Source: Amyelois transitella (lineage: Eukaryota; Arthropoda; Insecta; Lepidoptera; Pyralidae). From it: 64,000 nt of DNA. The DNA lies in the NCBI RefSeq assembly GCF_032362555.1, contig NC_083528.1, positions 930,001-994,000 of the forward strand, given 5' to 3'. This document shows positions 1 to 64,000 of the stretch, piece after piece. A program made the position numbers and the translations under genes. The number at the start of each line of letters is the position of its first letter. The first letter of the stretch is position 1. The notes beneath the pieces are model-generated. The model was not told the DNA's origin. It searched no databases and saw nothing but the letters and a program-made list of their open reading frames with translations.

Positions 1-255
1 ACAACACTGGTCACTTATGTACTGGACCGCACTAAAAAACATATTCCAACGACTTCCAACTGTAGATAATAACAGATTAGATTAATTAACAAACAGATAC
101 GGTCTTAGTCTGAATAACAACGCGACTGCGGACGTACATACGTTAAAACAAACTCATTCACAATCTGGCATTTTGCCGATTTTGTGGACAAAACAACTTA
201 TGTTGTTTAAACAAAGAGTAGCCATGTAAAGGTTCGTTTACATCACCACAGATAT

Positions 256-430
256 CATACATACATACGTACGTCTATATCCCTTGCGGGGTAGGCAAAG
301 AAAGCAGTCTTGAAAAGACTGAAAGGCCACGTTCAGCGGTATGGCTATAAGATGGAATTGAAATTCAAATAGTGACAGTTTGACTACACCATCGCCTACT
401 TCTATTCTAAAGTGCCGGAAACCACACGGC
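256..430 (-). repeat. Family A SINE, internally shortened
   Basis: Starts with an ATAC microsatellite tail and the conserved cccttgcggggtag block, and ends at the inverted head ccacacggc. About 80 bp between the cgcctac block and the head are missing compared with the full copy at 3594-3855. The flanks (1-255 and 431-1026) hold no gene that I can support. Confidence 0.8.
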
Positions 431-1026
431 TATGACATATATTTATATTATTAACGTGTCTATCGACAGCGCCATCTAATTAATTTCAGAGTGTACACGC
501 AACGATATGTATTGACTGCGTTGTAGTTTCACCGATTTGCACTAGATGGCATTGTTATGAATTTACCGATAGGAAATTGTATACTCTATGCATTTCCAAT
601 TCGATCCGATGTAAAAAGATTCCAAAATAAACATGAAGACCAGCGTTCCTTTTTATTTCTAATCCCATAAATTCTAAAAATTGCTTGACATTACTTTAGT
701 AAGAATTGGATAAAGATAGGATCACGGATGCAGTCACAATACATTGAAACTAAACATATCTATCAAATTAAACATAATTATGGAGTAAAATAATTTAAAT
801 AATGCTGTTGGATAACTGAGTGACAGACTGATAATGTAGGACAGCCGAAAGTATTTAAACGTAAAAATAAATTAAATATTAGTCTTTTGTAAGTTTAAAA
901 GGGGATTCCTAAATTAATTCAAAGTTTAATTTAATTCAATTTCAAAAATTTTGTTAATTTTTATGGGATATTTCAAATTTCATTTAATAATTGTTATACA
1001 TATTTGAATTTGAATTTCTTGGTTTT

Positions 1027-1190
1027 ACAACATTGGTTGACCTCAAACAAATTACTTAAATCTAAGTTTACTACCGCTTCCAAAGCGTCAGTGCAGAATA
1101 AGCGGTAACAAACTGCACTGCAGCATTTTCTTAAATAACGTCAACTTCACAATAATCGAAACTTAGACTAGAAAAAGTATACATTGTTAA
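1027..1190. repeat. Family E repeat copy 1
   Basis: Contains ccgcttccaaagcgtcagtg followed by an agcggtaacaaa block and a cgtcaacttcac block. The same order of blocks recurs at 44055-44220 and partly at 45715-45760, so this is a dispersed repeat. I do not know its class; it could be the 3-prime end of a LINE. Confidence 0.6.
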
Positions 1191-1239
1191 AATAATTCAA
1201 TTGAAATAACAAAATTGACAATAAATTTCGGGTATCTTA

Positions 1240-1509
1240 TCTATACTAATATTATAAAGCTGAAGAGTTTGTTTGCTTGTTTGAACGCGCTAATCTCAGG
1301 AACTTCTAGTTCGAATTGAAAAATTCTTTTTGCGTTGAATAGACCACTTATCGAGGAAGGCTTTAGGCTATAATAACATCACGCTGCAACTATAAGGAGC
1401 AAAGAAATAATGGAATATGTGAAAAAACGGGGAAAATTATTCATCCTTGAGGGCTTCAATGATGCCTAAAATAACTATTCCACGCGGACGAAGTCGCGGG
1501 CACAGCTAG
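1240..1509 (+). mobile_element. Helitron-like element (family H), both ends present
   Basis: Begins TCTATACTAATATTATAAA and ends in CTAG, inserted between A (1239) and T (1510), which is the Helitron pattern (A|TC...CTRR|T). A short hairpin formed by CGCGGAC and GTCGCG lies about 10 bp before the CTAG end. No coding capacity, so non-autonomous. The class resembles the Lep1-type Helitrons described from Lepidoptera. Confidence 0.8.
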
Positions 1510-1659
1510 TATTATAGATAGGTATAGTTTTTCTCATGAAACCAATATTGCGTTTGTGGATTCGACTTTACAATTTGGCGTAAACGTGAAAGCGACGTCC
1601 TACACGTGTCACTTTTTATTTAATCTATTTTGGACATTTCAATGACATCCGCACACACT

Positions 1660-1730
1660 TATCACGTCATTATACCTTACGGGGAAGACAGAGCCAATGA
1701 TAAAACTCTGAAACCAACCCTTAGTGTTAG
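1660..1730 (-). repeat. Degenerate family A SINE tail
   Basis: Reads cttatcacgtc, then taccttacgggg and agacagagccaa. This is the tail end of family A with many changes. Confidence 0.5.
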
Positions 1731-1940
1731 AAGAGAGTGAGAGATTTCAATAATAATTCCAAGTTTATACGCTTTTCCTTTAATTGTCTTTTACATTCTC
1801 TCAGACGGCGCAGTTTCGATCTGTGTGAAAACCCTGTAAATCCTAATGTGGGCTCCTGTCTCTAAAGCAAACTTAGAAGATGTTCATCACTTATGTTTAT
1901 ATATACCAGTGATGTGAAAGAAGTATTTTATTAATTTATT

Positions 1941-2030
1941 ACATACATACACATAGTCACGTCTTTATCCCTTGCGTGGTAGACAGAGCCAACAGTCTTG
2001 AAAAGACTTATAGGCCACGTTATGTTGATG
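1941..2030 (-). repeat. Family A SINE tail fragment
   Basis: An acatacatacaca microsatellite leads into cacgtctttatcccttgcg, the agacagagccaacagtcttg block and a worn ggccacgtt block. It is truncated after about 90 bp. Confidence 0.7.
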
Positions 2031-2241
2031 ATAAAAGTGAAGTGACTTCTAATGATGTTAAAAGTGACGGTTTTGGGATATTTCGCTGCGTTATTTTTTT
2101 CTGTTTTTCTCGGAAATTGTACAGGAAATTAAAATACCGTAATAGAAAAACATGTGTAAGCCATAATAAACATTTGCCTGTCCTATTAAACTTCTACACT
2201 GACAAATGACTGACGCTATGACAACTTACACGGACACAAAT

Positions 2242-2393
2242 CGAGCCGTGTATTTGGAATAGAACCACTCATCTCTTTCCGATGAATGTCGTAAAATTCG
2301 ACTCAGGGAGGAGCAAATAAAGTTAGCATTCTTTGTGTAGACGATGGGCTAGCTAGCAACCTGTCACTATTTGAATCTCAATTCCAAGAGTCA
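2242..2393 (+). repeat. Family A SINE, 3-prime truncated
   Basis: The head is reduced to gagccgtgt, then gaatagaaccactc, the gcgatgggctag-type block and the ctgtcactatttgaatctc block. The TATG tail is absent. Confidence 0.7.
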
Positions 2394-2653
2394 AAGCAGA
2401 GAAGAATCTAAATCGCGATTACTAAGATTTCATGGATTGGAGCATAAATACAATCTCCGACACAACATCGTCTGTCGCGCGGTTCCCCAGGCATCACACC
2501 TAGCCTGGCGGAAGATCTTCCCTTTGGTGGAGCTTTGGTCGAGCTGAACTATCGCTACAAGTTTATCAGCCATTACGATTGAGCTACGTCAATTGCCTTT
2601 TTTATAATAAGTACAATGACGAACACTTTATATCTATTGATTGGTAATTGATA

Positions 2654-2932
2654 TCTATACTAATATTATAAAGCTGAAGTTGTTTGTTTGTTTTTTTGAA
2701 CGCGCTAATATCAGGAACTACTGGTTCGAATTTAAAAATTATTTTTGTGTTATAAAAGACAAAAAGTTGAACCCTTGTAGTTGCAGCGTGATAAAACGTC
2801 ACGCTGCGACTACAAGGAGCGAAGAAATAATGTAAAATGTGAAAAAAGAACGGGGAAAATTATTCATCCTTGAGGGATTGAATGATGCTCAAAATAACTA
2901 TTCCACGCGGACGAAGTAGCGGGCGCAGCTAG
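2654..2932 (+). mobile_element. Helitron-like element (family H), both ends present
   Basis: Same termini as the copy at 1240-1509: A at 2653, TC start at 2654, CTAG at 2929-2932, T at 2933. It carries a short internal inverted duplication around the tgcagcgtgat sequence (2784-2815), so cacgctgc occurs in both orientations. That is absent from sister copies. Confidence 0.8.
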
Positions 2933-3159
2933 TATTTAATAACGGTATTTTATAACAATCACCGATATATATCAAATGTTTTGTCAGTCGGTGTGTTGAA
3001 AGGAATGTGTATACTCGGTGGCATCCTAAATAATTAGGTACCTACATCTCTCTATTTAACCGACTTCAAAACGGAAGAGATTTTTAATTGGACCGTTTTG
3101 TTATAAGAAGTTTAAGTACCTAGGTTTATTTGTAATTAATTAATTAATCTTTGCAACTT

Positions 3160-3370
3160 GTTGCTAGCACATCGCCTAAAAGAAGAATCCCAAGTTTATA
3201 AGCCTTTCCCTTAGTCGCCATTTACGACATCCATGGGAATGAGACGGATTGGTCCTATTCTTTTTTTGTTGGTGCCGGGAACCACACGGCATAAATAGTG
3301 ACATTTGAATTTCAATTCCATGGAACGTGGCGTCTTTTCAAGAGCAACAACTTTGTCTACCCCGGAAGAG
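3160..3370. repeat. Two family A fragments head to head
   Basis: 3160-3291 is the 5-prime half of family A on the minus strand, ending at the head accacacggca. Bases 3297-3370 are the 3-prime half on the plus strand (tgaatttcaattcc to ctaccccgg). The two halves together make about one element with an internal inversion. Confidence 0.65.
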
Positions 3371-3593
3371 TAAAAGTCGTGATTATAGATATAGTAAATT
3401 ACTTTGTATAACTTGTTCCCATATTGGTTTAAAACTTGCAAAACACGATTCCCACGGGAGCGTATTTCGGGCAACAACTGTTTTGTTACTTTGTGCTTTG
3501 TTCATGTCGAGAATAACCATGATTCAGTATTGAGCGCTTTGGCGCAATGCCCTTTTAAATAAATATGTTTATTAGCTTTTGAGAAAAAAAAAG

Positions 3594-3855
3594 TGCCGTG
3601 TGGTTCCCGGCACCAATACAAAAAAGAATAGGACCACTCCATCTCTTTCCCATGTCGTAAAAGGCGACTAAGGGATAGGCTTATAAATTTGGGATTCTTC
3701 TTTTAGGCGATGGGCTAGCAACCTGTCACTATTTGAATCTCAATTCTATCATTAAGCCAAATAGCTGAACGTGGCCATTTAGTCTTCAAGACTGTTGGCT
3801 CTGTCTACCCCGCATGGGATATGGACGTGACCATATGTATGTATGTATGTATGTA
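3594..3855 (+). repeat. Family A SINE, full length reference copy
   Basis: About 262 bp. The 5-prime end TGCCGtgtggttccCGGCA is a small stem-loop. Conserved blocks follow: gaataggaccactcc, cccatggatgtcgtaaaagg, ggcgatgggctagcaacctg, ctatttgaatctcaattcta, gctgaacgtggcc, ctgtctaccccgc and gacgtgaccatatg. The 3-prime end is a (TATG)n tail. There is no ORF and no clear tRNA A/B box pair. The tail resembles the end of the RTE-like LINE fragments in this window (family R), which suggests that machinery mobilised it. It shares diagnostic bases with 61586-61841. Confidence 0.85.
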
Positions 3856-4634
3856 GAAAAAAAAATACAAAACCAATCATAATTAGGACTCTATTCCTTT
3901 AATCAATATAGGCATTTATTTTTGACTGACGACGTGGTTCAATACACATACAAATACACGTATGACGTAAAGATATCGCATCAGACACAAGACTGGAAAG
4001 CTGCATGCAGCTAGAGTGCTAAATGATGGAGTTGAGATTCAGATAGTGACAGGTGACAGGTTACCTTAACAACCTATATAAGTCCACTGACACGTTGACA
4101 CGTGGACTAACATACATAAATACACATTGTTATGGATTCGTTTTGCCCGGTAGACCCGAAGCTCTCCTTGTTCCAGAGATGCCCCTAAATAGCGGCAGGA
4201 ATAAATAAAATAAAGTGATTGCAAAAATACGGTCTTTAATTGTCCACTGACAAAACGAGACACCAACAAAACACTATTCAAAAAATGACATTAAAAATAA
4301 AGAAATATTCTGAACCCCAACCTTTTTTTTATTTCGAGGGAAGAAAATCAGCTGGTCCAATTTGGCCCGACTTCAAACTATGTAAATATCCATGCATAGA
4401 TATTACAAACAGTTTCTTTTTCGCTTCCCTATTTGTAGAAAAATCAATATTAATTTTAGGCGAAGCTGTGTGCGTAAACTAATAATCTAACGCCTAGCCA
4501 TTGAATATAGTTGAATGACATTGATCACATCAGATTAAATTGTTATTCACCTCAATCACGGCGAGTACATTTTTAACTGATAAGAGATAACGAGTGATTA
4601 GAAAAAAACATCAACTGTTACGTGGCTAATGAAT

Positions 4635-5094
4635 TTGCCGTGTAGTTTTCAGCACTTTAGAAAAGAACCACTCCATATCTTTGCCATGGATGTCGTAAAA
4701 TGCAAATGAGGGACACACGAAGCCATCTCATTTCTTTCACCTTGCAAATACAAACCGACATACTAATTATTTATAACGACATCTTGCGGTTATATTAGTA
4801 AAAAATTATAAAAACAGAAATGAGCGTAAGTACCTGATATTTACGCGAATGCTGCATTCTTTAAATAGAAAAGGTCAAATATTGGTCACAAGATGGCGTT
4901 AAGAGCCACAAACATTTCAAGGTGGACTAAAAATAATACTTTTATTTAGGTTCTTACTCCTATTTTTAACTATCTCTTCATTGATTAAATTGGCTTCTAC
5001 AGTAACCGTATTTGGTTCTCGGCACCAATAAAAGAAAAAGAATAGAACCACAACAACTCTCCCATGGATGTCGCAAATGGCGACATAAAAAAAT
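4635..5094 (+). repeat. Two 5-prime fragments of family A
   Basis: 4635-4725 (tgccgtgtagttttcag, then ccatggatgtcgtaaaat) and 5005-5094 (cggcaccaataaaag, then ccatggatgtcgc) are worn heads in the same orientation. The 280 bp between them show no gene. AGATGGCG occurs at 4891-4898. Confidence 0.6.
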
Positions 5095-5132
5095 GAGAAG
5101 TCCGCTTTACCATTTATACATACCTAAATAAC

Positions 5133-5275
5133 AAGAGGCCGCCCGCGACTTCGTCCGCGTGGAATCAATCTCGCGGGAACTCCGGGATAAAAAGTAGCCT
5201 ATATGTTATTCTGGGTGAAGACCCACATACCAAATTTCATCGTTATCAGTTCAGTAGTTTTTGCGTGAAAGAGTA
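5133..5275 (-). mobile_element. Helitron-like fragment, 3-prime half
   Basis: On the minus strand it ends cggacgaagtcgcgggcggc with the terminal CTAG changed to CTTG. The inner part (ctccgggataaaaagtagcc, aaatttcatcg) matches the copy at 44802-44984 in the opposite orientation. The 5-prime part is lost. Confidence 0.65.
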
Positions 5276-5374
5276 ACAATTGATTTTGTTTTTTCTTCTT
5301 TCACCCAGGTACTCATTTTTAAAACCGAGAGATCGGGGGAAATAAAAGATGGAACTTTTTAAAAATAAATCATA

Positions 5375-5380
5375 TTTATT
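5375..5380 (-). terminator. Poly(A) signal of Hsp70
   Basis: AATAAA on the minus strand, about 130 bp downstream of the Hsp70 stop codon. Confidence 0.7.
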
Positions 5381-5509
5381 TTACCAACAAGGTGATCATC
5401 TGCTGCAGAATAAATTATCAGTCTTAAAAATTAATATCACAAATCAATCTCAACTTATACATACTGGATTGGATAACAAAAATAGGTTCTAACTGGATTA
5501 AGGTAATAT

Positions 5510-7426
5510 TTAATCAACTTCTTCTACGGTGGGTCCGCTCCTTTGGTAATCGCCACCCGGCATGCCCCCTGGCATTCCCCCGGGCATGCCTCCAGCGCCG
5601 CCGCCGTGCATCTTCGTCATGACTGGAGAGCACACGCGTTGGACGTCCTTCAAGCGATGTTCATACTCGTCCTTCTCCGCTAAGGTGTTATTATCCAGCC
5701 ATTTCAAAGCATCCTCGCAGGCACTGCGCGCCGTCTGCTTGTCCTCCTCACTCAATTTGTCCCCGGCTTCGTCAACCGCCTGCTTCACGCTGAACACATA
5801 CGATTCCAGTTGGTTACGAGAGGCCACCCGTTCTCTCTGCCGCTCGTCTTCCTCCTTGTATCTTTCTGCCTCATTCAACATCCTCTCGATCTCCGCTTGC
5901 GACAGACGACCCTTGTCATTCTTAATGACGATGTTCTTGCTTCGGCCAGTGCTGTTCTCCTTCGCAGAAACGTTCAGGATGCCGTTAGCGTCCATGTCGA
6001 AGGTGACCTCGATCTGTGGGACGCCGCGCGGGGCCGGTGGAATGCCCGTCAGGTCGAAGGTGCCCAGCAAGTTGTTGTCTTTCGTCATCGCTCGCTCACC
6101 CTCGTAAACCTGGATTGTAACTGCTGGCTGGTTGTCCGAATAAGTCGTGAATGTCTGCGATTGCTTGCAAGGGATCTTAGAGTTGCGTTCGATGATTTTA
6201 GTCATGACACCGCCGGCCGTCTCGATGCCGAGAGACAGCGGAGCCACGTCCACCAATAGCACATCTTGGATCTTAGAATCGGTGGAGCCGCTCAAGATGG
6301 CCGCTTGCACTGCCGCACCGTACGCAACCGCTTCATCCGGATTGATGGAAAGGTTCAATTTCTTGCCGCAGAAGAAGTTCTGGAGTAAACTTTGCACCTT
6401 GGGGATGCGCGTCGAACCGCCGACTAGGACGACGTCGTGGATTTGGCTCTTGTCTAGCTTGGCGTCCTTCAGGGCCTTCTCGACGGGATCCAAAGTGCCG
6501 CGGAACAGGTCTGCGCAGAGTTCCTCGAAGCGAGCCCGGGATACCCTGGTGTAGAAGTCGATACCTTCATACAAGGCGTCGATTTCGATGGTGGCTTCAG
6601 TGCTAGATGATAGAGTGCGTTTTGCGCGCTCCGCAGCAGTACGAAGACGCCTCAACGCGCGGGAATTGGTCTTCAAATCCTTCTTGTATTTGCGTTTGAA
6701 TTCCTCAGCTAGGTGGTTGACCAGTCTGTTGTCGAAGTCCTCGCCGCCGAGATGGGTGTCGCCGGCCGTCGACTTGACTTCAAACAGCGAGCCTTCGTCG
6801 ATGGTAAGAACGGAGACGTCGAAAGTGCCGCCTCCGAGGTCAAAGATGAGTACGTTTCTCTCGCCTTTCAAGTTCTTGTCGAGGCCGTAAGCGAGCGCGG
6901 CCGCGGTTGGTTCGTTGATGATGCGTAGGACGTTCAGGCCGGCTATGGCGCCCGCATCCTTCGTCGCCTGCCTCTGTGAGTCATTGAAATAAGCCGGCAC
7001 TGTGATCACCGCGTCGCGCACTGTCGTTCCTAAATACGCCTCCGCAGTCTCCTTCATTTTTGTGAGGACCATGCTGCTGATTTCTTCAGGTGCAAATCGC
7101 TTCGTTTCACCCTTGAACTCGACCTGAATTTTGGGTTTGCTGCAGTCGTTGATCACTTTGAAGGGCCAGTGTTTCATGTCTTGTTGGATTTTAGGATCGT
7201 CGAATTTTCTCCCGATGAGTCGCTTAGCGTCGAAGACTGTGTTGTTTGGATTCAGGGCGACCTGGTTCTTAGCTGCATCGCCGATGAGTCGCTCTGTGTC
7301 TGTGAAGGCGACGTATGATGGCGTGGTACGGTTGCCCTGGTCGTTGGCGATGATTTCCACGTTTCCGTGCTGCCAAACTCCGACGCAGGAGTAGGTGGTT
7401 CCAAGATCGATTCCTACAGCTGGCAT
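5510..7426 (-). CDS. Hsp70: Heat shock protein 70, cytosolic, heat-inducible type
   Basis: A 638-residue ATP-dependent chaperone that binds and refolds unfolded proteins in cytosol and nucleus. Seen: IDLGTTYS at residues 6-13 (Hsp70 signature 1), [14 protein letters not shown] near 195-210 (signature 2), [13 protein letters not shown] near 332-345 (signature 3). The C-terminal lid ends in GGMP repeats and the EEVD tail that recruits TPR co-chaperones, so it is cytosolic rather than ER or mitochondrial. There is one uninterrupted exon, as in stress-inducible insect Hsp70 genes, with slightly short but normal length (family about 635-655). The start is the first ATG, in context ATGCC. A TATA box and HSEs lie upstream and a poly(A) signal downstream. 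GC-rich third positions contrast with the AT-rich surroundings and explain the long antisense open frames. A constitutive Hsc70 would normally have introns. Confidence 0.97.
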
Positions 7427-7575
7427 TTTGTATTTTCTTGATTCTTGTAACGATGAATACTTTCAATAATAATTACTTGCGTAATAACTTCGGTCTGCAC
7501 CGAACTCGTAAACACTTTTTGACTATCTTGTATCGTGTTTCAAATAATACTGCCCTTCCCGCGCAGCGGGCCGCG

Positions 7576-7583
7576 TATATATA
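7576..7583 (-). promoter_or_regulatory. TATA box of Hsp70
   Basis: TATATATA on the minus strand, 150 bp upstream of the start codon. This predicts transcription starting near 7550 and a 5-prime UTR of about 120 nt, typical of insect Hsp70. Confidence 0.7.
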
Positions 7584-7602
7584 CCAAACGAATCAGCTCC
7601 GA

Positions 7603-7610
7603 GAAAATTC
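7603..7610 (-). promoter_or_regulatory. Proximal heat-shock element of Hsp70
   Basis: GAAaaTTC, two inverted pentamer units just upstream of the TATA box. HSF trimers bind alternating nGAAn units. Confidence 0.6.
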
Positions 7611-7652
7611 CACAGTTTGCTGGTATCGACCAATGAGGAGCGCGATACTGTA

Positions 7653-7670
7653 GAACGTTCTCGAACTTTC
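7653..7670 (-). promoter_or_regulatory. Main heat-shock element of Hsp70
   Basis: Four perfect alternating units, GAA, TTC, GAA, TTC, each separated by 2 bp, about 70 bp upstream of the TATA box. This is a canonical strong HSF site. CCAAT occurs on the plus strand at 7630-7634 and 7682-7686, beside it. Confidence 0.85.
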
Positions 7671-7749
7671 TCACTGGAGAACCAATAGCAAGCGACCCTG
7701 CTAGAAAGGGAACGAAACAATAACATTGATACGTCACACTTTTGGACTG

Positions 7750-8509
7750 TCAGTGTTATAAAATTACCAACAATAAGGGGAGTTATATCATGTAATAAGT
7801 GTCCGTTTTAAAATAGTAAATATTATATTTTAGCATGATTGCAAAAATTGATTTATTTTTTTATAAAATTAGTTATAATTATGTTTATCTAGCTAGTGAA
7901 GTAATTCAGACAGTTTATTGATTCAAATTAGTGACATTCAGATATTGATGCAAGTAATAATGATCTAGGAATTTGTTAAGTAAGATCTTACGAAAATGTC
8001 TACGTGAGCGAAGTACCTGGTAAAAGTTAGTTAGGTATTTGATAAATTGTAGAAACTACTTAACTGTGTTATAGTATAAATACTTAAATAAATATTTATT
8101 AAAGTATTTTTTTTATACTTATTAATCTTAATTTTTTTGGAAAACGTACGGTCTAATAAATGTAAGTATAAGTTGTTCACATATAATTTTGTATACGCGA
8201 CGCCTTTGAATTTAATTGCGTTATTATATTAAAGCCTATATAATAAGAGTTATTCAATTTAAACAAATAACGTAGAACATTATAATTTTAAAATATTTAT
8301 AAAACTGAAAACTTTATCAATAATAAAGAATATTTTACAAGTTTTGCATGGATGTGTATAAGTTGTAATTATATTGAAGACAATAGCTGGAAATATTATA
8401 GAATATTTTGGGGGGAAAAGCAATTAAAACATAATAGAATAAAGCATATCAATATAATATCATATAATTAAAACCGTATTATTTATCTGTTTGATATTTT
8501 CTAAAGGTT
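7750..8509. other. AT-rich intergenic, no feature seen
   Basis: Strongly AT-rich with no ORF, known repeat or RNA signature that I can support. Confidence 0.5.
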
Positions 8510-8590
8510 GACTGGTAGCCAATGCTATTAGCATTAAGTCCGCCTATTGTATCTTTGAGGCTCAATGAAGTTTAAATAAATAAATAAATT
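8510..8590 (+). repeat. Family F repeat (LINE 3-prime end?)
   Basis: Contains gcattaagtccgcctattgt and ends in (AAAT)n. The same block occurs inverted at 43205-43320 with a (TTTA)n flank. A short tetranucleotide tail suggests a non-LTR retrotransposon 3-prime end. Confidence 0.55.
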
Positions 8591-9407
8591 ATGATAACAG
8601 GTCATCATATTTTCAAAATGATAAGTTACATGTACTATACTGTACCTACATACAAGCTTAAATTTATTTAAACAATATTCTATTTCACCAGGAAAGTTTA
8701 AAATTTCATATGGCAACACTCGCGAAATTTCTGGAAACAGAAGTAGTGGGATTTACTGTAAGTGGGAAAGAGATGGGTAATCTTAATTACGTCAATGACG
8801 GCTGGGGGCGTTTCATTGTAAAGCGGTCTATTCACGCCACTTCATTGACTGATGGTTTGGAAATTGTAAGACTAGTTAAATTCTTAATTTAACAAGGTAA
8901 TAAATGATAAATAGCAATGCGTCAATTACAATTGCAATAAAGTTCTTAATGTTTTTTTTTATTGTATAACGTGATAGCTCAAAATACTACAAAGACTGGT
9001 TACAAATTGGTTAGATTAATATTCTATGCCAATCACATTGAGGATCTCAAGCAACAGCAAAATTTTATTTGGTTCATTAAGCATATTTTTCTTTGAAGAG
9101 ATACATTTTTTTTTATAAGAGCGAATGTAAAATTGCTTCTCTAGTCGGAGTTTGGAATATGAAATTTATTCCTTTTATTTCCTTTCAAATATTTACAAAA
9201 AACTTGTTTTATTCTTTCATCCTATTTCTATTGCATTCAAATACATATGTTAAAAAAATTGCGTTTAAAAAATAAAAAAAATAAAAATAAAATGTTTATT
9301 TTCAAAAACTCTTTACATAAGTAACACAGTTGTAGATTGGTGCCTCCTTTTAAGCTTTACGCCTGTGCCAGGAGACGCCGCTCTTCTATTAACTACACTA
9401 CTTATAG

Positions 9408-9438
<31 letters not shown>

Positions 9439-9465
9439 TTAATCATTAAATTCTACTTTACAATT
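8591..9465. other. Intergenic with (AT)n run
   Basis: No gene seen. A 60-codon frame at 8710-8892 has no family features. An (AT)n microsatellite lies at 9413-9438. Confidence 0.5.
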
Positions 9466-9652
9466 TACATACATACATACATACACATCATCACGTCTAT
9501 ATCCCCTACGGGGTAGACAGAGCCAACAGTCTTGAGAAGACTGAAAGGCCACGTTCAGCTACCTGGCTTAATAATAGAATTGAGATTCAAACAGTGACAG
9601 GCTGCTAGCCTGTCGCCCAAAAAAGAATTCCCAGTTTGTAAGCCTATCCCTA
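9466..9652 (-). repeat. Family A SINE, 5-prime part cut by LINE
   Basis: Runs from a long ATAC tail through ggggtagacagagccaacag and cgcccaaaaaagaattccc to taagcctatcccta, then stops abruptly where the LINE 3-prime end begins. The head is missing. Confidence 0.8.
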
Positions 9653-9692
9653 ATATAATTAACATTATGTATAATAAAAGCAATGCTATCCT

Positions 9693-12684
9693 CTATTTCA
9701 CCTTTTCCAATAAACTTTCTACCTCTTCATAACTAAGTGGTTTCAACCATTCCAATAGCTTATCTTTGCATTGGTGATATGTCAAAGGGTATATATTTAA
9801 TTGCCTGTTTATTTTATTGTACAAGACAGATGAGCTCTTCTCGAATTGTACGCTGGCAAATTGGGTATTAGTAATTGGGACATTTGCCACTATGTCTTTC
9901 CGTCTCTTATTTTGAAAGGACGTATTGTAAGACATAGATTTATGTTTTTTTAGTATCAGTTCTAGAATATATAATTTTCTAACCGTCAATATACCCGTGG
10001 TTTTATAAAGTTGTTCTGTAGAATATCTTTTTTTTTTAAAGTTGGCTACTTTTAGTAATGCTCGCTGTGCGCGTTCCACCGACAAGAATTTAGTTTTAAG
10101 CGCACCTCCCCAAACGGGGATGCAGTAAATTAGTACTGATTGTACTAAAGCTATATATATTATTGAGAGAAGATTTTTTGATTCTAAATTACTGTCCTTC
10201 CCAGGATTTGGAATCACATGTCGTAGTGTTTTAAAAAGCCAGATCAATTTTCGCACTCTATCCGATAATTGTTCCAAGTGCGCGTGCCATGATAACCTTT
10301 GATCTAATACAACTCCAAGATATTTAGTGGATGAAACTTTATCTATTTTAGTACAGTTGCAGTCGTCATCTGTTGAATCACAGGTATGTATTTTTATTTC
10401 AAAATCACCTTTGGGTTGTGTGCGGTTATTTAAAGTAAAGCAGATATAATTTGTTTTCAATGTATTTAGTGTTAGTAAATTAGCGTCTAGCCATTTAGTA
10501 ACTCGAGACATACCTTGCTCAGCCATTTTTTTTTATATCTAACCAAGATTTACCAGTAAAAACGATGGCAGTATCATCAGCGTATGAGAATATATTTGCT
10601 TGTTTTATTTTCATGTTGCAGAGGTCATTTAAATATATGAGAAATAGTGTAGGGCCTAATACGCTGCCTTGGGGTACACCGTATGTCATCTCTGCGTCGT
10701 CACTTGTGATATCATCCAGTTTAACTTTTTGTTTCCTTCCAGAGAGATAATCCCTAAGTAATGATAGTGCCACTCCTCTTATTCCTACTTTTTCTAACTT
10801 TTCTAAAAGTATGGGAATGGAAACCGTGTCAAAAGCTTTCTTAAGGTCTAGGAAGATACATAGACATTTCTTTCCTTTATCAAGCTCGTTTGTTACTAGA
10901 GAAGTTAAGGCTGTCACAGCATCTTGAGTTGATTTTCCTTGCCTGAATCCAAATTGGTAGGGTGATAGAATATCGAACTTTTTCAGATAATTAATCAGTC
11001 TATTGTTTAGTAACTTCTCTATAATTTTCGAAATTGCAGTCAAAACAGAAATTGGACGATAGTTACATGGGTCGCCTCTTTCCCCTCCCTTATAAACAGG
11101 TGTAATTAAGGAGCGCTTTAGTAGCTCAGGGAATGTACCGTGATTAAAACATAAGTTAGCTAGATGTGTGATGGTGGGGATAATCTCATTTTGACCATGT
11201 TTTAGATATTTAGTAGTTATATTATCCCACCCGGGTGCACTATTGGATTTAAGGTTAATTAAAATGCTATTTACTTCTGCTATGTCGGTTTCCAGTAGAA
11301 CAAATGATTGGGGTTGAGATGGTATTTCATTTATAAAAGATTTGATATTATCATTTGTGCGTAATGTAATCTTTTGGGCAAGTTCTTTCCCAGTGTTAAC
11401 AAAGTAATTATTTATTGCATTGGCCGCTTCTATTGGTGTAGGTTTAATATTTAATAATTCTGTATTTTTTCGTTTAGTTTTATTTGTGTACGTTATATTT
11501 TTTATATTATTCCATAATGATTTATTATTATTGATAGATTTGGCAATTAATTCTCTTTCATAATTCCTTTTTAATTTTTTTATTAGATTATTGCAATGAT
11601 TTCGATATCTTAAGTAAATAATTTTAATTGTTTCATTACTAGGGTTATTTTTATGCTCTCTTTGTAACTTATTGCGGTTTTTAATACATCTTAAAATATT
11701 ACCAGGGGTTATCCATGGCTTTAATATTCGTTTACTTTTAGGAACATGTCTAATGTTTGTGTTGATTTTTATGGAATTGCTTAATTTTTCGATCAAAACT
11801 TGGATCACTAGATCTGGGTTATCACAGAAAAGAAGATCGGATAAATGTTGTTCCTGCAAGTATTTTAGAGCCTGATCGAAGTCAATATTTGTACTAAATT
11901 TGGACACCGGTATATTATTATGATGTTGTTTGGATAAAGTCAAGAATACTGACAAATGATCTGTGATAGTACTATGTAAGATGGCAAGAGTTGCCGCGAT
12001 TCTTTTTTTATTTAACTTTAACATAATGTGATCCAAACAACTTTTATCTCTAGTTGGTAACGTGTGTCCTGGTAATATACCCAACGTTGCTAACGCATTA
12101 AGATATTTTATTCTGTTATCGTATTTGTATTTTATTTCTCCATCCTTAGGTATTAGATCAATATTTATATCTCCCGTAACAATGATACTTTTTTGAGTCT
12201 TTATGGATTCTAGGTGCGAGATCAAAGAATTTGTAAAATTTTCAGTACTTTTGTTTGATGGTGAGCGATATATGCATAAAACAATATTGTTTAGGATTTC
12301 CACTTGTAGACAAGATGCACCAGAGAGTCTTATTTCTTTGATTTTAGCTCCGACTGTATCTTTCACATATACCACAACCCCATCATTTTGGTTTAACTGA
12401 TAAGTGGTAACATAAGAATTATAATTGGTAAGTTGAGGCACAGGTTTATCTAGTGAAAGTCGACACTCTGTTAAAACAATTAAATCCATGTCAAAAGGGA
12501 GAAAACTAAGATTGGTTATAAAGTCGTCGAAATTGCAATATATGCTTCTTATATTCTGGGTTATCAATGTAAAATCATTTTTGTTTACACTTACGTTACT
12601 TGTTAGATCGCAATAGTCACACTCTATATTCCTTGCCACTGTTATATTGTCTAAGTCATCTAGGGTTCGTACCATATCATCCAT
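9693..12684 (-). pseudogene. LINE ORF2: endonuclease-reverse transcriptase, one frameshift
   Basis: Two frames abut at an A9 run (plus-strand T9, 10526-10534) and together give about 996 codons, the usual ORF2 size. The AP-type endonuclease lies roughly in residues 35-250 (QNIRS, the catalytic E in LTECRL, GDINIDL, the LDH motif and TDHLSV near its end). Reverse transcriptase follows with GWDNITTKYLK, NYRPISVL, QFGFRQGKSTQDA, FLDLKKAFDTV, YGVPQGSVLGPTLF and the catalytic YADD. The frame shifts just after YADDTAIVF; the second frame (9693-10526) is the thumb and C-terminal domain. The enzyme nicks DNA and primes reverse transcription at the nick. The break may be a true 1-bp change or a base-calling error in the homopolymer. 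Confidence 0.85.
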
Positions 12685-13021
12685 TGCATAAAGTATAAGT
12701 ATAGATATAGGGTAAAAACACAGTTGTTGTGTGAGGTAAATTGGTATTTTTTAAGGTGATTAAATGACTTGTTATATAGGATATAGGTTTTATTATGAAT
12801 TGATTTAAATCTGTGATTAGATTATTGTGTTCTAGAGGATAACATATGCAATTTAAATTGTAATTACGTACTACTATTTTTTTCATATAAAAGTTAGACA
12901 CAGAATAAATGAAATAACGATTGTAACTAAAAGAAAAATAACAAAAATAAATAAAGGAGCAGAGACTAATATTACATTCAAAAACGAGAGATAACAAAGA
13001 AACTAATGCAAGCAAAAATAG
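12685..13021 (-). other. LINE inter-ORF spacer with open frame
   Basis: 337 bp between the ORF1 stop and the ORF2 ATG. One minus-strand frame stays open from 13015 to 12677 (112 codons) and overlaps the ORF2 start by 8 bp, but it has no early ATG and shows no family motif. Confidence 0.4.
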
Positions 13022-13927
13022 TCATTCACTAATCTTTAGATTCTGAATATTTATTTCACTTTTAATTTGAATAATAGGCGAGTTTTCATTTTTCCTAATG
13101 TAGACCTTTCCATATGCCGTCCAGCAGAATTTAAAGAAGTTGCTCTTGGCGAAGTCCCGTGCCAGGAAAAATAAACGGGCCGCTTTCGCCGTCAGCTGCT
13201 CCGCAACAAATACAGGAGTATCCTCACTTATCTTCAGGCCAAGATGTTTGGCACACAATTTTGTTTTTTGCCTCACATTAAAACTCTTGCATAACTTGAG
13301 TACGTCATTTTTTAGTATGGTGGACGAGGTTTCTACGATTATGGGTGGATTTTTTACTCCTTCCTTTTTGACTCGTACTCTGAAGACATCCTTAATGTCT
13401 TCCTTTTTAATTTGGGAACCAATAGTACGTGAAAGATTAAGAACCATGTCTACCAGATCTTCCTTTGACTCGTTGGGTTTTTTTGGCACGTTTTTTATTT
13501 CCAAATTGGTTTTCCTTACGTCCATCTGCATGTTTTCTATTTTGTCTTCTAGTAAAGCTATGTGTTTTTTGTCTTCCTTTCTTTCTTCCTGGAGTTTTGT
13601 TATTGTTCTCTTCAACTCTTCATTTTGGGCAGTTACAAAAGCCACTGAAGTTTCTATGTTGCAGCTAGATCGTTGAATTTCTTTCAAAGTAACTGTGTTT
13701 TTTTCCAGCTGTTTCTGTTGTGCAGACATAAGTGATGTAATGAAGGCCTTCATTTCTTCTTTGAATTCGATTAGGTCAGACTGCGGCTCGTCTTGCCTCC
13801 TTCTTTTGTTACGTAGTGAAACATAGTGTTCGCCCCCGGTTGATAAATTCGGATCCGATTGGAATTGCGTTGCACATAGGAGATTCGTTATTATCGCGTT
13901 TGGTGATTCCGGTGGAGTGCGCTGCAT
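13022..13927 (-). CDS. LINE ORF1: coiled-coil RNA-binding-type protein with FP-like domain
   Basis: 301 residues, intact, starting at ATG 13927-13925. Residues about 50-140 are rich in E, K, Q and heptad leucines (a likely coiled coil for multimerisation). Residues about 160-295 resemble the FP25K-like C-terminal domain found in ORF1 of many lepidopteran CR1-type LINEs and often misannotated as zinc-finger DNA-binding protein (ARLFFLARDFAK, WTAYGKVYIRKNE). Known role of ORF1 proteins: packaging element RNA. No CCHC zinc knuckle is seen. Function is inferred from position ahead of ORF2. Confidence 0.75.
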   Translation of the reverse strand: MQRTPPESPNAIITNLLCATQFQSDPNLSTGGEHYVSLRNKRRRQDEPQSDLIEFKEEMKAFITSLMSAQQKQLEKNTVTLKEIQRSSCNIETSVAFVTAQNEELKRTITKLQEERKEDKKHIALLEDKIENMQMDVRKTNLEIKNVPKKPNESKEDLVDMVLNLSRTIGSQIKKEDIKDVFRVRVKKEGVKNPPIIVETSSTILKNDVLKLCKSFNVRQKTKLCAKHLGLKISEDTPVFVAEQLTAKAARLFFLARDFAKSNFFKFCWTAYGKVYIRKNENSPIIQIKSEINIQNLKISE

Positions 13928-14008
13928 GTTTGTCTATTTATTATAATATTCTGTTATAAATTACCTTGTTTACTAATCAACCGAATGATCCGTATTGTAC
14001 TCCGACCG

Positions 14009-14165
14009 GGGGTCTCGTTCACTGGTCGTCTATCGGTGGTTCTCGTAAGCTCGTCCTTACCGTTCAACATACGTTGAGCTCCGACGTGCAAACAATCAAG
14101 CAGGGGTCTCGTTAACTGGCCGTCGATCGATGTGTCCCATAGGCTTATGCTTTCCGTCCAATGTA
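14009..14165 (-). repeat. Tandem repeat in LINE 5-prime UTR
   Basis: Two imperfect units about 94 bp apart, each starting ggggtctcgtt on the plus strand (14009 and 14103) and sharing aactgg/cactgg, cgtc and ttccgtc/taccgttcaa blocks. They resemble the monomeric promoter repeats found at the 5-prime ends of some LINEs. Confidence 0.6.
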
Positions 14166-14898
14166 AGTGGAGCTAGTTGTACTTACAGTGCAATGACGCA
14201 CACGCAGCTGTGGATCATAAATAAGACAGAGACGAAAAATGCAGCGGTTTGTTTTCGCGGGTCTGAGGCGCGGGTGAGCGCGGGGTTAAGACCGCTACGA
14301 TGTTTCGTGTCCACACAATGTAATAATGCTATTTATATTTTAACTAATATTCAAGATGATGGGAAACTGACACTTGCCTTAATAGACTTATCGCTCTTAG
14401 TCGCTCGCACGTAATTACACTTTTCAGAAAATAATTTCGACGCGTCTGCTCACTAACAAGTTCACGGGCGAAGAGGACAAAATAAATGATTATTCCAACA
14501 ATGTAAAATAAACTAATATTAAAAGTCATGTGAACAGCGCGCTTTAAATGGGGAGAAATTTCGGGTAAATTCGAGAAACATTCACCCCTTTCCCTGAGGG
14601 AGAGCGAGATAGCAACTGTACTAACTATACTACATTCATTCATTGTTTTATTTGTTTGTATTGGGGTCATCAGCTGTTTGCTGTCTGTGCAAAAACGTTA
14701 CTAGAAAATTCCTATTGTTGTTTGTTGTATAGGTAGGTACTATGTATTACATCGCGGTAACTATAGATTTGTGTATTTTATTTTATCTGTATCTCAAATA
14801 ACTTCCGTTATAAATTTTGGCGCGAAAACTACTGGGCTATTTTCCAAAATGTTTCAAGGAGTTTCTGTTGGAGACTAAGGAAGGACGTCATATTTGTA

Positions 14899-14911
14899 GA
14901 AGTTTCTAGAA
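14899..14911. promoter_or_regulatory. Heat-shock element, three perfect units
   Basis: GAAgtTTCtaGAA with correct 2-bp spacing, followed by imperfect units. No gene is adjacent. Confidence 0.55.
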
Positions 14912-17145
14912 GATTATAGAGGGAACTGTCTTTATTTTTGTTTTATGGCCAATTTTCATGGCAAGATGAATCATATACAACTCACTAATAACAGTTACCT
15001 ATAACACCTACACAAATAAGTGTATTGAACTGTATGATTCATAAATACGAAAATGTATAAGTAGGTGTAAATAAGTAGGTACATACGCTTATCACGTCTA
15101 TGTCCCTTGCGGGGTAGACGTGATTATGTGAATGAAAGAATGAAGGAAATAACCAAAAGTAAATAGACGAAAACCATAGGCAAGAAAAGTCTAGATGCCT
15201 AAAATGCTCAATTGAACCTCGAAACTCCGCCTACGCCGTAAGGGCTTGAGACGTAATTGGCTTGTCTATAAATAATCGTTTCTAGAAATGTACCAGATAT
15301 TTCGGTATTTTGTTTACAACTTTTTGTAAGAGGGATGTTATTTTTAATCTTCTAAACTACGGTCTTTTCGAAACTGTTGACTCTTTCTATCTCTTCCTTT
15401 AGGTATAGATTGAAGTGATGTATGTACTTATACGAAATTTGATCTCTAGTTACGTGTATAAGATGTTGAAAAAAACTTTTTGTAAATCGTACATAAGTAG
15501 GTACCTATATCTCGTCTAAGTCAACTGCAGTGCAAACAGAAGGCTACGTTAAGTTGGATGGTGTAAAATTAATGGAATTGAGATGCAGTTAGTGTGATGC
15601 GGACAGCAAGACTTAGGGTCTACATAAGTTTCAAATACCTATCTTTTTATTTTTGTTGTTGCCAAATTGTAACTAGTAGTTTAATTTTGAGATTTATTGT
15701 CTTATTTACATAAGGAAAGTGGGCGGGGAAATAATCCAGAATTTGTTTTTTAATATACAATAACAGAGCCTACATTTAAAACTACAACAAAAGATTTATC
15801 CTAAGCTTATGATAAGTTAAGTAAACTAATGATAACATTTCGCGAAGGAGAATTTACTTATTTAAAAAGGTTTTTTAACGCGAGAAAAAGGAAGTTTTTT
15901 CCTAGAGAATTTCTAGATTCTAGGATAGATTCTTGTGATTCTTGAAAATACTGTTTAAATGTTAAATTGCCTTATATCAAAATATCAGTTGCGTACACCG
16001 TAAAAATATCCGAGATATTATCGAAAATTTCTAGAGAAACCGAAGGAAACAAGATAATTAGTTGCGTGTCTTTGAGTGTAAATTTCTGTCAGGCGTATCT
16101 AGAAATTTCTTTCAATGTCGACACTGAGTGACTTGATAAAGATCATATCTACACCGTAATAAATAAAATAGCGCTGTTTTAATAAAAATAAATTTTGTTT
16201 TTTTTTTAAATAAATTCTTTATTTTTTCTCCTCTGTTATACTTAGTAGCCATGATTTAGGATATGATTTGACCATCAAATAGGTACCAAACTAAATGTTA
16301 TGTACGCCATTATGGGATAGGATGGTCATTATCGAGGGCAGTTTTTTCTAATAATAAGAAAAGCATTGGCACTTTTTATCCTTCATAATTTTAAACTTGT
16401 ATTTTTTATTAAGTTCTTCAGATTAGACCTAACTAACGACAGAATTTGTAACTAGATAGGTACATACGTATAATAATAATCACTCCATTTTAAATTAAAA
16501 TGGGTATTGTGATGCCCATCAAGGTCTATAAAGATTATTTTAATTAAGGTTTCAATTCAAACTGTTTAAAAATATGAAACTTTTTGTATGTAATAAAAAG
16601 GCAAACTTGAGTGAAACGCTATCATGCGCGTCATTTACCAAAAGGCGGTCTAGAATTTTCTACCAGACGCGCGAATTACAGAAATATGCACGTGGCTTTG
16701 TTTTGATACAGAATTTGCGCGTCTAGTCTTAATCTAGAAGAAGGATTAAAATATTTCATCTTATTTTTAGGTTCATACTTTTATATGTTCTGTGTTGTCG
16801 TCAACACTGAACAAGGACATTCAATATATAGTACATTTTATATACACATGGATTATTAGGTTATATAAATAAATAAGTAATAATTAATAGGTATTTATTA
16901 TATACTTACAATCAGGCAGGCGCTACATGCATACAACGAATATTCTTTCATTTCATCACGTCTGTTGGCTCTGTCTACCCCGTGAGGGATGAAGACGTGA
17001 TTAAATGTGTGTTACTTAGTTAGGTACCTATAATATTTTTTTTTGCCATAACCTTTCCATCTAGAAAGTTCATCCGCCCACCCTCTGCCCTGACCTACAT
17101 CGTCTGCTTTGGATCAATACGATGCGCCGCAAATCTAGACGTCTA

Positions 17146-17158
17146 GAATGTTCCGGAA
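17146..17158. promoter_or_regulatory. Heat-shock element, three perfect units
   Basis: GAAtgTTCcgGAA, flanked on each side by an in-register GTC half-match. It lies about 900 bp beyond the Hsp90 poly(A) signal. Confidence 0.55.
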
Positions 17159-17285
17159 TAGTCTAGATTTATAGATAAAATTCCCCATACATACAGCTAT
17201 GAACGTCCGCGTTAACTAGGAACAGTAAAGCAAATAAAATAAACAGCCCTCATGGCTGATATTTTACAGACTACTTATGTATCAC

Positions 17286-17549
17286 ATCTACATAAGTACA
17301 TATATCCCTTGCGGGGTAGACAGAGCAAAGGCAAGGCATGTCTCCAAAAAAAAAAGAGACCATGTTCAGGTGTTTTGCTTAGTGATAGAATTGAGATTCA
17401 AATATGGAAACAGGTGCTAGCCCATCGCCTAAAATAATCCCAAATTATAATGAACGTCAAGATGACGGAACTGCCTTTGACGACATCTATGGAAAAGAGA
17501 TGGATTAGTCCTATCCTTTTTCTATTAGTGCCGGGAACAACATGGCACT
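17286..17549 (-). repeat. Family A SINE, near full length, degenerate
   Basis: From acatctacataagtacat and cccttgcggggtagacagag to the inverted head gtgccgggaacaacatggca. It carries an A-rich insert (17347-17357) and a small insertion around cgtcaagatgacgg. Confidence 0.75.
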
Positions 17550-18041
17550 AATACACAAACTAGTTTGACAGTTATATTGAGATCAAAATCTATGGCTAAA
17601 GTAAGTAGTAGGTATACCTAGGTATACTTATTACTGGAAAACGCCAAATCCGTTCATTCGTTTTTGAGTGAAAGGTCAAAACATCTTTCTAACATTTTTT
17701 TTAAAGTTATTAGTAGGATTTAAGGTTCGTGTTGGTATGGACTTGTAATCTATGTAAAATACAAGGTACCTTTATCAGAAATTCTAACTATAGAAATGTC
17801 TCACACAAATCTATGCTTAGTTTGAAAAAAAATTACAAAAATATAGATGATATGTAAATATTGTTACTAATTTTCTAAAGGGATTACAGTTCTCCCTACA
17901 CATTGCAATACGCTATCGATAAACTTATTCTTTTTTGTGATTGACTTGTTCATATGTATGTATGTGCGCATTGTATAGCTCGTTAACACTGGGATAATTA
18001 ATTACGAATTGAAACAACAGAAATAATTTAATTTAACATTA
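17550..18041. other. Intergenic, nothing recognised
   Basis: AT-rich with no ORF or known repeat. A short TATG run lies near 17955. Confidence 0.4.
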
Positions 18042-18047
18042 TTTATT
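18042..18047 (-). terminator. Poly(A) signal of Hsp90
   Basis: AATAAA on the minus strand, about 115 bp after the Hsp90 stop. Confidence 0.7.
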
Positions 18048-18158
18048 TCAATAATGGAATTTTTTGAACTAAATCAGTCTTTGGCTGTACACCAGTGCAC
18101 AAAACAATTCTGCGATACACCATTACAACATGGCTACGAAAATTAGGCGGGAATTAAC

Positions 18159-20309
18159 TTAATCGACCTCCTCCATGCGCGAAGCATCATCAGCATCTCC
18201 TTCCAATGGGGGGACATCACCAGCGCTCGATTCCTCGACTTGAATGGGTTCATCCTCATCAATGCCAAGTCCAAGTTTGATCATGCGGTAGATCCTGGAA
18301 GCATGGACCTGAGGCTCGTCCAAAGTGAAGCCAGAAGACAGCAGGGCAGTCTCGTACAAGAGGATGACCAAATCCTTGACAGCCTTGTCATTCTTGTCAG
18401 CCTCGGCCTTCTGCCTCAAAGTCTCGATGATAGAGTGGTCAGGGTTGATCTCCAGGTGCTTCTTGGCGGCCATGTAACCCATGGTAGAAGTGTCACGGAG
18501 TGCCTGTGCCTTCATGATGCGCTCCATGTTAGCTGACCAACCATACTGGGCAGTGACAATGCAGCAGGGAGATTCCACTAATCGGTTTGACACAACAACC
18601 TTTTCAACTTTGTTGTCAAGGATGTTCTTCATGACTTTGCACAGGTTTTCAAATTTGACTTTGTCTTCCTCGCGCTTCTTCTTCTCTTCCTCATCCTCAG
18701 GCAGCTCCAGACCTTCCTTGGTGACGGAAACTAGGGATTTGCCATCATATTCCCTCATTTGTTGGACTACATATTCATCAATGGGCTCAGTCATGTAGAT
18801 TACTTCATAGCCACGTTTCTTGACTCGCTCAACAAATGAAGAGTTGGCCACCTGGTCACGGTTTTCACCAGTGATGTAGTAGATGTGTTTCTGGTTCTCC
18901 TTCATGCGAGAAACATACTCCTTGAGAGAGCAGACATCATCACCGGAGGCGGATGTGTGGTAACGAAGCAAGTCAGCCAGTTTGGATCTGTTTTGAGAGT
19001 CCTCATGGATTCCAAGCTTCAAATTCTTGCTGAACTGTTCATAATACTTCTTGTAATTCTCTTTGTCTTCCGCCAACTCTTCGAACAGTTCCAAGCATTT
19101 CTTAACTAAGTTCTTCCTAATTACTTTGAGAATCTTGTTTTGCTGTAACATTTCTCGGGAAATGTTGAGAGGCAGGTCCTCACTGTCAACCACACCCTTG
19201 ATGAAGTTCAGATACTCTGGGATCAGGTCCTCGCAGTTGTCCATAATAAATACTCTGCGAACATACAGTTTAATGTTGTTCTTGCGTTTCTTATTTTCAA
19301 AGAGGTCGAATGGAGCGCGACGTGGGACAAACAAGAGAGCTCTGAACTCAAGCTGGCCCTCAACGGAGAAGTGTTTTACAGCTAAATGGTCTTCCCAGTC
19401 GTTTGTTAGAGATTTGTAGAAGTCACCATACTCTTCCTGGGTGATGTCATCAGCATTACGGGTCCAGATGGGCTTGGTCTTGTTTAGTTCTTCATCTTCA
19501 GTGTATTTTTCTTTGATGGTTTTCTTCTTTTTCTTATCTTTCTTGTCCTCCTCCTCGTCTTCCCCAACGTCCTCAATCTTAGGTTTCTCATCTTCTCCCT
19601 CCTCTTTCTTTTCTTCCTCAACTTCATCGTCAGACAACTCCTTCTCACGCTCCTTCTCAACAACAAGTTTGATTGGGTAACCGATGAACTGCGAGTGCTT
19701 CTTTACGATTTCCTTAATTTTATGCTCTTCCAGGAATTCGGACAAGTCTTCCTTCACGTGTAGAACGATCTTTGTACCACGGCCGAGGGGCTCACCAGGG
19801 TCTGGGCGAATGGTGAAGGAACCGCCCGCAGCAGACTCCCACATGTACTGGTCGTCATCATTGTGTTTCGAGTGGACTGTCACGCGGTCGGCAACCAAGT
19901 AGCAGGAGTAGAAACCCACACCGAACTGACCGATCATACTGATGTCAGCGCCGGCTTGCAACGCCTCCATGAAAGCCTTTGTTCCAGACTTCGCAATCGT
20001 ACCCAAGTTGTTCACTAAATCGGCCTTTGTCATACCAATTCCTGTGTCAATGATAGTCAGGGTACCTTCGCTCTTGTTCGGGATGATCTTGATGTACAAT
20101 TCCTTGCCGCTGTCCAACTTAGACGGGTCAGTGAGAGATTCATACCGGATTTTGTCCAAAGCATCTGAAGAGTTGGAAATCAGCTCACGAAGGAAGATCT
20201 CTTTGTTGGAGTAGAATGTGTTGATAATGAGGGACATGAGCTGGGCGATCTCCGCTTGGAAGGCGAAGGTCTCCACCTCGCCGGACTGGGTCTGCATTTC
20301 TTCAGGCAT
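18159..20309 (-). CDS. Hsp90: Heat shock protein 90 (Hsp83), cytosolic
   Basis: 716 residues. A dimeric ATP-dependent chaperone that matures kinases, receptors and other clients with Hsp70. Seen: an N-terminal GHKL ATPase domain with [23 protein letters not shown] and the GTIAKSGT lid segment; a highly charged E/K linker near residues 210-265; the middle domain ([18 protein letters not shown]); and a C-terminal dimerisation domain ending in MEEVD, the TPR-docking tail of cytosolic Hsp90. The start is the ATG at 20309-20307 in context AACAAGATGCC. The frame is open 10 codons further up but begins there without an ATG. Single exon, as reported for lepidopteran Hsp90, unlike the Drosophila gene with a 5-prime UTR intron. 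TATA box and HSE lie upstream. Confidence 0.97.
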
Positions 20310-20477
20310 CTTGTTATTTTTCACTGAACTTTCACACAAATTTATTTTACTTATAGAGTTTATGACTAGCGTGGTTTAATTTAGCACGTGTTAAAATATC
20401 GCTTCGTAGCGCAGGTTTTCACAGCAACTTGTTCTCTTTGTATTTCTCAAATAATGCCGGGGCTGAGCTGTCAAAGT

Positions 20478-20485
20478 CTTTTATA
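20478..20485 (-). promoter_or_regulatory. TATA box of Hsp90
   Basis: TATAAAAG on the minus strand, 169 bp upstream of the ATG. It predicts a start near 20450 and a 5-prime UTR of about 140 nt. Confidence 0.65.
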
Positions 20486-20519
20486 CGTTCTGGCGGAGGG
20501 CGACATCTGTGAACGAGTA

Positions 20520-20532
20520 GAATTTTCTGGAC
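20520..20532 (-). promoter_or_regulatory. Heat-shock element of Hsp90
   Basis: GAAttTTCtgGAC: two perfect units and one near unit, about 35 bp upstream of the TATA box. This is weaker than the Hsp70 site, in keeping with Hsp90 having basal expression. Confidence 0.65.
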
Positions 20533-21546
20533 TTTGCGCGCGTCGCCAAGCGACAAAATCAGTAGTCACAAACCTTTGGCACAAAAGTTTGCTTGGATCG
20601 ATAATTTTAAACAAAGAATGATGTCTTTGTTCATTAATTTGTATAGTAGATGAATTATAATCAAGATTACGAGAATGAATAAAATATCAAAGGTACGAAC
20701 AAAAGAATACCAGTCAAAATTTTCAATAATAGCAAGAATAAACCTGTACATAATATTAGTAGGAATGTAAACAAATATTTTATTTAATTATAATTATTAT
20801 ATTGCCCATAAATTATATTAAATTATTGTATTATGTAATGGTCTTGTATTTGTTGACTGCCGTTCGTATGTTGTACTATTTTACATATTCTTTTGTTTTT
20901 TTTAAATCTTATAATAGTTCTTTACTTTTATTTAAATGCGGAAGACGTTACAGTTGTTGAAAGGATGATAAAAAATAACAAATATTATTAAAACACTAAC
21001 TTGAAATATAATATAAACCTAGAAATACCCGTAACTAAAAACTTAAACTTATTATGCCTATACCGAAAGATTTGTTTTGAGGTAAAGTACCCAGATGGCT
21101 GGTAGCGTATTAACACTAATATTTTGAGTGGGTCTGTCTACCCTGCAGGGGATACATATAGACGTGATTATATGATTTTGAGTGGGTTTAAGATCAGCCC
21201 TCTGGTGACGAGAAACCTCGATATTATTTTTGGCGATTAGAGTCGTATGAAGATGGTCGTCACAACATATAAATAAATAAACAACCATATTCAAGGCAAA
21301 ACTAATTCGGTGAATCTGATTTGCGTGTAAAATTATACAAGTCAAACGGTATAATATTTTAAAAAGGCAATTTTACTACAATTAATATCATGTAAAAGTG
21401 TAATTTTGGTTAGACATTTCTAGAAGACATGTGAACTCATTGCCCGGTCAAATTGTTTGTGACCACTGACTCAAGAATAGTTCAGCTATTCGACACATTG
21501 GCGCTAGTATAGTTCCTACAATAACGAGATACTTGAAATGTATGTA
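20533..21546. other. Intergenic upstream of Hsp90
   Basis: AT-rich with no ORF that I can support. A family A scrap (ctgtctaccctgcaggg) lies at 21130-21174. An HSE dimer, TTCtaGAA, lies at 21418-21425. Confidence 0.5.
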
Positions 21547-21574
21547 GAACATTCTAGAATGTTCCAGAATGTTC
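21547..21574. promoter_or_regulatory. Six-unit perfect heat-shock element
   Basis: Six consecutive alternating GAA/TTC units with exact 2-bp spacing, plus a seventh near unit (GAT at 21577-21579). This is the strongest HSE in the window. It lies about 1.1 kb upstream of the Hsp90 TATA box and 2.2 kb upstream of the small Hsp start. A dimer GAAcaTTC follows at 21729-21736, and TATTTAAAA lies at 21625-21633. Confidence 0.85.
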
Positions 21575-21739
21575 TGGATCAAGGGATCAACGTCATGTTA
21601 TTGAACGAAAAGGCAGCTAGTTTCTATTTAAAACGTAACAATTGAAATATTTGCTATTTTTCCAGCCTTTATTTTTAAAAGTTTTATTCTAAAAACTTAA
21701 AAATAACATTATTTTCATAATTCACCTAGAACATTCTAT

Positions 21740-22960
21740 GTACATCCGGTTTATAGTTTTGCTATTCCCCGCTAGTGGCGCTAGGTGTTTCCGGGTTTGC
21801 ATTAAAATCCATAATGAAAGTCTAGGGGAAAATAATGTTGCTAGGTTATGAGTCAACTACATATTTGATAATATTTTTTACTTTTTGTGTAACTTAATTT
21901 TATATACAGTAATGATTATAAGATTATTAACTCAAAGTATTAAACAATATCTAGTGTGTATTTAGGTTATTTCGTGCATTTTAAGTTTAATACTCTCGGG
22001 ATTTTCTATGCATATCATCTGTCTTGTGAAATGCCTTTAACGGATAATTGGCACATTTTCCTTTATTATTTTGATGGACCTATCATAGTTCTGGCATGAA
22101 TGACTTTGTTAGGAAGCCAGGCTACAATTTGATATATGTGAAATGTTTCATTAGAAACATATTTTTATAGACGTCACCATATTTTCACATTCAACAACAA
22201 CAAAACTCATTCATTACCCAAATCTTTTAGTTACAAGATAACTTAGAATTTACAACCTTGTATTTGAGAATCTTCTTTGTCTAAAAAGTTACGTTACGTG
22301 CTAGCTTTGACATAATAAAATATGATGCCTACTAAAAGCTTTATCTTAGAAACGTAAAAAAGGTAGATTGCAATTATTTAAAATTAATGACATGTTCGTC
22401 GCGAAGCCTCGGAGAAAAACAAATGTATATAAAAATTATGCAATTGTTCAAGAAGCTGTGCATGTTACCAAAAACTGACTTAAACGATATTTCGATTTTG
22501 TTAAAGTGTGTATTTTACATTTATAGTAAACTGGCAACATTTCTTAAATTAAACCTATAATTTTAATTATGTATTAATTTTTAACCTTTTTATTATGGTA
22601 CCTAGGTCATTAGTACTAGGCAGGTTAGGTCCTACCTTTCATGCATGTTTTCTGGTTAAGTGGTAGGCACCTTATAACTGTAAAAGTAAAACAATTCAGT
22701 AATTTTAGTTGGAACAATAGAAATGTATGTTTGTTTGTTTGTAATATCTCTAATGTAATACATTTGTTTTTGTATATTGGTTTTCAAGACGATACTGATT
22801 TATTGAATATTTTATCTTATAAAGTTTTTCTTTATTTCATTTTAGATTTTTAGATGATTGCAATTCTGACGCAATAATAATTAAAATTTGGCGAAAAAAT
22901 TAATTAAAATCTGCTGCTATTAATAAAGTTTGCATAGAGTACCTACAGTCCTTACAGACG
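21740..22960. other. Intergenic, no protein gene
   Basis: AT-rich. A 70-codon frame at 22641-22853 looks like chance. No repeat family that I recognise. Confidence 0.4.
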
Positions 22961-23095
22961 TACATGGGTACATACGTATAATCACGTCTGAATCCTTAGC
23001 GGGGTAGACAGAGCTATCTTGAAAATGCCACGTTCAGTTATATGGCTTAGTGATGGATTGTTGTTCAAATAGTGACAGGTTCCCAGGAAACTTCA
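22961..23095 (-). repeat. Family A SINE fragment
   Basis: acatacgtataatcacgtctg, then gcggggtagacagagct, gccacgttcagtt and atagtgacaggtt. The 5-prime half is missing. Confidence 0.7.
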
Positions 23096-23593
23096 AGTTT
23101 ATTTACCATTCCTCAAGAAGAAGAAGTAAGACACTGTCCTTATTGACGGATAAAAAAGAGCCCTCCTTTTTATCAGTCTTAAGCGTGCATCCCCGATAGT
23201 TCGATTCGACGACCACGCCACGCTATTATTATTATTGTAGGTTATATTATGAAGAAATATAGTTAGTTTCGAATTCCTTTATTAATTGAGATTGATTTCA
23301 TTATAATTATTCATCTATCACTTTGTTTTTCATAATCACAACGCAAATGAATCATTATTTTTTATTAACCTAGATGGTATCTATTGACAAATAAAGGAAC
23401 TTTATAATTGCAAACATTTTTACTTTTTACCTGACTTTAGTCAAGCATTTTTTTAAAAGAAATAATTAATTAATAGTTAATATAAAGAATTTTAAGTTTA
23501 TCTTTTTTGTACAAGATAATAATCCATGAAAACATTTTAAGTCGTGTTATAAATAGTACTTCTACTCGCTAACAGATGGCGTTGTTATATCGA

Positions 23594-23601
23594 GAATTTT
23601 C
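23594..23601 (+). promoter_or_regulatory. Heat-shock element of small Hsp
   Basis: GAAttTTC, two perfect units 28 bp upstream of the TATA-like box, with further C/TTC-rich half units after it. Confidence 0.55.
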
Positions 23602-23629
23602 GCCTTCTTTCTAGGCAATCCCGATTTCT

Positions 23630-23637
23630 CATAAAAG
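23630..23637 (+). promoter_or_regulatory. TATA-like box of small Hsp
   Basis: CATAAAAG, with an initiator-like TCAGCAGT about 25 bp downstream (near 23655). This implies a 5-prime UTR of about 135 nt. Confidence 0.6.
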
Positions 23638-23794
23638 CACTGCGCCAAGCTTGCTCAGCAGTATTTTGTACAGAACGCGAGTACTGTTCAAGCGAATTAC
23701 ACGCGAAACGACTCATTTTCCTGCGAGTTTTTGTGAATATCGGCGTTTCAACTCCTGATTCATTATTTAGTACTCCAGTGAGCCGTATTATACA

Positions 23795-24373
23795 ATGGCG
23801 CTATTACCATATTTATTCGACGAGTTACGTCCCCGCCGCATCCGTAACCAACTCTTTGGACTGGATCTGTCTCCAAACGACTTCCTGACTGACGTCTTCG
23901 ACCGCCCATCAATTCAGGTCAGAAAATACATTCGTCCCTGGAGGAACTTAGCGGCTGTGGCAAGAGACGTGGGTTCTACCATTAAAACCGACAAAGATAA
24001 ATTCCAGGTGAATTTGGACGTCCAGCATTTTGCTCCTGAAGAGATTTCGGTGAAGACTGCTGATGGGTACATCGTCATTGAAGGAAAACACGAAGAGAAG
24101 GAGGATGAACATGGATATGTATCAAGGCAGTTCAAACGCCGCTACGCTCTGCCTGAAGGTTGTAACCCCGAGACAGTTGAGTCTAAATTGTCGTCAGATG
24201 GCGTTCTATCGGTGATCGCGCCAAAATCTTCGGCTGGTGTTAAAAATGAAAGAGCGATTCCCATCACTCACACAGGCCCTGTGAGAAGGAAGGCTGCTGA
24301 TGAGGAAGAGAAGGTGGAAAATGGAGAAGCTGAAGAAGAAGTGAAGTCGCCGCAGAAGAAAAGAAGGCGTTGA
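23795..24373 (+). CDS. Small heat shock protein, lethal(2)essential-for-life type (Hsp20 family)
   Basis: 192 residues. ATP-independent holdase that keeps unfolding proteins soluble for Hsp70. Seen: an N-terminal arm with WRNLAAVARD, then an alpha-crystallin domain at about residues 62-148 (FQVNLDVQHFAPEEISVK, GYIVIEGKHEE, the RQFKRRYALPEG loop, SSDGVLSVIAP). A C-terminal IPI motif near 155-157 (ERAIPITHTGP) docks into neighbouring subunits. An acidic then basic tail follows (EEEKVENGEAEEE, KKRRR), which could act as a nuclear-type signal; that is inference. Start ATG in context acaATGG. Single exon, with HSE and TATA upstream and AATAAA at 24442. It is divergent from Hsp90 and convergent with the scramblase-like gene. 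Confidence 0.93.
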   Translation: MALLPYLFDELRPRRIRNQLFGLDLSPNDFLTDVFDRPSIQVRKYIRPWRNLAAVARDVGSTIKTDKDKFQVNLDVQHFAPEEISVKTADGYIVIEGKHEEKEDEHGYVSRQFKRRYALPEGCNPETVESKLSSDGVLSVIAPKSSAGVKNERAIPITHTGPVRRKAADEEEKVENGEAEEEVKSPQKKRRR

Positions 24374-24441
24374 TTAAATAAGTTTAGAATTTTTAAGTTA
24401 AGATTTAGGACATTCCTATTTTTAAGACTGATTTGAAGTAC

Positions 24442-24447
24442 AATAAA
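24442..24447 (+). terminator. Poly(A) signal of small Hsp
   Basis: AATAAA 69 bp after the stop, inside a small palindrome (aataaatatttatt). Confidence 0.75.
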
Positions 24448-24699
24448 TATTTATTAGTTTATAAAATGTGTTTTTTTTCCATAGTATAATCCATGGCAAA
24501 ATCCCTATAGTGCTACTAGAGACCAGTTCTCGATAGGACTACTGAACTATTCGTCCACATAGAACAATTTTTTTTACAGGATGTCAACCCTTGTTTACCT
24601 TCCCTAACTAGCTTTGTACAATATTTAATCCACGATTACGAGCTTCACACACCAGAAGGGTGATGTCCCTACTTATTAAAAATAGAAAAGTCAGAAAGA

Positions 24700-25326
24700 T
24701 CAAATATTATATTTCAAGTATCCAATCAAGAAGCTAGCCCCCAGCAAAGCTGCTTTATCTGACACATCCATATCAACAGGGAATGCCAGGCCGAAATTCT
24801 TCTCATCCAAAAATGCCATTTTCCACTTCACAACGCCAATCACTTTATCGCCATCCAAAATATCGTACACGTAATGACAAAGCCCTTGTGCTTTTATCTT
24901 CAAAAGTGGTTCCCCCAATGCATTTTGAACCAAGAATAAACAACCAACTTTCTTGATTGATCCTATATAGTTCCCAGGAGGTACCCACACAGAAGCCTTA
25001 TGTACGCAACATTTGAAAGGTTTTTTCACGTGTATTAACTCGTTCCCGTAAAAGTTGAAAATTTTTACGTCAAACTTCTGACACTTTTTATCTTGAACAG
25101 CCAAAAACACCTTTTCGCCTACGTTATTAAAGATTGTGTAACAAACGTAGTTTTTGCCGATCGCGGAGTGTAAGGCGTCCCATTTTCTTGCTACAATCAG
25201 CTCGTCTAAAGGGTAGAAATATGCTAAGCCAGGATGACTTGTTTGCACCTTCGGACAAGGCATCCATTTTTGGAATTTATTTACATTCCAACTTTTGTTA
25301 CTGGTGTTACTGACTATGTTTTTCAT
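24700..25326 (-). CDS. Phospholipid scramblase-like protein, intronless
   Basis: 208 residues, somewhat shorter than usual scramblases (about 230-320), lacking the proline-rich N-terminal region. Seen: PGLAYFYPLDELIV near 32-45 (family entry motif), a partial cysteine cluster (KCCVH near 103-107) where scramblases are palmitoylated, an EF-hand-like calcium segment around 174-190 (NFGLAFPVDMDV), and the C-terminal hydrophobic segment AALLGASFLIGYLKY. Known role of the family: calcium-dependent lipid movement between membrane leaflets, or nuclear roles; substrate here is unknown. The single exon suggests a retrocopy or lineage-specific short paralogue. It ends 327 bp from the convergent small Hsp stop. 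Confidence 0.8.
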   Translation of the reverse strand: MKNIVSNTSNKSWNVNKFQKWMPCPKVQTSHPGLAYFYPLDELIVARKWDALHSAIGKNYVCYTIFNNVGEKVFLAVQDKKCQKFDVKIFNFYGNELIHVKKPFKCCVHKASVWVPPGNYIGSIKKVGCLFLVQNALGEPLLKIKAQGLCHYVYDILDGDKVIGVVKWKMAFLDEKNFGLAFPVDMDVSDKAALLGASFLIGYLKYNI

Positions 25327-26288
25327 TTACGTGTAATCTTATCGTGAGCGCTTCATGTTGAATTATTCTATTTGAGAGATTTTCTGACTTTTAAGAATTT
25401 TTATGTAAGTATTAATTTACATTGTTGTTGATAGTTTGTTTCATAGACGACACTTGTTGAGTGACAGATTCTGATTTTTTTACAGCTTTTGAGCAAGAAT
25501 TTTAAGAACCTGCGTAATTTTCAGACCACCCAAAAATATGAATATTCAATGTATCTCAAATGCATTCAATTCAGTACTTTATTTAAAAAAGAAAAATCTT
25601 TATTTTGCACGCATGATATTCACAATAGTAATATAATAATAGAAATGGTCTATAAATAATTACAGCGCCATCTATGAAACCTAAGAGAATTTATTTTGAA
25701 AATAAGTAGCAAGTTTATTGTAAGGAAAGCAGATTCTACTTAGTATTGGAACTAACTTATCCACGTTCTTGTTGTAAGTAATTTAAAAATGCATCGCTAG
25801 ATGGCGTAACACAGACTTATGAACAAATATCTGTGAAAATGCACTTTCTATTGTCAACAAATCATTTTCCTTCTCAGAAATGGAAATAAGCAAATCCTTG
25901 TCTTTTTTCCTTACGGGATAGCCTGAGTCAAAAGGAATCGCGAATTTTATAAGCCGTCGTAATATTATATTAATGACTGGTTGGTGCTTAGCTTCTCATC
26001 CTTCAAAGTTTGAAAACAGATTAGGTAGCTACTTATTGAATAAAGGTCTCATTATAATCTGCCAGCTCATAAAGGACTTTTATCGTCAATCGCGAATCAA
26101 ATTGCCTTTCGTTGAATTAAAATTAATAATGTTCAATGTAAGTATCTATTGATGTGTTTAATCTTTTCAGGAATAAATGGCTATTTTATTTTCTCAGCAT
26201 ACTACCTAGGTATTAGTACTTATACTAACCTATAAGTATAAACTTCCATGGCCAATCACGTGATTTTAAATTGCTTGTACTCACAGGT
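25327..26288. other. Intergenic, nothing recognised
   Basis: No ORF of note. AGATGGCG or its complement occurs at 25666-25673 and 25799-25806. Confidence 0.4.
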
Positions 26289-26296
26289 TAAAGAAC

Positions 26297-27214
26297 TAGG
26301 GATGTGACATTGCTGATAAAAAATCGATTTTTATATAATCGATTTATTTTTTAAGTATGAAAAATCGATTAACAAATAATCGATTTTTCTTAAGAAAATA
26401 ATCGATTTTATTATATTAATAGATTTTTCCAAATTTTTCAATTTATGTCAAAATAAAAGCCATATAAATTATATCTATAGATTTTTTCATTAAAAATAAA
26501 CAATAGGTTTCTATTATCTAGTAAGTTCTTATATAATCAACACAAATTAAAGTTTTTAACAATCAAGTTTGAAAAATGAAGTTTCAGCAACGAATAATGA
26601 ATAAAATATCAACCGAATGTCGGTAAAATACTGTTCATCGACTAATTCCATCTAGAGAATGTTTGATTAAATAAATAAATAAATATAAATGTATACGAGA
26701 CAAATTACACAGATTGAGTTTGCCTCGAAGTAAGTTCGAGACTTGTGTTACGAGATGCTAACTCAACGATACTATAATTTTTTAATAAATACTTATATAG
26801 ATAAACATCCAAGACCCAAGCCAATCAGAAAAAGTTCTTTTCTCATCATGCCCTGACCGGGATTCGAACCCGGGACCTCAGGTGTCACAGACAAGCGTAC
26901 TACCGCTGCGCCACAGAGGCCGTCTATAAGGTAAATTAATCATCTAAACTGTTTTAAGAGCACAGAAAGAATGCACAGATGGCGTTAATGTAATATTATG
27001 GAGCTATGATAGTATTCTTTGGCAGTTCGCGTTCTGGGCTCCAAGCCAGAAGACAAAAACGTAATGTCGGAGTGCATTTATTGTATGATTATAAAAATCG
27101 ATTTTTAATCGATTATTAATTTAAAAAAAATCACGTAAAAAAATCGATTTTTACTTTAAAAAAATCGATTTTTAATCGATTTTTTCCATAATCGATTTTT
27201 TTTTCACATTCCTA
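26297..27214. mobile_element. Non-autonomous hAT-type DNA transposon
   Basis: 918 bp. Terminal inverted repeats TAGGGATGTGA (26297-26307) and its partner at 27204-27214 (10 of 11 match). Flanked by a perfect 8-bp target duplication TAAAGAAC at 26289-26296 and 27215-27222. The subterminal zones are packed with ATCGAT palindromes, usually as AAATCGATTT (about 5 at 26333-26406 and 6 at 27097-27206). The 8-bp duplication and the TIR start fit hAT. There is no transposase. A family T SINE is nested inside. Confidence 0.8.
26665..26924 (-). repeat. tRNA-derived SINE (family T), nested
   Basis: On the minus strand: gacggcctctgtggcgcagc (pol III A-box region), ggttcgaatcc-type B box (cgggttcgaatccc), then tcttggatgtttatc, ctcaacgatac-type unit and an AAATA-rich tail. 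It lies inside the hAT-type element, so it is younger than that insertion. Confidence 0.85.
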
Positions 27215-27315
27215 TAAAGAACGCGTCTGTTCTTTGAGTAATTCCTTACCTACCTAACTCGGAAAGAGTCTTTAGTTCATACATACTGTGGGATTTAAAC
27301 TTGCACTTGGGATTG

Positions 27316-27563
27316 AAATAAATAAATATATGTATACGGGACAAATTACACTGATTGAGTTAGCCTCGTGGTAAGTTCGAGACTTGTGTTACGAGGTACT
27401 AACTCAACGATACTGTATTTTATAATAAATATTTATATAGATAAACATCCAAGACCCAGGCCAATCAGAAAAAAATCTTTTCTCATCATGCCCTGGCCGG
27501 GATTCGAACCCGGGACCTCCGGTGTCACAGACAAGCGTACTACCTTGCGTCACAGAGGCCGTC
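27316..27563 (-). repeat. tRNA-derived SINE (family T)
   Basis: Same A box/B box head and tail as the copy at 26665-26924. The A-box area has lost a few bases (taccttgcgtcacag). Confidence 0.85.
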
Positions 27564-28520
27564 AATTGTTTTCGTAAAACAAATTATTGCGAATTATAGT
27601 TGCCCTTTTTTGGTCGTAGATAGCGACCAAATAAAATATTCATTGTCAGCGGCAGTATCTTTAGAATTTTGTCATTATTTTTCCTTTTTTTCCTTTAAGT
27701 ACCTCTAATTTGGAATCCATTGGCCAAAAATAATGGGAGCACGCTCCAAGACCAGGGATAAAGATTGTTTCCCTTCGAACTAATCAAATTTAATCAAAAT
27801 AAGACTCATTCCGTTCGGTGACGGGTGAGGTGCCCGTAACGAACAACATATCTTCTTTTCTAAAACTATCTTCTATCTCATCCCCCCCCTACACCCCCCC
27901 ACGTCTGTGTGCGTAGAAAAATTCGTACAACCCACAGCCACCCCCTAGCTTTCACGGTTCTAATTTTTCGGGAATTTGGGGCATATTCGTAAATATGAAA
28001 TGGAAAAAATATTTCGCGTGTAAAACGATTTTGGACTTTAATGTGATGGTTGTAAGGCTATGACTCGAATGGGGGTGGGTTCGAAAAAAAATTACTTCAT
28101 ATGTCGTCCTTAAGACGGAGCGCCGCGCTTCGTATGTGTGGAGGGAACAGAGGGGGTATGGAGTCGCTGTTAGCTATATTACGATTTGTAATTGCGAATT
28201 CATATCAGTAAGATTTTATGACGATGAACGTTGGAATTGGAATTAGGTATTCAAAATAAAGAATTAACAGACAATTCAAATCATGTAGGTATGTAATTTC
28301 AATTGATACAAATTACCACAAGCACTAATTACAATGTTTTGCAAAGGAGAATAAAATTAAAAAAATGAATTAAAAAGGGCCTCTTGCGTTGTCTTATGAT
28401 AATACGCGTCGTCATGAATATTTAAAAACTTTCATCGCAATAGTGCGCCAAGGTCGCTAGTTACGACTATTCCATGCCTTTTGCTATACTACCTTTTGCC
28501 CGCAGCGTCGCCTGCGTAAA
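27564..28520. other. Intergenic with C-runs
   Basis: No gene seen. C8 at 27882-27889 and C7 at 27894-27900. A GC-richer patch lies near 28115-28160. Confidence 0.4.
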
Positions 28521-28660
28521 ATAACGCCATCTTCATAAAGTGACGAATATAAATTTTACGTCATCTAAAAAAAGCGACGAAATTAGCACCGCCAACAAAA
28601 AAGAAACGAATTAAACGTCACTTATAGAAAGCAACGAATTTAGCGCCAGCTACAGAAGAA
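28521..28660. repeat. Imperfect tandem repeat, 28-34 bp units
   Basis: Four diverged units start tgacgaa (28541), gcgacgaa (28574), gaaacgaa (28603) and gcaacgaa (28631). Each is followed by an AT step and a gtcatct/gcaccgcc/cgtcact/gcgccagc block and an A-run. Confidence 0.55.
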
Positions 28661-29686
28661 TACAAGTTTTTTTAAGGAATCCCACGGGATCTTATATATT
28701 TTTGGCGGGATGAAAGGTACGCTATGTCCTTCTCCTGATTATTAATTATATATCCATGATATTTCAAGAAGATTAATTCATCATTCAGTAGATAACACGT
28801 AAAGGGGTAACAAATAAATAAACTCACTTTCGCATTTAAAATATTTGTTAGGATATGATAAGGATAGAATTTTGTGAAACATTTTTTTCATTATACGCAG
28901 AGCCATCTGGCAGAATCATAATAAGATTCCACTGAAAACCTGCGTCATGACCTATTATTGCATAGAGGAGCCTATAATCTTTTGGTATTACAAGTTAGAC
29001 TAACATTTTTAAGTTTATTTGTTTTTAATGCTTCAATAAAATAAATTATTTATTTAAAAAAAAAATTAAAGCACAACATTCTACTCCACGCATCCTCTGT
29101 TCCATCACTGAGTAATATATATAGCGCAAGACGTAGCTATGCGAACAAATATATTATATTTTCCTATATGTTAGTTCCATCATTTATACTTTATTACTAT
29201 ATATCACAACTATACATACATACATGTGTGTGTGTACATTTGTTTATGTGAGCTACAATAGGGGAGCGGTCAATTAAAGATTTTCCCCATTAAAAGGAAT
29301 GGAGAGATATTGTTTCATTTTTATCTTTAAGACATCGTGTTTATCTATCTAAATCAAGATAATTATTAAAGAGAAAAGATCTGTTTATTCGTATGTCTGT
29401 AACTAGTAATTTCAAAAACTACTGGACTGATTTTCATGAATTCGGCACAGATATAAAATAGTCTCGCGCCAAAGTTTGAATATAAAATTCTTGTGTTACC
29501 GAGTGTCTGACTCACAAACAACACACAGCCCAAACCACAGGGTCTAAAGACAGAAATTTGGTATGAATGCTTCTTACGTGGTCCAGGTTAATATTAAGAG
29601 AGTATTTCCCAAAATTCCCACGGGAATTGGAATAAACGAAATTTTTTAAGACCTTTGATAAATATAAATATATAATAAAAATATTT
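28661..29686. other. Intergenic, nothing recognised
   Basis: AT-rich, with short ACAT and TGTG runs near 29215-29235. No ORF or known element. Confidence 0.4.
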
Positions 29687-29929
29687 CCGTGTGGTTCCCG
29701 GCACCAATGAAAAAAAGAATAGGACCACTCCTTCTCTTTCCCATGGATGTGGTAAAAGGCGACTAAGATATAGGTTTATTAATTTAGGACTCTTCTTTTA
29801 GGCGATGGGCTTGCAAACTGTCACTACATGAATCTCAATTCTATCATCAGACCTGAAAGCTGAACGTGGCCTATCAGTCTTTTCAAGACTGTTGGCTCTG
29901 TCTACCTCGCAAGGGATATAGACGTGACT
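29687..29929 (+). repeat. Family A SINE, tail lost
   Basis: Head ccgtgtggttcccggcacc to gggatatagacgtgact. All blocks are present but the TATG tail is gone. Confidence 0.8.
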
Positions 29930-30113
29930 TTCCACAAAAAATACATTACGGTTACAGAGAGCGGGTATGGTGCCGGATTCGTCAGCTAGATGAACCGGGT
30001 TCGAAATTATTACGATCTCGTTACTCTATTTCTTTTGTCAGTTATCCAGGAGAAATGTCGTGAGGAAACTTGCACATTCAGACAATTTAACTGTCTACCA
30101 TATTCCAAGGTCA

Positions 30114-30346
30114 GTAAATAAATATATACAGAACAAGTTACACATATTGAGTTCGAGACTTGTGTTACGAGATACTAACTCAACGATAATATATTTTATA
30201 ATAAATACTTATACGAGTATAGATAAACATCCAAGACCCAGGCCAATCAGAGAAAGTTCTTTTGTCATCATGCCCTGGCCGGGATTCGAACCGGGGACCT
30301 CCGGTGTCACAGACAAGCGTACTACCGCTGCGCCACAGAGGCCGTC
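30114..30346 (-). repeat. tRNA-derived SINE (family T)
   Basis: gacggcctctgtggcgcagc and the B box are intact. The middle has lost the gcctcgtggtaa segment. A second tail scrap (acgggacaaattacacat) follows at 30356-30381. Confidence 0.85.
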
Positions 30347-30412
30347 ATGTGACCTTTATTTACGGGACAAATTACACATACTCGCATTTACTTATCCTCA
30401 AAGTTAAGTTCG

Positions 30413-30560
30413 ATACGTACATACATACATACAGTCACGTTTATATCCCTTACGGGGTAGACAGGGCCAATAGTCCCGAAAAGACTGAATGGCCACGTTC
30501 AGCTGCTCGGCTTAATGATGGAATTGAGATCCAAATAGTGACAGGTTGCTAGCCCGATCA
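30413..30560 (-). repeat. Family A SINE, 3-prime half
   Basis: ATAC tail, cccttacggggtagacaggg, ggccacgttcagctgctcgg, atagtgacaggttgctagcc. Confidence 0.8.
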
Positions 30561-30679
30561 TCATATCATCGATAATATATTTTAATAAGATACGTACATA
30601 GATAGTGACAGAAAAAGGTCTTTTAAAATAGGACCACTCTTTCCCGTAGATGTCAATAAAGACGACTTACATATCATCA

Positions 30680-30813
30680 CGTATATATCCCTTGCGGGAT
30701 AGACAGAACCCGAGAGAAAATATAGTATCGTTGAGTTAGTATCTCGTAACACAAGTCTCGAACTTACTTCGAGACTAACTCAATCTGTGTAATTTGTCAA
30801 CAAAAATAAATAA
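30680..30813. repeat. Family A tail scrap next to family T tail
   Basis: catcacgtatatatcccttg with gatagacagaa at 30680-30712 is a family A end. 30724-30813 is the 3-prime part of family T on the plus strand (agtatcgttgagttagtatc to aatttgtc and AAATAAA). Confidence 0.65.
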
Positions 30814-30936
30814 ATGGTGTATGGCCGAGGTAGGATTTGAACCCTGTGCCTTCACGCGCATCATTTGTTCATAATATTGTTATGGTAAAAATCTAACACG
30901 ATTAATTTAATATTTTTTAATAAATAAATATATACG

Positions 30937-31124
30937 CTCTACGCCGTAGCAGTTCTACGAGATCTACTACGTAGGTCGATATTACAAGATTTTTTAAATT
31001 AAAATTTGGCATGTAGTCTTAGATCGCTAACAGGAATTTTTAATAGAAGGTAAACAATACTATATAAGGGAACATGACAAAGCTAAAAAGAAAAAAAAAT
31101 CTAGAATAACTTCTACGGCGTAGA
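30937..31124. mobile_element. Possible MITE with CTACGCCGTAG ends
   Basis: CTCTACGCCGTAG (30937-30949) is exactly inverted at 31112-31124. Extra CTACG/CGTAG motifs lie just inside and outside both ends. The interior is AT-rich with no ORF. I could not define a target duplication. Confidence 0.45.
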
Positions 31125-31189
31125 GGGTCTACGCCGGCTGCTACGCGTCTGGTTATTTTTTTAACTGTTAATTATTTTTGGATGTTTAT

Positions 31190-31425
31190 CTACACATACA
31201 TACATATAATCACGTCTTTATCTCCTACGGGGTAGACAGAGCCAACAGTCAAAAGGCCAAGTGCAGCTGTATAGGCTTAATGATGGAATTGAGATTCATA
31301 GTGACAGGTTGCTAACCCATCACTCACAAGAAGAATATCAAGTTTATAAGCCTTTCCCTTAGTCGCCTTTTACGACATCCATATGAAAGATATGGAGTGG
31401 CTTTTTAAGTGCCGGGGACCAGCAC
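31190..31425 (-). repeat. Family A SINE, near full length
   Basis: acatacatacatataatcacg tail to the degenerate head tgccggggaccagcac, with a short deletion in the agtcttgaaaag stem. Confidence 0.8.
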
Positions 31426-31517
31426 TAAATAAGTAGATAGAAAAGATAGATAAAATCATTATTCACTATCACAATATATTTGTTGGACACATACATAATT
31501 AACATACATTAAATACG

Positions 31518-31790
31518 TCTTTACTAATATTATAAAGCTGAAGAGTTTGTTTGTTTGTTTGAACGCGCCAATCTCAGGAACTACTGTTTCGAATCGAAAA
31601 ATTATTTTTGTGTAGAATAGACGATTTATCGAGGAAGGCTTTAGGCTATATAACATAATACTACAACTATTAGGAGCAAATATAAATAATGGAAAATGTG
31701 AAAAAAAACGGGGAAAATTATTCATCCTTGAGGGCTTCAATGATGGCCAAAATAACTATTCCACGCGATCGAAGCCGCGGGCACAGCTAG
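31518..31790 (+). mobile_element. Helitron-like element (family H)
   Basis: Starts TCTTTACTAATATTATAAAG and ends gcacagCTAG followed by T. The base before the start is G, not A, probably a later change. Confidence 0.75.
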
Positions 31791-31991
31791 TAAGTAATAA
31801 ACAATGTGAATGTACATATTTCTTTTTATAAAACTGAATAGAAATATGTTATCGGAAACTATATTTTCGTCTTTCAAACATAAAAGATATTTAGAGAGGG
31901 CTTTCAAATATAGGGCAGTGGGAATTTTAAGGGTTGATGTGCGTCGTCGCGACGCTACGGAGGGCCAGGAAAAATGATATAGCTGTTTTAA

Positions 31992-32294
31992 GCCGTGCGG
32001 TTCCCGGCACCAATAAAAAAAGTATTTATTTTATGTACTACTTAATTTGTTATGTACAATAAAATATTTACAAACAAAAAGAATAGGATCACTCCATATC
32101 GTTCCCATGGATGTCGTAAACGGCGACCAAGGGATAGGTTTATTAACTAGCGATTCTTTTTTTAAGCGAAGCAACCTGTCTCTTTTTGAATCTAAATTCT
32201 ATCATTAAGCCAAACAGCTGAACGTGGCCTATGAATTTTATCAAGACTGCGGCTCCGTCTACCCCGCAAGGGATTTTGACGTTATTATGTACAT
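31992..32294 (+). repeat. Family A SINE with 55-bp insertion
   Basis: The head gccgtgcggttcccggcacc is interrupted after about 30 bp by an AT-rich insert (about 32022-32078, with tgtacaataaaatatttac). The element then resumes with gaataggatcactcc and runs to gacgttattatgtacata. Confidence 0.75.
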
Positions 32295-32342
32295 ATATTT
32301 TAAACCGGGCGAGTATTAACTTGGTGTAATTTTGAAACAGAT

Positions 32343-32480
32343 TGCAGCGTTAAGGCTTTTCGAGATTGTAGGCTCTGTCTACCCTATAATGTATGACGAT
32401 GTATGTAACGTGATGTATATTTGTATGTATATATTTGTGTACGTGCGTACGTATGTACGTATGTATGTACGTATGTATGT
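32343..32480 (+). repeat. Family A tail with expanded microsatellite
   Basis: gcttttcgagattgtaggct, ctgtctaccct, then about 90 bp of diverged TATG/TACG repeats. A minus-strand head scrap (ggtgccgggaaccacacgg) lies at 32545-32566. Confidence 0.6.
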
Positions 32481-32672
32481 GTTAAAAAATTATTTTAAAG
32501 TTTTCATGCACTATGTGCAGAAAATTGGCAGTTTTTTTTTTGTATTGGTGCCGGGAACCACACGGTAGCCAATACGAAAAATTTCATCTCAATCGGATAT
32601 CGGGAAGTGGGTCAAATTAAACTTGAAAGATTTGTTAACATACAAGTCAAACTAAATAAAAGCTTTTAAAAC

Positions 32673-32904
32673 AAAATAGGACCACTCTACCATCTCTTTC
32701 CCGCGGATTTCGTAAAAGCCGACTAAGGGATAGGGTTATAAATTTGGCAGTTTCCTGTTAAGCGATGGGTAAACAACCTATTTAACACTATTTGAATCTC
32801 AATTGTATCATTCAAGCCATACAAGAACGTGCAATTTCAGTCTTTTCGAGACTGTTGGCGCTGTCTACCTCGGAGGGGATAAAGACGTGATCATATGTAT
32901 GTAT
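32673..32904 (+). repeat. Family A SINE, 5-prime truncated
   Basis: aaaataggaccactc to cgtgatcatatgtatgtat. It lacks the TGCCG head. Confidence 0.8.
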
Positions 32905-33137
32905 CTTGAAATAGTTTTGTGGAATACAAGTCACATTAAATAACGGAAAAACTGGAAAATGTAAAGAATAAGTGGGAATAATGTTTGGCCATGAGATCTG
33001 GAATAACTCTAGCAAAGATTTTTAGCGGATATCAGAAAAATTTTGTCTGTCAGTTATTTATTTACTAAGGTTCAAAGGTTACTCGTATTTAGAGTATTTA
33101 TAAAGGTATTTACAATAAATTACAATAAAATAAATAT

Positions 33138-33327
33138 GGTATCGTTGAGATTTCGTATCACAAATCTCGTATCACAAATCACGTAGGTACATATCACAAA
33201 TATCGTATCACAATTAATTTAAGAGTGATTTGTTCCGTTCATAATATTTTATCATCTTTCTTTCTCAGTCTTTTGATGTCTGTTGGCTCTGTCTACCCCG
33301 CCGGGGATATAGACGTGATTATAAGTA

Positions 33328-33360
<33 letters not shown>
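33138..33360 (+). repeat. Tandem cgtatcacaaatc units, then family A tail and (TA)n
   Basis: 33138-33215 has four units of cgtatcacaaatc, possibly grown from a family T tail. 33264-33360 is a family A tail (ctgttggctctgtctacccc) followed by (TA)n and TATG. Confidence 0.5.
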
Positions 33361-33362
<2 letters not shown>

Positions 33363-33629
33363 GGATTATTGATAGTAACTAAAGTAATAAATTAACTTGA
33401 TAATGAAATATTTCTCTGAATTTATAAAAGACTAAGTAAATGTTAATTCTTATACATATTTGTCCTTGGATAGTCCTTGAAGCGTATCGATGATATTATT
33501 GAACGAGAAACATCTTAGTACATATATTTTCAAGGTATTCTGAAATTAGATATAGGGAGTATAACGGGAGTTTAGTTCTAGAAAACGAATATTTTTTTTA
33601 AACAAGATAGTAATTAAAAATTTATAACA

Positions 33630-33750
33630 AACATTTAATCACGTCTTTATCCATTACGGGGTAGACAGAATCAATAGTCAGACTGAAAGGCCACATTCAG
33701 CTGTGTGGCTTTATGATGAATGGAAATGAAATTCAATTAGTGACAGGTTG
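33630..33750 (-). repeat. Family A SINE, 3-prime half
   Basis: taatcacgtctttatccatt, cggggtagacagaatcaa, ggccacattcagctg, tagtgacaggttg. The 5-prime half is absent. Confidence 0.7.
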
Positions 33751-34152
33751 AAAAAAAATTAAAATGATAAGTAAGTACCTTCTTAGTAATGAGGTTTGAT
33801 TATTCGAATAAGAAAAAAAAAGCTAAACTAAATACAAATAATTCAATTCTTTGTACCAACCAGCCAGGATTAATATTCGAAAATTAAAAAAAAAAATCTA
33901 ATTTCTTTTCATAACCGCGCGAAGGTCGAAGCGTAAGCTGGCAACAATATAAAATGGAAACGCAGCGTCGTTTTTAAAGAAAAAAAAAAACAATGTTGAA
34001 AAATGTATTTTCGCCAAGCGCGGGCGGTTTTAAAAATCGAATCAGGCCTTCCGTCCTTGAAGGAGAAAGGAGGCGTCCTGAGCGTCAACACATAAATCAT
34101 ATTTCTGGAGAATTTTAAAAGTCCTATTGCTTTCGCGTATTTGCCATGTACT

Positions 34153-34178
34153 CCCCCCCCCCCCCGGGGTGGGGGTGG
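34153..34178. repeat. C13 then G-rich tract
   Basis: C13 (34153-34165) is followed at once by GGGGTGGGGGTGG. It could fold or form G-quadruplexes on either strand. Confidence 0.7.
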
Positions 34179-34292
34179 CGTGTGTACTTACTCCCTCGTT
34201 TCCTAGTTCTGCGCTGTTCCACAGGGTGTTTCTGAAGGTTACGTGGTTGTTTAGTGATTTGTGGCCTTGGGCGGTTTGAGGAATCACTAGAA

Positions 34293-34355
34293 CTGGTTTT
34301 GTCTTGCCGAGACTATTGGCTCTGTCCGCGCCGTAAGAGGTAAATATACATACAT
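34293..34355 (+). repeat. Family A tail scrap
   Basis: ttgccgagactattggctct, then gtccgcgccgtaagaggtaa and an ATAC run. Confidence 0.5.
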
Positions 34356-34366
34356 ATTATTGATTA

Positions 34367-34432
34367 CTAGCTGTGTCGCGACTTCGTCCGCGTGTAGTTC
34401 CTGATATTAGCGCGTTCAAATATTAATATAGA
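34367..34432 (-). mobile_element. 66-bp internally deleted Helitron-like element
   Basis: On the minus strand it starts TCTATATTAATATTTGAACG and ends gcgacacagCTAG, between A and T. About 200 bp of the interior are gone but both ends remain. Confidence 0.65.
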
Positions 34433-34675
34433 TTTTAGATACACTTGTGTATATGTTCACTTACATACGAAATTAAAAATGGCTTCACGTTCTTCCTCAT
34501 ATTTTTTATGTGATCTAAGGGTATTTCTCGCTATTCTCACGGGAATGGAAATTAACTGGATATTCGTTTTATGCGGGCATGGGAGCCGCGTACGTAAGCT
34601 TTTTTGTTGATAAAGATACAAAATAATGTGCTGATTTGGATAACTGAAACGTGATATAAAATCATACACAATCTT

Positions 34676-34825
34676 CCTCCTGGCTTTAGTCCCGGTTACA
34701 CCCTCACCTCTCTGGAGAGGAGCCCGGGTGTGCCTTTGACCATGGATCCTGGATTGGGTGAGTCAGGTTTTTACACGAATCGACTCCCATCCGCAACCTT
34801 TACAGTACAACTGGAGCTGTCTACC
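34676..34825 (+). repeat. Family D repeat
   Basis: Contains ggctttagtcccggttacac, gcctttgaccatggatcctg, aggtttttacacgaatcgac. Relatives lie at 38360-38465, 61885-62160 and, inverted, 56738-56797. Confidence 0.6.
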
Positions 34826-35313
34826 CCGTATGGTTACTTTATAAAGGATGTAAGAATAAGTTTTAATGAAAAAAAAAGCAAGACAATCTTAAGCAAGCCG
34901 CCTGTATATTCGTAAGGCGCCGAGTCGGAGCGAGGGCGGGCGGCCGGCGGCGCGCAGTATAGTTTAGATATACAGATAAAACAGGTCATATATTTATTTG
35001 TTTTGATCAAGAAGTTTGAATATTTCATTGTTTTTTTACGATAGAAATAGTGATGATTAAAATTAAATGATTCCTTTTTGTAAATGAAATGTTTTAAAAA
35101 CTACAATACAGTCACAGATAAAATTCGAATGATAGAGTTTTTTTTTTAAATATTGTTTTAAATAAATGGCGATTGCAAATCAAAAAATAAATGTACTTAT
35201 TTGTTTTAAGCAAACACCTTCATCTAAGTACTAATATCATATTATATGTAAAATTATTTTGCTTAAATTTTAATCAAAAAGAAATTTAGGTATAAAGCTC
35301 AAATTATAGCTTT

Positions 35314-35358
35314 TAAGTTTATTGCATGTGTCTGAAAAAGACACATGCAATAAACTTA
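35314..35358. terminator. Perfect 20-bp hairpin with AATAAA on both strands
   Basis: Arms 35314-35333 and 35339-35358 match exactly around a 5-base GAAAA loop. AATAAA is at 35349-35354 on the plus strand and again on the minus strand within the left arm. It might be a two-way 3-prime end signal, or simply a hairpin. Confidence 0.5.
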
Positions 35359-35822
35359 TACCCATCAGGTATCATTATAAATATTTCAAATTAAACCTAA
35401 GTAAATCTAACAATACAAACTTTTTATTTTACATCTACTACATCATAACAGTACTTAAGTTACATAGTGTAGTTTATAATCGGTTATTCATTTAATTAAG
35501 CTTTATGGTTTTGTCAATATTACTTAACATTTAATAAATCACGTATAATTTAATTTATTTTAAAAGTAAATACAAGCCTTTCTAAAAGTCCACTGTTTTA
35601 ACATAATCAAGTCATCATACAACGATACCTTAATTCCAGTTTCGAATAGTATAAACAAGTATTCAACACACCGGAAACGAAGCGACATCTGAATTTTTCG
35701 TTTATACTATAACCGGCACACATGTGGTGGGGCACTAGGAAGAAGAAAACGGGCGAAGAAAAAAAGAGGGAGACGAAAAACTAGAGCGGGACGGAAAAGT
35801 GGGAGAAAAACGAAAAATTTCA

Positions 35823-35856
35823 CCCGCCACCCCGCCGCCCCCCGCCCGGCCCCTCA
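35823..35856 (-). other. Putative G-quadruplex motif
   Basis: The plus strand is C-rich (CCCGCC, CCCCGCCG, CCCCCCGCCCGG, CCCC). The minus strand therefore has at least four G-runs of 3-6 with short loops. Confidence 0.55.
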
Positions 35857-36949
35857 CACGCACACACGCGATTTTGTGTGAGGACTAAACGTTTTTGATA
35901 CTGGCACTTTCACTTTGAAATTGTGAAGTGTAAAAATAAAAGAATTTAATGTTTTGGATATATGTCTGTTGAGATAGCGATGGGAAAAAGTGTAAGAAAT
36001 GCTCAAAAATTATTCTAAGTATTTTGTGCAATAATGTGCTTGAAATTAGAATTATTTTATTGTCCAGAAAATGTTTTAAATTAATAAATAGAAAAAAGTA
36101 CCTTATCTATATTTAAGTGCCCGTTTTCAACATTCAAATATAATTCTGTTTATTTTATAATTTTGTGGATAAAACTGTGAGTAAAACTGAAAAAATTATG
36201 GTGCGTCGCTGAAAAATCGGCAAATAAGTATTTAACGATGTATTTAAGTTGCGATACTGTTTGTAAATTTTAATCCGCAACCAAAGCACTGTTTCTTGCT
36301 TTATTTTACGTTTTTTAATGATAAGTGGCCAGAATTAAGCCTGCAATTTTAGGTATTAGCCAAAAAACAGGGAAATTTTCAACAATAATTTTCAACTCCA
36401 ATCGTCGTCAAAGGTCGTCAATTATGATTTTTATTATTAATTGGTATTGTATTTTTAATATTAATATGTATTAAGGCAACTGGTAGGTAGTATATTTAGT
36501 TTGACAATAGAAAAGTATAAAGTTTGTACTAAGCTCAGAATATTATATATGAATATGAAATGGAACGTATGTATGGATTATTATTGTGTGAGGCTTCGAT
36601 ATGTGATTAGTTCCCCTCTCCGTGAATTTCCCGGCCCCCGCGAGTATCAAGACTGCGCGCTCCCGCGGGAGGCTATTGTAGCATGTTTTTATACCCAAAA
36701 ATTTTAAGTCAGTAGGCGCTCGAACTCTGAGGCGCTTGAACGTTTTTATTATTATTAATATATATTTATATTTCGTTTTAATTTACAAGTTTTCCATGGT
36801 TCATAATTTTAATATTTTTATACCATTTTATACAATAAAGTGTTTATAGATAGGCGTAATTACAACAAACGAACATTCTTTAAAGAAACAATAAGGCGAG
36901 TTTTAAATTTCGAAAAATAACGGGCACATTAAGTTTTGACAGCAAGTTT

Positions 36950-37111
36950 CGGTCGAGTTTGACAGTTCGCGGTTTCGAATTTTAAAATTGACGTTTGAAT
37001 TTCAACATGGCGGTCTGTGTGTTTGTCAGCGTGTCTGCCGGGTTCGTCGACCTCGCCGGATCCTCGCACTAGGATGATAAACTTCCAAAACATTTGACGT
37101 CTGCTTTATCC
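36950..37111 (+). other. Candidate noncoding first exon with splice donor
   Basis: GC-rich leader with ATGGCGG at 37007 starting a 21-codon upstream ORF that stops at 37072. A good donor GTGAGT lies at 37112-37117. This pattern fits a 5-prime exon of a gene whose coding exons lie downstream or outside the window. I cannot name the gene. Confidence 0.35.
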
Positions 37112-37742
37112 GTGAGTACATTTTTGAATCAATCGTGGGTATTTGGAATTATTGATGATGTTATGTAAGGGTGCGATCATAATGTCGCATGAATATTGTA
37201 GGAGTTGATATGAGCGGTGTGTGCGGTGGACGCACACATAAGCGGGATTGTTTTTATCGTTGCTAGTAAATTAGAAGGGCGATAGTGGCCCGATACGGAC
37301 TGACTAGTGTTGGTATTGATTTTTTTCCCTCATTCTGTTAAATTTCATTTATTGGGGGAGCGACCGGACAGCCGATGACGTGTGCAGCAAGCCGCGCTCG
37401 TGTGGCGAAGGGAATCGGAAGAATGGGGCTATTTTTAGAGCAACCTTGATAACTTATCACTACAAAATGCTGAAATTGCTTGGGAAATTTGACGGATCGC
37501 TGTGCCGGTCGTTAAGCGTCTCAGTTCATTTATCACTCTTTTATTTTATGATTGGAAAACTTTTATGGCATTTTTGAATGTATATCTTGGTTTTTGCATT
37601 AATTTTACCTTTTTTTTTGTTAATCTGTATAACTATGTTATATAAGGTAACTGTGACTACACATTTTTACAGTAAGACGAAGACCATTGAATGAATGATG
37701 TTGAAATTTTGTTTATGACTGTTAAAATTGATTCTTTTTAAA

Positions 37743-37796
37743 ATTGGGTCTGTCTACTCCGTAAGTGACAAAGACGAAATTATTTGTATGTATGTT
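37743..37796 (+). repeat. Family A tail scrap
   Basis: gggtctgtctactccgtaag, then gacgaaatta and TATG units. The stretch before it, 37451-37742, holds no gene I can support. Confidence 0.5.
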
Positions 37797-38017
37797 TATA
37801 TTAAGTAAGTATTCTAGATTTGAAATACATGAAATACTGCTTACTTCACATATACCTACGGACTTTTCTGGAACGCTTTATTTTCGATACGAAAATAAAG
37901 TCAACAATTTTCTTATCTAAACATATATAGTGTTAAACTGCATTGGATATACAAATTGTATTTAATCGAACACTGCTTTTATGAATATTAAAACCTGGAT
38001 CCTCCTGGATCATCTGC

Positions 38018-38372
38018 ATACATACATACATACATAAAATCACGCGTCTTTCCCGGAGGGGTAGGCAGAGACTACCTCTTTCCACTTGCCTCAATCTCTG
38101 CATACTTCCTTCGCTTCATCCACATTCATAACTCTCTTCATGCAAGCTCGGCGGTTTCGGGTACTTTTGACTTGACCCTCTTTATCAGGACGTCCTTAAT
38201 TTGATCAAGATACGTTCGTCTAGGTCTTCCCACTCCGACCTTTCCCTCCACACTCTCCTTGTATATCTGCTTAGTCAACCTGTCATCTGTGATCATCTGC
38301 ATCTGATTAAAAACACCAGACGGATGATAAAAGTACATATAATGATCAATCCAAAACTTCTTCCTCCTCATC
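38018..38372 (-). mobile_element. RTE-like LINE 3-prime fragment (family R)
   Basis: On the minus strand it encodes the C-terminal piece YKESVEGKVGVGRPRR and TYLDQIKDVL of an endonuclease-reverse transcriptase, with frameshifts, and ends in TATG repeats. A family D piece (38360-38465) follows. Confidence 0.75.
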
Positions 38373-38529
38373 TCTCTGGAGAGAACCCCTGGGGCAACAT
38401 TTGACCAGGATCCTGGATAAGGTAAGTCAAGTTTTTACACGAAGCGGCTCCCATCTGATATCCGCTATCTTAGCAGAAGAACATAAACCATAGAACGAAT
38501 TGAACCATGGTAAAAGAGGCTCTAGATGA

Positions 38530-38613
38530 ATGTGCCTATTCCCTTAGTCGGCTCTTACAATATCCATATTAAAGTAATGGAGTGATACCATTCTAATGTG
38601 CTGGGAACCACAC
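38530..38613 (-). repeat. Family A SINE 5-prime fragment
   Basis: tattcccttagtcggctctt to the head gctgggaaccacacgtcac. Confidence 0.65.
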
Positions 38614-38802
38614 GTCACAATATGATGTATATATTTTTAAATTATTATTTTAAAAACACCACGTTGGGCGCCAAATTGTAATGTTGAATCGGTTACTATG
38701 AACTATAAACCAGTCAAGTGTTGAACTCGTATACTCTGTTTGTATGTTACGCTTTCACGCCTAAAACGACCAATTTTAAAGAATATTTGTTTGAATATAG
38801 TG

Positions 38803-39037
38803 TGCCGTGTGGTTTCCAGTACTTTAGAATTGGAACCACTCCTTATCTTTTACATGGAAGTCGTTAAAGGCGACTAAGGGATAGGCTGTTAAACTTGGAA
38901 TTTCACTTTTAGACGAAGGGCTATCAAACTGTCACTGTTTGAATCTCAATTTTCATACAGCTGTACATGGCCTTTCAGTGTTTTCGAGACTGTCGGCTCT
39001 GTCTACCCCGCAAGGGAAATAGACGTGACTATAAGTT
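38803..39037 (+). repeat. Family A SINE, near full length
   Basis: tgccgtgtggtttccag to aatagacgtgactataag. The head loop is altered (cagtactttag instead of cggcaccaata), the same variant as at 4635-4725. Confidence 0.8.
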
Positions 39038-39359
39038 TGTGTGTACGTGTGTTGTTTCGATATATTTGATTTTCAGAGGTCTAACATATACTTACTATAT
39101 ATTTTTTTTTATGGGAACAAAGCAGAAAGTAACAAATAGTAAAATAATCATTTTAATATTACAAAATGACACAACAATTTCAATAATTTCCATGGATATA
39201 CATATATATGATATCCATGGATAATATTAAGTGATAAAACATCGTAATAACTTTATTATTCTCCAATGAGAGTGGAATAAGTTGATGACAGTTACGCCAC
39301 ACGATAGACTCGTAAAAAACGGTTTGATGACGATTGTAAACCACGCCTATTTATATATA

Positions 39360-39472
39360 TACACATACATACATATAGTCACGTCTATATCCCTTGTAGG
39401 GTAGACAGAGCCAACAGTCTTAAAAAGACTGACAGGCCACGTTCAGCTGTTTGGCTTAATGATAGATATTAT
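39360..39472 (-). repeat. Family A SINE, 3-prime third
   Basis: acacatacatacatatagtc tail to gctgtttggcttaatgatag. It abuts the mariner end at about 39480. Confidence 0.75.
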
Positions 39473-39533
39473 ATATATGTACTACTCTGTCAAAAAAGTA
39501 GCAGGAAAAGATCAATAATACACAAACTGTTTG

Positions 39534-39950
39534 TTATTCATCCAAATTTATTTTATCACCTTCAAAATATGCTCCTTTAGAAACGATACACTTACGCCAA
39601 CGAATAATCCAATCATCAAAACATTTTTTAAACGCTGTTTCCGGAATTGAGGTCAGTTCTCGCCGCGAATTCTCTTTTATGTCTTCTACCGATTGAAAAC
39701 GGGTGCCACGAAGTGGTAATTTGAGTTTAGGAAAAAGAAAAAAGTCGGCTGGAGCCATATCTGGTGAATATGGTGGTTGCTCGATGGTATTTGTTGAGTG
39801 TTTGGTTAAAAATTCGTTCACAATGATGGCCTTGTGCGAAGGTGCATTATCATGGTGCAAAATCCAAGAATTTTCTTTCCACAAATCTGGCCTTTTTCGT
39901 CGGATTTGCTCTCTTAAATAAATAATCCATTCTCGATACTTTTCTGACTG
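39534..39950 (-). pseudogene. Mariner-family transposase, C-terminal fragment
   Basis: About 138 residues of an open frame. Seen: HHDNAPSH carrying the second catalytic aspartate and SPDMAPADFFLF carrying the third, with 34 residues between them (the D34D spacing of mariner). The C-terminal part follows, with FKKCFDDWIIRWRKCI. The N-terminal DNA-binding domain and first aspartate are missing; upstream of residue S in SEKYREW the sequence changes to an unrelated TA-rich stretch. The terminal repeat at the left end may start about 39481 (actctgtcaaaaaagtagca); no matching right end was found. Dead copy. Confidence 0.85.
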
Positions 39951-41033
39951 AATGTATGTATATAAAGTATATGTAATTGTATATGCTACATACAGACAAA
40001 TATATAATGACCTTGTAAGGTTTATTATACACGTGACTGATTGCATCGTGAAATAAAATTGGTAGCATTGACGCGTCCTGTCAGTGTGCCGGCATAGAGG
40101 AGCTTACTTTATAGAGACTAGCCTTTGTTATTCCTTATTTTTTGGCCTGCATTTGTGTCACACTGCTGCGCAAATTCCATAAAGCTTTAACCGAAGCATC
40201 ATTTTGCCATAGAGTTTAGGTTTAGAAATATATTTGAAGATGTCATTGTCATCTCACTATCTTATCTGGTCTTTTTTGAGCTGAGAGGAATTTCTCTAAC
40301 GTTGTTAAGGCTTATCGTGTATCTCTTCCTTTTTTTTGAAACAAAAACTAATCCGAGATTCATGCTCTAAGTTCTTTAGCTTGTCCACATTCTCTCACAA
40401 AATAATTTGCTTTATTTTGTACGGTCAAGTACCTTAACCCACAAATTTGCATAGAGTTATGAATGTGGATAAAGCGTCAAAAGTGTGCAAAGATAATGGC
40501 AAGTGGAAAGATGTAGTCTTTGTCTTCATAGATAGAGAACATTTCAATAAAAAATAATGGTAAGTAGTAGACACTGGTACCACTCCAAAAAAAGAACCGT
40601 AATTTTATACAAATATGTAATCATATAAGGCTTGGGCTCTCATCTTTTGCTACTCTGTGCATCCTAGACGCATTGACGTGAAGTTCTGTCAACCTTTGAC
40701 ATTTCGAGAGGGAACGCGGCCTGGCATTTTTCATGACGAAGTGGGGAATGAAAATATGATAGCCATGTTATTTATTAAAAGCCTCATCGAGCCTTTAAAG
40801 TTATGGCAGGATTAGTAGGAATATGAAGGTGACCGAAAGCCAACTATGACTAAGATTTAGGGTGGGTAAGGTGGTGAGTTAGTTATTCTATCATATAAGC
40901 GAACGAGGTCTGATTACCGGAAGCACGTTAAGACCGCCGAGATTGCAAAATAAATACGTAAATAATAAATAAATACATAATAAACAAAATAAATAATTGA
41001 AAAATAAACAAATATACACGGTACAAATTACAC
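39951..41033. other. Intergenic, mostly unrecognised
   Basis: A worn family R scrap (agttatgaatgtggataaag, ggcaagtggaaagatgtag) at 40450-40525. No gene. Confidence 0.4.
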
Positions 41034-41273
41034 AGATATACAAGGAGAGTGTGGAGGGAAAGGTCGGAGTGGGAAGACCTAGATCCTTGATCAAATTAAG
41101 GACGACCTGGCAAAGGGTTAGGTCAAAAGTACCCGAAACCGCGGAGCTTGCATGAAGAGAGTTATAAATGTGAATGAAGCGAAGGAAGTATGCAGAGATC
41201 GTGGCAAGTGGAAAGAGGTAGTCTCTGCCTACCTCTCCTTGAAAGAGGCGTGATTTTATGTATGTATGTATGT
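41034..41273 (+). mobile_element. Family R LINE 3-prime fragment
   Basis: tacaaggagagtgtggaggg to gaggcgtgattttatgtatg. An 11-bp deletion after aagacctag breaks the frame. Confidence 0.8.
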
Positions 41274-41817
41274 ACAAATTACCAGAGATGCGATTTATTT
41301 GAAATACTTCTATTTAAAATGCAAATACAAAATACCTATTTTGTATTTAAATGCCTTTTAATAAAAAACATTTTGTTTTTTATTTGAAATACCTTTCGAG
41401 ATGTATTTTGCATTTATAATATTCATTTCAAAATGCAAACTACTTTGTGATTAAGTTTAGCCAATATTACCACTCAAAAAAATGAAATGATCTTATGATG
41501 CTTGTATGTCGAATTTTACCTATAGAGGCGCCTGCTATTCCAGCCATGCGTCCTTTTTTTTGGTCAGAGTGCGCGCCTTATGTCTGACTAGTGTTAATGT
41601 CAAACGAAAATATCGATGGCTATAATAAAAACGCAAAATTAGTCAAACATCACCGGTCAAATTTAATTTATTAACGTGTCTCTACATTGGCGGAATTAAT
41701 TGTGCGTCATCCATCTGCGGACGCTTTAGAAGCCACAAAAAACAAACGCAACGCTTTAATTTAACGGATTTATTGTTTGCTGGTGCTGGTGCTAGTAAAG
41801 TGATTACTGATCTGATT

Positions 41818-41965
41818 TGATGGGGTAGAAACCTGGCACTATTTGAATCTCAATTCTATCAAAAAGCCAAACAGCTGAACATGGTCTGTCAGTCTCTTCA
41901 GGACTGTTGTCCCTGTCTACCCCGCAAGGGATATAGACGTGACTATATGTATGTATGTATGTAAT
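41818..41965 (+). repeat. Family A SINE, 3-prime half
   Basis: acctggcactatttgaatct to gactatatgtatgtatgtatg. Nested in the AAATAC element. Confidence 0.8.
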
Positions 41966-42068
41966 AAAAATAAATTGATGTTGATTTTTTTCACTTTTTG
42001 ACAATACCAGTCGAACTTTTATTAATAAAAGATAATTTTAATTGTATTAATAAAAGAAAAAAAATTCA

Positions 42069-42106
42069 CACAATCCACAAAAAGTGCCTTTATTTTGTGG
42101 ATTGTG
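42069..42106. other. 14-bp perfect hairpin
   Basis: CACAATCCACAAAA (42069-42082) is exactly inverted at 42093-42106 around a 10-base loop. Confidence 0.7.
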
Positions 42107-42212
42107 TTTAAATTTTTCTATCCTAAATACCTAAAATAAATAAAAATATCGATTTGGTCAAAATGTATTTTATTTTTTAAAAGTATTTTCAAAATACCTG
42201 TATAGTGATTGT

Positions 42213-42290
42213 GACGGCCTCTGTGGCGCAGCGGTAGTACGCTTGTCTGTGTCACAGTAGGACCCGGTTTCAAAACCTAGCTTTTGAGAT
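42213..42290 (+). repeat. tRNA-derived SINE head (family T)
   Basis: gacggcctctgtggcgcagc with the A box, then a damaged B box (cccggtttcaaaacc). Only the head remains. Confidence 0.75.
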
Positions 42291-42320
42291 AATAGCGTGA
42301 TTATGTACATATGTATGTAT

Positions 42321-42525
42321 ATGAATAGGACCACTCCATCTCGTTCCCATGGATGTCGATGTGGGATTCTTCATTTAGGCGATGGGCTAGCAACCTGTCA
42401 CTATTTGAATCTCAATTCAATCATTAAGCCAAACAGCCGAGCGTGGCCTGTCAGTCTTTTCAAGACAGTTGGCTCTGTCTACCCCGCAAGGGATATAGAC
42501 GTGATTATATATATGTGTGTATGTA
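42321..42525 (+). repeat. Family A SINE, 5-prime truncated
   Basis: gaataggaccactccatctc to ggatatagacgtgattatat plus tail. About 30 bp after ggatgtcg are deleted. Confidence 0.8.
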
Positions 42526-43204
42526 ACTAGGTTGTATATAGGTATGCTCCAATCCATGAAATCTTTTCTTGCGCGATTTAGACTTATCGCTGCTGTTGGC
42601 TGAGATTGTCATCGTATCTTCGCGCTCATTGACAGTTGGTGTGTGACATTAGTGATGTCGCCACATATGTATGTATGTATGTATGTGATAAAACACAGAA
42701 CAAAAGAGTCGGGCTTGCACGTTTTATCGTTCGATGCTCTGTTTTAGTTGATATTGCATTGGAATGCAGGTGCAGTGTCGTGATGACAGCAATTACTGTC
42801 TAGACAGTTCGTGACCATGACTTTGTATATTAGCATGGCATAGGTTTTTCACCAGCAAGATTCCAAATACAGTATCGCAAAATTTCAAGAAGATTCGTTC
42901 AGTTGATAATGCTTTAAGAGACAATAAACAAACAAATAAACTTTATAATCCTTTTAGTTGGGATACCACGGAACACCAATTAACCAAATATTGAATCTGT
43001 TTTTTATAAACAGTGAATGAACTATAATAAAAGAAATACATATGTTAATGTAGATGTGGTGTCTCTAGTGATTACATTTAAACTGGTTTTGCATCAGTGG
43101 GAAAGACTCTCATTATATTGAAATGCATGTAATACAAAAGAGTTAAACGAACTGTACAGTCGAGGACAAAAGTCTTACGAAAATTTTGTTTTTAATTTTT
43201 TTTT
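42526..43204. other. Intergenic, nothing recognised
   Basis: Short TATG run at about 42666-42687. No ORF or repeat family. Confidence 0.4.
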
Positions 43205-43320
43205 TCATAATTTATTTATTTATTTATTCTTTATTGTAACAATTACAATTTGTAAAGTACAATAGGCGGACTTAATGCTAGTAGCATCATCTAACAGTCT
43301 ACCGTTGGGTTTAGCAGAGA
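43205..43320 (-). repeat. Family F repeat
   Basis: (TTTA)n followed by caattacaatttgtaaagta and aggcggacttaatgctagta, the inverse of 8510-8590. Confidence 0.55.
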
Positions 43321-43396
43321 ACCTTTGTGTGGGTGATAATTGCTCCCTTATAGGGGTTAATTCATTTCTAGTAAAAGTACTTACAATAGATACATA

Positions 43397-43545
43397 TAAT
43401 CCCACCTCTTTCCCGAGGGGTAGGCAGGGACTACATATTTTCACTTGCCACGATCTCTGCATACTTATATGTATATCTTCCGCTTCATCCACATTCATAA
43501 CTGTTTTCATGCAAGCTCGTCGGTTTCGGGTATTTCCTATAAAAT
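43397..43545 (-). mobile_element. Family R LINE 3-prime fragment
   Basis: cacctctttcccgaggggta to catgcaagctcgtcggtttc. Truncated copy. Confidence 0.7.
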
Positions 43546-44054
43546 TTCTAGTATAACTCAAAAGAAATAAACACCCCATTTATCGTTTGTGTTAGCGACG
43601 GCCATGCTGCCAACCTTTTTGGTTCGGCGCCATAGATTTATAATTTTATCAATGTGAAAAAAGAGAAATGAAAAAGAAAAAAAAAATCTAGGTATATCAT
43701 AACACTTTTCTGCACAACTATTCGCGTATTTACCTAGGGAATCCCGCGTGTTGCGCACGCGCGGCGTTCCGTCATAAAGGTCTACTCACACAACCGGTTT
43801 TCGAGACGCGACGAGATCAAGGTCCGATCTTGCATCACAATTATGATTAAGATTTACGATAATTGGCAGTGTGACCTTAGAATATTTTACTTCTATTCTT
43901 AGTGACCCTGCGAAGGACACGCGTTTTTATGTATTTTTTACAAACACATTTTTATTTTATTTTGCGTGACAGAAAGATTTAACACAAAAAACAAAACTTT
44001 TATTTATTATTATGACATTTAATTCATTTCAACATTACCTTTTATTTTATTTTT
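43546..44054. other. Intergenic, nothing recognised
   Basis: A GC-richer patch at about 43735-43830. No gene or known repeat. Confidence 0.4.
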
Positions 44055-44220
44055 TCACAACATTGGTTGACGATAAATAAACTATTACTAAAACTAAGTT
44101 TACTGCCGCTTCCAAAGCGTCAGTGCAGAAGAAGCGGTAACAAAATTCTTCGACAACGTCAACTTCACAATTATCCAAACTTATTAGAATAGAAATGTGT
44201 ACGAGAGAATACATTGTGCT
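44055..44220. repeat. Family E repeat copy 2
   Basis: Same block order as 1027-1190: acattggttgac, ccgcttccaaagcgtcagtg, agaagcggtaac, cgtcaacttcac. Confidence 0.6.
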
Positions 44221-44801
44221 GATTAATTGACTTACACAAAATTTAAATAGTAAAATATTTTTTTTTATGGATTGACAGTTTTAAATAGAACTTATAGGTA
44301 CTTAAAATAATAATAATTAAATAATTTTAAGTAGAAATTACTGAATTTTTAATTAGGGTTCAAATCAAACTACAATTCTTGACAACAGTGTTAAAAAGAT
44401 TGAAATGCTACGTCAAAATGGCATATATAAAAAGAGTTCCGACTCTTATTATATGTATATGCCAGTTTACCTATGCCGGTAAAAACTAAAGATTCCGTGG
44501 TAATTGCGAAAAACCTTTATTCTTTTGTAAGTGGCGCTAAATTCGCGCGAAAAAACTAGTTAGTTAATATCTTGATTGCATAATAATTCATTATCGTAGT
44601 TTATATTTTGGTCACCCATCTTAAACCTGACCATAAATAACATTGCTTAACAATTACACAACCACACGTTATACATTCCAAACTCCGACTTCCCTAATAA
44701 AAAACATGACATTAAAATAAAAGAGGCTTCCTTCCTCCTGACGCTGTTGTAAAACCCATCTTATTTCCTACTGGGTTAAATGAATTTTATAAAAAAAAAT
44801 A

Positions 44802-44984
44802 TCCTTCTAATATTTTAATGCGAAAATTTGCGAGTATGTCAGGATGTCAGTAAACTACTGAACCCATTACGATGAAATTTGGTATGTAGGCAGCTGAAGA
44901 CCCAGAATAACATATACATATATTTTTATCCCGGAGTTCCTGCGAGATTGAATCCATGCAGACGAAGTCGCGGGCGGCCTCTAG
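44802..44984 (+). mobile_element. Helitron-like element, second subfamily
   Basis: Starts TCCTTCTAATATTTTAATGC after A, ends cgcgggcggcctCTAG before T. The interior (gatgaaatttggtatgtagg, tttttatcccggagttcc) differs from the 1240 type and matches 5133-5275. Confidence 0.7.
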
Positions 44985-44990
44985 TATATA

Positions 44991-45184
44991 ATTGATGTCG
45001 TAAAAAGCGACTAAGGGATAGGCTTATAAACTTGGGATTCTTCTTTTAGGCAATTGACTAGCAACCTGTCTCTATTTGCATCTCACTTATATCATAAAGC
45101 CAAACAACTGAACGTGGCCTATCAGTCTTATCAAGACAGTTAGCTCTGTCCACCCCGCAAGGGATATAGACGTGATTATATGTA
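44991..45184 (+). repeat. Family A SINE, 5-prime truncated
   Basis: attgatgtcgtaaaaagcga to gggatatagacgtgattata. It begins 7 bp after the Helitron end. Confidence 0.8.
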
Positions 45185-45581
45185 AAAATATAAGAACATT
45201 TGGTAATCATTCCTATTGTCTTGTGTGAAGTTTATTTAGTGTTGCGGTAAACTTATAAATTTAAGACCTTGTTGTACTCATATTATGCAAATAAAAATTT
45301 GAAGTTTGAAGACTAAAAAGTCATGCTCCAATCAGTTTGGGAAAGTCCTGCCCAAAGACTGGTGAACAAAAACTGTAAAAGATTTTTCCTTAAAGTTGAC
45401 AACCTCAGAACAATGACAATAAAAACCCACGAAATGTGCTAGAACAAAAAAAAAGTATCTGAATTCGCGGCTTTTCATGATTTTTTTTTTTTATTAGGTT
45501 TTTCGAATATCATCATAATTTAAACTCATAACTGACTGACTGACTGAAGACAACCAGGAATAACTTCTAGGCTTAGGAGGG

Positions 45582-45653
45582 ATTTTGAAAATTATTCTTT
45601 TCTAGAAAAAAGACACCTATGTCTTTTTTATAGAAAAGAATGATTTTCAAAAT
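45582..45653. other. 33-bp inverted repeat (hairpin)
   Basis: Arms 45582-45614 and 45621-45653 match at 31 of 33 positions around a 6-base loop (acctat). A transcript would form a pre-miRNA-like stem. Confidence 0.75.
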
Positions 45654-45659
45654 TGGGTA

Positions 45660-46537
45660 CCAAGTATCACTTATCGACGTCAACATATTATTTAAAGTCT
45701 AATTATATCTACTACCGCTCCCAAAGCGCATGTATAGAAGAAGGAAGTCAATTTACAAATATAGATCTCTTAAATTTAAATCGTAGATTAATGCACATTG
45801 CCTACATAAAGAAAAAGTGAAAAAGTACAAAATAAATGATATTAATAAATGTAAAGATATGTACAAATACATACTGTACAAATTGTATCAGTACTCGAAC
45901 AAAGTCAAAAATGCACAAGCATTTAAGAGGCCATTCTGTCAAGCTCGGGTCACACATGTTTATCATTAATATAATACTCCGTGCTGTAATAGGTTTTCAT
46001 ACGAAGCTCATCATTAATATACTTTTTGAATTTTCTATCAGGCATTTCAAGAACACTTTCATAATTTATTATAAAATCTTATACAATTAATCAGAAATGA
46101 TTTCCCTACCTTAGCCAGCCGATGCGCTGGGACTAACAACTTATAATTGTTCCGCAGTGATTTACTAGTACATTCACCTACTATTTTTTAAAGATTCTTA
46201 TGTTTTTCTTAACATACATATTATAATCGAACATATATTGGGCCCTCCCAAAAAATATCTCTCCCTGTAACCGGAATGAAAGAACCCTATGACCACCTCC
46301 AGATTTCGCCACCAACCTGTTAACAAGTTCACATAAAGAAAGGATAGTGTTACTTGGCCTTCCCGCTTCCGAATGGTAGTCATAATTTTGAGGACTGATT
46401 GTCCCATGTGTTATTGAGTCATGTTATGGCGTCACCACGAGACTTCGTGTGAGATAATTGTATCATTTCAAACGATCCACTTGCGCCTGAGTCAGTAGTA
46501 ATATAAAGTAATAATTTTTGTAACATAACATTACATA
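45660..46537. other. Intergenic, nothing firm
   Basis: A family E scrap near 45715-45760. Frames of 84 and 69 codons (45836-46090 plus, 46198-46407 minus) show no family features. Confidence 0.4.
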
Positions 46538-46728
46538 CTAGCTTCCGCCCGCGACTTCGTCCGCGCGGATGTCGGTCTTCGCGTGGATGATTTTTATTAT
46601 TTGTATTTTTCCAGGATAAAAAGTATCCTATTTTATGCCCAGGATAATAAGGTGTAATTATACCAAGTTTCATCGAAATCGAACCGTTAGTTTTCACGTG
46701 ATGTCTGAACATACAGACAGACGGACAA
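46538..46728 (-). mobile_element. Helitron-like element, 5-prime truncated
   Basis: Minus-strand end cgcgggcggaagCTAG followed by T, with ggataaaaagtatcc and accaagtttcatcgaaat inside. Confidence 0.65.
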
Positions 46729-47234
46729 AAATTTTTTTAATCACATGCTTGGGTTTGGTATCGATCCAGTAACACCCCCTGCTATTTATTTTTTCAATAT
46801 TTTCAATGTACAGAATTGACCCTTCTACAGATTTATTATATGTATAGATAGATAGTCACGTCTATATCCCTTGCATTGAATTCAATACCTTTTTCTTCTT
46901 GGTGTCGACTTAGGATCATTTAGTGATGATCTTATGTTGTCGATGTTCAAAAACTTAACTTTTTTTTGCCAAAATGACCAGCCACTTTCATTTCGGGTTC
47001 ACTGGGAAGTATGCGTTCTATGTACTATTTATGTCTCTGCCTACCCCTCAGGGAAAGAGGCTTGATTTTATGTATGTACTTTTCAACAAATAAAAAAACT
47101 AACTGAGAACATACATAAATGGAGGATGCTCCACTTAAATCCACTGACAAGAGTTAGCTCATACATTTAAGAAGAAGAAGTATGTATCTGCTATTTCGAA
47201 AATCAAAAAGCTAAATTAATTAATAGTAATCCCA
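46729..47234. other. Intergenic with small repeat scraps
   Basis: Family A tail scrap at 46846-46875 and family R 3-prime end (tctctgcctacccctcaggg) at 47034-47078. Confidence 0.5.
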
Positions 47235-47509
47235 TCTATACTAATATTATAAAGCTGAAGAGTTTCTTAGTTTGTTTGTTTAAACGCGCTAATCTTAGGA
47301 ACTACTGGTTCGAATTGCAAAATTCTTTTTGCGTTTAATAGACCATTTATCGAGGAAGGCTTTAGGCTATTGGTCATCACGCTGCAACTATTAGGAGAGA
47401 AGAAAATATAGAAGATGTGAAAAATGAAGGGCAAAATTATTCATCCTAGAGGGCTTCAATGATGCCCAAAATAACTTTTCCACGCGGACGAAGTCGCGGG
47501 CACTGCTAG
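47235..47509 (+). mobile_element. Helitron-like element (family H), both ends present
   Basis: A at 47234, TCTATACTAATATTATAAAG start, ctgCTAG end, T at 47510. Confidence 0.8.
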
Positions 47510-47712
47510 TGTAAAATAAACTCCTACGTCATTTGACAATACGTAATATTGAAATGAGTTGGTCGTATCTTATGTGTGAGTAATTTATCAAAAATAACTT
47601 AGCAGGTTTTCCGAAACGTAATAATTTAAATTTTAAATCACTTTAAAACATTCATGTTATTTATCTAACAATTTATTCTTACAAACCCGACAGCAATTCA
47701 GCATATGAACGA

Positions 47713-48019
47713 TACATTCATATAATTACGTCTGTATCCCTTGCCGTGTGGTTCCCGGCACCAATACCAAAAAAGAATAGGACCACTCCATCTCTTTCCC
47801 ATGGATGTCGTAAAAGGCGACTTGGGATTCTTTTTTAGGCGATAGGCTAGCAACCTGTCACTATTTGAATCTCAATTCTATCATTAAGCCAAATAGCTGA
47901 GCGTGGCCTATCAGTCTTTTCAAGACTGTTGGCTATCTCTTAGTCGCCTTTGTCACCATGGGTAAGAGATGGAGTGGTCCTATTCTTTTTTGTACTGGTG
48001 CCGGGAACCACACGGCACA
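47713..48019. repeat. Family A SINE inserted in an inverted family A SINE
   Basis: The outer minus-strand copy has its tail at 47713-47740 (ataattacgtctgtatccc) and its head at 47935-48019. A plus-strand copy (47742-47933) sits between them. The result is a fold-back with about 80-bp arms. Confidence 0.7.
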
Positions 48020-48377
48020 ATGCCATTGGACAATTTTATTGATTAAATTATTAATTACTTTATTATGCCGCCTCCGATGTAAAGAATAAGCATCTTTAAC
48101 CTACAAATAACCTGTAATTAAAAATAAATTACTATCACACCTCGTAAGTACGCGTAAACAAATATTATTAAGTACCTGCTTAATTATTTAATTAGGTCTT
48201 ATGACAGTCGTATTAAGCGGTAACTTTTTTCTTGTTATAAGAAAGCTCTTTGTGACTTTTATTATAAAAACATAATTTGATAAACATCGTTCATTTTGCA
48301 TCATGAACTGACCATGGATCGAACCCGGGACTTGTGGTTCAAAGGTAGGAACACTACTACTGTGCCAAACAGAACAT

Positions 48378-48606
48378 ACATACATATAGTCACGTCTAAA
48401 TCCCTTACGAGGTAGAGACAACAGTCTTGAAAAGACTGAAAAGCCACGTTTGGATGTATGGCTTAATGATGGTATTGAGATTCAAATATTGACAGGTTGC
48501 TAGCCGATCACTTACAAGAGGAATCCCAAGCCTTTCCTTGTCACCTTTTACGACATCAATTAAAAGATATGGAGTGGTTCCACCTATCCAAAGTGCCGGG
48601 AACGGC
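48378..48606 (-). repeat. Family A SINE, near full length
   Basis: acatacatacatatagtcac to the shortened head tgccgggaacggca. Internal small deletions. Confidence 0.8.
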
Positions 48607-48732
48607 ATAAGTTAGTTGAAATTATTTAGAAAATAATCTAACTACGTGCTATTATCTTCAGAGCTTATTTATCTGGTATCTTTAAAGCCAATCATTAATT
48701 AAACACAAATATTTTTTCAATTAAATAATATC

Positions 48733-49414
48733 GGTTTGTTCCCATTCAGTCACACCTCGATCTGTAACACTGTTACTCAATGGGAAAAAAATTCCCGTTG
48801 TGTAGCAGTGGTACACATTGCAACTATCGTTTTCCCAATGAGTAACACTGTTACACAATGGCACTTTGTATTCCCGATCACTAACACTGGTTAAGAATAT
48901 TTTTAATAAAAGCATTTCTAATGTTTGTTTAATTAGTTCTCAATTGAAAAAGAATAAGTCATGTAACGAATTAGTGTAGAAAATACATATATTGTAGTCG
49001 CTAATGTTTTTCATTGTTTATTAAGTGACGTCATTTACTTACCTGAATTACTTGAACCCTGCGCCAGCTCACTTGCGGCGTATTTCAAAGCACAATTGAA
49101 ACAATAGATTTCGTGGAACTGGATGGCCGAAAAGAGATAAGATCGAAGACTACAATATATGTATTTTCTACATTAATTCGTTACATGTCTTATTCTTTTT
49201 CAGTTTAAAACTAATTAAACAAACATTAGAAATGCTTTTATAAAAAATATTGTTAACCAGATTTAAAGATCGGGAATACAAAGTGCCATTGTGTAACAGT
49301 GTCACTCATTTGGAAAACGATAGTTGCAATGTGTACCACTGCTACACAACGGGAATTTTTTTCCCATTGAGTAACAGTGTTACAGATCGAGGTGTGACTG
49401 AATGGGAACAAACC
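48733..49414. mobile_element. Fold-back DNA transposon, 267-bp inverted arms, 8-bp target duplication
   Basis: 682 bp. Arms 48733-48999 and 49148-49414 are inverted copies (about 254 of 267 positions equal). Termini read GGTTTGTTCCCATTCAG. Perfect duplicated target ATAATATC at 48725-48732 and 49415-49422. The arms carry several small palindromes of the GTAAC-act-GTTAC kind. The 148-bp centre has no ORF. Eight-bp duplications are known for hAT, P and Merlin groups; the GG start is not typical of hAT. Superfamily uncertain. Confidence 0.85.
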
Positions 49415-49422
49415 ATAATATC

Positions 49423-50487
49423 AATATACATATATTTAATTAAATATAAATATCAGATATATTTCTATATCTTAATAAAAAATACTTGTTCATAAGTATA
49501 CTTATTACATTTGAATTAAAAAATAAAAGTTCAAAATTACGACAAAATAATATTTATTAAAGCTTATCTTACTAGTTCTTATCATTACAATAAATTATTG
49601 AGTATCTTTTATTGGAACTAACATTATAATAACACCCAGTCACTCCAGCTATATAATATATATATAAAAGATATAAGATGAGAGAGACTTGGCAATTGAC
49701 CGAGTTACATCCTAAAATCCCTAGATATTATTGAGCGATTCCTGTCAGACCTCCACAAACTTGCAGGGGAACTTAACCCCTTTTGGATCTTGAGTTAATC
49801 CAGTTGTCTGAATGTGCAGGGGAGCCCTACACAACGTAAATTTTTATTTGCATATACTTCACTGGCTTTTTATTGGTCAATGAGGAACTTTTTAACCAAC
49901 TGCGACAGAATGATGGTAATGTTTTAAATGCACATGCTGTATGTAGATTTTTCTTATTTAATATACGTTCCAACTGGGGTTGATTGTCTTTTGGTTAAGG
50001 AATATATCAAGTCAAATATATCTTGGCAGTGTTTATAGACTATAAACTATGGTCTTGACGAAAACCCTTTGATTAACTTCTGCTTTTATAATTGCCTTGC
50101 GTTTTCCTAACAGTGAAGAACACATAGTGAGTGCCAGCTTCATTCCTTGCGCAGATTGTAAAAGCCTATCAAGGATTGCGACGTCAAAGCCTGCATAATT
50201 TGCGGATTGGGAAAAGTCGCGTGAGGTTACATGTGTCATATGTGAACCCAAGAATACTATGAGGTACGTTTTTATGAGACACAATTTCATACGATTTAAA
50301 ATCGATGTGATATAACTTGTTCGATTTGGATGTAATTTTTGGTTTGAAATGTGAACTTTTCGAATCGAATTAGAGACGTCTTGGGTTTCCGTTTTTTAAA
50401 TTACTATACTATGATTACAATCAGTCACTTTACACTTTGGTTTACATAAAAACTTCACTGGTCTATAGCACTATAAATTATAAGGGT
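49423..50487. other. Intergenic with a possible short ORF
   Basis: An 85-codon minus-strand frame (50033-50290) begins MKLCLIKTYLIVFLGS, which looks like a signal peptide, but the rest shows no family and no cysteines beyond two; it could be a chance ORF or a small secreted peptide. A family D-like scrap (gttgtctgaatgtgcagggg) lies near 49800-49825. Confidence 0.35.
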
Positions 50488-50838
50488 TTACTCATCCCAA
50501 TAATCCACTGGGATGCACATGTACGCGATCCTGACGTAATTCTTCGGGCACCTTCTATCCTTTACTCCGACCCTTACAATCTTCGCCTCCTGGTCCTTAT
50601 TTTCTGGCAAAACCATTCGCTTCTTCCTGTCGTAATTCAAGCAGTTCCCGCAAGGCACTAAAGGGCCTATAACGGCCGGTAGGACTGGTAGAGAATTGGC
50701 TCCTTTAACTCTATCTGTTAATTCCCAAACTGCCTCTCTTTCCGACTCTATTTGTTCTTTGTTGCACGTGCATGTGTCGTCTAAATCAGCTCGAACTAAG
50801 GTTAGGATGGCAAGCGTTAAAAACAGTTTGAACGCCAT
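50488..50838 (-). CDS. Small secreted six-cysteine protein, unknown function
   Basis: 116 residues from the ATG at 50838-50836 (GCAAGATGGCG). The frame is open further up, but this start gives a clean signal peptide (MAFKLFLTLAILTLVRA) and lies 53 bp below the TATA box. The mature part of about 99 residues is charged and has six cysteines in pairs: CTC near its start, CGNC in the middle, and a final RRCPKNYVRIAYMCIP. The ending resembles the C-P-x-x-Y-x-R-x-x-x-x-C pattern seen in various small secreted insect proteins; I do not recognise the family. Three disulfides are likely. Single exon, strong TATA, short leader: compatible with abundant tissue-specific secretion (inference). It ends in acidic DYWDE. 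Confidence 0.7.
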   Translation of the reverse strand: MAFKLFLTLAILTLVRADLDDTCTCNKEQIESEREAVWELTDRVKGANSLPVLPAVIGPLVPCGNCLNYDRKKRMVLPENKDQEAKIVRVGVKDRRCPKNYVRIAYMCIPVDYWDE

Positions 50839-50890
50839 CTTGCTGCTGAGAAATCTTGCTTGTGAATGATCGAAACAGGTAGTTACTACG

Positions 50891-50898
50891 TTTTTATA
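50891..50898 (-). promoter_or_regulatory. TATA box of the secreted protein gene
   Basis: TATAAAAA on the minus strand. Transcription would start near 50865, leaving a leader of about 30 nt. Confidence 0.65.
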
Positions 50899-50949
50899 CG
50901 GGTCTTGGGGGGTTCTGCTGTGAGTCATAACATTAGTGTTGTAGGTCAA

Positions 50950-51789
50950 AATTCGCTAAGTGTACTTTTTGTAGATGTATTTTTTATTTTATTCTGAATA
51001 TGTTTGTTTGTTTGTAATCTCTTTATTGTACAATAAAATAAATATAACACAGTGTAAAATAAATATAACAAAACAGTCATTTGATAAAAATAATATGTAC
51101 TTACAATGGTCCAATCGGGATATCTTCCAGTCAACCAAAATATGAAAGAAAGTCCATAATCAAATCTGAAAGTGATTTAATATTTCAATAGGGGTTATTT
51201 TTCAATAATTTTTGTAAATTTTTAATGTATGAAAAAACCACTGTGTAGATTTCGTAACGTGACGTTATAACGTTGGTAGGTTTTTGTGTAATACATTTTT
51301 TTTAAACTTACAACCCGTCTGTTTAATTCTTGTTTAGACTTGATTTCAGATTGATCAATATTACTTTTATTATTGAGGCGTCTTGGAACATATTCCTAAA
51401 ATCTTTAGTAGTCATTTGTAATTTATCTTTATCACTTTTCACCTATAAAGTCTTGTGTAATACCAAATTAGTTTATCTTTCGTAAATAAGCATTTAATTA
51501 ATTATGAAAATAGAAAAACATAGATATTACTTATAAAATATTCATAAATCATTGGGAAACTAATGTGACATTTCAATAATAAATTAAACATAATTATAAA
51601 ATAATGGGACATTTAAAAAATAAATTAAACATAAATGTTATGTCAATGGTCCGAAAAAGTAAACTTAGTGAATTATTTATGTCTTATCGGTCTAATGACG
51701 TGCAGTATTTGCGTATATTGTTTTTAATTGGAGGTAAAATATAGTTTGTTAGATGTCCATTTAGGTCACTGCTTCATTTCAGTTGCCAA
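50950..51789. other. Intergenic, nothing recognised
   Basis: AT-rich with an internal near-duplication around 51570-51640 (ataataaattaaacataa-type units). No gene. Confidence 0.4.
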
Positions 51790-52053
51790 TACATACATAC
51801 ATACATATGGTCACGTCTATATCCCTTGCGGAGTAGACAGAGCCAATAGTCTTGGAAAGACTGAATGGCCACGTTCAGCTATTTGGCTTAATGATAGGAT
51901 TGAGATTCAAATAGTGACAGGTTGCTAGCCCATCGCCTAAAAAAAGAATCCCAAGTTTGTAAGCCTATCCTTCAATCGCCTTTTATGACATCCATGGGAA
52001 AGAGATGGAGTGGTCCTATTATTTTTTGTATTGGTGCCGGGAACCACACGGCA
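51790..52053 (-). repeat. Family A SINE, full length and well kept
   Basis: ATAC tail, ggagtagacagagccaatag, gccacgttcagctatttggc, all blocks to the head ggtgccgggaaccacacggc. A good reference for the minus orientation. Confidence 0.85.
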
Positions 52054-52084
52054 CAAGTAGTTAAGTTGCCAATATAAATGCAAA

Positions 52085-52235
52085 TGTCCGATTTTGGATT
52101 CCTCAGGAAACTTGCATACACTGATTGTGCAGGTTTCCTCACGCCCTCACAATAATAGCGTCAGTCGTCTAAAACTAATGTACATGAACTTAAGAAAGAG
52201 TTTTTGGCCGGGGTGAGATTTAAACCACTAGGGAT
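52085..52235. repeat. Family D-like piece
   Basis: ctgattgtgcaggtttcctc and ctaatgtacatgaactt match the end of family D at 62050-62130. Confidence 0.5.
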
Positions 52236-52761
52236 GATGACGAGGTCTTAAAACAATATTAATTATTTAATAACATGATAGAATACACGTAATTAAATAC
52301 GTTACGTAAATTTTTAGTTTTAATTTTGACACCCTATACGTTTTATATTCTTTCAAAGTACGATGGGAAAGTCCATTTAAAAAATTCAAAATTATTTAAA
52401 AATAACTATGCCAAGAGTAAATAAATAAAATTTGGAATAACTTTTATTAAGACATCATATCCATAAACGGAATAATTAAGGTAGCTGCCATGCAAATGAA
52501 GTTCATGACGCGAACAAGTAACTCTAGTGTGACGTCACACTTGAGTAGCGTTTTGGACTAGTCCAAATTATGTGTTATGTTACTTCGTATATCTCAGGTA
52601 GTTCATTGTTTATTGATGCCATTATTTGACCCAAGTTTTAGTTGTTGTGAAACCAAAACAAAGAAAATTTGTCATCATGCCTATTTAAAAATTGGTTACC
52701 TGTTAACAAGCATTCATAGAGTTTATGACTTTTATTCCCTCTCTTTTTGTCACTTATGACA
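52236..52761. other. Intergenic, nothing recognised
   Basis: AT-rich, with no ORF family or repeat. Confidence 0.4.
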
Positions 52762-52838
52762 AAATAAGTGCGCAAGGATTGTGGAATGTGGGAAGATAGT
52801 CTCTGCCTACCCCTCGGGTAAAGAGGCGTGATTTTATG
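52762..52838 (+). mobile_element. Family R LINE 3-prime end
   Basis: aagtgcgcaaggattgtgga, then gtctctgcctacccctcggg and gaggcgtgattttatgtatg. Confidence 0.7.
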
Positions 52839-52884
52839 TATGAGCAGGAGGGCGCACTAAATACTACTTTAGGATGGTGATATT

Positions 52885-53107
52885 ATACATATGTACATCA
52901 CGTCACGTCTATGTCCCTTGCGGGGTGAACAGAGCTAACAATCTTGAAAAGACTGAAAAGCTTAAAGTATGTCTTCATGATGGAATTTAGATTCAAATAG
53001 TGACTTTTTCTAGCCCATCGCCTACAAGAAGAATCCCAAGCTTATTAGCCTTTTCCTTAGTCGCCTTTTACGACATCCATGGGAAAGATATGGACTGGTC
53101 CTATTCT
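52885..53107 (-). repeat. Family A SINE, head truncated
   Basis: acatatgtacatcacgtcac to gacatccatgggaaagatat and gactggtcctattct. Confidence 0.8.
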
Positions 53108-53425
53108 GAAGTAAAGGGTTCTAGACTATAGGAGGTGTATAAATATAAAATGAGAATTTGAAAACACTACTTTCCTTTTTAGAGTAGTCGGGCAAAATTA
53201 TATGGTACGCGGTCTTTCCGGCCCCTAATAATAAAACTGAATTGTAGTTTATTAGTTTGTCATACGTCTACTGATGGTGGCTGTTTATATTTTTTTTATT
53301 GGCTTGACCGACGCCATTTTGATTGAGTGTCATAATGATTTATTATTATTAGTCACAGAATTAGTTTTAATTATCAATAGGTTGTTTCATTCGTATAGTT
53401 TAATTTATATTAGTTTAATTTAGCT

Positions 53426-53674
53426 GACGGCCTCTGTGGCGCAGCGGTAGTACCTACGCTTGTCTGTGACATCGGAGGTCCCGGGTTCGAATCCCGGCCA
53501 GGGCATGATGAGAAAAGAACTTTTTCTGATTGGCGTGGGTCTTGGATGTTTATCTATTTAAGTATTTATTATAAAATAAAGTATCGTTGAGTTAGTATCT
53601 CGTAACACAAGTCTCGAACTTACTTCTAGGCTAACTCAATCAGTGTTATTTGTCCCGTATATATTTATTTATAG
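53426..53674 (+). repeat. tRNA-derived SINE (family T), full length
   Basis: gacggcctctgtggcgcagc A-box region (with a 4-bp insert ctac in gtagtacctacgc), B box ggttcgaatcc at 53484-53494, the gcatgatgagaaaagaactt link, and tail tcccgtatatatttatttat. Pol III-type head. Confidence 0.9.
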
Positions 53675-53681
53675 TTTAATA

Positions 53682-53790
53682 CATACATACAATCATGTAT
53701 ACATCCCTTGCGCGGTAGACAGAGCCAACAGTCTCGAAAGACCGATAGGCCAGCATTCAGCAGTTTGGCTTAATAATAGAAGTGACATTA
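53682..53790 (-). repeat. Family A SINE, 3-prime third
   Basis: acatacatacaatcatgtat, gcgcggtagacagagccaac, then worn to cagtttggcttaataataga. Confidence 0.7.
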
Positions 53791-54062
53791 CTTTTTTTTT
53801 TTAAGTAAGAAAACTATTGATGTAGTAGCAAGAGAAAACCGATATTCTGCCTATCCCTGTGGGCAACACGTGTATGTATTTGTTAACTTATCCCATGAGA
53901 AAACCTAACCAATTTTTCAGGTACGTCGCCGACCTTCGAAACATTCACGATCATGTAAAATCCCATGTCGTATTGTAAGGGAATACCGTGGCATCGCTAT
54001 TAGCGCGTAAAATACAAAACAATTTATCCAAAACGTATTACCTATATCACCGAAAACAACAT

Positions 54063-54506
54063 ACATATATACATACATAAAATCACGCCTCTTTCCCGGA
54101 GAGGTAGGCATAGACTACCTCTTTCCACTTGCGACGATCTCTGCATATATCCTTCGCTTCATCCATCGTTTCGGGTACTTTTGACCTGACCCTTTACCAG
54201 GACGTCCATAATTTGATCAAGATACGTTCGTCTAGGTCTTCCCACTCCGACCTTTCCCTCCATATTCTCTATGTATATCTGCTTAGTCAACCTGCTTTCA
54301 TTCATCCTCTCCACATGACCGAACCATCCTAACATACCCTTTTCTATTCCTGTAACTACATCTTCTTTCACATCACAACATTCCCTTATCACGCTGTTTC
54401 TTATCCGGTCACTCAATTTCACACCCATCATACTCCTTAACGCTCTCATTTCCACTGCATTTATTCTGCTTTCGTGCTTCTTTTGCCATACCCAACTTTC
54501 ACTCAT
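54063..54506 (-). pseudogene. RTE-like LINE endonuclease-reverse transcriptase, C-terminal fragment
   Basis: The longest family R copy, with an open stretch of about 115 codons. Seen: KKHESRINAVEMRALR, SVIRECCDV, LGWFGHVERMNESRLTKQIY and GVGRPRRTYLDQI, the typical tail region after the reverse transcriptase domain of RTE-group and related LINEs. A deletion after VKSTRNDG breaks the frame. The 3-prime end runs through cctctttcccggagaggtag to an ATAC repeat. 5-prime truncated, as is usual for LINE insertions. Confidence 0.75.
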
Positions 54507-54937
54507 ACATTAATGCCGGGACCAACAGTATATTTAATAATAATATTTAGTAAGTATATTTATTGGAAAACATTTATATCCTAAGAAAGTATTGCCCCGA
54601 ATCTGGTAATAAAAATTTCTCTTCACGTACTTTTATATTAGTATATTGCAAATATTAATCTAGCACACATGAATATATACGTATACTTTTGTACAAAAAT
54701 CTTAGAAGGCGCCCTCTCCAGTAATTAGTTTAACAGTGTTGGAGCACCCGCCTTCCCCCACCACCCTGCGCACTCAAACGTATCTATATGTATGTATGTT
54801 TCGATGTGTGGTGTAAACTATTAAACGAGATTCGGGAAAAGAAACGGTCATTATTTGCCGCAGTACGCTGTGTGTGTGTTTGTATGATTGATTGGCCGTT
54901 TGTTCGGGATGGATTTTTTGTAATGTTATACGTTTGT
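54507..54937. other. Intergenic, nothing recognised
   Basis: A short TATG run near 54789. No gene. Confidence 0.4.
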
Positions 54938-55138
54938 CGTTCCCGTGGATGTCGTAAGGCGACTAAGGGGTAGGCTTATAAACTTGGTACTCTTGTTTTA
55001 GGCGATGGGCTAGCAACCTGTCACTATTTGAATCTCAATTCTATCATTTAGTCGTACAGCTGAACGTGGCCTATCAGTGTTGTCAAGACTGTTGCCTCTG
55101 TCTTCTCCGCAAGGGATATTGACGTGATTATATGTTTG
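54938..55138 (+). repeat. Family A SINE, 5-prime truncated
   Basis: cccgtggatgtcgtaaggcg to gcaagggatattgacgtgat and tatatgtttgt. Confidence 0.8.
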
Positions 55139-56082
55139 TCAATGTACGATTTTATCGATCACTTAATTAAGAATTAACCCAGAAAGTATCCGTGTCAGGA
55201 AAATATTTTTATTTGCGATTTACTCGTAGTACCTAATCCACTTGTAAAAACCAAGAGACATTAGTAATAACTTCAAACTCTTTTCAGAGAGAAAAGCACA
55301 GACTTAATTGTTTTACTTGCCACGATTGATAGTATTATTATATATTTCTGTATACTTCCGTATTTATAAATTTTTTCATGCTAGCTGCTCAGGTAGAGAT
55401 ACTCAATTGACGGCCTGGCCTGGATGTTGTGAGTAGCGACTTTGTCTACCCCGTAAGCGATAAATACGTAGTATGTAAACTGGAGCAGGAATTAAACCTG
55501 TTTACCATTCCACCAATGGTGATGCCAATGCCAATATGTCCAAGATGGCGTCGGTTCTAAGTAAATTAGGGGTGTTAAAAATGTTAACTTGAGACGGGTT
55601 CGACATTTCTTCTGTGAAAGAACAGTAAACAACATAAATATATATGTTTTTAAGAATATTTTTGATTAGCCGTCCGTCCGGGTCCGGGCAAGAGAAATAC
55701 TTATTTGTAAAACTAAGAAGTCCCCGCGAAGTTGCGTGCGTAAATGTTTTTTGGATTTTGAACTACCTCATATTCCGTATTTCATAAAAGATGATCCAAT
55801 TTTTTTTTGGTTGTGGAAGCTTATAAGTCAAGTTGTTAAAGCGTGGTGAGTTGACAAACAGACTCAAATTAAAATTATCATATTAGTATGTTATAGAAGT
55901 ACGGATGTGGATGTACGTCAGATAATTATGCATATTGCCATGATGGCATAATGTGTTTATGCAAAAATTTTGAAAAAAAAGGTCAAATATTTGAATTCGT
56001 AATATTATAAAGAGTATCATCACTATCACTATATATGCATTATAAATAATATTATTTATCCCTCTATTTTCACTATCTGTAT
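55139..56082. other. Intergenic, nothing firm
   Basis: Family A tail scrap at 55436-55475 (ctttgtctaccccgtaagcg). AGATGGCG at 55543-55550. Confidence 0.4.
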
Positions 56083-56215
56083 ACATACATACATACCATC
56101 ACGCCTGTATCCCATTGGGGTAGGCAGAGACTATGGAATTCCACTTGCTACGATCCTTACAGACCTCTCCCGCTTCCTCCACACTCATCACTCTTTGCAT
56201 GAATGCGCTTATCTT
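56083..56215 (-). mobile_element. Family R LINE 3-prime fragment, variant
   Basis: acataccatcacgcctgtat, ggggtaggcagagactatgg, cactcatcactctttgcatg. It is a diverged subfamily, inverted to the copy at 56279. Confidence 0.65.
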
Positions 56216-56278
56216 GAAAAATTGTGGAAAGGCTTTATTCCAGTCGGAATTGTTGGAAAGTTTGATTTTATTTTATGA

Positions 56279-56525
56279 TATACAAGGAGAGTGTGGAGGG
56301 AAAGGTCGGGGTGGGAAGACCTAGACGAACATATCTTGATCAAATTAAGGACGTCCTGGTGAAGGGTCAGGTCAAAAGTGCCCGAAACCGCCGAGCTTGC
56401 ATGAAGAGAGTTATGAATGTGGATGAAGCAAAGGAAGTATGCAGGGATCGTGGCAAGTGGAAAGAGGTAGTCTCTGCCTACCCCTCCGGGAAAGAGGCGT
56501 GAGTTTATGTATGTATGTATGTATG
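56279..56525 (+). mobile_element. Family R LINE 3-prime fragment with intact coding end
   Basis: Encodes YKESVEGKVGVGRPRR and onward for about 74 codons to AYPSGKEA and a TGA stop at 56500-56502, followed at once by tttatgtatgtatgtatg. So the last codons of this LINE reach its extreme 3-prime end. Confidence 0.8.
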
Positions 56526-56737
56526 ATTTATAGGTAATGTTTATACCTATAATATATATTACATTCTAACAGTACACTACGGAAGCAAAAAAAAAAATGA
56601 CACTCAAACCAGATCTTCAAATTTTCAATCTAAAATTGTCTAGATAGTTAAAGATATAACCGGCACTAAGGCAATAGCATAGCGCGCGTGATGCCGTTTT
56701 TTATCGCGCGATTAACTATCGCTATTGTAAAGGCATA

Positions 56738-56797
56738 CCCCGGGCTCCTCTCCAGTGGGGTGAGGATGCAACCAGGACTAAAGCCAGGAGGAAGAAG
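56738..56797 (-). repeat. Family D fragment
   Basis: ccccgggctcctctccagtg and ggactaaagccaggaggaag, the inverse of 34676 onward. Confidence 0.55.
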
Positions 56798-56983
56798 TAA
56801 CTATTGCTATTGTGACATACTAACCCCGAAAAAGAAAGAAAATCCTTCATAATTCTTGTGTAATTTTTCCCGAACTCTTTAAAAGTAGTTACTAGCAGAG
56901 TATCAAGTTAAATACTTAAATTTTTTTAATCTGTTCATAAAACAAAAATAAAAGAATAACTATAATTTTTAATATCAAAACTT

Positions 56984-57964
56984 TTATTCGTATTTCGTTA
57001 ATTCAACACTATTATTCCACACCTTTTCTACAAGATCATTGTTTTTCGCTTTTTTTGACGGCGAAGTAATTTTACAATCAACGAAATATTCACCAGAAAT
57101 ATTATCTAAATCTGGACTAACGCAAAGATGTATTGTAGTTTGGGCACCTTCTTTTGGGTTCTTAAATAGGATGTTCATGATTGCTAGGATAATATTCTCA
57201 AAAATTGGATAAAAATGATTAAAAAGATTAGTTTTAACTGGGCCAGGGTGTAAGCAATTAACTGTTACACCTCTAGGCAGTCTTTTGGACAAGGCTTTAG
57301 TCCAAAGTACATTGCACAATTTACTATTAGCATATTTAAATAAGATGTTGAGATATAAATTATTCAATCCAGCAAGATCGTTGTCGTCAAAATAAGAGGC
57401 TAAATGAATGCAAGAAGAAACTATGACTATTCTGCTTGGCTTACATTTTATCAGCTTCTCTAATAATAAACTTGTGAGTAAGAAAGGTCCCAAATGGTTG
57501 ATTTGCATTACATTGTTCATTCCATCTTCAGTGATTTTATCAGCACCAACAAAGCCAGCGTTATTCACTAAAATATCCAGACGATCAACAGTTTTGTTGA
57601 AATCTTCAGTGAAATCTCTGATACTCTTAAACTTTGACAAATCTAAATGTTTATATTCCACATTAGGATTCCCAGTTGTAGATTTGATATCTTCGACAGC
57701 GATTTTAGACTTCTGCTCATTACTGCTAGCAATTATTACTCTTGCTCCTCTGCTGGCTAGATCTCTAGCTGTTTCTAATCCTATTCCCGAGTTTCCTCCA
57801 GTAATAAGTGCCACTTTATTATCTAATCTCGTTGTACATTTGCATGTACCTTTCTTCGGCTCGATGAATATCCTCCAAGCGATGGTAAAAACGATTACAA
57901 ATAATGAAACGCTTATGATTACTTTCACCAGGCACGTAAAAACAAAGAATAGAACCTCCAACAT
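56984..57964 (-). CDS. Short-chain dehydrogenase/reductase, retinol dehydrogenase 11-like (copy 1)
   Basis: 326 residues. NAD(P)-dependent oxidoreductase of the RDH11-15 group; the true substrate in insects is unknown (retinoids, lipid aldehydes, other alcohols are possible). Seen: an N-terminal membrane segment (about residues 4-34) followed by a short basic stretch, the nucleotide motif TGGNSGIG at 55-62, NNAG at 134-137, catalytic S184 in IVIVSS and YxxxK as Y211-ANS-K215, then HPGPVKT. All catalytic residues are present. Likely anchored in the endoplasmic reticulum with the enzyme in the cytosol (inference). Single exon; start is the ATG at 57964. The stop TAA lies inside AATAAA. It lies about 1.2 kb downstream of copy 2, in the same orientation. 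Confidence 0.9.
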   Translation of the reverse strand: MLEVLFFVFTCLVKVIISVSLFVIVFTIAWRIFIEPKKGTCKCTTRLDNKVALITGGNSGIGLETARDLASRGARVIIASSNEQKSKIAVEDIKSTTGNPNVEYKHLDLSKFKSIRDFTEDFNKTVDRLDILVNNAGFVGADKITEDGMNNVMQINHLGPFLLTSLLLEKLIKCKPSRIVIVSSCIHLASYFDDNDLAGLNNLYLNILFKYANSKLCNVLWTKALSKRLPRGVTVNCLHPGPVKTNLFNHFYPIFENIILAIMNILFKNPKEGAQTTIHLCVSPDLDNISGEYFVDCKITSPSKKAKNNDLVEKVWNNSVELTKYE

Positions 57965-58713
57965 GGTGGCGCGTTTGAAGACTGATTAAAGTCGAGCCTC
58001 ACGTAAGTATAATATAATTGTATGCAAATGTTGTCACTGGATTGTCGTTTTGTAAATAATCCAAACAGAATTCTTGATAGTCGTTGATTGACATTTTAGT
58101 TTTAAGCAGTACCTATTGTTATTTATACCCGTGTGGTTTTGGCCACTTTAGAATACGAACACTCCATATTTTCTCAGTCAATTAAAGGTTATAAAGGGAA
58201 AAAGTTTTCTGGTAATACAATCGTTTCTACGCTGGTTTGATATTGGAGAAAAAGACGTAATGTGTGCTAGCTGCTTCGTAACAGTCTTGAAAAGACCGAA
58301 AGACCACGTTCAGCTGGTGCGTTTTGCTTGCTTTTTTGTTTTGCTGGTGAGGTGCCCGGTTAAAATACGTGATGTGAAAAAAAAGGGACAGGTTCAAATC
58401 CATAAATTCAATCCAGGTATTAGTTATAAAACTAACCGATGCTCTTTTAAAAAAAATACAAATTTAGAATTACCCTTGATACACTAATAGTTGGTGGTAA
58501 CCACGTGGTAACTAAAGGAATTTTCGTAGAAGTCTTATTTGTCACGCCTGTAAAAGTTTGGTGAGTTATAAGGTCCATTCTTAATTTTAAGACCAAAGTA
58601 CCAACACTGAGTTGAGTTGGCAAACGAATGAATATGAATGTAATTACTCACTTCCCAATAAGGTCATTATTAGAAAATGGCCGTACCACTTCGTTCTAGA
58701 TAGACTTAACTGA
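57965..58713. other. Spacer between the two dehydrogenase genes
   Basis: Holds a worn family A head (58130-58200, ccgtgtggttttggccactt) and a minus-strand family A scrap (58278-58320, acagtcttgaaaagaccgaa). No further gene. Confidence 0.5.
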
Positions 58714-58905
58714 ACAACATACATACATATAATCACGTATAAATATGGTGCATGTTAGTTTTGAGCCTAACTGCACATACATACATATAATCACGTCTTT
58801 ATCCCTTGCGGGGTAGATAGAGCCTAAAGTCTTGAAAATACTGATGGGCCAAGTGCAGCTGGTTAGTTAGTTCAGTTGGATAAAGACGTGAATATATGTA
58901 TGTAT
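58714..58905 (-). repeat. Family A tails, duplicated
   Basis: Two ATAC tails (58719 and 58776) each lead into ataatcacgt. The second continues through cccttgcggggtagatagag. A short plus-strand tail (gataaagacgtgaatatatg) closes the segment. Confidence 0.6.
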
Positions 58906-59074
58906 GATAAGGTTAACGTGGGTTGGAAATAAGACTTAATTTCATTGTATGTATGTCATACTTTATTTTCCTATGTAATTTACTACAATGAAGTCGGTTT
59001 AAAAAAACTGCAGCAATATACAACTTACGAGGCTGACTGCAAAATACATTGTTTAACGTTTTTTCAATGAAATT

Positions 59075-59148
59075 ATATACTTAATTTAGTACCAACAATT
59101 AATTTTATAACCATATACTTAATTCAGTACCAGCAATTAATTTTATAA
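59075..59148 (-). repeat. 36-bp tandem duplication below dehydrogenase copy 2
   Basis: 59075-59110 and 59113-59148 differ at 2 of 36 positions. It lies 10-85 bp after the stop codon, so probably in the 3-prime UTR. Confidence 0.75.
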
Positions 59149-59158
59149 ATAAAAAATA

Positions 59159-60232
59159 CTATTTCGAACTTTTCAATCGGCTTAAAAGCCGAGGATCACA
59201 ATTAGTCGTCTTTTGAATCAATTTAATAGTGTCATTCCAAACTTTATCCACTAGATTATTATCACTCGCCTTTCTAGACATTTGACTAACTTTACAATCA
59301 GAAAAATATTCCCCCGACACGTTTTCTACGTCAGAACTCACGCACAAATGAATTGTTGTTTGTGCACCTTCTTCTGCATTCTTGAAAAATGCATACTTAA
59401 TCATTGCCAATACTGGAATTCTTATAACAGGATGAACATTGTTGAAAATGTTTGTATAAACAACACCAGGATGCAAGCAATTCACTGTGACACCACTAGG
59501 TAATCTCTTTGACAAGGCTTTAGTCCAAAGCACGTCACATAATTTACTATTGGCATATCTAAACCACATAGTAGCGTTGTCCTTAAAAATAACATCGTAA
59601 CCTTTAATTTTAACGCTACAAAACAAGTCTTTCAATCCAGGTAGATCTTCAGGATCGAAATAGGAAACTTGATGGGCACAAGAAGTAACAATGACAATTC
59701 TACTCGGTCTTGATTCAATTAACTTATCAATAAGTAGAGATGTAAGTAAAAACGGCCCCAAATAGTTGATTTGCATAACTACATTCATTCCATCTTCAGT
59801 TATAGTTTCTGCACCGGCAAAACCCGCATTATTAACTAAAACATCTAATCGATTAACTGTTTTCTTGAAATCTTCAGCGAATTTTGTAACACTTCTGAAT
59901 TTAGATAAATCTAAATGTCTGTATTCGACGTTTATGTTTCCAGTTGTAGCTATGATATCTTTAACAGCTAACTTAGATTTTTCGTCATTAGAGCTGGCGA
60001 TAATTACTCTTGCTCCTCTCCTGGCTAGATCTCTTGCTGTTTCTAATCCTATGCCTGAATTTCCACCAGTCACGAGAGCCACTTTGCCTTTGAGCTTCGT
60101 TTTGCATCTGCAGACACCTTTAGTTGGTTCGAGCCATAACTTTAATACGATAACAATAATAGTAGCCGTCAGGGCGACGTATAAGAGGATTTTTGATAAA
60201 AATGATAACACACAACAAATGTTAACAAACAT
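59159..60232 (-). CDS. Short-chain dehydrogenase/reductase, retinol dehydrogenase 11-like (copy 2)
   Basis: 357 residues from the ATG at 60232-60230; the frame is open 6 codons further up but without ATG. Same layout as copy 1: membrane anchor at about 5-34, TGGNSGIG at 55-62, NNAG at 134-137, S184, Y226-ANS-K230, HPGVVYT. It differs in having 15 extra residues (around 200-222, VKIKGYDVIFKD) just before the catalytic tyrosine and a longer C-terminal end with KSSK. Serine-to-tyrosine spacing in copy 1 is closer to what I expect for the family, so the extra loop is more likely an insertion here. Single exon, tandem paralogue. Confidence 0.9.
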   Translation of the reverse strand: MFVNICCVLSFLSKILLYVALTATIIVIVLKLWLEPTKGVCRCKTKLKGKVALVTGGNSGIGLETARDLARRGARVIIASSNDEKSKLAVKDIIATTGNINVEYRHLDLSKFRSVTKFAEDFKKTVNRLDVLVNNAGFAGAETITEDGMNVVMQINYLGPFLLTSLLIDKLIESRPSRIVIVTSCAHQVSYFDPEDLPGLKDLFCSVKIKGYDVIFKDNATMWFRYANSKLCDVLWTKALSKRLPSGVTVNCLHPGVVYTNIFNNVHPVIRIPVLAMIKYAFFKNAEEGAQTTIHLCVSSDVENVSGEYFSDCKVSQMSRKASDNNLVDKVWNDTIKLIQKTTNCDPRLLSRLKSSK

Positions 60233-60269
60233 GATCACAAAATTGATCACACAGAATGGAAGTCAACAC

Positions 60270-60293
60270 GATACTGCAGTTTAATGCAGTATC
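60270..60293. promoter_or_regulatory. 9-bp perfect palindrome upstream of dehydrogenase copy 2
   Basis: GATACTGCA and TGCAGTATC around a 6-base gap, 38 bp above the ATG. It could be a 5-prime UTR hairpin or a dimer binding site. Confidence 0.5.
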
Positions 60294-60424
60294 TTGTAAT
60301 TATCATGACATAAACGCAAGGCATGCACTTTTGTACACTGGTTCACCTTAGAATATAAATTACCTGCTTCGCTTATTAAAATAGATTTGTTGGTGTTTAT
60401 TTATAGGTTTGTTTCTATTCACGT

Positions 60425-60530
60425 CACGCTCATCACGTCTTATTCATTACGGGTAGACAGCGCTAATAAGAGCCTCGAAGGCCACGATAAGCTGGATGAT
60501 TTAATCATGGAATTGCGATTCAAAAATTAG
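60425..60530 (-). repeat. Family A SINE, degenerate 3-prime part
   Basis: catcacgtcttattcattac, gggtagacagcgctaataag, ggccacgataagctggatga. Confidence 0.6.
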
Positions 60531-61051
60531 TTGCACTGAAACTTGTTGCGGATAATAACTGTATTATTTTATTAGTTTCGTATATGAAGTTAAAATCTAA
60601 ATGTGTTATAATATTGCATTGAATTAACCAATTTTTTGTAGAATAATTAATTATATGCCTTTTTGGGATTATTGACTCTGCCTAGATATAGACATGAATA
60701 TATATATATATACTAAAAATTATTTTTTTTTTACCTAGATACCAACCCGCGTGAAAATTACCCTGTTCCACCTCGTACTCCAGGCAAATTTTATGAAAGA
60801 AGTCTAGTAAAAGACGGATACGCATAAGTTGGGGATTTTCCAGGCAAGAGCGAATTCTATTTGAGCCTCCGTGCACCATTTTAGGCCTTGCTTACCACCA
60901 GGCAGATTGTCGTCAAGTGCACTCAAATCTATAATAATAATAATAAAAAAACAAAATAAATAAACAAACACACTTTTACATAATATTAGTATGGACAGTA
61001 GTTCGCAATTATCAAATTTCATTTATCATTAAGCGTCATTTATATTAGACT
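60531..61051. other. Intergenic, nothing recognised
   Basis: Short TA run near 60700. No gene or repeat family that I can support. Confidence 0.4.
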
Positions 61052-61310
61052 GACTCCGTCCGCGTGGAATAGTTATCTTGGGCATCATTGAAGCCCGCAA
61101 GGGTGAATAATTTCCCCCGTTTTTTTCCACACTTTCCATTATTTCTTCGCTCCTAATATTTGCAGCGTGATGTAATATAGCCTAAAGCCATCCTCGATAA
61201 ATGGTCTATTCAACACAAAAATAATTTTTCAATTAGAACCAGTAGTTCCTGAGATTAGCGCGTTAACTTACAAACAAACAAACTGTTCAGCTTTATAATA
61301 TTAGTATAGA
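61052..61310 (-). mobile_element. Helitron-like element, 3-prime end lost
   Basis: Minus strand: starts TCTATACTAATATTATAAAG after A (61311), with all internal blocks, and stops at ccacgcggacggagtc. The last 20 bp with CTAG are missing. Confidence 0.75.
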
Positions 61311-61585
61311 TTTAGACCAGTCTGTCCTGTTATCTGGGTTCGGTAGGTTCGTGATACGAGTTCTCTGATTATAAACGGACACACTGACCCACAGAGCAAT
61401 TTAGGACAGTCACAACACAACCTGGTGCTATCCCGTGCAGTTTGTAAAAGCCGATCAAAGTGAAGGCTAGTTATCTTGGAGATTATTCTTTTAGGCGATA
61501 GGTTGCACACTGCTTTCGCTTCATCCACATTCGTTCGTTAATTCGTTTATCTGAAATATATTTTATATGTTTATGTAATAATACG

Positions 61586-61841
61586 TGCCGTGTGGGTCCC
61601 GGCACCTACAAAAAAGAATAGGACCACTCCATCTCTTTCCCATGGATGTCGTAAAAGGCGACTAAGGGATAGGCTTATAAACTTGGGATTCTTCTTTTAG
61701 GCGATGGGCTAGCAACCTGTCACTATTTGAATTTCAATTCTATCATTAAGCCAAATAGCTGAATGTGGCCATTTAGTCTTCAAGACTGTTGGCTTTGTCT
61801 ACCCCGCATGGGATATAGACGTGACCATATGTATGTATGTA
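61586..61841 (+). repeat. Family A SINE, full length
   Basis: tgccgtgtgggtcccggcac to gtgaccatatgtatgtatgt. It shares with 3594-3855 the rare variants gccatttagtcttcaagact and ccccgcatgggatat, so the two form a young subfamily. Confidence 0.85.
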
Positions 61842-61884
61842 ATAATATGAATGTTTCATGTTTCATATCCGTATTTTTCTTCTT

Positions 61885-62160
61885 CCTACTGACTTTAGTA
61901 CCAGTTGCATCCTCACTAATATGCCTTTGACTATGGATTCTGGATTGGATGAGTCAGGTTTTTACACGAAGCGACTCCCATCTGACCTCCGCAACCTTTG
62001 TAAGGCAACCTAACCCGTATTGGATCGATCATGGTTACACATCCAGTCGCCTGAATGTGCAGGTTTCCTCACGATATTTTCCCTCACCGTAAGGGCATCG
62101 GTTAGTATTCAAACTAATGTACATAACTTTGGTAAATGGCCGAGGTTGGATTCGAACTGT
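61885..62160 (+). repeat. Family D repeat, longest copy
   Basis: gactttagtaccagttgcat, tttttacacgaagcgactcc, gcctgaatgtgcaggtttcc, ending aatggccgaggttggattcg. The final gattcgaac looks like a remnant pol III B box, but no A box is clear. Confidence 0.6.
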
Positions 62161-62404
62161 ATTATTGTTTAGTTATTATTAAAACTCAACTATAATATAC
62201 CTAGCATGCATTTTGCGGTGACGTAATGTTGACGTTAAGGCAAAGGTTTTGTTATTGCAACTGCGTACGCGCAGTGACCCATTTTAGTCTTCTAGTATAT
62301 CCAGTGTTCATCCTGATATTCCATTTGGTGTTGGTTCAATTTAAGAGATCACCCCTTACACAAACAATTCCTCTTTAAAATATCAGTCTAGATAAAAATA
62401 AAAA

Positions 62405-62652
62405 TGCCGTGTGGTTCCCGGCACCAATAAAAAAAAAATAAGACTACTTCATCTCTTTTCCATGGATGTCGTAATAGGCGACTAAGGGTTAGGCCTATAA
62501 AATTAAGATTCTTTATTTAAGCGTTGGGCTAGGCTATTTGATCTAAATTTCATCATTAAGCCAAATAGCTGAACGTGGCTTATCAGTCTTTTGCAAGAGT
62601 GCTGGCTCTGTGTACCCTGCAAGAGATATAGACGTGACTATATGTAGGTATA
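62405..62652 (+). repeat. Family A SINE, near full length
   Basis: tgccgtgtggttcccggcac to gagatatagacgtgactata. Small internal deletion near gggctaggctattt. Confidence 0.8.
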
Positions 62653-62694
62653 TAAGTAGTGTAAAAATCGCTTAAATAAACTAAATTTATATCT

Positions 62695-62743
62695 ACCTAA
62701 CTCAATCTGTGTAATTTGTCTCGTATATATTTATTTATTTATA
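62695..62743 (+). repeat. Family T tail scrap
   Basis: ctaactcaatctgtgtaatt, then gtctcgtatatatttattta. Confidence 0.65.
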
Positions 62744-62997
62744 TGCAATAAGAAGTCAAAAAATACTATTATCCAGATTATGTTTCATAGTTTAGGTAGC
62801 TATATACCTACATAGGTGGGTAATATTAGTCTTAAACTACTTAGAAACATGAGCACAAACTATGCAATTAATTAAATTACATCTTACATCGTGTTTTCCT
62901 GTCGCTTAATTAAAAAAACCGGCTAAGTGCGATTCGGACACGAAGGGTAAATCAACAGTTAAGTTGTCTGAACATGCTCAAATAAAGTTCTTAAGTA

Positions 62998-63070
62998 CTC
63001 TCTTTCTCTTTCCCATGGATGCGTAAAAGGTGACTAAGGGATATGCTAATAAACTTAAGATGCTTTAACA
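62998..63070 (+). repeat. Family A SINE middle fragment
   Basis: tctctttcccatggatgcgt, aaggtgactaagggatatgc. Both ends are missing. Confidence 0.6.
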
Positions 63071-63137
63071 ATCATACAATAAAACATAATATGCAGTCAA
63101 ATTGAGAAGCTCTTTTTTGATCATTCATTCATTTAAA

Positions 63138-63402
63138 TAGTCACCTTGCGGGGTAGACAGAGCAAACAGTGTTGAAGAGTCTGATAGGCTGCGTCCAGCT
63201 GTGTGGGTTTATGATAGAATAGTGACAGTTTGGTGGCCCATCGCCTAAAATAACAATACCAAATTTATAAGTCCTACCTATCACTACCTATCACTTAGTC
63301 GCCTCTTACGTCATCCATTGGAAGTGAGATGAGTGAACTCTGGAAGTGAGGACCACCCCGGTCCTATTCTTTATTTATATTAATGCCGGGAACCACACGG
63401 CT
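63138..63402 (-). repeat. Family A SINE, near full length
   Basis: tagtcaccttgcggggtaga to the head atgccgggaaccacacggct. It contains a small duplication (cactacctatcact) and an insert near ggaagtgag. Confidence 0.8.
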
Positions 63403-64000
63403 CTTTTTTCAAGTTAGTATAATTAGGAAAACCCGAAAGCATTTCATGAATATCTTGAAGGTTTTCTTACTATCTTAAAACGTCAACACTTCTTGTCGGT
63501 CAGCATACATCACAGTTAACAACGGAAAACTAAATATTTATGAGAAACGAACCCACAGACAGCCAATCGATTGTCTCATAAGCCTTAATTGGAGACTTTT
63601 CGTCCGTACGGGAAACCGCGGATGCGGCAAAATGGCGGTAAATTCAGGAAAATGGCCGCGTTCTTTTTTCTGGCATAGGAATGTTGGGTTATACAGCCAT
63701 GTCTTTTGTTTTATTAGTTTTCGGATTAAGATTACGCGGGTTGTTAAAGGCGAAATCTTATTATCGTGTGCGAGTAATTCTGAGACATTCCACACATTTA
63801 CATGCCAATTATTTTTTTTATTATTGTCAACTAGTTTTGCCCGCGATTTCGTTCACGTGTTTACGTTTTAGGCTGAAAGGTGTGTGAGAAATGTGCCCGA
63901 ACTTGTTGTTTCTTTAAATTATATAGATAACTTATTGATTAGTTTTTATTAACGCAAGTATGTATATAAAACCAAGGAAAAGAATGTCAGAGCCGGTTAT
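63403..64000. other. Window end, mostly unrecognised
   Basis: A Helitron-like end scrap (ctagttttgcccgcgatttc, minus) at 63831-63865. An 85-codon minus-strand frame at 63538-63795 has no family features. Confidence 0.45.

Follow-up and report, generated by a model that had tools for sequence, protein, structure and literature searches.

A non-autonomous fold-back transposon family with GG ends and 8-bp target-site duplications in Amyelois transitella

Two long inverted arms lie close together in the window analysed here, a 64,000-nucleotide stretch of contig NC_083528.1 of A. transitella, and they raise the questions of whether they form a mobile element and, if so, which enzyme could have moved it. 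A preliminary description of this DNA had proposed 267-bp arms, a 148-bp centre and perfect 8-bp duplications, and its borders proved exact to the base: 254 of 267 arm positions are paired (95.1%, with 13 mismatches), 148 nt separate the arms, and ATAATATC stands on both sides. The outer 103 nt are identical between the arms, all 13 mismatches lying further in, and the longest stop-to-stop open reading frame (ORF) of the element is 69 aa. The features of the element, in window positions, are these:

48725..48732, no strand: left target-site duplication ATAATATC, same sequence as 49415-49422
48733..48999, plus strand: left arm (terminal inverted repeat, TIR), first bases GGTTTGTTCCC, 254/267 paired with the right arm
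48733..48888, plus strand: terminal module common to members with unlike interiors, ~156 bp aligned at 91-99% in both sub-groups
48764..48776, no strand: palindrome GTAACACTGTTAC, outer copy of the left arm, kept in the alignment of ends
48842..48854, no strand: palindrome GTAACACTGTTAC, inner copy of the left arm, from pattern search and alignment of ends
49000..49147, plus strand: centre, 148 bp, with no noteworthy open reading frame
49148..49414, minus strand: right arm (TIR), last bases GGGAACAAACC, pairing with the left arm
49293..49305, no strand: imperfect palindrome GTAACAGTGTCAC, inner copy of the right arm, from pattern search
49371..49383, no strand: palindrome GTAACAGTGTTAC, outer copy of the right arm, from pattern search
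49415..49422, no strand: right target-site duplication ATAATATC, same sequence as 48725-48732

The small palindromes that had been reported to recur in the arms are present, with exact copies at 48764 and 48842 (78 bp apart); less perfect copies lie between these two and beyond them, spaced 38-40 bp. When searched on both strands with up to two mismatches, GTAACACTGTTAC matched the window 12 times, 10 times in the element and twice at 12176 (shuffle control: mean 1.63, largest 8). Taken alone, the count of two palindromes with 6-bp halves in the left arm is only mildly unusual, being reached in 10 of 500 single-base shuffles. With up to three mismatches, the 22 nt at the start of the arm matched the window at the two element ends only (mean of 0.00 in 100 shuffles).

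Searches of the assembly (327 Mb, 33 contigs) placed the element in a genome-wide family. The whole element gave at least 111 match rows (40 of 58 candidates scored), and searching with 23 bases of the end, three mismatches being allowed, found 69 termini, versus 2 for the reversed control. Grouping termini less than 12 kb apart yielded 51 places, 17 of which hold two or more termini; inverted ends thus recur at different genomic places, as they do in cut-and-paste TIR transposons. A shorter, 15-base end pattern with one mismatch allowed matched 86 times, versus 20 in the control. All 54 exact matches and 12 of the 32 others were already known termini, and since the 20 left over equal the background, no second family sharing the tips only was seen in this assembly with this pattern. 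Some copies have multiplied by other means: two copies on contig C32 (L128 and L129) have more than 3.4 kb in common at 100%, flanks included, and a third (L130) has ~1.36 kb at 98.8%, so at least these three were multiplied by segmental duplication and do not count as separate insertions. The same contig carries a fourth copy, L161, and the long identical flanks of all four reflect segmental duplication there; the longest ORFs of L128-L130, which lie in the flanks, resemble non-LTR retrotransposon proteins by reading. Beyond this assembly, a 23-mer had no match in a collection of genome contigs, and in viral contigs a 20-mer matched once (L181), whereas a 15-mer matched 102 stretches, of which the 60 listed had end matches stopping at 15-20 bp, as expected by chance.

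To define the target duplication we considered 16 of the 17 two-ended members; the window copy is among the 16, and the copy on contig C15 is left out. Nine of the 16 have exact 8-bp duplications and five more have one or two mismatches; in the remaining two, L113 and L114, 3 and 4 of the 8 positions differ. One member, L116, was scored exact only with its start shifted outward by one base, and a count over 14 members had 6 exact. The duplicated octamers have an A+T-rich middle. Empty sites were sought for copy L122, whose host repeat is matched ~20 times in the window alone (e.g., 51794-51939, 3704-3847 and 61698-61841), using as query the L122 flanks joined with one copy of CCTGTCAC. The junction was spanned by 41 rows, 34 of them gap-free within 15 bp and 27 with the octamer CCTGTCAC; after overlapping loci were dropped there remained 35 distinct sequences, of which 28 had no gap and 22 carried the octamer. 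The other 7 of 35 alignments were gapped near the junction, five of them being 77-83% identical and two, both in L154, 87% and 93%. The GG...CC borders are therefore confirmed by paralogous empty sites. The confirmation comes from L122; the flanks of the window copy itself had no spanning match in the sequences examined. A duplication of constant length (9/16 exact) together with precise empty sites (28/35 gap-free) is the behaviour of a cut-and-paste TIR element. Two results thus bear out the initial reading of the locus as a fold-back transposon with GG ends and an 8-bp duplication: members with these ends occur across the genome, and L122 has matching empty sites.

We consider it very probable that the window element is a cut-and-paste DNA transposon of the fold-back type, with long TIRs and non-autonomous; this judgement applies to the kind of element and not to its superfamily. 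Its family appears to be new and of a known kind, unless a repeat library already names it.

Comparison of members reveals modular arms. About 156 bp at each end are common to members with unlike interiors, and the outer palindrome is conserved across 30 aligned ends (15 members), bar ends that are cut or mutated. The arms themselves range from 57 bp (L114) to ~320 bp (L113), a range that leaves out L117 and L123, whose alignments are poorly anchored. Over near full length the window element is 95.4% identical to L119 (885 bp), 93.8% to L122 (713 bp) and 93.3% to L120 (919 bp). Matches to the right end of the copy on contig C26 (L112) stand at 92.7% for the centre and right arm of the window element and, inverted, at 94.0% for its left arm. 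Because both arms match the one end, we read the window element as a shortened derivative, one of whose arms was probably lengthened with sequence of the other end. A further copy, on contig C3 (L111), contains a tandem array with a unit of ~120 bp at 1898-2731.

These features suggest how the family might have moved. Another element would supply a DDE transposase in trans, and this enzyme would bind the repeated palindromes of the terminal module, cut at the GG/CC ends and insert with an 8-bp stagger. The arms may have grown and shrunk through internal deletion and through copying of sequence from one end into the other, and the hairpin look would then arise from arm copying, without a hairpin function. 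A comparable arrangement has been described in Drosophila virilis, where the gene-less fold-back element Tetris and the MITE DAIBAM share the outer TIR only and probably have one mover; 220-bp tandem repeats lie inside the TIR there, which we do not see in the window element (PMC4079207).

We therefore looked for a partner that could encode such an enzyme. Among 14 two-ended members (118-1370 bp) the longest stop-to-stop ORF is 93 aa, and no family transposase was recognised in the ORFs at 29 of 35 unpaired termini, part of which were run against Pfam. Genome domain searches, which read exons without introns, gave 3 matches to the IS1595-type domain typical of Merlin (PF12762), 95 to the MULE domain (PF10551) and 17 to the P-type RNase H domain; the nearest to any of the 69 termini lay at 1.85 Mb, 42 kb and 114 kb, respectively. 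The surrounding DNA examined for the three IS1595-type domains (L151, L152 and L153) held no family ends, and these domains, which have no visible transposon ends, may be remnants or host genes. Two of them, L151 and L153, have an 800-bp stretch in common (90.9%). An autonomous element with the same ends, a search for which the preliminary description had proposed, was thus not found in this assembly through ORFs, domains or end patterns.

Four coding regions associated with family termini were considered as candidates and rejected. A 1029-aa ORF in the C26 copy is placed by other copies in a separate, nested element at about L112:1004-6041, which has its own ends and a 4-bp duplication (by eye); the protein had no relative in viral contigs. 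A piggyBac ORF in the C3 copy (Pfam DDE_Tnp_1_7, 1.4e-88) we infer to be nested as well. In L161 a hAT element with a hAT dimerisation domain (Pfam, 9.9e-21) is nested, since the host element picks up again past the hAT end and GTAACACT flanks the insertion on either side. The coding genes inside these three copies look like those of other, nested transposons. Lastly, a THAP ORF in L176 (Pfam THAP, 2.7e-08) lies behind a terminus truncated after ~126-144 bp, and the ORFs there look like host genes. The hAT element sits inside the outer palindrome of its host copy (L163/L161, C32:4979000-4983450), with TAGTGATG ends and a GTAACACT duplication.

The ends of the family were then compared with those of known superfamilies. 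piggyBac elements duplicate a TTAA target, which is absent at the edges of the 8-bp duplications. Merlin elements are described as having GG termini, target duplications of 8 or 9 bp and TIRs 24-462 bp long, and their non-autonomous, MITE-like members share with our family the terminal GG, the 8-bp duplication and a TIR within that range (PMC8101967); the family's TIRs measure 57 to ~320 bp. The earlier hint that the ends match no known class accordingly does not hold, given that GG, 8- or 9-bp duplications and long TIRs amount to the Merlin description (PMC8101967), with overlap from Mutator-like elements (PMC6446971). We regard a Merlin-type (IS1016/IS1595-like) enzyme as the likeliest source, at close to but below an even chance, and an enzyme of some kind other than Merlin, Mutator or P as a lesser though real possibility. 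Since the genome's only three IS1595-type domains show none of these ends, it is the ends that carry the Merlin assignment, and since the ends also fit Mutator ranges, the fit to Merlin is not exclusive. The family differs from Merlin in that no IS1016/IS1595-type transposase was found with its ends, and in its palindrome array, of which the excerpted Merlin description (PMC8101967) makes no mention. Given that the fit is not exclusive, we use the label "Merlin-like" but stop short of placing the family in Merlin, since proof of membership would take an encoding partner. In the annotation table of a study of the moth Helicoverpa armigera, the Merlin row reads 1, 1 and 30, far below most other superfamilies (PMC7764229); with Merlin this scarce in a moth, it would be no surprise if the partner were rare or had been lost.

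It is possible, if unlikely, that a Mutator-like (MULE) transposase moves the family, long arms and a fold-back shape being common in that group. MULEs have 8-11-bp duplications, which take in the family's 8 bp, their TIRs measure 14-500 bp, and in the insect clade Spectre the duplication is 8 bp (PMC6446971); the nematode family Tm1 combines fold-back-like TIRs with a Phantom-type transposase and mostly 9-bp duplications (PMC3169594). Like our family, MULEs and Tm1 are described as having long, composite, variable arms and a non-autonomous majority (PMC6446971, PMC3169594). MULE domains are also available in the genome, with 95 matches; however, all 95 lie at least 42 kb from each of the 69 termini, leaving every terminus without a MULE domain close by. 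MULE duplications are, moreover, most often 9 bp, whereas those of the family are 8 bp in 9 of 9 exact cases.

Less probable is a P-superfamily source resembling the fold-back element Galileo. P-element ends begin CA, which we counted against this reading. Like our family, Galileo has very variable arms into which interior sequence is recruited; its TIRs are long and internally repeated and are longest in non-autonomous, gene-less copies (PMC3573991). The genome holds 17 P-type RNase H domain matches that could in principle supply the enzyme, but the nearest lies 114 kb from a terminus. Galileo, with its P-type transposase, duplicates 7 bp (PMC3573991), in contrast to the 8 bp of the family.

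We think it quite improbable that the transposase behind these ends belongs to a lineage other than those covered by the Merlin, Mutator and P models searched, one that would read the ~39-bp-spaced palindromes and that the gene-less family would have outlived in this genome. Descent from hAT elements, which the 8-bp duplication might suggest, is very improbable: hAT elements insert at targets of the form nTnnnnAn and have CAG/TAG-type ends, whereas only 2 of the 9 exact duplications fit that pattern (by eye), and the hAT of the same genome ends TAGTGATG while the family ends GG. Least credible is the idea, raised in part by the preliminary description, that the inverted arms have been retained because a transcript folding into a hairpin supplies small-RNA pathways: the predicted RNA fold is very stable (-443 kcal/mol versus a mean of -142 in 20 shuffles), making a double-stranded transcript energetically possible, but that stability follows from the inverted arms themselves and so says nothing on expression, and the arms vary from 57 to ~320 bp among members.

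A Merlin-like, gene-less fold-back family is an ordinary kind of element and changes no general view. It does add to an insect genome a fold-back family with confirmed borders, and a further fold-back case with ends unlike those of Mutator or P, the two lineages whose fold-back forms are best described; with its terminal module, related species can readily be probed for the autonomous partner.

The nested element of the C26 copy is a separate transposon of ~5 kb (L112:1004-6041) with ends GAGTCATTTT, which we take, as a guess, to be Sola-type. Its duplications, read by eye, are ATAT, ATTT and AGGT. It has further copies (L132-L135) and a wider family (L142-L150), with at least 46 genome matches (45 of 292 candidates scored). 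Five copies are ~100% identical in protein and the 1029-aa frame is open in four of the five, and the element looks recently active. A Pfam search of its protein to an E-value of 1 returned a single, sub-threshold row (bpX0, 0.026).

Elsewhere in the window, genes for Hsp70 (5510-7462, minus strand), Hsp90 (18159-20375, minus) and Hsp20 (23771-24373, plus) lie within ~19 kb, the first two as single open frames, and two similar short-chain dehydrogenase genes form a tandem pair (56984-57985 and 59159-60262, both minus). A non-LTR retrotransposon at 9693-13933 (minus) has a reverse transcriptase domain as well as long open frames. At 39534-40103 (minus) lies a mariner-like remnant whose DDE_3 match falls just under the cut-off.
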